Assembly (NCBI GenBank): GCA_018263435.1
Contig: JAANXD010000089.1
Span: 1 to 40,574 of the forward strand
Source of the DNA: Candidatus Scalindua arabica
GTDB taxonomy: Bacteria; Planctomycetota; Brocadiia; Brocadiales; Scalinduaceae
Direction of reading: 5' to 3'
Length of the DNA stretch: 40,574 nt
Of this stretch, positions 1-40,574 are shown one piece after another (positions within the stretch are counted from its first letter, which is position 1; each line of letters begins with the position of its first letter). The notes under the pieces were generated by a model, which saw only the letters and a list, made by a program, of their open reading frames with translations, searched no databases and had not been told where the DNA came from. A program made the translations under genes and the position numbers.

Positions 1-191
1 GAGATGAACTGGAAGGCTTATTATCAGCAGAAGGTGTTGCCATTACAACACTGAGGCCATCAGGTACTGCTAATATCAACGGCAACAAGGTAGACGTTGT
101 TTCAGAAGGTGAGATGATATCAAGGAATACAAAGATAAAAGTTACAGACATAAAGGGAAATAGGATAGTTGTAAAACCCGTAAAAACTTAA
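1..191 (+). CDS. NfeD-family membrane protein, C-terminal end (partial)
   Basis: The reading frame starting at base 3 is open to a TAA at 189-191 and gives about 62 residues ending RIVVKPVKT. The piece ([20 protein letters not shown], then [20 protein letters not shown]) matches the OB-fold tail of NfeD proteins, the soluble beta-barrel that follows their membrane segments. NfeD is the usual operon partner of flotillin-like FloA. It is thought to work with it in membrane microdomains, and some members carry an N-terminal ClpP-like protease that cannot be assessed here. The stop is 19 bp before floA, with a GGAGGAG ribosome site between them, so the two are probably cotranscribed. Confidence 0.8.
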
Positions 192-210
192 ATATTGGAG
201 GAGAAAGAGT

Positions 211-1239
211 ATGATAAATATACCTTTACTAGCAATTTCGAAGGAAGTCTTAACAATTGGTATTGTAGTTGTGGCCATTTTTTCACTCCTGTTACTTCTC
301 TTAATATTTAAATATGGCTGGTTGTATATACAGGCCCTGGCATCCGGAGCAAATGTTGCTCTATTACAATTGATTGGAATGACTTTCCGACGTGTTAACG
401 CAAGTGTCATTGTGGATTCACGGATAATGGCTATGAAAGCAGGGCTGGATTATGATACCCCCCAGCTCGAAGCACATTACCTGGCGAGGGGTGATGTTCC
501 TAACGTTGTCAGGGCATTAATTGCTGCTGACAAAGCAAAGATTGAACTAGGTTTCGACAGGGCCTGTGCAATTGATCTGGCAGGAAGGGACGTTCTTGAT
601 GCTGTAAAGACAAGCGTTAACCCCAAGGTTATTGATTGCCCTGACCCTACTAAGGGTAGACAGACAATTGATGCTGTAGCAATGGATGGTATCCAGCTCA
701 AGGCAAAGGCACGAGTGACAGTAAGAGCAAACATCGAACGATTAGTCGGTGGTGCAACGGAAGAAACCATAATTGCGCGTGTCGGCGAAGGTATAGTAAC
801 CACAATTGGCTCTGCAGAAACACACAAGAAGGTACTCGAAAACCCTGACTCAATATCAAAAAGAGTATTAGAAAAAGGGCTTGATTCCGGTACTGCATTT
901 GAAATATTATCTATCGATATTGCTGACATAGACGTAGGTGACAACATAGGCGCCAAGCTCCAGGCAGACCAGGCGGAAGCCGACAAAATAGTCGCACAGG
1001 CTGAGGCTGAGAAACGCAGGGCAATGGCTGTAGCAAGGGCACAGGAAATGACGGCCTTAGTAGAGGAAAACCGGGCAAAGGTAGTTCTTGCAGAAGCAGA
1101 GGTCCCTAAGGCAATTTCTCAGGCATTCAGGGAGGGTAACCTCGGAATAATGGACTATTACCACCTGAAGAATATTCAGGCAGATACAGAAATGAGGACC
1201 TCTATCTCTAAAACAAGCGAAGACACTCCGAAGACATAG
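211..1239 (+). CDS. floA: Flotillin-like protein FloA
   Basis: A 342-residue protein of normal FloA length (about 330). Residues 12-35 form one hydrophobic membrane anchor, followed by the SPFH-like domain ([40 protein letters not shown]) and a long Ala/Glu-rich coiled coil (about 250-310, [20 protein letters not shown]) that drives oligomerisation. Flotillins scaffold ordered membrane domains at the inner face of the cytoplasmic membrane and affect secretion and signalling. The ATG has a strong GGAGGAG site 8 bp upstream. It follows nfeD directly, the usual operon. The C-terminal 20 residues are Ser/Thr-rich and unlike the conserved core. Confidence 0.95.
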
Positions 1240-1275
1240 TCAGTAAATAAGTTTGAAGTGACTAAAGTGGACTCC

Positions 1276-1336
1276 TGCCTGCCGGTAGGCAAGGAAAGTG
1301 CCTAAAGTTTGAATTGGAATCCTCTCGAAAGAGAGG
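1276..1336. repeat. Two short palindromes downstream of floA
   Basis: TGCCTGCCGGTAGGCA (1276-1291) is an imperfect hairpin and CCTCTCGAAAGAGAGG (1321-1336) is a perfect 6-bp stem closed by a GAAA tetraloop. The second motif recurs at 1924-1938, and its right half at 1878-1889. They could act as weak transcript-end structures after floA, but no T-run follows either, so a dispersed-repeat origin is more likely. Confidence 0.6.
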
Positions 1337-1369
1337 CCAATCATGTATACATAACTAAAGGAAACAGGA

Positions 1370-1837
1370 ATGGAACAATTAGTCTGGGCAATAATAATTA
1401 TTTTTATAATATTTACAGCCCTTAAGAATCGAGCCAGAAACAGACCTGACACCACTTCTGGAAGGGCACCAGATACTGATCATGAAGCAAAGGAAGAACG
1501 TGATAAACTTGCCAGATACATGGAAGAATTACTTGGTATAGAAACGCCTGAGACTAAACCGCAAGTAAGAGTAGAGAGAAAAGAACCAGAACCGTTAGAA
1601 AAAGAAATCCCTCCAAAACCTGAACCAGTAATTGAGAAGAAGGTTGGTCAGTTCGAATCACCATTAGCTAAAAAATATGAAGAAAAATCGAAACCGCCTA
1701 TTCCTAAAAGGAAAGATATTTACTACACAAAATTTCCATGGGGTACTTTATCAGGAAAAGACCTTAAGAATGCCATAATCAATGCAGAGATACTTGGGCC
1801 TCCAATCTCCAAAAGAAAGAGTCATAGATTATATTAA
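1370..1837 (+). CDS. Small single-pass membrane protein, function unknown
   Basis: 155 residues. An N-terminal membrane segment (about 3-19, LVWAIIIIFIIFTALKN) is followed by a charged, proline-rich linker (about 60-110, many KPEP/EKK runs). A short C-terminal block, LSGKDLKNAIINAEILGPP, ends in a basic tail. The final block looks conserved and is the kind of short docking motif found at the end of several planctomycete membrane proteins; that comparison is from memory. I do not recognise a named family. AGGAAAC lies just before the ATG. Its place after floA suggests, but does not prove, a role at the same membrane. Confidence 0.75.
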   Translation: MEQLVWAIIIIFIIFTALKNRARNRPDTTSGRAPDTDHEAKEERDKLARYMEELLGIETPETKPQVRVERKEPEPLEKEIPPKPEPVIEKKVGQFESPLAKKYEEKSKPPIPKRKDIYYTKFPWGTLSGKDLKNAIINAEILGPPISKRKSHRLY

Positions 1838-1850
1838 TACTGGAATCCTC

Positions 1851-1968
1851 CCCGTCCGAACGGCTTGGCCGGGCGGGTCGAAAGAGAGGTAATACTGAAG
1901 TCCCGCCAGGGCAGACGTGGATACCTCTCGAAAGAGAGTAGCCGCAACCTTCAGGTTGCGTAACTTAC
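1851..1968. repeat. Cluster of dispersed palindromic repeats
   Basis: Three pieces are packed together: a GC-rich palindrome (CCCGTCCGAACGGC...GGGCGGG, 1851-1877), a half and a full copy of the CTCTCGAAAGAGAG hairpin (1878-1889, 1924-1938), and a 30-base unit at 1939-1968 containing the hairpin GCAACCTTCAGGTTGC followed by GTAACTTAC. The 30-base unit recurs with two differences at 21639-21668, there also preceded by a CGGGCGGG palindrome. The composition is far more GC-rich than the flanking genes. Confidence 0.7.
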
Positions 1969-2158
1969 ATAATTACCATATACTTTATGATGCGAAACGC
2001 AGGCTAAAGTCGTGCCTGTCGCTCGAGGACGACCCTGTGAGCAGCTTCAAGACTCTGCGGGAAGCGCGACATGATTTTAACTCTCGAATATTTAATCTGC
2101 GTTAATCCCTGTCCGATGAGCTGTTTGGCGGGTGCGTCATACAAATTTGAAATCGGTA

Positions 2159-2245
2159 GCCAGAGTGGTGGAATTGGCAGACGCGCCGGACTCAAAATCC
2201 GGTCCCCGCAAGGGGGTGTGGGTTCAACTCCCACCTCTGGCACCA
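2159..2245 (+). tRNA. tRNA-Leu (anticodon CAA)
   Basis: A full cloverleaf can be drawn. The acceptor stem is GCCAGAG with CTCTGGC, the D-arm is followed by the anticodon stem CCGGA/TCCGG enclosing loop CTCAAAA (anticodon CAA), there is a long variable arm (CCCCGCAAGGGGG) as expected for a class II tRNA, the T-arm is GTGGG-TTCAACT-CCCAC, the discriminator is A and the CCA is encoded. The long variable arm and CAA anticodon identify leucine. Total 87 bases. Confidence 0.96.
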
Positions 2246-2338
2246 TAATCCAACAACCTCTCAAGGAACCGCTTCAGACAGACCAATAGTTTATACCGTC
2301 CAATTAGAACGAATCATTTGAGCGGGTCATTGTGTAGA

Positions 2339-2779
2339 CTATTCCGAAGTGAGAGAGTTACTGAATGGGTTCTTAATTTTGGTACCTAAAACAGTTTGAC
2401 CACAAGCAAAATCTTCCGATAGTAATGTTGAAGCTCCTCCGTTTATGGCAGCATACAAAATCATTGAGTCCCAGAATGAATATTGATATTGTTGATGAAT
2501 GTCTATTGCCCCTAAAATGGTTTCACTATCGTTGATAAATATATCCCATTTCATTAGATCGCTAACGACCTCCTTAGTCCTTATAATATCTAATGGTTTT
2601 TGAATTTTCCTTGTTACACTTACAAAAACTTCTTGCAACACCTGTGTGCTAAGTAATCCATTCCCAGAGTCCCACAAATCAACCATTACCTTTCTGGCTA
2701 TCAAATGCTTCTCTCCTGCAGAAACATCATAGGCATATACGATAATATTAGTATCCAGGAATATTTTTTCACCTGGCAT
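2339..2779 (-). CDS. PIN-domain ribonuclease toxin (VapC-like)
   Basis: Starting from the ATG of MPGEKIFLDTNIIVYAYD the protein is 146 residues, the usual VapC size. It carries the PIN-domain acidic residues: Asp in FLDTNI, Glu in QVLQEVF, Asp in FWDSMI and Asp in LLSEDF. These coordinate Mg2+ for RNA cleavage. The frame is open 41 codons further upstream, but this start overlaps the antitoxin by 11 bp, the normal arrangement. The gene ends close to a tRNA-Leu; VapC toxins often cut tRNAs, and tRNA genes are common insertion points. Target unknown. Confidence 0.9.
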   Translation of the reverse strand: MPGEKIFLDTNIIVYAYDVSAGEKHLIARKVMVDLWDSGNGLLSTQVLQEVFVSVTRKIQKPLDIIRTKEVVSDLMKWDIFINDSETILGAIDIHQQYQYSFWDSMILYAAINGGASTLLSEDFACGQTVLGTKIKNPFSNSLTSE

Positions 2780-3011
2780 GGATATCTTCCCTCTTAACTG
2801 CAATTCTTCCATGCGTTCCGAGATCGAACCCTTTTTGGAGAACCTTAAGCTGTCTCTCTCTTGCCTTTTTGTATCCTGTAGAGACTCTAACCTTCTCCTC
2901 AAGCGATTCTCTTACAAGTTCGCTTAACGATTTCTCATTTGTTGCAGCTAATACTTTTGCCTTTTTAAGTAATGACTTTGGCAATGATAAAGTTATATTC
3001 TGTTTAATCAT
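2769..3011 (-). CDS. Ribbon-helix-helix antitoxin (VapB-like)
   Basis: 80 residues. The N-terminal stretch MIKQNITLSLPKSLLKKAKV has the beta-strand/helix pattern of ribbon-helix-helix DNA-binding antitoxins, then EKSLSELVRESLEEKV. The basic C-terminal tail would wrap the PIN toxin. The chosen ATG (3011) has GGGGAGG five bases upstream; a start six codons earlier lacks this. It should neutralise the downstream PIN protein and autoregulate the pair. Confidence 0.88.
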   Translation of the reverse strand: MIKQNITLSLPKSLLKKAKVLAATNEKSLSELVRESLEEKVRVSTGYKKARERQLKVLQKGFDLGTHGRIAVKREDIHAR

Positions 3012-3423
3012 TATCCTCCCCTTTATCATATTAGGCTTATCTACATGAGTCCAGTTGTCTTAATTGCTTGGCATTTGCGAAGTTTAAACTCGATAATGGA
3101 GACTCTTCCTGAGCACAGGGCCGATCGCATGGCCTGTTCCAACAATCGGACAATCTTCCATGCGGTCATATTATGCAGGCCCCTCTTACTGGAGTCAAGT
3201 AGATATGCCAATTTTGCAAATCAAACTAATTTTAGGGCAAGCTTAGGAATCGGAATTACCTTGACATTATTTAAGTACTAAAATAGACTACAAACTGTAT
3301 AAAAATACACATGTCACACTCCTTTAAATTATGTGCCAGCTGTTATTTACCACTACAAAAGTACAAGCTTTTATTGACCTTATGAGGCATAATTTTCCAG
3401 ATATTCTCAAACAATAAGGTAAT
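3012..3423. other. Intergenic region, no gene seen
   Basis: About 410 bases between the divergent TA pair and the AsmA-like gene. A 78-codon open frame at 3045-3281 has no ribosome site, no recognisable motif and an unlikely composition, so I treat it as non-coding. Promoters for both flanking operons must lie here, but I could not pick out a convincing -35/-10 pair. Confidence 0.5.
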
Positions 3424-6420
3424 ATGCAAGAGGAAAGTAAAGAAACCGGAACAGTAAAAACACGTAAGAGAAAATGGCTGATGATAGTTGGTATATCTAT
3501 CGGGAGCGTCATCTGCATACTCGCTATCATATTGTCACTAATCCCCACCATCGTTTCCTCCAACATAGTTAAGAATAAGATCATAAATAATCTGGAGGCA
3601 AGCCTGAGCCGTGAAGTAAACATTGATGATATAAACATGAGCTGGTCAAGTGGCCTTGACATAAAAAATATTCATATTAAAGAGAGTCCAGACCTTCCGG
3701 GAGATACGTTTGTCAAGGTAAACAGAATACTCTGTGATATTGATTTCCTCCCACTCATAAGCAAACAAATCAGAATACACGATTTGATAGTTGACAGTCC
3801 CGAGATTGTTTTACAGAAACGCAAGGAGGGTGTACCCGGTGACGTAGATATAAGCAAACCTGTAAAACCAGCACCAGCACCAACACCTGAAACAGTTGAA
3901 AAGCCGGTCCCTGAGATATCCGGAAAACCGGTTGAGAAGCCGAAATATGCCCCCCTGGTTATTCCGGCATTTTTATTTGATACCAGTATTAAAGCAAAAA
4001 TCAGTAACGGAAAATTTACGTTCATTGACCACCAGTTGCAGGAAGAAACAATTATAAGAGATCTGAATACCACCTTAAACGTCGACTCTCTGAACAGGCC
4101 AATTGAGTTTAACAGCTCCTTTGACATTGAAACAAAAGGCGAAATTGAACACGCAGATATCTCCTTAAATGTATCACTGGTAAAAGACGGAGAAATCAAC
4201 CCGGAAAGTGCCAGGGGTACACTTAACATGAAAACCGGTTTTGCGCAGATAGCAGCAGATTTTGATATGGCAAAGTTCATGGGTGAAGGCGGTACAGGCC
4301 TGGATTTCTCCATGAACGTAGACCTGGAAAAACTCACCAATAAACTTGCAGGAATACTGGGCGTACCTGAGGGCATGCAGATAGAAGGGGTTATCTCCTC
4401 GGAAATTAAGGCTGAGGGACAGCTTGAAAAAGTGATCGGTATAGACGGCAATACTGAAATAACAAACCTGTACATTAGCGGTGGGCCGCTTGGGGACAAT
4501 CCTATACGACAACCAGGCATTAAACTAATCCAGAATGTAGATATCGATATATCCAACGATAAAGCCACAATCCATAAAATCAGTATTAAAACAACATTTG
4601 CAAAACTCTTCCTTGCTGGACTGGCCACAGATCTTAAGGATGCAAAGGATTTAGACCTCAAAATCTTCCTGAACCTGGACACAACAAAACTAATGAGTGA
4701 GATTGGTGGACTACTGCCTGAGGATATTGAAGTTGCTGGAAACGTACAATCAAACATAAAACTTAAAAGCCGGCAAAGCAGGCTGGAAGTAGAAGGCACG
4801 ACAGATTTAAAAAACTTATCTGCAAAGATCGGGACGGTCGGCCCCATAAAGGATCCGGAGATTCAGGTTATACATGATGTGAATTACAACTTACAAAATA
4901 GTAATATCGAGATAAATACCCTCAGTGTGAAGACAAGCTTTGCTGAAATCAAGTCTTCGGGTACTTTAAATAAAGACAGAGAAATCGAATTAAACATGCT
5001 TTTGGCAAGCGATATTGGAAAACTCACACAGAACTTCCAAAGCATTTTATCTTTGCCTCCGCGCTTAATCGTTAGTGGAAAGATTGCTGCCGATATTAAT
5101 ACAAGCGGATCTGTCGAAAAAGAATTAAAACTAAGCGGAACAACTATTTTACACGACATAAACGCCGCAGGAGGACCTCTTAAGAACAACAGGATATCTA
5201 ATCTCGATCTTAAACTTACACATACACTGGATTATAGAATTGCGGAAGATTCTGTAAATATCAAGCAGATGGATATCTCATCTGATTTCCTCGAAATGAA
5301 ATCAAAAGGAGGAATTGCAAATCTAAGCAAGGAGCCGAATATTGATTACGAACTTTCCCTGAACATGGATCTGGACAAAACAACCGCTCGATTCGCAGGG
5401 ATGTTTCCATCTGAAATTAACATGACAGGAAATGGTATCGTTGATCTGGGCATGAACGGCAAGCTATCTGCAAAAGAAAACGAAAATTTATATGAACAAA
5501 TGGATATCCATGGAAGTATATCCGTGGACAATATCAAATACGATGCATATGAAATAAAAGATTTTAAAACAAAACTCCTGCTTGATGACGGGTACTTTAC
5601 AACAAAGGATTTCGCTTTTATTATAAATGAAGGCCCGGGCACTGTATCGGCAAGCGCAAACTTTAATAAGGAAAAACCCTCTTTAACATTTGATATGAAA
5701 TTATCAGACATGCTTATTAATCAAAATATGGATTTACTTGCATACATAGTCCCGGTCCTTGCAGCTCCGGATGGCAAGATATCAGGCAAACTAAGTATGA
5801 TGTTCGACGCAAAGGGTAATGGGCTGAACTGGCAGGATGATTTAAGCAAAAGCCTTAATGGCCAGGGAGAATTTAATATTAAAGATGGCTACATAAGAGG
5901 AGGCAAGATAACATCCAAGATCCTCAAGACTTTCGGCAAGAAAGGAGAATACAAATTCGATAATATCTCCACCAGGTTTGTAATTAACGATAGTAAAATA
6001 TTTAACGATGATATAAGCATCAACGGCAAAGACTTTAACATTGGTTTATCAGGATGGACTGCATTCGACGGACGATTAGAATATTCCGCAGATGCCCAGG
6101 CAATGGGTGATCTTATAGGCGGAGATGTCAAAAGGATACTCGGCAGCATGAGCAAGGACTCAAAATTACCAATAGTAGTCACCGGAACAGTAAACAATCC
6201 CAAACTTGCATTTAAATGGCCAAAACCCCAGGAAATTGGTAATATCCTGCAGGAAATATTAGGTGGTTCCAAGGACTCTACAAAACAACAAACTGAGAGT
6301 ACAAGTGAACCGGCGCAAACAGAGACAACAGTAGCGGCAGAAGCAGAAAAAGAAGCACCGCCGGAAAAAGAGAAATTAGAAGATATTGGAAAGAGACTCC
6401 TTAAAGGTCTCTTTAAATAG
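3424..6420 (+). CDS. Large AsmA/TamB-like envelope protein
   Basis: 998 residues. A basic N-terminus (KTRKRKW) precedes one membrane anchor (about 18-41), then a proline-rich linker (about 140-175, KPAPAPTPETVEKPVPE). The remainder repeats a weak unit of about 150 residues with recurring patterns such as GGPLGDNPI, IGTVGPIKDPEI and GGPLKNNRI. The end resembles the AsmA C-terminal domain (LNGQGEFNIKDGYIRGGKIT, then VTGTVNNPKLAFKWPKPQ), followed by an acidic low-complexity tail. AsmA-like proteins form long hydrophobic grooves spanning the envelope and are linked to phospholipid transport to the outer membrane. The anchor puts the bulk in the periplasm. It is followed 35 bp later by cvpA. The family is clear; the exact subfamily is not. 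Confidence 0.85.
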   Translation: MQEESKETGTVKTRKRKWLMIVGISIGSVICILAIILSLIPTIVSSNIVKNKIINNLEASLSREVNIDDINMSWSSGLDIKNIHIKESPDLPGDTFVKVNRILCDIDFLPLISKQIRIHDLIVDSPEIVLQKRKEGVPGDVDISKPVKPAPAPTPETVEKPVPEISGKPVEKPKYAPLVIPAFLFDTSIKAKISNGKFTFIDHQLQEETIIRDLNTTLNVDSLNRPIEFNSSFDIETKGEIEHADISLNVSLVKDGEINPESARGTLNMKTGFAQIAADFDMAKFMGEGGTGLDFSMNVDLEKLTNKLAGILGVPEGMQIEGVISSEIKAEGQLEKVIGIDGNTEITNLYISGGPLGDNPIRQPGIKLIQNVDIDISNDKATIHKISIKTTFAKLFLAGLATDLKDAKDLDLKIFLNLDTTKLMSEIGGLLPEDIEVAGNVQSNIKLKSRQSRLEVEGTTDLKNLSAKIGTVGPIKDPEIQVIHDVNYNLQNSNIEINTLSVKTSFAEIKSSGTLNKDREIELNMLLASDIGKLTQNFQSILSLPPRLIVSGKIAADINTSGSVEKELKLSGTTILHDINAAGGPLKNNRISNLDLKLTHTLDYRIAEDSVNIKQMDISSDFLEMKSKGGIANLSKEPNIDYELSLNMDLDKTTARFAGMFPSEINMTGNGIVDLGMNGKLSAKENENLYEQMDIHGSISVDNIKYDAYEIKDFKTKLLLDDGYFTTKDFAFIINEGPGTVSASANFNKEKPSLTFDMKLSDMLINQNMDLLAYIVPVLAAPDGKISGKLSMMFDAKGNGLNWQDDLSKSLNGQGEFNIKDGYIRGGKITSKILKTFGKKGEYKFDNISTRFVINDSKIFNDDISINGKDFNIGLSGWTAFDGRLEYSADAQAMGDLIGGDVKRILGSMSKDSKLPIVVTGTVNNPKLAFKWPKPQEIGNILQEILGGSKDSTKQQTESTSEPAQTETTVAAEAEKEAPPEKEKLEDIGKRLLKGLFK

Positions 6421-6455
6421 AATTTATATTAAGCGTACGTCAGCAGTATAAAGAT

Positions 6456-6995
6456 ATGGACTGGCTCGATTTCACACTTATAGGAGTTATAGCAACAGGA
6501 ACATTCTTCGGGATAATAACGGGCCCTCTCTGGCAAATATACAGACTCTCTTCAGTTGCACTATCTGCCGCTGTCGCTTTCCTGATCCGCGGCCTGACAG
6601 GTAATATATTAAACGGCATATTCAGCTCTGAAATTTCGGTTGCGTTGGGTTTTGCGATTGTCTTTGGCGTTATCTTAATCACAACATATGCAGTAGGTAA
6701 CCTTTTCAGAAAGTTTCTTACAAAAAGGAAATTTGGATTCAGCGGAAGGCTTATTGGCGGTTTTATTTCGTTTACAAAGACCGTGTTAACGTGCTGGATA
6801 ATTATAGCAGGAGTTTCATTCTGGGGGAACGAGCGTACAGGGGAAATAATCGGCAACTCACTGGTCGCAAATAATATCGAGAAAGTAACTCAAAAAGTTG
6901 TTCCCAGGATTCCACAGGATGTTAAAGATATGTCAATAGTTGAGAAAACGATTGACGAGAAGAAGAAAAAGATTAGTGAGAAAAAACAAAATTAA
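6456..6995 (+). CDS. CvpA-family membrane protein
   Basis: 179 residues with four hydrophobic segments (about 5-22, 30-48, 62-82, 103-123) and a charged, Lys-rich cytoplasmic tail. The pattern WLDFTLIGVIATGTFFGIITG, the GF(S)GRLIGGF loop and the following membrane helix fit the CvpA (colicin V production) family, usually 160-180 residues. CvpA contributes to envelope integrity; its mechanism is not settled. It lies between the AsmA-like gene and recA (19 bp before the recA start), so the three may share a transcript. Confidence 0.82.
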   Translation: MDWLDFTLIGVIATGTFFGIITGPLWQIYRLSSVALSAAVAFLIRGLTGNILNGIFSSEISVALGFAIVFGVILITTYAVGNLFRKFLTKRKFGFSGRLIGGFISFTKTVLTCWIIIAGVSFWGNERTGEIIGNSLVANNIEKVTQKVVPRIPQDVKDMSIVEKTIDEKKKKISEKKQN

Positions 6996-7014
6996 TTACT
7001 AAGGGGAGCAATAA

Positions 7015-8052
7015 ATGGCAAAGTCACAGAAACCGGAAAGCCCTAAACAGGGAAAACCAGATGCAGGCAAAAAGGACCAGGCGCTGGATAGAGCGGTATC
7101 GCAGATTGAAAGACAATTTGGTAAAGGGACAATAATGCGTCTCGGTACAGATGAGAAACTTGATGTACCGGCAATATCAACCGGATCGCTTTCTCTTGAT
7201 CTTGCACTCGGTGTTGGTGGAATGCCTCGCGGCAGGGTAGTAGAAGTCTTCGGGCCTGAATCTTCAGGAAAGACCACCCTGACACTTCATATCGTTGCCA
7301 ATGCACAAAAAAACGGCGGCACTGCAGCCTTTATCGATGTTGAACACGCCCTTGATCCTGACTATGCAAAGAGGCTGGGTGTAGACCTTGACAGCTTACT
7401 GGTAAACCAACCCGATACAGGCGAGCAGGCACTGGAAATTGCCGAACTCTTAACGAGAAGCAATGCAATTGATGTAATTGTCGTAGACTCCGTCGCCGCC
7501 CTTGTACCAAGAGCAGAACTTGAGGGACAGATGGGAGACTCACATGTCGCATTACAGGCCAGATTAATGTCGCAGGCTCTTAGAAAACTTACCTCCATAA
7601 TTTCCAAATCAAAGACATGTCTCATATTTATCAATCAGATACGCGAGAAAATAGGGGTGATGTTTGGTAACCCGGAAACAACACCGGGTGGAAGAGCGCT
7701 AAAGTTTTATTCCTCTGTCAGGGTTGACATTCGCAGAATTGGCAGTATCAAGGACGGAGAACGTGTTATCGGAAACAGGGTAAGAGCTAAAATTGCAAAG
7801 AATAAAGTTGCTGCACCATTCAAGAAGGCAGAATTTGACATAATGTTCAACCAGGGCATTTCCAGGTCCGGCGATGTTATTGATCTTGGTGTTGAAGAGC
7901 AGGTGATAGAAAAAAGCGGTACATGGTTCTCATATGGAGAGATACGACTTGGCCAGGGAAGAGAAAATACCAAGAAATTTATTGAAAGCAAGCCGGAGTT
8001 ACTTCAGGAAATTGAACAGGCAGTAGCCAAAAAGATAGCAGAAGCCAAATGA
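7015..8052 (+). CDS. recA: Recombinase RecA
   Basis: 345 residues, standard RecA length. Visible motifs are Walker [10 protein letters not shown] (80-88), Walker B region [20 protein letters not shown], the L1/L2 loop region ([10 protein letters not shown], then [20 protein letters not shown]), and the [12 protein letters not shown]-like block near the end ([20 protein letters not shown]). RecA forms filaments on single-stranded DNA, performs strand exchange and triggers SOS cleavage of LexA. The ribosome site AGGGGAGC precedes the ATG. The N-terminal 20 residues are an unusually Lys/Pro-rich extension. No obvious LexA box was found in the short gap to cvpA. Confidence 0.98.
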
Positions 8053-8087
8053 AACACATTGACTCATTAAATAAAAATTAGTAGAAT

Positions 8088-8109
8088 GTGAAATTAAGAA
8101 AGATTTCAC
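8088..8109 (+). promoter_or_regulatory. Small inverted repeat between recA and ahbC
   Basis: GTGAAAT and ATTTCAC form a perfect 7-bp stem around an 8-base loop, 36 bp after the recA stop and 35 bp before the next ATG. There is no proper T-run (AGTTTAAATAAAT follows), so it may be a weak terminator or a regulator-binding site for ahbC. Low certainty. Confidence 0.35.
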
Positions 8110-8143
8110 AGTTTAAATAAATCAGTTACGAGGTGATAAGAAA

Positions 8144-9352
8144 ATGATTGGTATTTCAAAGTTGTATTGTAACACCGTTGAACCTTCTGATGCATTAAGG
8201 TATGGCAGGGATTCAAACAAACTGCCTTCACACCTTTTGCAATTTTCCAGTGATAAAAAGCCCGTAGTTGTATGGAACGTTGGCCAGAGATGCAATCTTA
8301 AATGCGTCCATTGCTACTCTCAATCAAAGGATATTGAATATCCGGGTGAACTAAGTACAAAAGAGGCAAAGGCTATGCTTGACGGCCTCGCAGAATACGG
8401 TGCACCGGTAATCCTCTTTTCAGGAGGGGAACCGCTAATGAGAGAAGATTTAATGGATCTGATAACATATGCCAAAGACAAAGGTTTGAGAGCCGTTATA
8501 AGTACAAACGGAACCCTGATTACTGAAGAAAAAGCAGAAGAATTAAAACAATTTGGCCTCTCGTATGTCGGAATAAGCCTTGACGGCCTGAAGGAAACCA
8601 ACGATAAATTCCGAGGTATTGAAGGAGCCTTTGATGATGCACTGATGGGGATCAGGAATTGCCTGAAAATGGAAATAAAAGTAGGACTCCGCTTCACCAT
8701 TAATAAAAGAAACGCACAGGACATCCCCGGAATATTTGAACTCATTGAAAAAGAGAAGATTCCAAGGGTCTGTTTCTACCACTTAGTCTATTCCGGAAGA
8801 GGCTCCAGATTGATGGAAGAAGATTTGACACATGAGGAAACCCGCAATGTTGTTGACCTGATTATAGACAAGACAAAAGAAGCTCATGATCGAGGAAACA
8901 AGATTGAGGTTCTGACGGTAGACAATCATGCCGACGGACCTTATATATATCAGAGATTGCTTAAGGAAGACCCAAAGAGAGCTGCTGAAGTGCTTGAACT
9001 GCTGAAGTGGAACGAAGGAAACAGCTCAGGACACGGACTTGCCTGTATAAGCTGGGACGGCGCAGTGCATGCTGACCAATTCTGGAGAGAGTATACATTC
9101 GGGAATGTGCGTGAACGAAAATTCGGAGACATCTGGGAAGACAAATCAAATTCACTCCTGACAAAACTAAAAGATAAAAAACACCATGTCAAAGGCCGAT
9201 GTTCCAAATGTAAGTGGCTTGATATATGTGGTGGAAACTTCAGGGCACGCGCAGAAGCATACTATGGTGACAAGTGGGAACCTGATCCGGCATGTTACCT
9301 GACAGATGAAGAGATCGGACTGCTCGTAGACGAACCCTTGACTGTCAAATAA
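8144..9352 (+). CDS. ahbC: Radical SAM haem-biosynthesis enzyme, AhbC type (Fe-coproporphyrin III synthase)
   Basis: 402 residues. The radical SAM cluster motif is CNLKCVHC (Cys50, 54, 57), followed by FSGGEP and STNGTLITEE. A C-terminal auxiliary-cluster region holds Cys residues in ACISWDG and CSKCKWLDICGGNFRARAEA, plus a later Cys (SPASM-like). The opening MIGISKLYCNTVEPSDALRY and KLPSHLLQFS...KPVVVWN are what I remember from AhbC/NirJ1 proteins. These remove acetate side chains from 12,18-didecarboxysiroheme in the siroheme-dependent haem b route, or from related intermediates in haem d1 synthesis. AhbC is favoured over NirJ because no d1 gene is nearby. No other haem gene is in the window. 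An organism rich in c-type cytochromes would need this supply. Confidence 0.82.
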   Translation: MIGISKLYCNTVEPSDALRYGRDSNKLPSHLLQFSSDKKPVVVWNVGQRCNLKCVHCYSQSKDIEYPGELSTKEAKAMLDGLAEYGAPVILFSGGEPLMREDLMDLITYAKDKGLRAVISTNGTLITEEKAEELKQFGLSYVGISLDGLKETNDKFRGIEGAFDDALMGIRNCLKMEIKVGLRFTINKRNAQDIPGIFELIEKEKIPRVCFYHLVYSGRGSRLMEEDLTHEETRNVVDLIIDKTKEAHDRGNKIEVLTVDNHADGPYIYQRLLKEDPKRAAEVLELLKWNEGNSSGHGLACISWDGAVHADQFWREYTFGNVRERKFGDIWEDKSNSLLTKLKDKKHHVKGRCSKCKWLDICGGNFRARAEAYYGDKWEPDPACYLTDEEIGLLVDEPLTVK

Positions 9353-9404
9353 GGTCTCACCACAAGAAAAAGCATTACGCCCCTACAGTACAACAAAATT
9401 TCAA

Positions 9405-9626
9405 TCATTTGCTCAGAGCATGTTCTGCTTCTTTAGGTAATTCAATCATGATAAAATTGTCCTTTGGATAAATATAATCTTCTCCAGTCTCATCAATCAC
9501 CCTGAGGTAACCATCGTTAGCGGCAGACTTGTCAGGTAGGATTTTGTAAACTTTGCGCAATTCTAAATCGCCACAATATTCATTCAGAATACAAACTGCA
9601 AACTTTTGTTGTTTACGTTGCTTCAT
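9405..9626 (-). CDS. Small conserved protein, probably half of a coupled gene pair
   Basis: 73 residues: a basic N-terminus, then FAVCILNEYCGDLELRKVYK, a hydrophilic middle (DKSAANDGYLRVIDETGEDY) and an end rich in Leu/Glu (IELPKEAEHAL). The pattern is familiar from short hypothetical proteins in many bacteria with a two-gene arrangement, where one gene makes an RWRKLKG protein and this is its partner. Its ATG (9626-9624) overlaps the TGA of the upstream gene (9625-9623) as ATGA, so translation is coupled. Function not established; a TA-like role is possible but is only inferred from size and linkage. Confidence 0.75.
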   Translation of the reverse strand: MKQRKQQKFAVCILNEYCGDLELRKVYKILPDKSAANDGYLRVIDETGEDYIYPKDNFIMIELPKEAEHALSK

Positions 9627-9853
9627 ATCTTTTTATCCAAAAAACGTTTGATCTTGAATCGCTTTTTACCGATACCATGTGCCTCATACCAATGTACTTC
9701 AGCCTTACGCATCTTACCGTGAAACAAACGAATCGTGGCAATTCCTTTAAGTTTGCGCCAACGCCCGGCACCATAACTCTTTCGTAAACTTGCAATGTTT
9801 CGAATTGCATTGCCGACTGCGATAGTCTGAATATCCGTAATCTCTCCAATGAT
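9623..9853 (-). pseudogene. Small conserved partner protein lacking a standard start codon
   Basis: The frame is open from just after a TAA (9856-9854) to the TGA at 9623 and reads IIGEITDIQTIAVGNAIRNI, then LRKSYGAGRWRKLKGIATIR, LFHGKMRKAEVHWYEAHGIG and KKRFKIKRFLDKKI. This is a coherent basic protein of about 75 residues; the GRWRKLKG and EVHWYEAHGIG blocks look conserved across homologues that I recall. No ATG, GTG or TTG lies in the expected N-terminal region; only ATC, ATT and ATT codons do, next to a GGAGAG stretch. Either translation begins at ATT, which is rare, or the start codon was lost. A 78-codon frame overlapping it (9613-9849) is the wrong frame. Confidence 0.65.
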
Positions 9854-10106
9854 TTAGAAGTACATCGCTGGTTATGTTATAGAAAATAGACAGAGGTTTT
9901 AACCAACCGAGTTTAGTAAAGATGCAATGTCTCCTATCAATTATCCACGTGAATACTAAGAAAATAAAAGAAAAATGTCACGGAAAACGACAGAAGTAAA
10001 TTTGTGAGCAAGATAATTGGTGGGATTTAACTCTTATTTTTCCTGAATTCCTGTTATTATTTTATCACCACGATTTTTTACAGTTTTATAAGGAGGTTTA
10101 TTTAAA

Positions 10107-10274
10107 ATGTGTCCTAAATGTTTGTCTTTAAATTTTGTAAAAAATGGACATCGATCCATAACTATCTTTTCCTTAAAAGGTAGTCGTAACAAAAATATTA
10201 ACAGGTACAAATGTAAAGATTGCAATCATAGATGGTCATCTTCAAGTCGATGGCAAACATCTGCTTGTAAATAA
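10107..10274 (+). CDS. Zinc-ribbon protein of the insertion element (InsA-like)
   Basis: 55 residues beginning MCPKCLSLNFVKNGHRSITI and ending RYKCKDCNHRWSSSSRWQTS with ACK. Two CxxC knuckles (CPKC, CKDC) about 35 residues apart are the classic N-terminal zinc ribbon of IS1/ISL3-like transposases, which binds element ends. It has a strong AGGAGG site 10 bp upstream of the ATG and starts 24 bp inside the left repeat. In the +1 frame, running past its stop codon, the DNA reads LVNNKWIVLLVAVDIYTLDV, which looks like the start of a DDE catalytic domain. A frameshifted fusion may therefore once have been made. Confidence 0.7.
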   Translation: MCPKCLSLNFVKNGHRSITIFSLKGSRNKNINRYKCKDCNHRWSSSSRWQTSACK

Positions 10275-10277
10275 TAA

Positions 10278-10721
10278 ATGGATTGTCTTACTTGTAGCTG
10301 TAGATATTTATACTTTAGATGTTCCCATGACTCACTAAAGCAACAATACAAAGACGACAATATCCAGAATAACTCAAACAGTGTCGAGTGTGTTATTTCT
10401 CATTTATCAGAAAAGATATACCAGGTGAAAAAATTCGAGTCTTTTCCTGGAGCGTATTATACAACAACGCTTAGCACTATTTACTGGCGACTCCATCAGT
10501 TTACTTGTTCGCGATACAAAGAACGCAATGGAAAATCACCACTTCTTTTAGCTCAGAGCCAACAAGATGTTCATGGGCATTGGATAGACGTGGTTTTGAA
10601 CATAAAGAATCAAAGTGAATGTATTAAGATTACAGATTATCTCCGTAGACCTATTTACATCTCTAAAGAAGGATTTGTAGATTTGAAAGATAGAAACCTT
10701 ATCGACTATGGCAAGTATTAA
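10278..10721 (+). pseudogene. Transposase remnant (C-terminal part after internal deletion)
   Basis: A 147-codon open frame. Its first 20 codons lie over the out-of-frame DDE-like start (WIVLLVAVDIYTLDV at about 10282-10325), so its own N-terminus is probably spurious. From about residue 65 on (YYTTTLSTIYWRLHQFTCSR, YKERNGKSPLLLAQ) it resembles the C-terminal tail of a DDE transposase. The catalytic middle is missing. I read this as an internally deleted transposase; the alternative, an unrelated small protein, cannot be excluded. Confidence 0.5.
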
Positions 10722-10760
10722 TTTCCTATCAATAATTTGAATTATCAAAGAGCTAGATTA

Positions 10761-10992
10761 TAATGAGGAGAACTCTCTCTCATCAGATATTATATACTCT
10801 GAAAAACAAGAGGGGTTTCTCTCACTCATGGAGGATAGGGCAATGCTGAAGAGTAACCTGAGCGCCTGAGTGAGGCAAATACCGCATGGTATCTCCCGCC
10901 ACATAAAGTGGGTGGGAGATGCCCCTCTTTGCAATACCTTGCGGGTTTGCTTTAAAGCGATAAACTTCGGGGGTTTGGGGGCAGAGCCCTCA
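10761..10992 (+). ncRNA. Strongly structured non-coding segment inside the insertion element
   Basis: No coding frame. Nested pairing can be drawn by eye. AAGAGGGG (10808-10815) can close with CCCCTCTT (10922-10929). Inside are CTCACTCA (10821-10828) with TGAGTGAG (10867-10874), the small hairpin GCCTGAGTGAGGC whose loop overlaps that pairing (pseudoknot-like), ACCGCATGGT, and a long hairpin GGTATCTCCCGCC with GGTGGGAGATGCC. Upstream, ATGAGGAGA pairs loosely with TCTCTCAT. Downstream is a G-rich stretch (CGGGGGTTTGGGGGC). It is much more GC-rich than its surroundings. It could be a structured RNA carried by the element or a degenerate catalytic or guide RNA; I cannot name a class. Confidence 0.5.
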
Positions 10993-11064
10993 AATATTCA
11001 AATGTTATAAATACACTTTTTGTAATCTGTTCTGAGATTTAAATTTTCATAGTATGTTTCTAGT

Positions 11065-11156
11065 TTATCACCCGAAATTTTTACAGTTCTATATACAAAA
11101 ATTTAAAGATTATTTACTCTTAAACCTATCAAATCTGTAAAAAATCGTGGTGATAA
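11065..11156. repeat. 92-bp miniature inverted-repeat element nested at the right end
   Basis: TTATCACCCGAAATTTTTAC (plus AG, 11065-11086) is a near copy of the left terminal repeat in the same orientation and is inverted relative to the right end at 11135-11156. Together they bound 92 bp of AT-rich DNA with no gene. This is what an internally deleted, transposase-less derivative (MITE) sharing the right end would look like. Confidence 0.6.
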
Positions 11157-11174
11157 CCTTAAATTTTAACAGTT

Positions 11175-11193
11175 TGTACATAAAGCATGTACA
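11175..11193. promoter_or_regulatory. Perfect inverted repeat upstream of queA
   Basis: TGTACAT and ATGTACA flank AAAGC, a 7-bp perfect inverted repeat 56 bp before the queA start. The size and spacing suit a dimeric transcription-factor site. Nothing in the sequence identifies the regulator. Confidence 0.35.
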
Positions 11194-11213
11194 ATAAACA
11201 TGTTACGATAATT

Positions 11214-11235
11214 CTATCACCCGAATTTTTTACAG
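11214..11235. repeat. Further copy of the element end repeat, directly before queA
   Basis: CTATCACCCGAATTTTTTAC followed by AG is a third plus-oriented copy of the 22-bp terminal repeat; it differs from the left end at three positions. It ends 13 bp before the queA ATG, so the 5' untranslated region of queA now consists largely of element-derived DNA. This may explain why queA has no clear ribosome site. Confidence 0.65.
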
Positions 11236-11248
11236 CGTCAAAAATTTT

Positions 11249-12304
11249 ATGAATACGGAAACCTACAAAATCAGTCATTATGACTATACTATTCCAAAGC
11301 ATCTTATTGCCCAGCATCCAACTGTAAAAAGAGATGAATCACGCTTGCTTATACTTCATAGAAAAGACGCCAGGATCGAACACAGAAAATTTTACGATAT
11401 TATTGAATATTTAAATTGTGGAGATGTCTTAGTCCTGAACGATACGAAAGTAGTCCCTGCCAGAATAATAGGCTCTAGGACAACTGGCGGCAGGGTAGAA
11501 GGTCTCATTATTAAAGAAGTACTTGAGAATACGTGGGAAATACTTTTACAATCAAATCATAGATTAAAGGAAACCGAATCCCTGTATTTTGGCAATAATA
11601 CTGTAACAGGACGTCTTGTATGCCGAAATGACACAGGGAGTTGGACAATTAAATTTGAAGACAGAAAGAAATTTATAGAAATGCTGGAAAACTCTGGCCG
11701 CATGCCATTACCTCCGTACATAAAAAGAAATCCAGAGGACAAATCATCAGGTATACATGATGAAGAACGTTACCAAACCATTTATGCAAAAAAAATGGGA
11801 GCAATTGCTGCTCCCACCGCTGGCCTTCACTTTACAAGAAGTATTCTGCAGGAATTAACTAACAAAGGAATAAAGATCGTTTACATAACCCTACATGTTG
11901 GCTTAGGAACATTTAAAACCATAAAAGAAGAAGATTTCAGACAACACACTATACACAAAGAGTTCTACAATATCCCAGAAGCAGCTATTGACACTATAAA
12001 TAATGCAAAGTCACTCGGTAAAAGAATTATTGCTACCGGTACAACAACATGTAGAGTCCTGGAAACATTAGCGAGAAATCACACAACAAAAGCAAGCTCA
12101 GGATGGACAGATTTGTATATATATCCGCCATATAAGTTTAAGCTTACAGATTCATTAATAACAAACTTTCACTTGCAGAGGTCAACGTTAATTCTTCTTG
12201 TGTCTGCTTTTGCAGGAGGGGAAAATATAGCTTCTTCTTACGAAGAAGCTATAAGCCTCGGCTATAGATTTTACAGCTATGGAGACTGCATGTTAATATT
12301 ATAG
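11249..12304 (+). CDS. queA: S-adenosylmethionine:tRNA ribosyltransferase-isomerase
   Basis: 351 residues, normal length. It opens YDYTIPKHLIAQHPTVKRDE, has VLVLNDTKVVPARI-type block (DVLVLNDTKVVPARIIGSRT), PLPPYIKR, the signature YQTIYAKKMGAIAAPTAGLH and the end DSLITNFHLQRSTLILLVSA. QueA transfers and isomerises the ribose of SAM onto 7-aminomethyl-7-deazaguanine in tRNA, giving epoxyqueuosine in the queuosine pathway. No other queuosine gene is adjacent. The ATG sits 13 bp after an insertion-element end repeat. Confidence 0.97.
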   Translation: MNTETYKISHYDYTIPKHLIAQHPTVKRDESRLLILHRKDARIEHRKFYDIIEYLNCGDVLVLNDTKVVPARIIGSRTTGGRVEGLIIKEVLENTWEILLQSNHRLKETESLYFGNNTVTGRLVCRNDTGSWTIKFEDRKKFIEMLENSGRMPLPPYIKRNPEDKSSGIHDEERYQTIYAKKMGAIAAPTAGLHFTRSILQELTNKGIKIVYITLHVGLGTFKTIKEEDFRQHTIHKEFYNIPEAAIDTINNAKSLGKRIIATGTTTCRVLETLARNHTTKASSGWTDLYIYPPYKFKLTDSLITNFHLQRSTLILLVSAFAGGENIASSYEEAISLGYRFYSYGDCMLIL

Positions 12305-12373
12305 CCGTTCAAAGCTCATTAGTTCCCCATACAAACCCGGAAGAAATATAACAACAGAGGCAGGTCTTTGGTT

Positions 12374-12574
12374 CTAATTGTTTATTTCTACAGGTAAAAT
12401 CATGTTTTGCATCGAAAGCTGTACAAACGCCTCAACATCAATACTGTCTCTATCGTGCGCCGGGTTTTTAAGCCTATCCGCATCTCTCTCAACATATTCA
12501 ATGCTCTGCGTTTTATAACTTTCCTTTAGTGTTTCACACTTTGGACAATCAGGTGCCGTATAGATATACTTCAC
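12374..12574 (-). CDS. Glutaredoxin-like small protein
   Basis: 66 residues starting at GTG with AGGAGG four bases upstream. The N-terminal MKYIYTAPDCPKCETLKESY has a redox-type CPKC motif after a beta strand, followed by a helix and EYVERDADRL, as in glutaredoxin/NrdH-like folds. The C-terminal end (ILPVEIN) contains the expected Pro before a strand. It is shorter than classical glutaredoxins (about 80) but similar to the small forms in anaerobes. Likely a thiol-disulphide carrier; the partner reductase is not visible here. Confidence 0.75.
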   Translation of the reverse strand: MKYIYTAPDCPKCETLKESYKTQSIEYVERDADRLKNPAHDRDSIDVEAFVQLSMQNMILPVEINN

Positions 12575-12612
12575 AGTACCTCCTAATAAATGAAATATCC
12601 TTAAGTAAATAC

Positions 12613-12909
12613 TTACCTTCTTTTAGCTGGCTTCTTCTTAGCCGCTGGCTTCTTCTTAGCTGGCTTCTTCTTAGCCGCTGGCTTCTTCTTAGCTGCTGTC
12701 TTCTTCTTGGCCGGTTTCTTCTTAGCTGCTGGCTTCTTCTTAGCCGCTGGCTTCTTCTTAGCTGCTGGCTTCTTCTTAGCCGCTGGCTTCTTCTTAGCTG
12801 CTTTCTTCTTAGCCGCTGTCTTCTTCTTAGCTGGCTTCTTCTTAGCCGCTGGCTTCTTCTTAGCAGCTGGTTTCTTCTTAGCTGCCGGTTTTTTCTTCTT
12901 TACTGCCAT
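12613..12909 (-). CDS. Lys/Ala/Pro-repeat histone H1-like DNA-binding protein
   Basis: 98 residues, almost entirely repeats of KKKPAA or KKKPA with occasional KKKTA, from MAVKKKKPAAK to KKPAKRR. Lysine is about half of the protein. Such tails occur in bacterial histone H1/Hc1-like proteins that bind DNA non-specifically and compact the nucleoid. Here no separate folded domain is present, so the whole protein is a basic tail. The gene is a tandem repeat of 15- and 18-bp units and should vary in length between strains. GGGGGTG lies before the ATG. It sits next to a long AT-rich gene-free region. Confidence 0.85.
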   Translation of the reverse strand: MAVKKKKPAAKKKPAAKKKPAAKKKPAKKKTAAKKKAAKKKPAAKKKPAAKKKPAAKKKPAAKKKPAKKKTAAKKKPAAKKKPAKKKPAAKKKPAKRR

Positions 12910-13831
12910 TCTTTATCACCCCCTCTCTTACATTATTTAAATATTAAATAAAATATACGTTAAAATAATTACACTCTAAATATTGCTACGCATAATCTGT
13001 TTTTTTACAATTTACAAAACAGAATATTTATAAAATAAATTCTTTGGAATATTCGCAAGCGATTTAACTTGTCTACAAAACATTTTCCAGCGTGCGTAAC
13101 TTAACAAATGATAATGCAATGTCAAGTAAAAAAATACAATATTTAGTATATTATGTACAAATTGATAACATATATTGTGTGATAGAAATATTATTTATTA
13201 ATGCACAAAAAACAAAAAAAGCGAATTTACAGAAAACTCGTTTTTTAAACTAGAAAAAATTTAGAACACATGCCACATTCTCCAACACCTACACATACTG
13301 ATAGAGAATGCAAGCAACAATCAGTTTTTTATATTAACAGATGGAGGTTTCAATTGAAGCAGTTAACCAGGGAGGGCTGAGACGCTGGACACATAAGGCC
13401 TTACCAAGAGGAGGTCTCCCTGACTTCACAAGCCAGAAATTAAATTTGATTAAGACTAACATCTTTAGCAGCTATTGATAATGAATTGATATGTGCAGCA
13501 TGTAAGAAGAGTGAACCAGGCATGATATTTACAGATGCAATTAATGTCTCAAGCCGCCATCACCACTAAATGCCGACAAAGTATGACGATAACTATAATA
13601 CAATTGATGAATTATCTGACAAAAAAAATTTGCATAAAAATCTTTTCAGATAACTTTTTTTGACAAAAAAAATCACAACGCGCAGAAATAACAGAAAAAT
13701 CAAAAGCATTTCTATGAAAAAACTTTCCTAAATATACCAACTGGAAAAGACGTGGATGGAATTTAACAGCCATGATTGTAGCCAGCTAAACTGTGGATTG
13801 ACCATACGATTTTTTGGCAGGAACAGTACTG
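12910..13831. other. 922-bp AT-rich intergenic region, no gene found
   Basis: Six-frame inspection shows no credible coding frame. The region is rich in A- and T-tracts (for example around 13200-13260 and 13620-13680) and has several inverted repeats: CATTCTC/GAGAATG (13276-13310), CAGGGAG/CTCCCTG (near 13370-13420) and TTATCTGA/TCAGATAA (13612-13653). It could hold a small RNA, decayed genes or a bent, protein-bound DNA region. Nothing is diagnostic. Confidence 0.5.
13612..13661 (+). terminator. Terminator-like inverted repeat with T-run
   Basis: TTATCTGA (13612-13619) pairs perfectly with TCAGATAA (13646-13653) and is followed by C and seven Ts. The loop is 26 bases and A/T-rich, so the hairpin is weak. 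If real it would end a plus-strand transcript from the otherwise gene-free region. Confidence 0.3.
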
Positions 13832-14251
13832 TCATTTTGAAAATATTTTCTTTACCAATGCCTGAACTTTTTTGCCATCAGCAACATCTTTATACTTACC
13901 CATAACAACCTTCATTGCTAATCCTATATCTCCGGGCTTTTCTGATTCTATTATTTCTGTTACGACCTTCTCAAGCTCTTCGTCTGACATCTGCTTTGGC
14001 AGAAATTCTTCAACTATCTTCAGTTCTGCATTGCAGGAATCTATCTCGTTTTGAATCTGCAAACGTTCGTATTCTTCAATGGCCTTCTTCAACTTCTTTG
14101 CATACCCTCTCACAACGTCTATGGACTTGAAATCTTTACCGGATTTTTCAACATTTATGATATCCGCCAATATCATCCTTAATACGGACGTTTTCAGCTT
14201 GTCACCGGACTTCATTGCATCCTTTAACTCTTCTGTTATTCTTTCTTTCAT
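13832..14251 (-). CDS. yqeY: GatB/YqeY-domain protein
   Basis: 139 residues from the ATG with AAAGGG just upstream (a GTG five codons earlier is possible). The sequence MKERITEELKDAMKSGDKLK, TSVLRMILADIINVE, FLPKQMSDEELEKVV and KPGDIGLAMKVVMGKYKDVA matches YqeY, a helical domain also found at the end of the GatB subunit of tRNA amidotransferase. It is thought to bind tRNA; its cellular role is unclear. It is the last gene of a minus-strand run after plsC and a zinc-ribbon membrane protein. Confidence 0.9.
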   Translation of the reverse strand: MKERITEELKDAMKSGDKLKTSVLRMILADIINVEKSGKDFKSIDVVRGYAKKLKKAIEEYERLQIQNEIDSCNAELKIVEEFLPKQMSDEELEKVVTEIIESEKPGDIGLAMKVVMGKYKDVADGKKVQALVKKIFSK

Positions 14252-14265
14252 ATTCCCTTTATACA

Positions 14266-14541
14266 CTATATTTTACGAACCAGATGCCCACAGTGCGGAC
14301 AATAGTTTGGATTGCCAAAATATTGCTTTCTGCAAAACTCACAGGATGTTGACATTACAGGACGTTTTGCACGCTTCGCTTTCATTACTAAGTAAATTGG
14401 CAAAAATATTATCATAAGCATAAACACGCCCAGCATCCAGCCTATGGATGCAGACGTACTATAGTTATTCTTTTTTGCATCCGTATAAACCCATATAGCA
14501 ACACCAGCTGCAATAAATAATGCTATTTGTTGTGCACTCAT
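14266..14541 (-). CDS. Small membrane protein with C-terminal zinc ribbon
   Basis: 91 residues with two membrane helices (about 5-20 and 33-52, WMLGVFMLMIIFLPIYLVMK). A basic turn (KAKRAKRP) leads to a zinc ribbon with knuckles CEFC and CPHC (CEFCRKQYFGNPNYCPHCGH). I do not recognise a named family; zinc-ribbon membrane proteins of this form are common hypotheticals. It starts 6 bp after plsC and is 15 bp from yqeY, so the three genes are probably one transcript. Confidence 0.78.
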   Translation of the reverse strand: MSAQQIALFIAAGVAIWVYTDAKKNNYSTSASIGWMLGVFMLMIIFLPIYLVMKAKRAKRPVMSTSCEFCRKQYFGNPNYCPHCGHLVRKI

Positions 14542-14546
14542 TTATT

Positions 14547-15284
14547 TCAATTATATAGCAGTTTCGAGACTTCAGACCTTACTCTTGCCACGACATCCTT
14601 CGACAGCGCCCTGTCTTCTTTCTCTACCTTTGGAAATTCAAGCGGTTTACCAAATCTAAAACAGATATCCCTGTGTTCAGGATTACTTAGAATACTGCTT
14701 TTAGGCAGATATCCTCTACTCCCTATAATAGCCGTTGGAATTACCTTCCTGCCTGATTTCAGGATAACCATTGAAATACCCCTCTTAAAACGTCCAAGCT
14801 CTCCATTTTCACTTCTTGTGCCTTCAGGGAAAAAGATTATAGATTTACCGTCATCAAGTTTCTTGATTACTTCATTCAAGGTTCCATACGCATTTCTTTC
14901 CTCACTTCTACGAATACCAATATGGCCTGAAGTTTTCATGTATCTTCCAAGTACCGGTATTTTGAAGATAACATCCTTGGAAACAAAACTGAAATTCCTG
15001 GGAATAGCGGCTATTGAAAGTTTTACGTCTACAAAACTCTGATGATTCAAAACAAATATTAACGGTTCACCGTCCGGAATATTTTCCAGGCCTTGTACGT
15101 CTAAGTGTATCCCCAAAAGCCTGAAGGAAATCCTTGTAAGCTTACGTTCTATAGCATTATATCTGTTTTCCTTATCTGCAACACCGATTGTAGAAATAAG
15201 CGAAACCAGATAGCCTGTAGACCATAGCGAAACATTTACAATCCACGCATATATGGTGTAAAGCACTTGAATAATCTTCTTCAT
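14547..15284 (-). CDS. plsC: 1-acyl-sn-glycerol-3-phosphate acyltransferase
   Basis: 245 residues. The catalytic NHQSFVD motif (His81, Asp86) and the substrate-binding FPEGTRS motif (152-158) define the PlsC family. Additional blocks KIPVLGRYMKTSGHIGIRRS and VIPTAIIGS agree. Hydrophobic residues 5-30 anchor it to the membrane. It acylates lysophosphatidic acid to phosphatidic acid in phospholipid synthesis. It is first in the minus-strand plsC / zinc-ribbon / yqeY run. Confidence 0.93.
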   Translation of the reverse strand: MKKIIQVLYTIYAWIVNVSLWSTGYLVSLISTIGVADKENRYNAIERKLTRISFRLLGIHLDVQGLENIPDGEPLIFVLNHQSFVDVKLSIAAIPRNFSFVSKDVIFKIPVLGRYMKTSGHIGIRRSEERNAYGTLNEVIKKLDDGKSIIFFPEGTRSENGELGRFKRGISMVILKSGRKVIPTAIIGSRGYLPKSSILSNPEHRDICFRFGKPLEFPKVEKEDRALSKDVVARVRSEVSKLLYN

Positions 15285-15386
15285 CTAAACCCTTTTTGAA
15301 GACTACTTCACCTATTTCTGTAATCTAATGGTGAAGAATGGTAGCAAAAACACCTTTTATATTCAAGGCTTTTGTAACAATGGACA

Positions 15387-15803
15387 CTATTCGATCAAGA
15401 CCGGTGTGTATTCAATAAAATCTCCGTCAAAATGCATTGGGAGATTTTTAAAATAATAAAGATGTGTTATACAATTGCAGTCTGAAGAACCAAACTTTTT
15501 CACAATTGTGTCCGCCTGGGCGGATTTACCTATCATACAATTTAATTTACATTCGTCATTCCTGTTCCCAATATATCTGAATATTTCTGTAATCTTTGCA
15601 CAGGACAGAAGGTAATCAATATGCCAGTGAAATTTCTTACTATTTGAAAGGTGTCTATTAATTCTTTTTTCAAGGCCATTTTGGGCGCTTCCCGTATAAA
15701 TATAAAAACCCCTGGGAAAAACAAATGTACCAAGTCTGCCAATCTTAACCTCCCTATCTTTGGAAAGTTTTATAATTAGATTATAAATACCTCCTTTTTG
15801 CAT
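15387..15803 (-). CDS. GIY-YIG-like DUF123 protein
   Basis: 138 residues from the ATG (a GTG six codons earlier is less likely). GGIYNLIIKLSKD and RGFYIYTGSAQNGLEKRINR form a GIY-YIG-type core as in DUF123, then HLSNSKKFHWHIDYLLSCAK and four Cys residues (CKLNC, CNC) in the second half that may bind metal. DUF123 proteins are often compared with endonuclease III-linked domains in archaea; activity is not established. The codons for GKSAQAD contain the perfect palindrome TCCGCCTGGGCGGA (15511-15524), unlike the rest of the gene. Confidence 0.8.
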   Translation of the reverse strand: MQKGGIYNLIIKLSKDREVKIGRLGTFVFPRGFYIYTGSAQNGLEKRINRHLSNSKKFHWHIDYLLSCAKITEIFRYIGNRNDECKLNCMIGKSAQADTIVKKFGSSDCNCITHLYYFKNLPMHFDGDFIEYTPVLIE

Positions 15804-15852
15804 AGGCTCTTTAACCTTCACGCACTTAACACTCTGTTACTCATAGGAAGTT

Positions 15853-17145
15853 TTATAAACGGAAAATGTTTTTACCCTTATAGCCTTTCAAAGCGTTTCT
15901 TGTGTCAACAATTAGTTTAGATTTCTTAACTATTGTATTATAATCAAAAACGCTATGATCAGTTACAATGATAGAACAATCTATCTTATCAAGAAAGTTA
16001 TTTGAAGGTTTTTTGGTTTTGAGCAAAATACCATCAAATTCGATATCTTTGATGTATGGATCTGTATAACTCATTATAGCCCCTTTTGATTTAAGTATGC
16101 TTAATATGCCAAAGGCAGGTGATTCCCTGGAATCTGATACATCTTTCTTGTAAGCAACACCGAAGATATGTATGCGCGAACCACTGACACTCTTTTTATG
16201 ACTATTCAATGCATCCACTACCTTGTTAACCACAAACTGCGGCATATTACTATTAACTTGATCAGCAAGGTTTATGAACCTTGATTCAAAACCAGTCTTT
16301 TTGGCAACCCACGAAAGAAAAAGTGGGTCTACTGGAATACAGTGCCCCCCTAAACCCGGACCGGGATAAAAAGCCATATAGCCAAAAGGTTTGGTCCCGG
16401 CAACTTCAATAACTTCCCAGACATCTATACCTAAACGTCCACACATCTGAGCTGTTTCATTAACAAGTGCGATATTAACACTTCTAAAAGTATTCTCTAA
16501 TATTTTAACCATTTCCGCAACTCTTGTCGACGAAACAGGTATTACTGTATCCATAATCTGGCCGTATAAAAGACTCGCCAGGCTTGTACATTTTTTTGTT
16601 ATACCGCCTATTACCTTTGGTATATTCTTTGTGCTATACTGCTCGTTACCCGGGTCTATACGTTCAGGTGAAAAGGCTAAAAAGAAATCTTTGCCTGCTT
16701 TCAATCCGCCTTCTTCAAGTTTAGGTTTAATTATCTCCTCTGTTGTTCCAGGGTAAGTTGTGCTTTCTAAGATTATTAATTGTCCTTTACTAATGTATTT
16801 TTTAACTGCGTCTGTAGCGGACATTATAAATGAAATATCTGGGTCTTTGGTTTTTGTCAAGGGAGTTGGGACACAAATACTTATTGAATCCAGACTCTTA
16901 ATAACACTAAAACTAGTAGTAGCCCTTAGCTTCCGGTTCTTGACAAGATTATTGACAATGCTTCCCTTAATATCAGTAATATAGGATTTCCCCTTATTAA
17001 TCTGCCGTACTCTCTTGGGATCATTGTCAATACCCACTACACTAAACCCTTGCCTTGCAAATTCTACTGCAAGGGGCAGCCCCACATAACCAAGTCCGAT
17101 TATGCCAATCTTCGCCTTCTTTGCTTTTAATTTTTCCTTTAACAT
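15853..17145 (-). CDS. wbpA: Nucleotide-sugar dehydrogenase (UDP-N-acetylglucosamine 6-dehydrogenase type)
   Basis: 430 residues from the ATG of MLKEKLKAKKAKIGIIGLGY; the frame is open 25 codons further up but those lack homology. Seen are the NAD-binding GLGYVGLP near the N-terminus, STTYPGTT, FSPERIDPGN (typical of the UDP-GlcNAc branch), the KILENTFRSVNIALVNE helix, and GPGLGGHCIPVDP with the catalytic Cys. The enzyme makes UDP-GlcNAcA for surface polysaccharide. No other polysaccharide gene is in the window, so it is isolated. Substrate is inferred from the RIDPGN signature; UDP-glucose is less likely. Confidence 0.9.
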   Translation of the reverse strand: MLKEKLKAKKAKIGIIGLGYVGLPLAVEFARQGFSVVGIDNDPKRVRQINKGKSYITDIKGSIVNNLVKNRKLRATTSFSVIKSLDSISICVPTPLTKTKDPDISFIMSATDAVKKYISKGQLIILESTTYPGTTEEIIKPKLEEGGLKAGKDFFLAFSPERIDPGNEQYSTKNIPKVIGGITKKCTSLASLLYGQIMDTVIPVSSTRVAEMVKILENTFRSVNIALVNETAQMCGRLGIDVWEVIEVAGTKPFGYMAFYPGPGLGGHCIPVDPLFLSWVAKKTGFESRFINLADQVNSNMPQFVVNKVVDALNSHKKSVSGSRIHIFGVAYKKDVSDSRESPAFGILSILKSKGAIMSYTDPYIKDIEFDGILLKTKKPSNNFLDKIDCSIIVTDHSVFDYNTIVKKSKLIVDTRNALKGYKGKNIFRL

Positions 17146-17379
17146 AATTAATTGTATCCTTACTGCTGTCAATTTATAAACATCATAACTAAAAATGTCA
17201 ACATGCAAACATTTTTTCAAGAACTATATATTGCGTCTTGACTTTAAAAAAGGAGACACGTAAAATCGCATGATTGATAAGAATATAACTATCAACACTT
17301 TCAACATAGCAAATCTGCAAACTATCTTTACAAATAAGACCTATTACCCTCATCTCAATGAGTTTACCGGAGGTGTAAA

Positions 17380-18342
17380 ATGCCAAGAAAATTTATATCA
17401 CAACTTAACGGCGGCACTACTATTGACGATATATTTTTAGTTCAAAACAAAGAATTGAGGACAACAAAGACCGGGAGTTTATATATCCAGGCACAGCTGT
17501 CTGACCGTACGGGAACTATTGATGCCAGGATGTGGGACGCCGGTAAGCCATTCTTTGAATCTCTCGGCAATGATACCTTCTTGAAGGTAAAGGGCAGGAC
17601 TGAGATTTACCAGAATAAAATACAATTAATCATGAAAAGCATTTCAAAAACAGATCAGGACGATATCAAGCTTGAAGATTACCTGCCGAGTACTGAGAAA
17701 GACGTAAAAGAAATGTTCTCTGAATTAAAACGGATTGCCGGCTCTATCAAACAACCTTATTTGCTGAAACTTCTCAATCTTTTCTTCAGCGACAAAGATT
17801 TCTGCAGGGATTTCTGTTCAGCGCCGGCGGCCGTACAATACCACCATGCTTTTCTGGGAGGTGTGCTAGAACACACTTTATCAGTTGCAAAACTGGGCGA
17901 AAAGATCGCGCCGCTCTATCCGGATTTAAATAAAGACTTGTTAATCTGCGGGATAATACTACACGATATTGGCAAGATAAGTGAACTTTGTTATGAAAAC
18001 AACTTCCAATATTCAGACGAAGGACAACTAATAGGGCATCTGATATCAGGCGTGCTTATGGTTGAGGAAAAAGCGAAACAGATAGACGGATTTCCAAAAA
18101 CTCTTTTGGATCTGTTAAGACACCTGATTTTGAGCCACCATGGAGAGTATGAATGGGGATCGCCAAAACTACCAATGACAGTAGAGGCCCTTGCGCTCCA
18201 TTACCTTGACAATATCGATGCAAAAATACATGCATTTAACAAGGCAATCACCAACGATAAGGACCCCAGCAATAATTGGACAGGATATAATAAAATGTTC
18301 GACAGGAGGTTATTCAAAAAATCTCATGAAAGTAATTACTGA
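17380..18342 (+). CDS. yhaM: 3'-5' exoribonuclease of the YhaM family
   Basis: 320 residues. The N-terminal OB fold (about 10-95, SLYIQAQLSDRTGTIDARMW) is followed by a metal-dependent HD domain with YHHAFLGGVLEHTLSVA and LHDIGKISEL (His195, Asp196), then HLILSHHGEYEWGSPKLPMT and LHYLDNIDAK. This is the layout of YhaM/CbfA nucleases, which trim RNA 3' ends. The strong GGAGGTG site before the ATG fixes the start. The gene converges on ylbF (7 bp between ends) and lies near rnr, so three RNA-turnover-related genes are adjacent. Confidence 0.92.
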   Translation: MPRKFISQLNGGTTIDDIFLVQNKELRTTKTGSLYIQAQLSDRTGTIDARMWDAGKPFFESLGNDTFLKVKGRTEIYQNKIQLIMKSISKTDQDDIKLEDYLPSTEKDVKEMFSELKRIAGSIKQPYLLKLLNLFFSDKDFCRDFCSAPAAVQYHHAFLGGVLEHTLSVAKLGEKIAPLYPDLNKDLLICGIILHDIGKISELCYENNFQYSDEGQLIGHLISGVLMVEEKAKQIDGFPKTLLDLLRHLILSHHGEYEWGSPKLPMTVEALALHYLDNIDAKIHAFNKAITNDKDPSNNWTGYNKMFDRRLFKKSHESNY

Positions 18343-18348
18343 AGATAT

Positions 18349-18687
18349 TCAGCTTTCTTTAGGCGCTAATGCAGCCTCTATACGCTCATTAATCTTTTTC
18401 ATAAATCCAACATAATCTGTTTGTGCTTTTAGAAATTTCTGTATTGATTGGTTAGATGCCACTTGTTCCTTTAATTGTTGAAGCTCCTTTTTGTCCTCAA
18501 CCTCTACGGGCTTCTTATTTCTTTCTAATTCATAAATCTTTTTGCTCTGCTTTTCCAGTTTCTCTGAAATTTCCTTTGCCACACTATCTTTTTTCAGTTG
18601 TTCTTCAGTTTCCTTGAACATCTTATATCTATCATTATTCGCTATGGCTGCTCCTAACTTTGAAGCTATTTCTAAAATCTCTTTCAT
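18349..18687 (-). CDS. YlbF/YmcA-family protein
   Basis: 112 residues, almost all helical and strongly charged: MKEILEIASKLGAAIANNDR, YKMFKETEEQLKKDSVAKEI, a Lys/Glu-rich coiled coil, then NQSIQKFLKAQTDYVGFMKK. The spacing of short helices and the FLKAQTDY block fit the Com_YlbF family. In Bacillus, YlbF and YmcA with YaaT guide RNase Y in mRNA cleavage; elsewhere their role is less clear. Convergence with yhaM, also an RNase, fits a role in RNA turnover. Confidence 0.82.
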   Translation of the reverse strand: MKEILEIASKLGAAIANNDRYKMFKETEEQLKKDSVAKEISEKLEKQSKKIYELERNKKPVEVEDKKELQQLKEQVASNQSIQKFLKAQTDYVGFMKKINERIEAALAPKES

Positions 18688-18779
18688 ACTTTCCTTTCAT
18701 GAAAAATTAGAGAATTCGCATTTTAATAACATAGAAAATTATATTCCCAAATTTCTTTTTATCAAGGATTAGTTTAAGA

Positions 18780-20912
18780 ATGATTGATGCAGGAAAAATT
18801 ACAAAGTTAATATGCGGCAGAAAATATAGCCCCATGAACGCATCAGAGCTTGCCGAACACTTCAAGATAGACGATTCAGAATCTAAACAATTTCGTACTA
18901 TCTTAAGAGAACTTGAACTAAAAGGAGAAATTGTCCGGATTAAAAATGAGCAATATGCAAACCCAGGAAAAGCCAACTTATTGATAGGCAAACTCGACGC
19001 CAATCAAAGAGGTTTTGGATTCGTAGTACCTGTAAGGGACGGTATATCTGATGATATTTATGTAGATTCAGAAGGTATGGGGAGCGCCATGCACGGTGAT
19101 ATAGTCGTAGTCAGACTGCCTTCTACGAAAAAGAGGAAAAAGGGAAGGAGGAAGAGAAGGCAAAGCGAAAAAAATGTTGGAAAGATAATAGATGTCTTAC
19201 ACCGCGAAAATGAAACAGTAGTTGGCACACTCAAAAAAAGCAGGCACTTCAACTACGTAGCGCCAGATAATTCAAAATTATCCAGAGACATTTATGTCTC
19301 AATGGAAGATACTAAAGAGGTAGAGCATGATGACAAGGTTATCGTCAAGATCGACCAATGGCCGACACGACACCTCAATGCAGAGGGCAGCATAATAGAA
19401 GTGTTAGGAAGAGACGGCGAACCCGCCGTTGACATCAAGTCTATCATACATCAGTTTAAGCTCCCCCTTAAATTTGATAAAAATGTTCTTGCTGAGACAC
19501 AGGATTTACCCCTCTCTACCAGCCATGACGAAATCAACACAAGATTAGACCTTCGAGACGAATTGATAATTACAATAGACCCTGAAGACGCAAAAGACTT
19601 TGATGACGCAATCTCTTTGAAGAAAGACAAGAAGGGAAACTGGCTCCTTGGCGTCTACATTGCCGATGTCTCTTATTATGTTAAGCAGGATTCCGCCGTA
19701 GACATAGAGGCCAGAAAGAGAGGCACCAGTGTATACCTGCCCGGCACTGTTATACCCATGCTCCCGGAAGTATTATCAAATGGCATTTGTAGTCTTAAAG
19801 AGGGAGAAGAGAGGCTGGCAAAGGGTGTTTTCTTTACATATTCACCTGATGGCAGTTTATTACATTCCGAAATCAAGCATACAGTTATAAATGTGAAGAA
19901 AAGATTAGCCTACCATAATGCCACAAAGATATTAATGGAAAGTGATGAAGGAGACACAAACCCTGTAACAAACCTGCTGTCTGAGGCAAGCACACTTGCA
20001 AAGTTACTATATGAAAGACGTATGAAAGAAGGCGCTCTTGAACTGAACCTGCCCGAGATTAATATAAGGGTTGGCGAAGACGGCAAAATCGACACGATAG
20101 AGAAGGTCAAAAGAGATATTTCACACATAATTATCGAAGAGTTTATGATTGCGGCAAACCAGGCTGTAGCAACATTCATGCACCAGAACAGTCTTCCGTC
20201 AATATGTCGCAGCCATCCTGAACCCGATGAAGACGAGATGCTCGATTTTGCAGAGTTTATTTTTAATTGCAAGAACAGGAGAATAAACCCGTTTGACAAA
20301 AAAAGATTGCAGGCATTTCTCGATGAAATATCTGATCATCCTGAAAGTTACATAATAAATCTGATGCTGCTCCGGTCTCTGAGAAAGGCCGAGTACTCTA
20401 CTACAGAGGAGTCTCATTTTGCACTCGGACTGGAACACTATGCACACTTCACATCTCCCATACGCCGTTATCCCGACCTGATTGTACACAGGCTTTTAGA
20501 CCTGTTCTTCAAGGGCCAACTGAAGTCTAAGGGGGCAAAGGCCACATGGAATGAGAAGATTACGGGTTGGGCAAGCCACTGTTCGGCTACCGAAAAAAGG
20601 GCAGAGGAGGCCGAACGCGAAATAATTAAACTCAAGCTGCTCAGACATCTCGAAGAACATACCGACAGGGTTATGGAGGGCGTCATTACCGGCATTCAGG
20701 AATACGGACTTTTTGTACAGATAGATGAGTTCCAACTGGACGGCCTTGTTCATATCCGGACACTCACGGATGATTTCTACAAACTCGACAAGAAAAAGCT
20801 TTCCCTGGTCGGGGAGAGGAGAGGCAAAGTTTACAGCTTTGGAGATGTAGTCAAAGTCAAGATCACAAAAATTGACCTGTTAAAAAGAGAAGTTGATTTT
20901 GTGATAGTTTAA
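18780..20912 (+). CDS. rnr: Ribonuclease R
   Basis: 710 residues. It has an N-terminal winged helix (about 1-60), cold-shock OB domains (KANLLIGKLDANQRGFGFVV), an unusual basic insert KKRKKGRRKRRQ (118-128), the RNB catalytic block IDPEDAKDFDDA (266-277) with its Mg2+-binding Asp residues, YAHFTSPIRRYPDLIVHR, and an S1 domain at the end (VMEGVITGIQEYGLFVQIDE). It degrades structured RNA 3' to 5'. It lacks the long Lys-rich C-terminal tail of enterobacterial RNase R; the internal basic insert may substitute. Confidence 0.97.
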   Translation: MIDAGKITKLICGRKYSPMNASELAEHFKIDDSESKQFRTILRELELKGEIVRIKNEQYANPGKANLLIGKLDANQRGFGFVVPVRDGISDDIYVDSEGMGSAMHGDIVVVRLPSTKKRKKGRRKRRQSEKNVGKIIDVLHRENETVVGTLKKSRHFNYVAPDNSKLSRDIYVSMEDTKEVEHDDKVIVKIDQWPTRHLNAEGSIIEVLGRDGEPAVDIKSIIHQFKLPLKFDKNVLAETQDLPLSTSHDEINTRLDLRDELIITIDPEDAKDFDDAISLKKDKKGNWLLGVYIADVSYYVKQDSAVDIEARKRGTSVYLPGTVIPMLPEVLSNGICSLKEGEERLAKGVFFTYSPDGSLLHSEIKHTVINVKKRLAYHNATKILMESDEGDTNPVTNLLSEASTLAKLLYERRMKEGALELNLPEINIRVGEDGKIDTIEKVKRDISHIIIEEFMIAANQAVATFMHQNSLPSICRSHPEPDEDEMLDFAEFIFNCKNRRINPFDKKRLQAFLDEISDHPESYIINLMLLRSLRKAEYSTTEESHFALGLEHYAHFTSPIRRYPDLIVHRLLDLFFKGQLKSKGAKATWNEKITGWASHCSATEKRAEEAEREIIKLKLLRHLEEHTDRVMEGVITGIQEYGLFVQIDEFQLDGLVHIRTLTDDFYKLDKKKLSLVGERRGKVYSFGDVVKVKITKIDLLKREVDFVIV

Positions 20913-20945
20913 AACTCTTAATTCTTTAATATTTACCTTGACACG

Positions 20946-20965
20946 AGTATAACGAAAGTTATACT
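20946..20965. promoter_or_regulatory. Operator-like perfect palindrome of mazEF
   Basis: AGTATAACGAAAGTTATACT has 8-bp perfect arms around GAAA and ends 6 bp before the antitoxin ATG. Antitoxins of the MazE/RHH type bind such palindromes to repress their own operon, so this is the likely autoregulatory site. Confidence 0.65.
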
Positions 20966-20971
20966 ACTAAT

Positions 20972-21208
20972 ATGAAAACTGCTATATCAATTCCTGATAA
21001 AACATTTGAAGCTGCTGAACAATTGACCAAACGCCTGGGCATTTCACGAAGTGAATTATATTCAAAGGCGATGTCATCTTACATTAAGGAACACCGTAAT
21101 GATAACGTTACCGAAGCTCTGAATGAAATATATGCCGATGAAAAATCTTCGCTTGATAAAGCTGCTCAATATTTACAATTCACTTCTATATCAAAGGATA
21201 AATGGTAG
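20972..21208 (+). CDS. Ribbon-helix-helix antitoxin (MazE-like)
   Basis: 78 residues. MKTAISIPDKTFEAAEQLTK and RLGISRSELYSKAMSSYIKE have the ribbon-helix-helix pattern, with an acidic C-terminal half (NEIYADEKSSLDKA) for toxin binding. It overlaps the MazF toxin by 7 bp, so the pair is cotranslated. A perfect palindrome just upstream is its probable operator. Confidence 0.88.
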   Translation: MKTAISIPDKTFEAAEQLTKRLGISRSELYSKAMSSYIKEHRNDNVTEALNEIYADEKSSLDKAAQYLQFTSISKDKW

Positions 21209-21546
21209 TGCAACGAGGTGAGATATGGTGGGCTTCATTGCCCAATCCAACCGGTTCCGGACCTGGATTTCGCCGTCCTTTAGTAATCGCTCAATCCAAC
21301 GATTTTAACCGAAGTCGTATTAATACAATTATTGCCATCGTTGTTACGTCCAATCTCAAGCTTGGTGGAGCTCCAGGAAATATATTACTATCTGCCAAAA
21401 GTACAGGGCTTCCCAGGAAATCTGTAGCAAATGTTTCACAGATAATTACCGTAGACAAATCTTTCTTAACTGAAAAAGTTGGGAAGTTAAAAGTAAAACA
21501 GATGCAACAACTTGAAGAAGGTTTGCGCTTAGTGTTATCATTATAA
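21202..21546 (+). CDS. mazF: MazF/PemK-family mRNA interferase toxin
   Basis: 114 residues. RGEIWWASLPNPTGSGPGFR with RRPLVIAQSNDFN is the MazF N-terminal signature, with catalytic Arg in the FRRP loop. Next are NTIIAIVVTSNL, the LPRKSVANVSQIITVDKSFL block carrying the Ser/Thr-like catalytic region, and a C-terminal helix. MazF cleaves single-stranded RNA at short sequence motifs and arrests growth. Intact by length and motifs. Confidence 0.94.
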   Translation: MVVQRGEIWWASLPNPTGSGPGFRRPLVIAQSNDFNRSRINTIIAIVVTSNLKLGGAPGNILLSAKSTGLPRKSVANVSQIITVDKSFLTEKVGKLKVKQMQQLEEGLRLVLSL

Positions 21547-21607
21547 TTTGTCTACATCCACAGGCTTAAAAATGAATTAATATCTTACCTAAATTGAGCG
21601 ATTTTAC

Positions 21608-21668
21608 CTGCCCGTACCGAATGGTACGTTCGGGCGGGTAGCCACAACCTTGAGGTTGCGTAACTTAC
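21608..21668. repeat. Dispersed palindromic repeat, second copy of the 30-base unit
   Basis: A hairpin (CGTACC-GAAT-GGTACG, 21613-21628) runs into CGGGCGGG and then the 30-base unit at 21639-21668 (hairpin-forming ACAACCTTGAGGTTGC, then GTAACTTAC). This matches 1939-1968 nearly base for base, 19.7 kb away. It lies 62 bp after mazF. Confidence 0.7.
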
Positions 21669-21701
21669 GTGAGCCCGTCAAATAAGCGGAAAGGCAGGTA
21701 T

Positions 21702-21878
21702 ATGAAGAAGGTTACGTCTAAATCAAAAGAAGGGGATAAATCATCAGAGTTTTATAATGACCTTAACAAAAGGAGAAATTTAAAAGAACAGTTACAGTAT
21801 GAATCAAATATGGTAAAAAATAATTCCCTGGAAATACTGGATGAATTCGAAAAACTTGAGGATGAAATTATTGAATGA
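21702..21878 (+). CDS. Short charged protein, first of two coupled tiny ORFs
   Basis: 58 residues from an ATG with AAAGGCAGG before it. The frame opens 11 codons earlier at a GTG that lies against the repeat unit, so I chose the ATG. It is highly charged (KSKEGDKSSEFYNDLNKRRN, KEQLQYESNMVKNNSLEILD) and ends in a helix EFEKLEDEIIE. No family recognised. It resembles an antitoxin in size and charge, and its stop overlaps the next start as ATGA. Confidence 0.45.
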   Translation: MKKVTSKSKEGDKSSEFYNDLNKRRNLKEQLQYESNMVKNNSLEILDEFEKLEDEIIE

Positions 21879-21955
21879 AAATAAAGAAATATCTTACACT
21901 TCATCAGGACTTTTACAAAGCCCACCTTACCCTGAAGCCGTCAAACAAGGCGTAA
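21875..21955 (+). CDS. 26-residue ORF coupled to the preceding one, possibly truncated
   Basis: MKIKKYLTLHQDFYKAHLTL then KPSNKA and TAA. The ATG overlaps the previous TGA (ATGA), the usual sign of translational coupling. It is too short for a known toxin; it may be the stub of a longer partner, since the DNA after it contains no in-frame continuation. Confidence 0.3.
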   Translation: MKIKKYLTLHQDFYKAHLTLKPSNKA

Positions 21956-22159
21956 GAGTTATAAAAACAATTCCCAAAAAGATTACGCAGTTATTTCAAG
22001 TTAACTCAACATATTAGCTTTATGAATTGCAAATAAAAGTGTCTGTCCCTCATTTACCTAACTATTTACTTTAGCTTGTCAACATAAAAACAGTCGCTGT
22101 CCCTATTTACCCCTTAACAAAACTATTCAAAAATTGATAGGATTGAAATTGCATAGATG

Positions 22160-22283
22160 GCTAACGACCCGCATAAGCAACCACCACCTGTGCGGTGACG
22201 TCAGCAAGTGGGGCTTGGAGCGGTAGCCTCAATAAACATTAAACCGCTAATTTATTGGTGGTTGGCTTCATGCGATTGTTATC
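22160..22283 (-). other. attC-like recombination site (integron cassette end), minus orientation
   Basis: On the minus strand it begins GATAACAATCGCATGAAG and CCAACCACC and ends GGTGGTGGTTGCTTATGCGG then GTCGTTAGC. The outer boxes (ATAAC...GTTAG) and inner arms (CGCATGAAG/CTTATGCG, CCAACCACC/GGTGGTGG) pair with the offset and extra bases typical of attC sites. The 124-bp length is in the attC range. It starts 5 bp after the stop codon of the HigBA operon, the position of an attC in a gene cassette. It is clearly homologous to 39523-39647. Confidence 0.7.
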
Positions 22284-22287
22284 TTTT

Positions 22288-22563
22288 TTATATGATCTCC
22301 ACCTTAATTTGCCTTCCTACTGCTTCAGCGAATTTCTCTAATGTTGATAACCGTATGTCTTTGGATTGATTTTCAATTCTAGAAATGGCAGACTTTCTTG
22401 TATGCAATTTTTTTGCTAAATTTTCTTGTGTAATTCCTGCCTTTTCTCTGGCTTGCTTTAGCATAACTCCAATTTTGAAATCGTTGTATCCAGATTCAAA
22501 GTCCTTTGCAAATTCGGAACTTCTTTTTTTTCGTTTGCTAATATACTTTTCAAGGTCATCCAT
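22288..22563 (-). CDS. XRE-family antitoxin (HigA-like)
   Basis: 91 residues: a charged N-terminus ([20 protein letters not shown]), then a Cro/C1 helix-turn-helix ([38 protein letters not shown]) and the end [16 protein letters not shown]. This is the standard antitoxin for Gp49-like HigB toxins. It overlaps its toxin gene by 8 bp and is followed within 5 bp by an attC-like site. Confidence 0.92.
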
Positions 22564-22912
22564 CTCTTTTTCTCCTTTTTAAATAGCGTTGCTTTCTGTT
22601 TTTGGCAAGCTCGATTTCACGTTTCGGTGTTTTCTGGGATTTTTTTTGAAATCCATTTGTTAAAATTATTAATTGTGGTCCATCGTAAAACCCAAGAAAC
22701 CTAAAAATATTTCTTCCCATTTGTACTCTTACTTCCCAAATATCATTACTATTGATGAGCTTTTTGAAATATTTTGTTGGGGTGGTTTTAAGGTCACGTA
22801 CTAAACGTAAAACCCATGCAACCTTTTTAGCTTGTTTATCCGATAAAGAATCAATGAATTCTTGAACAGGACTATTTCCTGAATCGGTCTTATAAAATAT
22901 TATCTTTTTCAC
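22556..22912 (-). CDS. RelE/HigB-type toxin (phage Gp49-like)
   Basis: 118 residues. [76 protein letters not shown] and a basic tail are the conserved path of Gp49-like RelE toxins, which cleave mRNA on the ribosome. The Lys/Arg cluster at the end supplies the catalytic and RNA-binding residues. It is upstream of its antitoxin, as is usual for HigBA. Palindromes in the promoter region indicate autoregulation. Confidence 0.92.
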
Positions 22913-22925
22913 ATAGCAAGGTTAA

Positions 22926-22959
22926 CACAATTGTGAACATGAGGCAAGTATAATACTTG
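22926..22959 (-). promoter_or_regulatory. Two operator-like palindromes upstream of higBA
   Basis: CACAATTGTG (22926-22935, within a near-palindrome GTTAACACAATTGTGAAC) and CAAGTATAATACTTG (22945-22959, perfect 7-bp arms) lie 14-47 bp upstream of the toxin start. The second contains TATTAT/TATACT, either of which could serve as a -10 box on the minus strand, so a bound antitoxin would cover the promoter. Confidence 0.55.
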
Positions 22960-22971
22960 TTGAATTTGAAA

Positions 22972-23073
22972 GATAACGGAGTGAAGTTGAGGGACGAAGT
23001 TCCCTAAGGTGGTCCGCTTTGACGAAAAACCGACCGGGTCTATTTCTTGTCGACTGTCTAGCTGCTTGTTATC
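22972..23073 (-). other. Weak attC-like candidate after the lipoprotein pseudogene
   Basis: On the minus strand it starts GATAACAAGCAGCTAGAC and ends CTTCACTCCGTTATC, so the outer boxes GATAAC/GTTATC are complementary. The interior contains partial pairing (GGGACGAAGTTCCC), but the inner arms match poorly. It lies 15 bp after the stop of the frameshifted lipoprotein, the right position for a cassette end. Length 102 bp. Confidence 0.3.
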
Positions 23074-23088
23074 AGGCTTATGTCATGT

Positions 23089-23600
23089 TCAGTTTGGATT
23101 ATTGATGTTTTGTATCAAACAGAAGCCGCTTACTGAAGGGGTTTTACCAGCAATAATGACATTTACAGTTAAGCCTGATAACACTCCACTATCCCTACCC
23201 CAAGCATTTTCTGACCACTTCATTGCCGCAACAGCATATTTAATAATGGGCCCTTCAACGAAAGTTTCAATAATTTTATAGTCCTCACTGGCATAGAAGC
23301 TCTCGGAATATTGAAAAGCTGGAGGAATTGGTTTCTTATAAAAATTGTATATTTCATTGTAAACCTGTTGTGTGCAGATACCCTTTTTAAATGGAATAAG
23401 TGCTTCAGAAAAAACTTCCCTTCAGCCTCCAACTCCAAGGGATACTTAGTAAAATCACTGTTTCTAGAATGAGCCAGTTGCTGAAAAAACAAGCGAGTAA
23501 AGTCTAGAGCAATCTTTTCCGGACTACTATTACTACTGGATTGGCATGACGCAATACTAATAACAACCGATATTAAGAAGAGCATACATACGTTTTTCAT
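23089..23600 (-). pseudogene. Frameshifted small lipoprotein
   Basis: The 5' part encodes MKNVCMLFLISVVISIASCQ, a lipoprotein signal with lipobox SIASC, then SSSNSSPEKIALDFTRLFFQ and the stretch KYPLELEAEGKFF. Near a run of six T (23409-23414) the coherent frame changes: the next sequence in the other frame reads EALIPFKKGICTQQVYNEIY, PIPPAFQYSESFYASEDYKI, then GPIIKYAVAAMKWSENAWGR and ends FCLIQNINNPN with TGA at 23091-23089. Together they make a single lipoprotein of about 170 residues. It is a pseudogene unless this is a sequence error or programmed slippage. Function unknown. Confidence 0.7.
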
Positions 23601-23706
23601 AGCTTATCCTCCGTTAAATTTATTTAAAGATAATAATGAGGCTGGTAACTAAAAGCAACAGGAAAATGATTCTCGATATATAATGTCGGAAACATGAGGA
23701 ATTCAA

Positions 23707-23997
23707 ATGAAAAAACAAGATTTTGATAACCTGATTAAGAGTGTAAAACAAGCAGGAAAAATTCGCCGAGGAGAAATGAAGGCTAATAGAACATTCAAGT
23801 TTAAACCTGCTGACATTAGAAGTATTCGTCACCGTTTTCACAAATCACAATCTGAGTTTGCCATGATGATTGGCGTAAGTGTTTCTACTCTACAAAATTG
23901 GGAACAAGGCAGGAGAAAACCGGAAGGCCCTGCACGGGCATTGCTTAAAATAGCATCTGAAAATCCAAAGGCTGTTGTTAAATCTTTAAGTGCTTAA
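23707..23997 (+). CDS. NadS/HigA2-like XRE regulator, no toxin partner visible
   Basis: 96 residues. MKKQDFDNLIKSVKQAGKIR, RGEMKANRTFKFKPADIRSI then an HTH (FHKSQSEFAMMIGVSVSTLQ, NWEQGRRKPEGPARALLKIA) is the NadS-type antitoxin pattern that normally follows a RelE/NadT toxin gene. No toxin is present upstream: the preceding DNA is the lipoprotein pseudogene on the other strand. The 5' end of this gene is duplicated at 24867-24897. So either it is an orphan or the toxin was lost in rearrangement. GAGGA precedes the ATG. Confidence 0.88.
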   Translation: MKKQDFDNLIKSVKQAGKIRRGEMKANRTFKFKPADIRSIRHRFHKSQSEFAMMIGVSVSTLQNWEQGRRKPEGPARALLKIASENPKAVVKSLSA

Positions 23998-24206
23998 TTA
24001 GGTTTCAGCAAGTCAAGTGAAGCGCCGTTACTACCTTTTTATTACTACCAGATATTTCATTGTGTCTGTTACAGGCTACATCTGTATTTGTGAGATTGAG
24101 GTCAATGTAGTAATTAGAACTAACAACTTTCACTTGCTTTGTTTATGCTTTATTTGTACATTAAGAAACAAAGTTCATCGTTTTAGAAATAAGATAGGAG
24201 AGAAGA

Positions 24207-24443
24207 ATGGAGCATAAAAGGATTGACGTAAATCCAGAAATTATGTTTGGAAAGCCGGTTATTAAAGGAACCAGGATTACGGTCGAACATATTCTCAGGA
24301 AACTGGCCGGAGGAATGACGGCTGAGGAGATTATTAAAGATCACCCTCATTTAAAACCGGAAGATATTTTTGCAGCAGAGGAATTTGCAGCTGACTATTT
24401 GGCACAAGAAGAGATTGTTTTTGCTTCAGGAAACAAATTATGA
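24207..24443 (+). CDS. DUF433 antitoxin
   Basis: 78 residues. RIDVNPEIMFGKPVIKGTRI, TVEHILRKLAGGMTAEEIIK and DHPHLKPEDIFAAEEFAADY form the DUF433 signature, a small helix-turn-helix-like protein. It is paired with the DUF5615 PIN-like gene and overlaps it by 4 bp (ATGA), the known antitoxin-toxin order. AGGAGAGAAG lies before the start. About 200 bp between it and the NadS-like gene contain no credible ORF. Confidence 0.92.
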   Translation: MEHKRIDVNPEIMFGKPVIKGTRITVEHILRKLAGGMTAEEIIKDHPHLKPEDIFAAEEFAADYLAQEEIVFASGNKL

Positions 24444-24799
24444 AATTCCTTGCCGATGAGTGCTGTGACGCTGATATGATAGATTCACTGAGGGAAGATG
24501 GCCATGATATCCTCTATATAACGGAGTCTAAGCCTGGAATACTTGATGCAGAAGTGCTCAAAAAAGCATTTGATGAGAGTAGAATTCTTTTAACTGAGGA
24601 TAAGGGTTTTGGGGAACTTGTTTTTTACTTGAGAAAACCAACAAGAGGCATTATTTTACTGCGCTTTGATGTGCGACAAACTAATTTAAAGCTACTTCGC
24701 TTAAGACAGTTAATAGAAACTCAAAGTTCGAAATTGAAGGATTCTTTTGTTATTGTCGACGCTGAAAAATTCCGATTTAGAAAATTAAAATCAATATGA
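24440..24799 (+). CDS. DUF5615 PIN-like toxin
   Basis: 119 residues. MKFLADECCDADMIDSLRED, GHDILYITESKPGILDAEVL and the core ESRILLTEDKGFGELVFY carry the PIN-like acidic residues (Asp in LADE, Asp in LLTEDKGFG), followed by GIILLRFDV. The family is predicted to be an RNase toxin. Length normal, frame intact, and translationally coupled to the DUF433 antitoxin. Confidence 0.92.
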   Translation: MKFLADECCDADMIDSLREDGHDILYITESKPGILDAEVLKKAFDESRILLTEDKGFGELVFYLRKPTRGIILLRFDVRQTNLKLLRLRQLIETQSSKLKDSFVIVDAEKFRFRKLKSI

Positions 24800-24866
24800 A
24801 AGTAATTCTCTTGATACATAAATAGAAAAGATATGTTACTCTCCTTCCTCCACCATGAGAGTTTCA

Positions 24867-24897
24867 AATGAAAAAACAAGATTTTGATAACCTGATC
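24867..24897 (+). repeat. Duplicated 5' fragment of the NadS-like gene
   Basis: TCAAATGAAAAAACAAGATT and TTGATAACCTGAT repeat the start of the NadS-like gene (23703-23735) exactly, including its ATG and the codons MKKQDFDNL. After that the sequence diverges into the hicB leader. It is a truncated duplicate left by recombination, or two modules joined at a shared segment. Confidence 0.75.
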
Positions 24898-24922
24898 TTT
24901 AACCCGGATGAAAGGAGTATTT

Positions 24923-25144
24923 ATGAATCGTCAATTAACAGCAATTATAGAGCGTGAAGGAAATGGATATGTGTCTTTATGTCCGGAACTGGATATAGCC
25001 AGTCAGGGAAACACTATTGAAGAAGCCAAAAAAAATCTTCAAGAGGCATTAGAATTATTTTTCGAATGCGCATCAGAAGAAGAAGTTAAAACTCGACTGC
25101 ATAATGAAGTTTATGTAACGCAACTTGAGGTGGAGGTTGGCTAA
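24923..25144 (+). CDS. hicB: HicB antitoxin
   Basis: 73 residues from the ATG with AAAGGAG six bases upstream; the frame is open five codons earlier. TAIIEREGNGYVSLCPELDI, ASQGNTIEEAKKNLQEALEL and FFE form the partial RNase H-like fold of HicB (UPF0150). It is of the short type without a separate DNA-binding domain. The toxin gene hicA follows with overlap. Confidence 0.9.
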   Translation: MNRQLTAIIEREGNGYVSLCPELDIASQGNTIEEAKKNLQEALELFFECASEEEVKTRLHNEVYVTQLEVEVG

Positions 25145-25358
25145 ATTACGAGTACTTTCCGGCAAGGAAGTCTGTAAGATTTTATCAAATCATGGTTTTA
25201 TGGAAATGAGAAGACGTGGAAGTCATATTGTGATGCAACGCAAAGAGGCGAGAAACACACTAACAGTTCCTTTGCCAGATCATGTTGAACTTCGTATCGG
25301 CACACTGAAATCAATCATCCGTCAATCAGGTATTCCGAGAAACAAATTTGAGGTTTAA
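25125..25358 (+). CDS. hicA: HicA mRNA interferase toxin
   Basis: Up to 77 residues; the start is TTG at 25125 or, better by homology, TTG at 25137 giving LAKLRVLSGKEVCKILSNHG. The key RRRGSHIVMQR block contains the conserved catalytic His in the double-stranded RNA-binding-like fold, then TVPLPDHVELRIGTLKSIIR. HicA cleaves mRNA and tmRNA. No ATG is available, so a weak start may keep the toxin level low relative to HicB. The gene order is antitoxin first, the reverse of the pair at 39.1 kb. Confidence 0.88.
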   Translation: MRWRLAKLRVLSGKEVCKILSNHGFMEMRRRGSHIVMQRKEARNTLTVPLPDHVELRIGTLKSIIRQSGIPRNKFEV

Positions 25359-25365
25359 GATGTTA

Positions 25366-26247
25366 TCAGTGACGACTCTTACCTTTATTCAACTTCTCGT
25401 ATATCCTTGATTCCCTCTCTGCCTTTTTGTGTAAACCAGCTTTTTTGTATACCTCACTAAGCTGCTGGCGAATCCGTGAATCTTTGGGCATTAACTCAAC
25501 CGCTTTGTTTAATTCGCTTATTGCATCCCTGAACCTTTTACTGCCTTCATAAGCCATCCCAAGTTTGTAATGCACACCGGACCTTTTTTTTGTCTGAGTC
25601 TCAGGAAGCAGTTTCAGGGAAGCCTGGTATTCTGCTATGGCCTTTTCAAACATATCCTGCCTGTAATAAACCAGGCCAAGATTATAATGGGCTTCCGGCA
25701 TATCAGGGTCAATTTCTACTGCCATCCAGAACTCATCCGCAGCATCATCGTACATCCTCTTCTTTGAATACAATGTACCAAGGCTGTAATGTGCACGGGC
25801 ATTATCCGGCTCTACTTCTATCAACTTCCTGTAAGCGTCAATAGCATCGTTAATCATCCCCTTTTCAGCATAGGCGCTTCCTAATTCACTGTAATTTTGC
25901 GTTTCCGTAAGTTCATAGTCGATTTTCTCCCTGTACTTCTTAACACATTCATTGAATATTTCCGGATTGATTCTGGCAGAAAGGGAGAATTCAGTCCTCG
26001 CCTTTTCATCCATACCCCCTCTTTTATATGCACGCCCCAGATTAAAATGGGCTTCTGCATTGGATGGATTAAGTTTTACAGCTTTTTTAAGGGCATCAAT
26101 TGCATGGTTATGCTGACCATTATTAAGGTAATTAACTCCAAGGCTATTGTAGTGATCGTCGTCCCTGCGTGAACAGCCGAGAAGCAGACAAAAGATTACC
26201 GCAATAGCAAGACATCTTCTTACAAACTTTCTGTAATTATTCTGCAT
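25366..26247 (-). CDS. TPR-repeat lipoprotein
   Basis: 293 residues from the ATG of MQNNYRKFVRRCLAIAVIFC (an upstream start 13 codons earlier is possible). The signal peptide ends in lipobox LLGC. At least seven tetratricopeptide repeats follow (for example LGVNYLNNGQHNHAIDALKK, AEAHFNLGRAYKRGGMDEKA, ARAHYSLGTLYSKKRMYDDA, PEAHYNLGLVYYRQDMFEKA), ending in a basic tail. TPR lipoproteins scaffold envelope complexes; the partner is unknown. It ends 8 bp from the hicA stop (convergent) and is divergent from comF. Confidence 0.88.
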   Translation of the reverse strand: MQNNYRKFVRRCLAIAVIFCLLLGCSRRDDDHYNSLGVNYLNNGQHNHAIDALKKAVKLNPSNAEAHFNLGRAYKRGGMDEKARTEFSLSARINPEIFNECVKKYREKIDYELTETQNYSELGSAYAEKGMINDAIDAYRKLIEVEPDNARAHYSLGTLYSKKRMYDDAADEFWMAVEIDPDMPEAHYNLGLVYYRQDMFEKAIAEYQASLKLLPETQTKKRSGVHYKLGMAYEGSKRFRDAISELNKAVELMPKDSRIRQQLSEVYKKAGLHKKAERESRIYEKLNKGKSRH

Positions 26248-26299
26248 GTTCGTAATAAAATTTTGTTTAAAAACACGAAACTTCAAGTATTATAAAACC

Positions 26300-27070
26300 A
26301 TGTTCAATCTGCATCAAGTAAATAAAGTATTTGCAGCAACAGCAATACGCAGTATGTTCCAAGGGCTATTAGACATCTTGTACCCACGGCACTGCTTTGC
26401 CTGTGACAAGAGCCTTCATGAAGAGAGAAACAGCTATATATGTGAGGACTGTCTGGAACAAATAAAAGAAAGTGAAGTCAGACGCTGTGCCAGATGCGGC
26501 TTTGAATTAGGACCGGGTATAGCTTCTTCCAGTAAAGGATGTCCTGAATGTGAAAACATCAGCTTAAGATTTAAAAAAAGTTTTTTTGTTTCGGATAACA
26601 AGGGGCCACTTAAAAACCTGATCCACCAGTTTAAGTATCACAAACATGTGTGTCTTATAAAACCGTTAGGAGATATATTAACAGGCCTCCAACTGCAAGA
26701 CATAATCCCCGAAATAGACGTTGTTGTACCGGTACCCCTTCATTGGAAGAAAAAACAGGAAAGGGGTTTTAACCAATCGGAACTGTTAGCTAAAAAGCTA
26801 TGTTGGAAATTGTCTTTGCCAGTTTCTATAAACAATCTGCACCGTGTTAAGAATACGTTGTCACAAACCCAGCTCTCGCGTTTACAACGGCAGAAAAACA
26901 TTAACGGCGCCTTCAAGGTTAAGAAGCCAGATATATTCTTTAAAAAGAATGTTCTCCTGGTAGACGATGTTTTAACAACGGGAATGACGGCCTCTGAATG
27001 TGCGAGGAATTTGAAAAATGCAGGTGCAAATGAAGTATATCTACTGGCGCTTGCAAGATCAAGACTGTAA
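26300..27070 (+). CDS. comF: ComF-family phosphoribosyltransferase
   Basis: About 256 residues from the ATG of MFNLHQVNK; starts at 26246 or 26354 are also open. The zinc-finger half has Cys pairs in HCFACDKSL, YICEDCLEQI, RCARCGFEL and CPECENIS. Then come FKYHKH, VPVPLHWKKKQERGFNQSE (typical of ComF) and the PRPP-binding loop VLLVDDVLTTGMTASECARN. ComF proteins are linked to DNA uptake and to nucleotide handling at replication forks. No other competence gene is nearby. Confidence 0.92.
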   Translation: MFNLHQVNKVFAATAIRSMFQGLLDILYPRHCFACDKSLHEERNSYICEDCLEQIKESEVRRCARCGFELGPGIASSSKGCPECENISLRFKKSFFVSDNKGPLKNLIHQFKYHKHVCLIKPLGDILTGLQLQDIIPEIDVVVPVPLHWKKKQERGFNQSELLAKKLCWKLSLPVSINNLHRVKNTLSQTQLSRLQRQKNINGAFKVKKPDIFFKKNVLLVDDVLTTGMTASECARNLKNAGANEVYLLALARSRL

Positions 27071-27126
27071 AAGATCCTTCAAGATTATCTAACAATCTTC
27101 TTATATTAGAAAATGTCATTAATCAC

Positions 27127-27155
27127 TTGACTACATCAGGCAAAAAAAGTATCAT
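27127..27155 (+). promoter_or_regulatory. Sigma70-type promoter for hpf
   Basis: TTGACT (27127-27132), a 17-base spacer, then TATCAT (27150-27155), 71 bp before the hpf start. Good match to consensus with ideal spacing, and correctly placed for the hpf-ptsN-ptsHI run. Confidence 0.5.
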
Positions 27156-27226
27156 TAATCCCAGTTTTTCATATATTTAGGACGATATTACTAATATATA
27201 TTTTATAGAAGGAAAGGAAGCAAAAT

Positions 27227-27559
27227 TTGGAAATTATTATAGAGGGAAGACATCTGGACGCCACAGAAGCAATAAAAAACTACATAAACAAAAAAGCTTC
27301 AAAACTTACTAAATATTCCACTAAAATAAGCAAAATACACTTTACTTTAAAGATAGAAGGACAAAATAATATAGTAGAAGCAGTATGTTCAGCAGCAAGG
27401 GCAACGCTTGTTGCTGAGGCGGCAAACGCTGACATGTATGCCGCTATAGACCTTGTAATTGACAAACTGGAAAAACAGATTGTCAGACAGAAAGAGAAAA
27501 TGAAACAACCAAGAAGAAACAAAAAGGGTGAGATCACTATGGAAGAAATGGAAGAGTAA
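27227..27559 (+). CDS. hpf: Ribosome hibernation promoting factor (short HPF/RaiA)
   Basis: 110 residues starting at TTG with GGAAAGGAAG upstream. MEIIIEGRHLDATEAIKNYI, NKKASKLTKYSTKISKIHFT, and EAANADMYAAIDLVIDKLEK with QIVRQKEKMK are the S30AE fold that binds the 30S decoding centre in stationary phase. It lacks the C-terminal dimerisation domain of long HPF, so it is the short type. It is followed by ptsN, a pairing well known from the rpoN neighbourhood of other bacteria, though rpoN is not here. Confidence 0.93.
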   Translation: MEIIIEGRHLDATEAIKNYINKKASKLTKYSTKISKIHFTLKIEGQNNIVEAVCSAARATLVAEAANADMYAAIDLVIDKLEKQIVRQKEKMKQPRRNKKGEITMEEMEE

Positions 27560-27667
27560 GACACCACATCAACTCATGTAGATTCCCAGGTAGCAACATT
27601 CATCTAATATTATATTTTCACAATTAAGTTTTTTTTATTTCCATTAATTTTTTTATAGAAATTGCCA

Positions 27668-28138
27668 ATGAAGATAATTGACTTTATAGGGGAAAACGCC
27701 GTAATAGACGATTTGCAATCCACCGATAAGGAAGCGGTCATACGGGAAATGGTAGACGTATTGAAGAGTTTAGACATGATCAACGAAAATGAAGTAGATG
27801 ATATAATGGAAGCACTCATAAAAAGAGAGAAAGTGGGAAGCACAGGAATAGGTAAAGGAGTTGCGGTGCCTCATACTAAACATCAGAGCATCAAAAAGAT
27901 AACAGGAGCATTTGCACGCTCAAAGAATGGAGTAGAATTTGATGCACTTGACGGTGAGCCGGTTTACCTGTTTTTTCTGTTACTATCACCAAATGATTCA
28001 ACAGATGTACACCTTGCTGCATTAGAAAAAATTTCGTCTGTAATTAGAAATCCAGATTTTCGCAATTTCGCAAGAAATGCATCAAATAAATCAGAAATGG
28101 TTGATATCTTAAAGGAAGTCGATGAGGCTAAGACTTAA
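27668..28138 (+). CDS. ptsN: PTS EIIA component, PtsN-like (nitrogen PTS)
   Basis: 156 residues from the ATG of MKIIDFIGENAVIDDLQSTD. Conserved EIIA-Fru/Ntr motifs are ALIKREKVGSTGIGKGVAVP with the phosphorylatable His in VAVPHTKH, then VYLFFLLLSPNDSTDVHLAA. It is a stand-alone EIIA with no transporter, so it probably passes phosphate to regulatory targets (potassium, nitrogen or stress control). It lies between hpf and the HPr-EI gene, which would be its phosphate donor. Confidence 0.92.
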   Translation: MKIIDFIGENAVIDDLQSTDKEAVIREMVDVLKSLDMINENEVDDIMEALIKREKVGSTGIGKGVAVPHTKHQSIKKITGAFARSKNGVEFDALDGEPVYLFFLLLSPNDSTDVHLAALEKISSVIRNPDFRNFARNASNKSEMVDILKEVDEAKT

Positions 28139-28170
28139 TAGAAAAAATCTTTTGTTAACAAAACTAACCA

Positions 28171-30189
28171 ATGCTTATAGAACGCAGGGTAAAGATAATA
28201 AATATAAATGGTTTACATGCAAGGCCTGCGACACGTTTTGTGGAAATGGCTAATAAATTCAACTCAGAAATTTTTGTCAGAACAGAAGAAAAAGAAGAAG
28301 TAAATGGAAAGAGCATTATAGACCTTCTAACGCTGGGCGCAGGAAGAGGAACAGAAATATTAATAACTGCAGATGGTGAAGACAAAGAAATAGCCTTAGA
28401 CGTATTAGAAGGTCTCGTCAATGACAGGTTTAATGAGGACAACATGGAAACAAGAAAAGGGATTGCTGTAGCGCCGGGCGTGGTAATAAAAGAAGCGTTC
28501 GTTTTGGAAAGCGAAGGCTATCGCATACCACGTCACCTCATCAAAGAAGACGAAATTGATAAAGAAATAGCCAGGCTGGAGGAAGCAACATCATCCGCAT
28601 GGAAAGAAATAGAGGAACTGGAAGAAAGTGTTTCAAAGAATTTGGGCTCACAAATCGGTTCTATTTTCGCAACCCATAAATTAATGCTTCAAGACAAGCA
28701 ATTAATGCGGGAGTTCAGCGAAAGGGTGCAGGAAAACCACCTCAGCGCCGAATATGCGGTATCATTAGTCTTGCGTGTATACATAAGAAAGTTTGAAAAT
28801 GTTGATGATCCGTATCTCTCTGCAAGAGTCGGAGATATATATGACATTGAGAAAAGGCTCTTAAGAAATTTACTGGGAGAAAAAAGGGAAGAACTCAAAA
28901 ATCTTACGGAAGAAGTTATTGTTGTTGCGCATGATCTCAACCCTTCTCAAATAGCGTCTTTAGACACCACAAAAGTAAGAGGTTTTGTTACTGATGTTGG
29001 CAGCAGAAATTCACATTCCGCGATAGTAGCAAGGGCTCTGGGAATACCAGCTGTAGTGGGACTGAGCACTGCAACAGTAGACATATTTGGTGGAGACCGT
29101 GTTATTATAGACGGTAACCGCGGGGTTGTAATTGTCAGTCCGGACGAAAAAACAATTAAAGAATATCAATCAATAGAGAAAGACTTTTATGTCTTCGAAA
29201 AAAGACTCTCTTCCGAATTCAAAGATCTGCCAGCCGTAACTTTAGATGGCAGGGAAGTATCGATTTTGGGTAATATCGAATTCCCCCGTGATATAGGTCC
29301 CAGCGTAAGCCAGGGTGCAACAGGGATAGGCTTATACAGAACGGAATTCCTGTATCTTGGATCCAACGATATACCAACAGAGGAAGACCACTTTAACGCT
29401 TATACGCAATCAATACAAGAGTTGGGCACAAAACCGATAATTATCAGGACCCTTGATTTAGGCGGCGACAAATTCTTCCCTGCAAATAACAACAAAGAGC
29501 TTAATCCTTTTTTAGGTTGCCGCTCCATACGTTATTGCCTGGAAAATCCAAAAATATTCAAATCTCAGCTTAGAGCCATATTAAGGGCTTCTGCTACCGG
29601 TAATGTAAAAATTCTATTTCCCATGATTTCCTCTCTGCAGGAACTGCGACATGCAAAGGATTTTGTCAAGGAAGTAATGGAAGAGATGAATCAAGAGGGA
29701 ATAGCTTTTGACGAAAAGATAGAAATTGGAATTATGATTGAAGTTCCGTCCGCCGCTATGGTAGCAGACGACTTAGCGAAAGAAGTTGATTTCTTTAGTA
29801 TAGGCACAAATGACCTTATCCAATACACTCTAGCCGTAGACAGAAGTAATGACAAGGTTGCCCACCTGTATTCTCCGGCCCACCCTGCGATTATAAGATT
29901 ATTAAAAATGATCATAAAGGCTGCTGAAGAAAATAATATAAAAATTGGAATATGCGGTGAAATGGGTGGTGAGATTGAATACACTATCCTATTGTTAGGA
30001 TTGGGCTTAAGGGAGTTCAGCGTTGCCCCTGCCATGATAATACCGGAAGTAAAAAAGATTATTAGATCCGTCACATACGAAAAAGCAAAGGAAGTTGCAG
30101 AAACTGTTTGTTCATACAACGATCCCGCAGAGACTACAGAGTATCTCCGGAATATTGCGCGTGAAATCATACCCGAATTAATATACTAA
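28171..30189 (+). CDS. ptsHI: HPr-enzyme I fusion of the phosphotransferase system
   Basis: 672 residues, HPr plus enzyme I. The HPr domain (1-90) has phospho-His16 in GLHARPAT and Ser48 in NGKSIIDLL, the kinase site motif. Enzyme I follows from about residue 93 with phospho-His282 (GSRNSHSAIVARALGIPAVV), IGLYRTEFLYL, the metal/PEP-binding IEVPSAAMVAD, FFSIGTNDLIQYTLAVDR and ICGEMGG with the active Cys. It moves phosphate from PEP to HPr and then to EIIA. Fusion of the two general PTS proteins is uncommon. With only PtsN-type EIIA adjacent and no sugar permease in view, a regulatory PTS is likely. The ribosome site is weak. Confidence 0.95.
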   Translation: MLIERRVKIININGLHARPATRFVEMANKFNSEIFVRTEEKEEVNGKSIIDLLTLGAGRGTEILITADGEDKEIALDVLEGLVNDRFNEDNMETRKGIAVAPGVVIKEAFVLESEGYRIPRHLIKEDEIDKEIARLEEATSSAWKEIEELEESVSKNLGSQIGSIFATHKLMLQDKQLMREFSERVQENHLSAEYAVSLVLRVYIRKFENVDDPYLSARVGDIYDIEKRLLRNLLGEKREELKNLTEEVIVVAHDLNPSQIASLDTTKVRGFVTDVGSRNSHSAIVARALGIPAVVGLSTATVDIFGGDRVIIDGNRGVVIVSPDEKTIKEYQSIEKDFYVFEKRLSSEFKDLPAVTLDGREVSILGNIEFPRDIGPSVSQGATGIGLYRTEFLYLGSNDIPTEEDHFNAYTQSIQELGTKPIIIRTLDLGGDKFFPANNNKELNPFLGCRSIRYCLENPKIFKSQLRAILRASATGNVKILFPMISSLQELRHAKDFVKEVMEEMNQEGIAFDEKIEIGIMIEVPSAAMVADDLAKEVDFFSIGTNDLIQYTLAVDRSNDKVAHLYSPAHPAIIRLLKMIIKAAEENNIKIGICGEMGGEIEYTILLLGLGLREFSVAPAMIIPEVKKIIRSVTYEKAKEVAETVCSYNDPAETTEYLRNIAREIIPELIY

Positions 30190-30308
30190 AACCAAAGTTG
30201 ATTTATCATTCCGCATAGTTTGACTTCAATAATCTTGCATTCTTTCATCTTCTTTGTAAGGATTTCACAACAATAATCTCTCTATTTGGGTCAAAACTGA
30301 AAATAGAG

Positions 30309-30337
30309 TTGACAGATTATAGTATTATTACTAAAAT
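30309..30337 (+). promoter_or_regulatory. Strong sigma70-type promoter
   Basis: A consensus -35 TTGACA (30309-30314), a 17-base spacer, and TAAAAT (30332-30337), 66 bp before the TIGR03936 gene. It probably drives that gene with rng and possibly rplU-rpmA. The intergenic region from 30190 holds no gene. Confidence 0.6.
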
Positions 30338-30402
30338 TACTCTAAGTCTAATAAGCTTAAGAGGTTGATAAATATTTAATAATAGATTTTTTTGCTGATA
30401 TC

Positions 30403-31068
30403 TTGAGAATTCAAGTTAAATTTATAAAACAAGGGAGTTTGAGATTTATCTCTCATCTTAACTTAATGAAGCTCTTCGAAAGGGCAATTCGTAGAGCGAG
30501 AATTTCTGTCAAAATGTCTGAAGGGTTTAACCCAAAACCTAAAATTGCCTACCCTTTAGCTTTACCGGTTGGAATCAAAGGAATCGACGAAAAATTGGAG
30601 ATGGAACTTTGCGAAGAGATGTTCGTCAAGGCGAGGCTGTCTCAGGCACAGCAGGTTTCTGAAATAGAAACCAAGCTGAAAAGCCAACTTCCAGAAAACA
30701 TCCAAATTGTCTCCGTCGAACCGGTATCAAGCCAGGTGAAATCTTCTGTAAAAGACGTAACTTACGAGGTAAAGCCAAAGAAGGGCAAAATGCCGGAAGC
30801 GGGGAAAGCTGAAGAATTGCTAATCAAAGATGTGATAAGTACTCAGAGAAAAGGGAAGAAACTAGCCTTTAACATTCGTCCATCAATAAACAGTATTACT
30901 ACTGATTCGCAATCTATTGATTTGGATCTGAAGATGACGCCCGAAGGCATGGCTCGACCCGAAGAAGTATTATCACACTTAGGATTGCAAGCTGGCAAAG
31001 ACTACGAAATTTCAGAAATAGTTAGAAAAAGAGTAAATCTAAACTCCTCTCCTGAAGCAGCCTGTTAA
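30403..31068 (+). CDS. TIGR03936/DUF2344 protein (radical SAM-linked)
   Basis: 221 residues starting at TTG (no ATG before residue about 20). RIQVKFIKQGSLRFISHLNL, MKLFERAIRRARISVKMSEG, FNPKPKIAYPLALPVGIKG is the family signature. In most genomes it is fused to or next to a B12-type radical SAM protein (TIGR03960), probably acting together on an RNA or protein. Here that partner is absent from the window, although the neighbour rng is conventional. The start codon is uncertain. Confidence 0.88.
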   Translation: MRIQVKFIKQGSLRFISHLNLMKLFERAIRRARISVKMSEGFNPKPKIAYPLALPVGIKGIDEKLEMELCEEMFVKARLSQAQQVSEIETKLKSQLPENIQIVSVEPVSSQVKSSVKDVTYEVKPKKGKMPEAGKAEELLIKDVISTQRKGKKLAFNIRPSINSITTDSQSIDLDLKMTPEGMARPEEVLSHLGLQAGKDYEISEIVRKRVNLNSSPEAAC

Positions 31069-31087
31069 TACAAGCAAAAGGAATGTG

Positions 31088-32611
31088 ATGAAGAAGAGGA
31101 TGTTGATAAATGTTGTAGAACCCGAGGAAAGTAGAATCGCTATATTGGAAGATGGGGTTCTAGAAGAGATATATATTGAAAGGTTCTCTCGAGAGCAAAT
31201 TGCAGGCAATATATATAAGGGCCGTATTGTCAATGTAGAACCGAGTATAGAAGCTGCATTTGTAAATATCGGAATATCAAGAAACGGGTTCCTTCATGTC
31301 TCAGACGTTAAGAATTACCGTCGTAATGGTGAGGAACAATCAGATAGCGACAGTACTGCAAAAACAAAAGAGAATAAGTCAAGGATCAAGACGTTACTAA
31401 ACCCCGACCAGGAGGTACTTGTACAGGTCATCAAAGAGGGGATTGGTGACAAAGGGCCAAGCTTAACGGCAAATGTCAGCATTCCAGGCAGATTCCTGGT
31501 ACTGATGCCGGATTCGAATCTTGTAGGTGTTTCACGAAAGATTATTGATGAAGACGAAAGGGCAAGACTTAAACAGATTATTGAAGAATTAAAACCACCA
31601 CCAAATTTAGGCCTGATCGTAAGAACCGCAGGAGTAAACCAGACAAAACGTGAACTTTCCAGAGATTTTAACTATCTTAGAAAATTGTGGAAAGTTATAG
31701 AAAAGAAAGAAAAAAAAGCCGAAATACCATCTGTAATATACCAGGAAAGTGATTTAGTAATTCGTACAATTCGGGATATATTATCAACAGATATTGATGA
31801 ATTAATCATTGATTCCGAAGCTGTCTTTAAAAAGACAAGATATTTCCTGCGTTTAATAATGCCCGGTTGTGTACGAAAGCTAAAACTTTATAAAGAAAAC
31901 GAACCATTATTTCATAAATATAATATTGAAAAAGAAATTGAAAAAATTAATAAAAGGGAAGTCCGTCTTCCAAGAGGAGGCTCCATTGTAATTGAACAAA
32001 CTGAGGCTCTGGTAGCAATAGACGTAAACAGTGGTAAATATAGAGAGGAAAGCGATCCGGAGAAAACCGCATTCAAGACAAACCTGAAAGCCGCAAAAGA
32101 AATTGCACGCCAGGTAAGGTTAAGGGATATCGGCGGAGTCATAATAGTTGACTTCATTGATATGAAAGAAGAGGGTCATATGAGAGCGGTTGAAAAGGTA
32201 ATGGAAGACGCCCTGAAAAGAGACCGCGCCAGAAAAAAGATGTTAAAAATATCTAAATTTGGTATTATCCAGATGACGCGGCAGAGGATCAGGCCGAGTC
32301 TCAAGTCTGTAATTTATGAAAGTTGTAAGAATTGTGAAGGCACAGGAGAAATTAAGACAATCGAAAGTACCTGTCTGGATTTAATGAGACAGATAAAATC
32401 AATAATAAATAATCCGCAAATCAAGAAAATAGAAATTACTTCTAATGATGTAGTTGCAGGATATCTACTAAATAATAAGAGAAAGCGACTTGCAGAACTT
32501 GAGGAAAAATTCTCAAAGGATATTATAATCAAAGGCGTAATCGGTCATAAAACAGGTGAAACAACAATCCATAGCATGGATAGCGAAGGAAACCGTGTTG
32601 CAACTAGATAA
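31088..32611 (+). CDS. rng: Ribonuclease G/E family protein
   Basis: 507 residues from the ATG with AAGGA upstream (a GTG one codon earlier is possible). The S1 domain (about 35-130, GNIYKGRIVNVEPSIEAAFV) leads to the RNase H-like and DNase-like catalytic regions with GGSIVIEQTEALVAIDVNSG and GGVIIVDFIDMK, and the zinc-link CKNCEGTG. This is the size of RNase G, without the long degradosome scaffold tail of RNase E. It processes rRNA and initiates mRNA decay. It lies just before rplU and rpmA. Confidence 0.95.
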   Translation: MKKRMLINVVEPEESRIAILEDGVLEEIYIERFSREQIAGNIYKGRIVNVEPSIEAAFVNIGISRNGFLHVSDVKNYRRNGEEQSDSDSTAKTKENKSRIKTLLNPDQEVLVQVIKEGIGDKGPSLTANVSIPGRFLVLMPDSNLVGVSRKIIDEDERARLKQIIEELKPPPNLGLIVRTAGVNQTKRELSRDFNYLRKLWKVIEKKEKKAEIPSVIYQESDLVIRTIRDILSTDIDELIIDSEAVFKKTRYFLRLIMPGCVRKLKLYKENEPLFHKYNIEKEIEKINKREVRLPRGGSIVIEQTEALVAIDVNSGKYREESDPEKTAFKTNLKAAKEIARQVRLRDIGGVIIVDFIDMKEEGHMRAVEKVMEDALKRDRARKKMLKISKFGIIQMTRQRIRPSLKSVIYESCKNCEGTGEIKTIESTCLDLMRQIKSIINNPQIKKIEITSNDVVAGYLLNNKRKRLAELEEKFSKDIIIKGVIGHKTGETTIHSMDSEGNRVATR

Positions 32612-32725
32612 ATTTTCTTTAATTGTAAACCGTTCAACCATTCACGTGAATGACATTATGGGACGGAATGAAATAAGTTAACTTAAAGTACTCACTAATG
32701 AGAGAATGCTGAAAGGAGAAATGTA

Positions 32726-33040
32726 ATGTATGCCGTTATAAAAGAAGGAGGAAAACAATACAAGGTTGAACCGGGCAAAAGTATAGAGATTGACTTAAAA
32801 GGGAATGTCAAAAAAGGTGATACTTTGGAACTAAAAGATGTATTGATGGTCTCGAAAGAGGGAAAAACACAAATAGGAACACCTACTGTTGAGAATGCGA
32901 AAGTAATATCTGAAGTCCAAAATCATACAAAAGGCAGAAAACTGGTAGTAATGAAATTCCGTCGCCGCAAAGACTCCAGGACAAAACAGGGGCACAGGCA
33001 GAAACATACAAAAATCAAGATTAAAGAAATTGTTTCCTGA
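32726..33040 (+). CDS. rplU: 50S ribosomal protein L21
   Basis: 104 residues. MYAVIKEGGKQYKVEPGKSI and KGDTLELKDVLMVSKEGKTQ then the basic end RRKDSRTKQGHRQKHTKIKI are L21, which binds 23S rRNA. AAAGGAG before the ATG. The 115-bp leader includes GTTCAACCATTCACGTGAAT, a small palindrome that could be an autoregulatory RNA site. Confidence 0.97.
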   Translation: MYAVIKEGGKQYKVEPGKSIEIDLKGNVKKGDTLELKDVLMVSKEGKTQIGTPTVENAKVISEVQNHTKGRKLVVMKFRRRKDSRTKQGHRQKHTKIKIKEIVS

Positions 33041-33049
33041 AAATTAATA

Positions 33050-33137
33050 GGACACGGATTTTCACAGATAAAAGCTTTTTAATTTAGTTTTTCTTGACTG
33101 ATGTCTGAATCCTTATAATTTGCGTTAATCTGCGTCC
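33050..33137. repeat. Imperfect inverted repeat between rplU and rpmA
   Basis: GGACACGGATTTTCACAGAT (33050-33069) and the right part TGCGTTAATCTGCGTCC (33121-33137) are imperfect reverse complements. A similar right-end sequence (ATCTGCGTTAATCCCTGTCC) is at 2095-2114. Repeats of the GGACACGGATT...ATCTGCGTCC form are widespread short elements in environmental genomes; this one splits the normally tight rplU-rpmA pair. Confidence 0.55.
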
Positions 33138-33187
33138 AAAATAGTAAATTTTCGACTATAATTTTTTTGGTAAAAAAGGAGTTAAAA

Positions 33188-33430
33188 ATGGCTCATAAAA
33201 AAGGACAAAGCTCAACAAGAAACGGAAGAGATAGCAATCCCCAATACCGTGGCATCAAACATTACGGCGGAGAACTGGTAAAAGCCGGCGCTATTATTAT
33301 TCGACAATGCGGCACAAAATTCAAACCCGGCACAAATGTTGGGTGTGGTAAGGACTACACACTATTCACAAAGATAGATGGGAAAGTTGCATTTGAACCT
33401 GGCCGCAAGGTTAGTGTTCATCCTGTATAA
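33188..33430 (+). CDS. rpmA: 50S ribosomal protein L27
   Basis: 80 residues from the ATG with AAGGAGT upstream; an upstream in-frame start seven codons earlier is not needed. [40 protein letters not shown] and [20 protein letters not shown] are L27. The N-terminus, which in many bacteria reaches the peptidyl-transferase centre, begins directly with AHKKG, so no cleaved leader is present. Confidence 0.97.
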
Positions 33431-33659
33431 TGGTAACTGTAAACATTACTTTTTTATTCCAATAATTTTATTGGCAATTACTTCACTTTGGCTCTCTCAA
33501 AGAAAAGAATATAAAGCTATTCTTTGGCAATCAATGGGGATAACGATTACAGCGATAGGTTATTTTATAAGGTTAGGCTAGAAGCCTGACCGGTCGTTGG
33601 GAATTGACGTTCAACAGCACATCTTTGAACAACGTTTGTTAATCACGCAGGAAACAATC

Positions 33660-33920
33660 ATGCCATACGTCTCAATGTTTTTTGGAATAATAATCAGAAT
33701 GTTTCATAAAGAACATAATCCACCTCATTTTCATGCTGAATATCAAGGCTAAAGAAGTATATTTGATTTCAATGGAAAGGAGATGAGAGGATGTATGAAG
33801 TCGAAAACAGCGAAAAAGCTTATTAAGAAGTAGGCTCTTTTACATAAAGAAGAGCTTGCAGAAAATTGGAAAAAGGCTGAACAGAAAAAACAAATTAATA
33901 AGATCGCACCACTTGATTAG
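33660..33920 (+). pseudogene. DUF4160 protein, broken by two in-frame stops
   Basis: One frame reads MPYVSMFFGIIIRMFHKEHN, PPHFHAEYQG, then TAA (33750), RSIFDFNGKEMRGCMKSKTA, KKLIKK, then TAG (33831), ALLHKEELAENWKKAEQKKQ and INKIAPLD to TAG at 33918. Without the two internal stops it is a full-length DUF4160 protein (about 85 residues) with the HNPPHFHA motif. DUF4160 normally pairs with DUF2442, the next gene, in TA-like modules. The reading frame is otherwise preserved, so the lesions are recent. Confidence 0.85.
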
Positions 33921-33933
33921 AAGGAGAACTCTT

Positions 33934-34176
33934 ATGGAATATATGCCTGTTATCATTGATGCAAAGTATATCTCAGACTACAAAATTAAAATCATATTTG
34001 ATAATGGAGAAGAAAAGATTGCTGATTTTGCCGAATGGCTGGAAGGTGAAATATTTGAACCTCTTAAAAATAAGAAATATTTTCAAAAATTCTTTGTGGA
34101 TGGTTGGAGTATTTCATGGCCAAACGGAGCGGATATTTCACCAGAAACTCTCTATGAAGAAAGCCAGACAATCTAA
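33934..34176 (+). CDS. DUF2442 protein
   Basis: 80 residues from the ATG of MEYMPVIIDAKYISDYKIKI with GGAGAA seven bases upstream. The middle FDNGEEKIADFAEWLEGEIF, EPLKNKKYFQKFFVDGWSIS and the end WPNGADISPETLYEES are the DUF2442 signature. It is the probable antitoxin-like partner of the broken DUF4160 gene 13 bp upstream. The pair interrupts the conserved rplU-rpmA-obgE order. It stops 6 bp before obgE. Confidence 0.9.
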   Translation: MEYMPVIIDAKYISDYKIKIIFDNGEEKIADFAEWLEGEIFEPLKNKKYFQKFFVDGWSISWPNGADISPETLYEESQTI

Positions 34177-34182
34177 AAAGTT

Positions 34183-35280
34183 ATGTTTATAGACGAAGTA
34201 ACGATTTTTGTAAAAGGCGGCAATGGCGGGGATGGCGGTGTAAGTTTCCGTCGGGAAAAGTATGTCCCTCGTGGCGGCCCTGACGGTGGAGATGGAGGCA
34301 AAGGTGGCAACGTCATCCTGCATGTAAACGAAAAGGTTGATACACTGATGGACATAACATCAAAGGTAAAATTCATTGCTGAGGATGGTGGGAAGGGAAA
34401 AAACAATAATAAAAATGGTAAAGATGGAAAAGACTTAATCATCAATATACCTAAAGGAACTCTGGTAAAAGACCTGAAAACAGGGCGGGTAATTAAAGAT
34501 CTAAAAGAATTTGAAGAGTCCATAAGGATTGCAAGAGGAGGCAGGAAAGGCAGGGGCAATGCTCACTTTAAATCTCCGACTAACCAAGCTCCGCGCTTTG
34601 CTGAAGAAGGGAGAAGAGGCCAGGAACGCTGGATTAAACTTGAACTAAAGCTAATCGCAGATGTTGGTATAATTGGCTTACCCAATGCCGGAAAGTCTAC
34701 GTTCCTTGCAAGAATCACATCGGCGCGGCCTAAAATCGCCGACTATCCATTTACAACGCTACAACCGCAATTAGGGATTGTGGAATTGGAGGATTATAAA
34801 AGATTAGTATTTGCAGATATACCCGGCCTTATAGAAGGTGCACATAGCGGTTCTGGTCTGGGTAACACATTTTTACGGCATATAGAAAGGACAAGAGTAA
34901 TCATCCATTTAATAGATATTTCTGCAACCGACCCTTTAGAAACATACCACCTGGTCAGGAAAGAACTAACGCTTTTCAGTTCCAAGTTAAGTGAAAAAGC
35001 AGAAATAATAGTCCTTAACAAAGCTGACATTCTGGACAAAGAAACAGGTCTTGACATAGCAGAGGGTCTGAGCAGGGAATTGTCTAAACCCGTATACACA
35101 ATCTCGGCAGTAACCGGCAAGAATGTGAAAGATATAATTAAAAAAGCTGCAGACCTGCTTGATAAGGAAAACCAGGAGAAACATTCCTGCACACCTGCCC
35201 AGCATTTTCTTTCGCCAGCCCGACAAGGCCGTTCTGGCGGGGACGGGTCGGATGAAATGGGAAAATTATTATCTTATTAA
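34183..35280 (+). CDS. obgE: GTPase ObgE/CgtA
   Basis: 365 residues. The glycine-rich Obg domain (1-158, KGGNGGDGGVSFRREKYVPR) is followed by the GTPase with G1 GLPNAGKST (165-173), TT in the switch I region (DYPFTTLQPQLG), G3 DIPGLIEGA, and G4 NKAD. Obg is a ribosome-assembly and stress-response GTPase. It lacks the OCT domain of longer homologues. The last 25 codons (HFLSPARQGRSGGDGSDEMG) differ sharply in composition and coincide with a GC-rich palindrome. The start is only 6 bp after the DUF2442 stop. Confidence 0.96.
   Translation: MFIDEVTIFVKGGNGGDGGVSFRREKYVPRGGPDGGDGGKGGNVILHVNEKVDTLMDITSKVKFIAEDGGKGKNNNKNGKDGKDLIINIPKGTLVKDLKTGRVIKDLKEFEESIRIARGGRKGRGNAHFKSPTNQAPRFAEEGRRGQERWIKLELKLIADVGIIGLPNAGKSTFLARITSARPKIADYPFTTLQPQLGIVELEDYKRLVFADIPGLIEGAHSGSGLGNTFLRHIERTRVIIHLIDISATDPLETYHLVRKELTLFSSKLSEKAEIIVLNKADILDKETGLDIAEGLSRELSKPVYTISAVTGKNVKDIIKKAADLLDKENQEKHSCTPAQHFLSPARQGRSGGDGSDEMGKLLSY
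35213..35252. repeat. GC-rich palindromic repeat inside the obgE 3' end
   Basis: CGCCAG (35213-35218) and CTGGCG (35234-35239) bracket CCCGACAAGGCCGTT, followed by GGGGACGGGTCGGA. On the minus strand it resembles the palindrome at 1851-1877 (CGTCC...GAACGGC, TTGGC/TTGTC, GGGC). It supplies the codons for SPARQGRSGGDGSD. The GC-rich composition contrasts with the neighbouring AT-rich gene. Confidence 0.6.
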
Positions 35281-35295
35281 TAGTTCTAAACTCTT

Positions 35296-36045
35296 ATGAT
35301 CCTGGCAGTAGATATTGGCAATACAAACATTAATATAGGCAGCTTTCAAGGAAAGAAGCTTACTTCACATTATTGTATAGATAATAACAGCTTGATTAAT
35401 CAAAAAGCAATCTTCCCTCTCAGCCCATCCCTTCTGAATCAAACCAGAGACATACTGATAGCTTCTGTAAATCCGAAAGCAGAAACAGTTTTTTACAAAT
35501 ACCTGGGCAAAAAACATAAAAAGAAAGTGCTAAAGATAGGCAAAGAAATAAAACTACAGATGCCTATACTTGTTGACAACCCTCAAAAGATTGGGATTGA
35601 TAGAGTACTTAATGCACTTGCCGCATACCGGCGAACTAAAAAACCAACAATTGTTATCGATTTTGGCACGGCAATCACAATCGATATAGTGTCAAGAAAA
35701 GGAGAGTTTCTGGGTGGATTGATATTGCCCGGAATAAGGGCAAGCGCTTATGCCCTGAATAAACAAGCCGCTCTTTTACCGGAAGTTGACATAAAAAAAC
35801 CCAAAGATGTAATTGGAAAAAATGTGGAGAATGCTATAAGAGCAGGAATCTATTTCGGAACGACAGGATCCATAATTCACATAATAAGAAAGATTCGGAA
35901 GGTTTACAAGGACTTGCAATATACTATTGCAACAGGTGGAGATGCAAAAACATTCAAAAAAGATATTTCAGAGATTGACAAGGTTGTTCCACGCTTAACA
36001 CTGGAAGGAATTAGAATAGCTTTTACAGAAAGCGTTAATCCGTAG
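35296..36045 (+). CDS. coaX: Type III pantothenate kinase
   Basis: 249 residues. ILAVDIGNTNINIGSFQGKK (ATP-binding Asp and the DIGNTN motif), DNPQKIGIDRVLNALAAYRR, PTIVIDFGTAITIDIVSRKG, FLGGLILPGIRAS and TIATGGDAK are all expected in CoaX. It phosphorylates pantothenate, the first step of coenzyme A synthesis, and is insensitive to CoA feedback in this family. It ends within the 3' end of the minus-strand TPR gene (11-bp overlap). Confidence 0.95.
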   Translation: MILAVDIGNTNINIGSFQGKKLTSHYCIDNNSLINQKAIFPLSPSLLNQTRDILIASVNPKAETVFYKYLGKKHKKKVLKIGKEIKLQMPILVDNPQKIGIDRVLNALAAYRRTKKPTIVIDFGTAITIDIVSRKGEFLGGLILPGIRASAYALNKQAALLPEVDIKKPKDVIGKNVENAIRAGIYFGTTGSIIHIIRKIRKVYKDLQYTIATGGDAKTFKKDISEIDKVVPRLTLEGIRIAFTESVNP

Positions 36046-36478
36046 GGTTTTGCCCAACAAGTTTTTTCGCCGATTTTTCCAACTTATTAATCAACAATTC
36101 ATAGCCGGCCTCATCTCTCAATCCATCCAGATCGCTGTCATTCTCCAGATGGTTTATGTCGTTATAGCCTAAATCTATAGCCCTGCCTAAAGATTCCAGT
36201 GCCTTATTAACACTTCCCAACAATGAGTAACTACATGCAAGATTATAGTGGACTACAGAATCACAGGGCTTAAGTTTTGATAACTTCACGTCGACACTTA
36301 GCCCTTTCTCATACATCCCATTAGCAGTATATGAATTGCCCAGGAACATCAGGCACTCGGTATAGGCTGGATATATTTCGAGGACACCTTCCAAAAACCA
36401 GATTTCAAATTCACTATCAGTTTTTTGGAATTCCGGTGTTTTTAAATCGAACTTATATTCTGGAATTCTTAATGTCAT
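36035..36478 (-). CDS. Small TPR protein
   Basis: 147 residues from an ATG; the frame extends five codons to a TTG. No ribosome site is clear. Two to three tetratricopeptide repeats are visible (AYTECLMFLGNSYTANGMYE, SVVHYNLACSYSLLGSVNKA), then a helix and a basic tail. There is no signal peptide, so it is cytoplasmic. TPRs mediate protein contacts; the partner is unknown. TPR-end-specific residues (DLGYNDINHLENDSDLDGLR) resemble those of TPR proteins with a final 'NDxDL..LR' cap. Confidence 0.8.
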   Translation of the reverse strand: MTLRIPEYKFDLKTPEFQKTDSEFEIWFLEGVLEIYPAYTECLMFLGNSYTANGMYEKGLSVDVKLSKLKPCDSVVHYNLACSYSLLGSVNKALESLGRAIDLGYNDINHLENDSDLDGLRDEAGYELLINKLEKSAKKLVGQNPTD

Positions 36479-36560
36479 TATTGTAAACGGCAATATCGTT
36501 TTAATATAAACCGAAACTCGCGAACGAACTCTTTCTAGTTTATTGTAATTTGATTTATTG

Positions 36561-36917
36561 TCAAGTATGATTTTTAAGTTGATAATAGATTAGGTTTGGT
36601 CTGGATCTTTTTCTGATCAAGACGTCAATCTTTGTATAAATGTCTTTTGCAAACATGTCTAGTTGTTCCTCAGTTAATTCAGCGACATACCCGCTTGAAA
36701 CCATGTAATTAATCTTAAGTACACCTCTAACTGCGTAATCAATAATTTTCTCAATAGACCTATTCAAGAACCTAGCTGCCTCTTCTAAAGTCATTCTTTG
36801 GTCTATCAGGAATTCAACTTTATAATCATTACCTTCTTTTGATTCTTGTGATTTAACCTCATCAACCTCTTTGGATTGCTCTCTCTGCACCTTTTTCTTG
36901 TTTTTACTTTTGGCCAT
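36561..36917 (-). CDS. Helix-turn-helix (excisionase-like) small protein
   Basis: 118 residues. A Lys/Glu-rich N-terminus (MAKSKNKKKVQREQSKEVDE) leads to LIDQRMTLEEAARFLNRSIE, which looks like an excisionase/MerR-type winged helix (T-L-E-E-A-A-x-F-L), then KIIDYAVRGVLKINYMVSSG and a basic end. The role is unknown; it may be a recombination accessory or a regulator. It is separated from the insertion sequence by 62 bp and reads toward coaX. Confidence 0.65.
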   Translation of the reverse strand: MAKSKNKKKVQREQSKEVDEVKSQESKEGNDYKVEFLIDQRMTLEEAARFLNRSIEKIIDYAVRGVLKINYMVSSGYVAELTEEQLDMFAKDIYTKIDVLIRKRSRPNLIYYQLKNHT

Positions 36918-37211
36918 TGCATTATCCTAGAAATGAAGATATTTGATAAATAGAAACCTCAGAATGATTGTTTATATTAAACACCGATTTTCACTCGTAG
37001 CGAAACCGCCATAATAAGCACCTAATCCACATTATAATTTTTTAGTATACCATAATAATTAACAAATTCATTTCTTTTAGAATATTCCCTTTCCTGCCTT
37101 CTATAACCGTACTCAATCTAATACAAGACTTGATTTCCAGTCATCTTCTTTGTCGTATATCACACAAATACTACTTAAATTATTAGGGGCGCATTATGTC
37201 GAATAAAATGC

Positions 37212-37240
37212 TTGCATGGCGGTTATATATATGATAATAT
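37212..37240 (+). promoter_or_regulatory. Likely transposase promoter
   Basis: TTGCAT (37212-37217), 17-base spacer, TAATAT (37235-37240), 77 bp before the transposase ATG and inside the element. Reasonable match and correct spacing. Confidence 0.45.
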
Positions 37241-37316
37241 AGCTATCGTTATACAAGATATGGCCTAAAAGCACTGTTTATAGCCTGGAACTTGGCAAAT
37301 AACTGGAATATCACAG

Positions 37317-39086
37317 ATGGCTAACCGTCACAATAACACCCAGACAAATAGACGTATCGACTTGGTACACTATTTCAACAATCCTACTACACAAAGGCAA
37401 AAGCAATATGAAGTTGTTCGGGCTCTTGTGCTTGAAAAACAATCTGTGGATGTCGTGGCAAAAAGATTTGGCTATAAAACCAGCACGATCTATTCTTTGC
37501 TCAGAGATGCTAAAACTGGAAAGATAGAACTTTTTCCTGTTATACGCAAAGGCCCGCAACAAAAGCGGACTTCTTCTGATATACAGAATAAGATTATTGT
37601 GTACAGACGTCAAGGGTTCTCAACAACTGATATCCATTATCACCTTGAGGAAGCAGGGATTAATATTTCACCAAGAACAGTGGAACGAGTTTTAAAAGAT
37701 GCGGGTTTTGGCAAACTTAAGCGCAGGACCAATAAAGAACTTGGAAAGACTCTTAAGAATAAAATCATACCGGAACGTGCGGAAAATCTGGATTTTTCAG
37801 AACTTGAATCGCTTAATGTTGACACTCCTGTGGCAGGAGTATTCTTTTTTATTCCTTATATTTTAGAAACCGGAATCCTTGATATTGTTAAAGAATGCCA
37901 ACTCCCTGAATCAAGCGTCATTGGATCTATCCAAGCTTGCCTTTCCATGTTATTTTTTAAATTAATAGGAGGCAAGAGGCTGAGTCATATGGGATCGTAT
38001 GACCAGGAACCCGGATTAGGTATTTTTGCAGGATTAAATGTCCTTCCAAAACCTACCTATATGAGTACATATTCTTGCCGCTGTTCAGAAACGCAACTAA
38101 TGGATTTGCAAAACAAAGTTGTTTCCATTTTCAAAGAAAAGTATTCGGAGTTCTACAGTGGAGACTTTATAAATCTGGACTTTCACTCAATACCACATTA
38201 TGGTGAAGAATCAGAGATGGAACAAGTTTGGTGTGGGGCCAGGGGTAAGGCTATGAAAGGCGCAAATACTATTTTTGCTACTGATAGTCAGAGTAATGCA
38301 GTAGTATACACGAGAGCCGATATACTGCGTAGTGAGGAAGCATATGAGGTTAAAAAGTTTGTTGATTACTGGAAAAGGATAAAATGCAACGCAAACGAGA
38401 CACTTGTCTTTGATTGTAAGTTTACAACTTACAATGTCCTTGATGACCTTGAAAGAGACAAAATCAAATTTATAACCCTTCGTAAACGTTATGCCAGCCT
38501 TATAAAAGAGACGCTTGAGCTTTCAAAAAAAGAATGGGAAAAAGTACACGTGCCAATTCCAAAGCGAAAGTATAAAGACGTTTCTGTATATGAAAGTATG
38601 GTCAAACTGAAAGGTTGTGAAAATACGTTTCGGCAAGTCGCGGTAAAAGACCATGGAAGAAGCAAACCTACATTTATTTTGACAAACGACAAGGAACTGC
38701 CTTTAAAAGATATCCTGGAAGTTTATGCTAAACGCTGGCGTGTTGAAAACAAATTAGCAGAGATAGTTACCTTTTTCAACCTTAACGCGCTCTCATCTCC
38801 TATCATGATTCGAATACATTTTGATATTTTGTGGACAATGATTGCAGATACACTATACCATCGTTTTGCACAGGACTTGAGACGTTTTGAGGATAATATT
38901 GCGCCAACAATATTCAGAAAGTTTATTAATATGCCCGGGAGAGTAGTTTATGATGGCAATAAGTTCATGGTAAAAATAAGAAAAAGAGCGCATACTCCAA
39001 TTCTGACAGGAGTAGAAAAATTGCAAACCCATTTCACTGTTCCGTGGCTTGATGGAAAATCTGTAGAAATTGTATGGACCGCGTGA
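37317..39086 (+). CDS. DDE transposase with N-terminal helix-turn-helix
   Basis: 589 residues. The N-terminus has two helix-turn-helix units (EVVRALVLEKQSVDVVAKRF, GYKTSTIYSLL; YRRQGFSTTDIHYHLEEAGI, SPRTVERVLKDAGF), typical of end binding. The RNase H-like catalytic core has Asp288 (INLDFHSIPHYG), Asp366 (LVFDCKF) and Glu477 in YAKRWRVENKLAEI, an IS4-type Y-x2-R-x3-E signature. The full frame is intact, so the element may be active. I would put it in the broad IS4/IS1634-like superfamily but the exact family is not certain. Confidence 0.85.
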   Translation: MANRHNNTQTNRRIDLVHYFNNPTTQRQKQYEVVRALVLEKQSVDVVAKRFGYKTSTIYSLLRDAKTGKIELFPVIRKGPQQKRTSSDIQNKIIVYRRQGFSTTDIHYHLEEAGINISPRTVERVLKDAGFGKLKRRTNKELGKTLKNKIIPERAENLDFSELESLNVDTPVAGVFFFIPYILETGILDIVKECQLPESSVIGSIQACLSMLFFKLIGGKRLSHMGSYDQEPGLGIFAGLNVLPKPTYMSTYSCRCSETQLMDLQNKVVSIFKEKYSEFYSGDFINLDFHSIPHYGEESEMEQVWCGARGKAMKGANTIFATDSQSNAVVYTRADILRSEEAYEVKKFVDYWKRIKCNANETLVFDCKFTTYNVLDDLERDKIKFITLRKRYASLIKETLELSKKEWEKVHVPIPKRKYKDVSVYESMVKLKGCENTFRQVAVKDHGRSKPTFILTNDKELPLKDILEVYAKRWRVENKLAEIVTFFNLNALSSPIMIRIHFDILWTMIADTLYHRFAQDLRRFEDNIAPTIFRKFINMPGRVVYDGNKFMVKIRKRAHTPILTGVEKLQTHFTVPWLDGKSVEIVWTA

Positions 39087-39143
39087 TTGGGTAGTATTAT
39101 GGCGGTTTCGATACGAGTGAAAATCGGTGTTAAATAATAACGA

Positions 39144-39308
39144 ATGGGTAGAAAGAAAATTAAAGGAAGTCATCATATATTTACAAAAGTCGGTGTTGAA
39201 GAAATTCTAAACATACAACCAAAGGGTGGGAAATCAAAACCTTACCAGGTTAAACAGGTACGTAACATAATTTTAAGATACAAATTAGGAGAAAATGGAA
39301 ATGAGTAA
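39144..39308 (+). pseudogene. hicA: hicA truncated next to the insertion sequence
   Basis: 54 codons: MGRKKIKGSHHIFTKVGVEE, ILNIQPKGGKSKPYQVKQVR, NIILRYKLGENGNE. GSHHIF is the HicA catalytic-His block and the rest is the C-terminal half. The N-terminal 30 or so residues (first strand and helix) are missing, and the element right end lies 12 bp upstream of this ATG. The left flank of the element has no sign of the lost half. One frame over, the bases just before read NEWVERKLK, which would also fit a HicA, so a small deletion may have followed. Confidence 0.75.
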
Positions 39309-39510
39309 GTATGAAATAATTATTTATTGGAGCGAAGACGATAAGGCTTTTGTTGCAGAGGTTCCAGAGTTGCCTGGATGTGTAGCAGATGGTGATACAT
39401 ATCAGGAAGCCATAACTAATGTTGAAGTTATTATTCAAGAGTGGATAAAGACCGCAAACGAACTTGGACGTTCAATTCCTAAGCCTAAAGGTAGATTAGT
39501 TTTTGCATAA
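39295..39510 (+). CDS. hicB: HicB antitoxin
   Basis: 71 residues; ATG at 39295 with AGGAG before it, or at 39301. YEIIIYWSEDDKAFVAEVPE, LPGCVADGDTYQEAITNVEV and IIQEWIKTANELGRSIPKPK are a classic short HicB. It overlaps the 3' end of truncated hicA by 14 bp. It remains intact, so the antitoxin may be expressed without an active toxin. An attC-like site begins 12 bp after its stop. Confidence 0.92.
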   Translation: MEMSKYEIIIYWSEDDKAFVAEVPELPGCVADGDTYQEAITNVEVIIQEWIKTANELGRSIPKPKGRLVFA

Positions 39511-39522
39511 AAATAAAGAAAA

Positions 39523-39647
39523 GCCTAACAATCGCATGAAGATCGACCACCAATACATTAGCGATTCAAGCTTTATTAAGGCTTCTGCCTGATCTCGCTA
39601 CCGAACGTATCCGCACAAGGTGGTGTCGACTTATGCGAGACGTTATC
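39523..39647 (+). other. attC-like recombination site (integron cassette end), plus orientation
   Basis: It starts with the canonical box GCCTAAC, then AATCGCATGAAG, ATCGACCACC; it ends with GGTGGTGTCGACTTATGCGA and GACGTTATC. Outer boxes, inner arms and the off-centre extra base are all in place. Length 125 bp. Homologous to the minus-strand site 22160-22283, sharing TAACAATCGCATGAAG, ACCACCAATA, ATTAGCG, CCGCACA and CTTATGCG. It sits between hicB and the next gene, as expected between two cassettes. Confidence 0.75.
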
Positions 39648-39667
39648 TGTAAGTAAGAAGGATATCA

Positions 39668-40574
39668 ATGCTTGACAACAAATTCGAACTAGGTAAGCTT
39701 GAAAAAATTGAACTCAGAAATATCTGGACTAGCGAGTCAGAACATTTTACTCCTTGGCTGGCAAAAGAGGAAAATATAAGACTTCTTGGTGATACAATAG
39801 GAATTGAATTGGAATTAGAGGCGCAAGAAAAGAATGTTGGTCCTTTTCGGGCAGACATTCTATGCAAAGATACTGCAAGTGATCATTGGGTTTTAATCGA
39901 AAATCAACTTGAAAAGACTGATCATATTCACCTTGGTCAGTTGCTAACCTATGCTGCCGGTTTAAAAGCTGTCACAATTGTTTGGATTTCAAGACGTTTT
40001 ACTGAAGAACACAGAGCAGCTCTAGACTGGCTTAATGAGATTACAGATGATCATTTTAACTTTTTTGGACTTGAGGTCGAGCTTTGGCGCATTGGGAATT
40101 CACCTGTTGCTCCAAAATTTAATATCATATCTAAACCTAATGATTGGACTAAAACTGTAGCAGCAGGGGCTTCTCAAGTTAAATCTACTGCGTTAACTGA
40201 TTCAAAATTATTACAAAGGGATTTTTGGACTGGATTTTGTGAATATGTAAAGGAGCAAGGCTCTAAGATTAAAACAACAAAACCCTTGCCTCAGCATTGG
40301 ATGAACATTGCTATAGGCCGAAGTGGAATAAGGCTTACGGCCGTTGCATCTCTATTTGATACGGTAGCTGAAAGTTTTAGCAGTCATGAATTAAGAACAG
40401 AACTTGTTCTTGATGACAATAATTCAAAAAATTATTTTGCCCAACTTGAAGCAGAAAAAGAAGATATAGAAAATAAAATTGAAGAACAACTTACTTGGTA
40501 TAATCCATCTGAAAAACGTATGTGCCGAATTTATATGCGTAAGTCTACAAATTTCCAAGACAAGAGCAAATGGC
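39668..40574 (+). CDS. DUF4268 nuclease-like protein (runs off the window)
   Basis: 302 codons to the window end with no stop. The N-terminal half has a PD-(D/E)XK nuclease pattern: GPFRADILCKDTASDHWVLI, then ENQLEKTDHIHLGQLLTYAA (Asp, then Glu-x-Gln), typical of DUF4268-type proteins. A DUF4268 segment follows (ELTDSKLLQRDFWTGFCEYV is approximate; KPLPQHWMNIAIGRSGIRLT is seen). Such proteins occur next to defence systems and in mobile DNA; activity is unproven. It lies 20 bp after an attC-like site, so it is probably cassette cargo. AGAAGG precedes the ATG. Confidence 0.8.
   Translation, partial: MLDNKFELGKLEKIELRNIWTSESEHFTPWLAKEENIRLLGDTIGIELELEAQEKNVGPFRADILCKDTASDHWVLIENQLEKTDHIHLGQLLTYAAGLKAVTIVWISRRFTEEHRAALDWLNEITDDHFNFFGLEVELWRIGNSPVAPKFNIISKPNDWTKTVAAGASQVKSTALTDSKLLQRDFWTGFCEYVKEQGSKIKTTKPLPQHWMNIAIGRSGIRLTAVASLFDTVAESFSSHELRTELVLDDNNSKNYFAQLEAEKEDIENKIEEQLTWYNPSEKRMCRIYMRKSTNFQDKSKW

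What the first reader, a model, noticed from the sequence alone, without database searches (positions are those of the whole stretch)
10761..10992. Complex structured non-coding segment inside an insertion element
Nested and pseudoknot-like pairings (AAGAGGGG/CCCCTCTT outside; CTCACTCA with TGAGTGAG overlapping the loop of GCCTGAGTGAGGC; a 13-bp hairpin) occupy about 150 bp of GC-rich DNA between a dead transposase and the right terminal repeat. Structured RNAs carried by mobile elements include guide and catalytic RNAs. I cannot match this to a class I know, and no IscB/TnpB or intron-encoded protein is present.
Basis: partly seen in the sequence, partly recalled or inferred. Interest (0 to 1): 0.7.

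Follow-up and report, generated by a model that had tools for sequence, protein, structure and literature searches.

The report
New RNA family carried by transposons
A folded RNA of about 170 bases with its own promoter-like signal, held together by a covarying pseudoknot and absent from the Rfam library, rides near the end of many unrelated bacterial jumping genes in at least ten phyla; its job is unknown.

Summary
Window 10821-10993 encodes a structured RNA inside a dead IS1/IS1595-like element. Homologues occur in 19 of 294 genomes sampled from the phylum and in at least 116 GTDB stretches across ten or more phyla. All share one architecture: a variable stem P1 around a near-invariant 37-nt core; a long variable hairpin P3; a conserved AAnGCGnnAAA joiner; and a pseudoknot between the core's 4-nt loop and the bases after the joiner. 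The pseudoknot covaries: 74 of 81 non-redundant copies pair fully, against 27 when partners are swapped. G-U versus A-C wobbles (58:7 in P3) show that the + strand RNA is the selected molecule. A -10 hexamer recurs at a fixed place. The RNA lies between transposase and terminal repeat of IS3 and IS21 elements, and beside IS256, IS110, ISL3, IS481 and tyrosine-recombinase genes. One genome holds six identical 2,643-bp IS21 copies, each carrying the RNA and flanked by target-site duplications. Related IS110 copies lack it. Rfam 15 and the literature searched have no match. Function is unknown; I favour a trans-acting passenger RNA using a host partner (about 45%).

The parts
10062..10087 (+). 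left terminal inverted repeat of the host insertion element
   Evidence: 96% complementary to 11131-11156
10104..10274 (+). N-terminal zinc-binding fragment of the dead transposase (IS1/IS1595 type)
   Evidence: NCBIfam NF050000 E=9e-9, over its cut-off
10278..10721 (+). remaining open frame of the decayed transposase, 147 aa
   Evidence: no Pfam or NCBIfam match; only relative found is another short relic in one genome, 67% identical
10737..10764 (+). promoter-like site TTGAAT-16-TATAAT upstream of the RNA
   Evidence: 10 of 12 consensus matches; a -10 hexamer recurs at a fixed place upstream of the homologues
10821..10828 (+). stem P1, 5' arm (CTCACTCA)
   Evidence: covarying helix across homologues
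10830..10866 (+). near-invariant 37-nt core GGAGGATAGGGCAATGCTGAAGAGTAACCTGAGCGCC, holding the core hairpin
   Evidence: alignment A2; conserved across phyla
10848..10851 (+). core hairpin loop GAAG, 5' side of the pseudoknot
   Evidence: pairs with 10965-10968; covariation
10867..10874 (+). stem P1, 3' arm (TGAGTGAG)
10875..10886 (+). outer stem P3, 5' arm (GCAAATACCGCA)
   Evidence: P3 helix own vs swapped partners 9.8 vs 6.3 bp; G-U 58 vs A-C 7
10888..10923 (+). 13-bp inner hairpin of P3 (terminator-like, with a U-run, in 35 of 90 homologues; not in this copy)
10940..10950 (+). outer stem P3, 3' arm (TGCGGGTTTGC)
10954..10964 (+). conserved joiner AAAGCGATAAA (family AAnGCGnnAAA)
   Evidence: position counts
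10965..10968 (+). pseudoknot 3' strand CTTC
10975..10993 (+). 3' hairpin P4 (TTGGGGGC AGA GCCCTCAA)
   Evidence: hairpin of at least 5 bp here in 60 of 90 homologues
11131..11156 (-). right terminal inverted repeat of the host insertion element

Best explanation
Shown by computation: 10821-10993 is a member of a previously uncatalogued, widespread structured RNA family whose genes sit at the transposase-3'-side end of unrelated insertion sequences and move with them. Its fold is P1 + invariant core hairpin + P3 + AAnGCGnnAAA joiner + loop-to-joiner pseudoknot, often followed by hairpin P4. Inferred: it is transcribed from its own promoter starting at P1, and it acts in trans as a compact passenger RNA that engages a widely conserved host component (protein, RNA polymerase or ribosome) and so helps the carrying element persist or tunes its activity. 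No single transposase family can be its partner, and its orientation relative to the transposase is not fixed. The copy in this window is a structurally intact RNA left in an element whose transposase has decayed.
For: Covariation in P1 and core: 10 of 16 pairs change on both sides; score 0.458 vs 0.193 in shuffles, 0/500 as high. Pseudoknot: 74 of 81 non-redundant copies fully paired vs 27 swapped, max 41 in 5000 swaps, with loop classes such as GGGA/TCC, GAGG/CCT and GGAG/CTC each found in several phyla. G-U far above A-C on the + strand. -10-like TANNNT at -20 from the core in 54 of 136 copies vs about 2-3 at most offsets. Transposase or recombinase gene families nearby in 65 loci, nearest one convergent in 42 and upstream codirectional in 12; Pfam families on the downstream side vs the upstream side. 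Terminal repeats bracket RNA plus transposase in IS3 and IS21; six identical 2,643-bp IS21 copies with target duplications. IS110 relatives without the RNA. No ORF: triplet at the would-be start is ACG 84, CTG 31, ATG 22.
Against: No expression data and no partner identified. Convergent placement in most identified cases would also suit a cis antisense role. An internal terminator-like hairpin in 35 of 90 copies is hard to square with one simple full-length transcript. About half of the loci have no transposase cluster assigned nearby, some because contigs end or genes were not classified.
Confidence: 0.45

Rival explanations
1. Cis-acting attenuator: a riboswitch-like aptamer (core + joiner + pseudoknot) controls read-through of the terminator-like hairpin inside P3, and the read-through product is an antisense or interfering transcript against the convergent transposase gene.
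For: Hairpin plus U-run inside P3 in 35 of 90 copies, only 2 on the other strand and 4-10 in shuffles; segments beyond it (P3 3' arm, pseudoknot strand) are conserved as RNA, so read-through must occur; nearest identified transposase is convergent in 42 of 65 loci; invariant core with variable stems resembles aptamers.
Against: At least 12 loci have the transposase upstream on the same strand; a 2,376-nt plasmid carries the RNA with no transposase found; no consistent complementarity to the transposase leader in 14 elements beyond background.
Confidence: 0.22
2. Guide or scaffold RNA for a nuclease or recombinase encoded elsewhere in the genome (like TnpB, IscB or bridge RNAs, but with the partner in trans).
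For: Pseudoknotted scaffold of about 170 nt in transposons; RAGATH-18, a structured RNA once of unknown role, proved to be a TnpB guide (PMC11061315).
Against: No Rfam match; no TnpB or IscB among the common neighbour families; the 30 nt after the pseudoknot show no repeat match within the locus beyond control; IS110 relatives lack the RNA.
Confidence: 0.12
3. Self-cleaving or otherwise catalytic RNA of a new class.
For: Compact pseudoknot, invariant internal loops and joiner, variable stems, mobile context, as in known small ribozymes (general knowledge).
Against: No match to ribozyme families in Rfam; no direct evidence of catalysis.
Confidence: 0.1
4. DNA-level element: a folded single strand or terminal hairpin recognised by transposases.
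For: Always close to element ends where these could be mapped; shared by many elements.
Against: G-U exceeds A-C by 26:6 in P1 and 58:7 in P3, which RNA folding of the + strand explains and DNA folding does not; a promoter signal is present; transposases of unrelated chemistry would have to share the site.
Confidence: 0.04

Closest known systems
Bridge RNA / seekRNA of IS110 and IS1111
   Same: structured RNA in a non-coding end of an insertion sequence; some copies here lie in IS110 elements
   Different: found in many non-IS110 elements; related IS110 copies lack it; conserved loops and variable stems, whereas bridge RNA loops are variable guides
RAGATH-18 and omega RNA of TnpB/IscB (HEARO)
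   Same: transposon-borne scaffold RNAs of similar length, with pseudoknots
   Different: no nuclease gene among the common neighbours, no Rfam match, no guide-like 3' segment found
IS10 RNA-OUT and other antisense regulators of transposases
   Same: small RNA with its own promoter within an IS, often opposite to the transposase
   Different: lies at the 3' side of the transposase, lacks leader complementarity, is conserved between unrelated IS families
IS 3' terminators exapted as 'mobile attenuators' (PMC2965389)
   Same: terminator-like hairpin near the end of IS elements
   Different: much more elaborate fold with invariant core and covarying pseudoknot, shared across IS families
Mobile/repeat sequence candidates of GC-IGR screens (PMC11109978)
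   Same: structured motifs near transposases, in several copies per genome
   Different: the one motif described in the passages read (MRSC-65-2) is a single long stem with UYCCGG repeats; whether this family is among the 250 unlisted candidates could not be checked

Membership tests
IS110 bridge RNA / seekRNA | encoded in the non-coding end of IS110/IS1111 elements | tested here: not met
   present in IS3, IS21, IS256, ISL3 and other contexts; absent from IS110 relatives in G026 and G032
IS110 bridge RNA / seekRNA | loops complementary to target and donor DNA | not tested
   the core is near-invariant across phyla, which argues against variable guide loops there
omega RNA (TnpB, IscB) / RAGATH-18 / HEARO | match to the Rfam covariance models | tested here: not met
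   no match at gathering, nor any of these families up to E=10
omega RNA (TnpB, IscB) / RAGATH-18 / HEARO | adjacent RuvC or HNH nuclease gene | tested here: not met
   not among the 25 commonest neighbour families on either side; rarer families were not listed
omega RNA (TnpB, IscB) / RAGATH-18 / HEARO | variable guide directly after the scaffold | tested here: inconclusive
   3' 30 nt without matches in the locus; whole-genome targets not searched
Group I or group II intron, known small ribozymes | match to Rfam intron and ribozyme models | tested here: not met
   a group II fragment in L029 lies outside the RNA
Antisense regulator (RNA-OUT type) | extended complementarity to the 5' end of the transposase mRNA | tested here: not met
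   longest matches 7-11 nt, controls 7-10, in 14 elements
Riboswitch / transcription attenuator | covarying aptamer-like core followed by a switchable terminator | tested here: inconclusive
   core and terminator-like hairpin present, ligand and switching not testable
Self-cleaving ribozyme (new class) | site-specific self-cleavage | not testable with these tools
   needs in vitro transcription

The most novel reading that the evidence does not exclude
A general-purpose transposition RNA: one conserved pseudoknotted RNA that unrelated transposases and recombinases (DDE, DEDD, tyrosine) have each acquired, and that controls or aids transposition or element survival through a universal host factor.
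Probability: 0.35. Interest if true: 0.95.

Novelty: categorically new. Interest (0 to 1): 0.8.

Why it matters
Known transposon RNAs (bridge RNA, omega RNA, antisense RNAs) belong to one protein family each. A single RNA module shared by at least seven unrelated transposase or recombinase types across ten or more phyla would be a new layer of transposon biology, either a common regulator or a parasite of transposons. The RNA is well defined, can be found with a covariance model, and occurs in sequenced cultured strains, so its function is directly testable.

Tried and rejected
Rfam at gathering and at E up to 10 for the window copy and two strong homologues: only chance hits. Blastn of the window segment against phages and plasmids: none. 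Core alone: one clear hit, plasmid pRGF00088, and one degenerate copy on a Termitidicoccus plasmid; none in phages or E. coli. Guide hypothesis: no repeat signal. Antisense to the transposase leader: none beyond background. Peptide: no conserved start codon. Target-site hypothesis (elements inserting beside the RNA): rejected by six complete IS copies carrying it. RNA-only MITE units: short shared stretches between copy pairs turned out to be IS remnants or lacked terminal repeats, except a weak 11-bp repeat in L008/L052, so not claimed. Intact copy of the window element: not found in 75 genomes of the class. Literature, including the literal core sequence: nothing relevant.

Full report
Observation. 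The segment folds much better than chance (232 nt, z -4.4 on +, -3.1 on -); the 173-nt RNA proper gives z -3.9 and its centroid shows P1, P3 and P4. The outer AAGAGGGG/CCCCTCTT pair and the small GCCTGAGTGAGGC hairpin conflict with the conserved fold, and I treat them as incidental.

Host element. The RNA lies in a 1,095-bp element bounded by 26-bp inverted repeats. The transposase is dead: an IS1/IS1595-type zinc-binding fragment and a 147-aa frame without any family match. Its only relative found is another short relic, which carries no RNA.

Homologues. Blastn found partial matches in 11 of 98 related genomes, the own genome included. Alignment of 13 copies gave a covariance model R1. R1 finds two copies in the host genome: this one, and one next to an IS110 transposase on another contig. 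It hits 19 of 294 genomes of the phylum. It is nearly absent from phage, plasmid and E. coli collections and rare in IMG/VR (2 contigs).

Fold. P1 and core pairs covary (10 of 16 pairs changed on both sides, 0 of 500 shuffles reach the score; slid versions pair 33-49% against 92%). The 4-nt loop of the core hairpin pairs with the bases just after AAnGCGnnAAA: 84 of 94 copies pair at all three positions against 31.7 on average and 46 at most in 1000 partner swaps. After removing similar copies the figures are 74 of 81, against 27 on average and 41 at most in 5000 swaps. The loop classes recur in separate phyla, so common descent alone does not explain the match. P3 outer helices average 9.8 bp against 6.3 with swapped partners. 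Allowing G-U and A-C equally, helices hold 26 vs 6 (P1), 58 vs 7 (P3) and 8 vs 4 (pseudoknot) of them: the + strand RNA, including the part beyond the inner hairpin, is what selection sees. A 3' hairpin P4 follows in 60 of 90 copies.

Transcription. TANNNT lies at -20 from the core in 54 of 136 copies, with T enrichment at -43 and -42 where a -35 box would be; this puts the start near the first base of P1. The window copy has TTGAAT-16-TATAAT further upstream. Within P3, 35 of 90 copies have a hairpin with a U-run, 2 on the other strand, 4-10 in shuffles; whether it terminates transcription is open. No start codon is conserved.

Carriers. Clustering of neighbouring genes shows transposases and recombinases as the recurrent neighbours. 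Pfam counts on the downstream, convergent side are dominated by rve/IS3, IstB, IS110, tyrosine integrase and Mutator; the upstream side is mostly unrelated genes, with a few transposases. Representatives are assigned to IS3, IS21, ISL3, IS110, IS256 and XerC-like recombinases, with an IS481-like case. In most identified cases the transposase is convergent, in 12 the nearest one lies upstream on the same strand. Inverted repeats enclose RNA and transposase in several IS3 and IS21 elements. In the complete genome of Desulfosediminicola flagellatus, six identical 2,643-bp IS21 copies with the RNA core 143 nt from one end are flanked by short target-site duplications; an Anaerolineae genome has three copies of a second element that carries the RNA. 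IS110 elements related to the host's second copy lack the RNA where the host's has it, with element sequence on both sides: the RNA is an optional passenger. A 2,376-nt plasmid also carries it without a transposase.

Mechanism. Shown: a conserved RNA fold, with a promoter signal, that travels with unrelated transposons. Inferred: because the transposase type and the orientation vary, it most likely acts in trans through a host component. The main rival is a cis attenuator producing antisense transcripts. Guide, ribozyme and DNA-level readings are listed with the evidence against each.

Novelty. Not in Rfam 15 and not found in the open literature searched. It could be among unlisted candidates of published screens, and most subscription papers were not searchable. 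The resemblance of AAGCGnTAAAC to part of the IS621 bridge RNA was recalled from memory early on, as a lead only; it did not hold up as membership.

Noticed in passing
window 12613-12909 (-): 98-aa frame made almost only of AAKKKP-type repeats, like a histone H1-like basic protein; the opposite strand is a leucine-rich mirror frame.
   Followed up: no
window 11055-11093 and 11204-11242: Two further copies of the element's terminal-repeat sequence (TATCACCCGAAATTTTTACAG) on either side of the right repeat, suggesting nested or repeated insertions before the downstream gene.
   Followed up: partly
L029 397-536 (-): A group II intron fragment (Rfam RF02003) lies a few hundred bases from the host genome's second copy of the RNA.
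   Followed up: no
L175 (plasmid pRGF00088) 1389-1640: A 2,376-nt circular plasmid with a replication-like protein carries the RNA, with P3 enlarged to about 180 nt.
   Followed up: partly
L176 4001-4023 and 4292-4313: A Termitidicoccus plasmid has two degenerate copies of the core hairpin about 290 nt apart.
   Followed up: no
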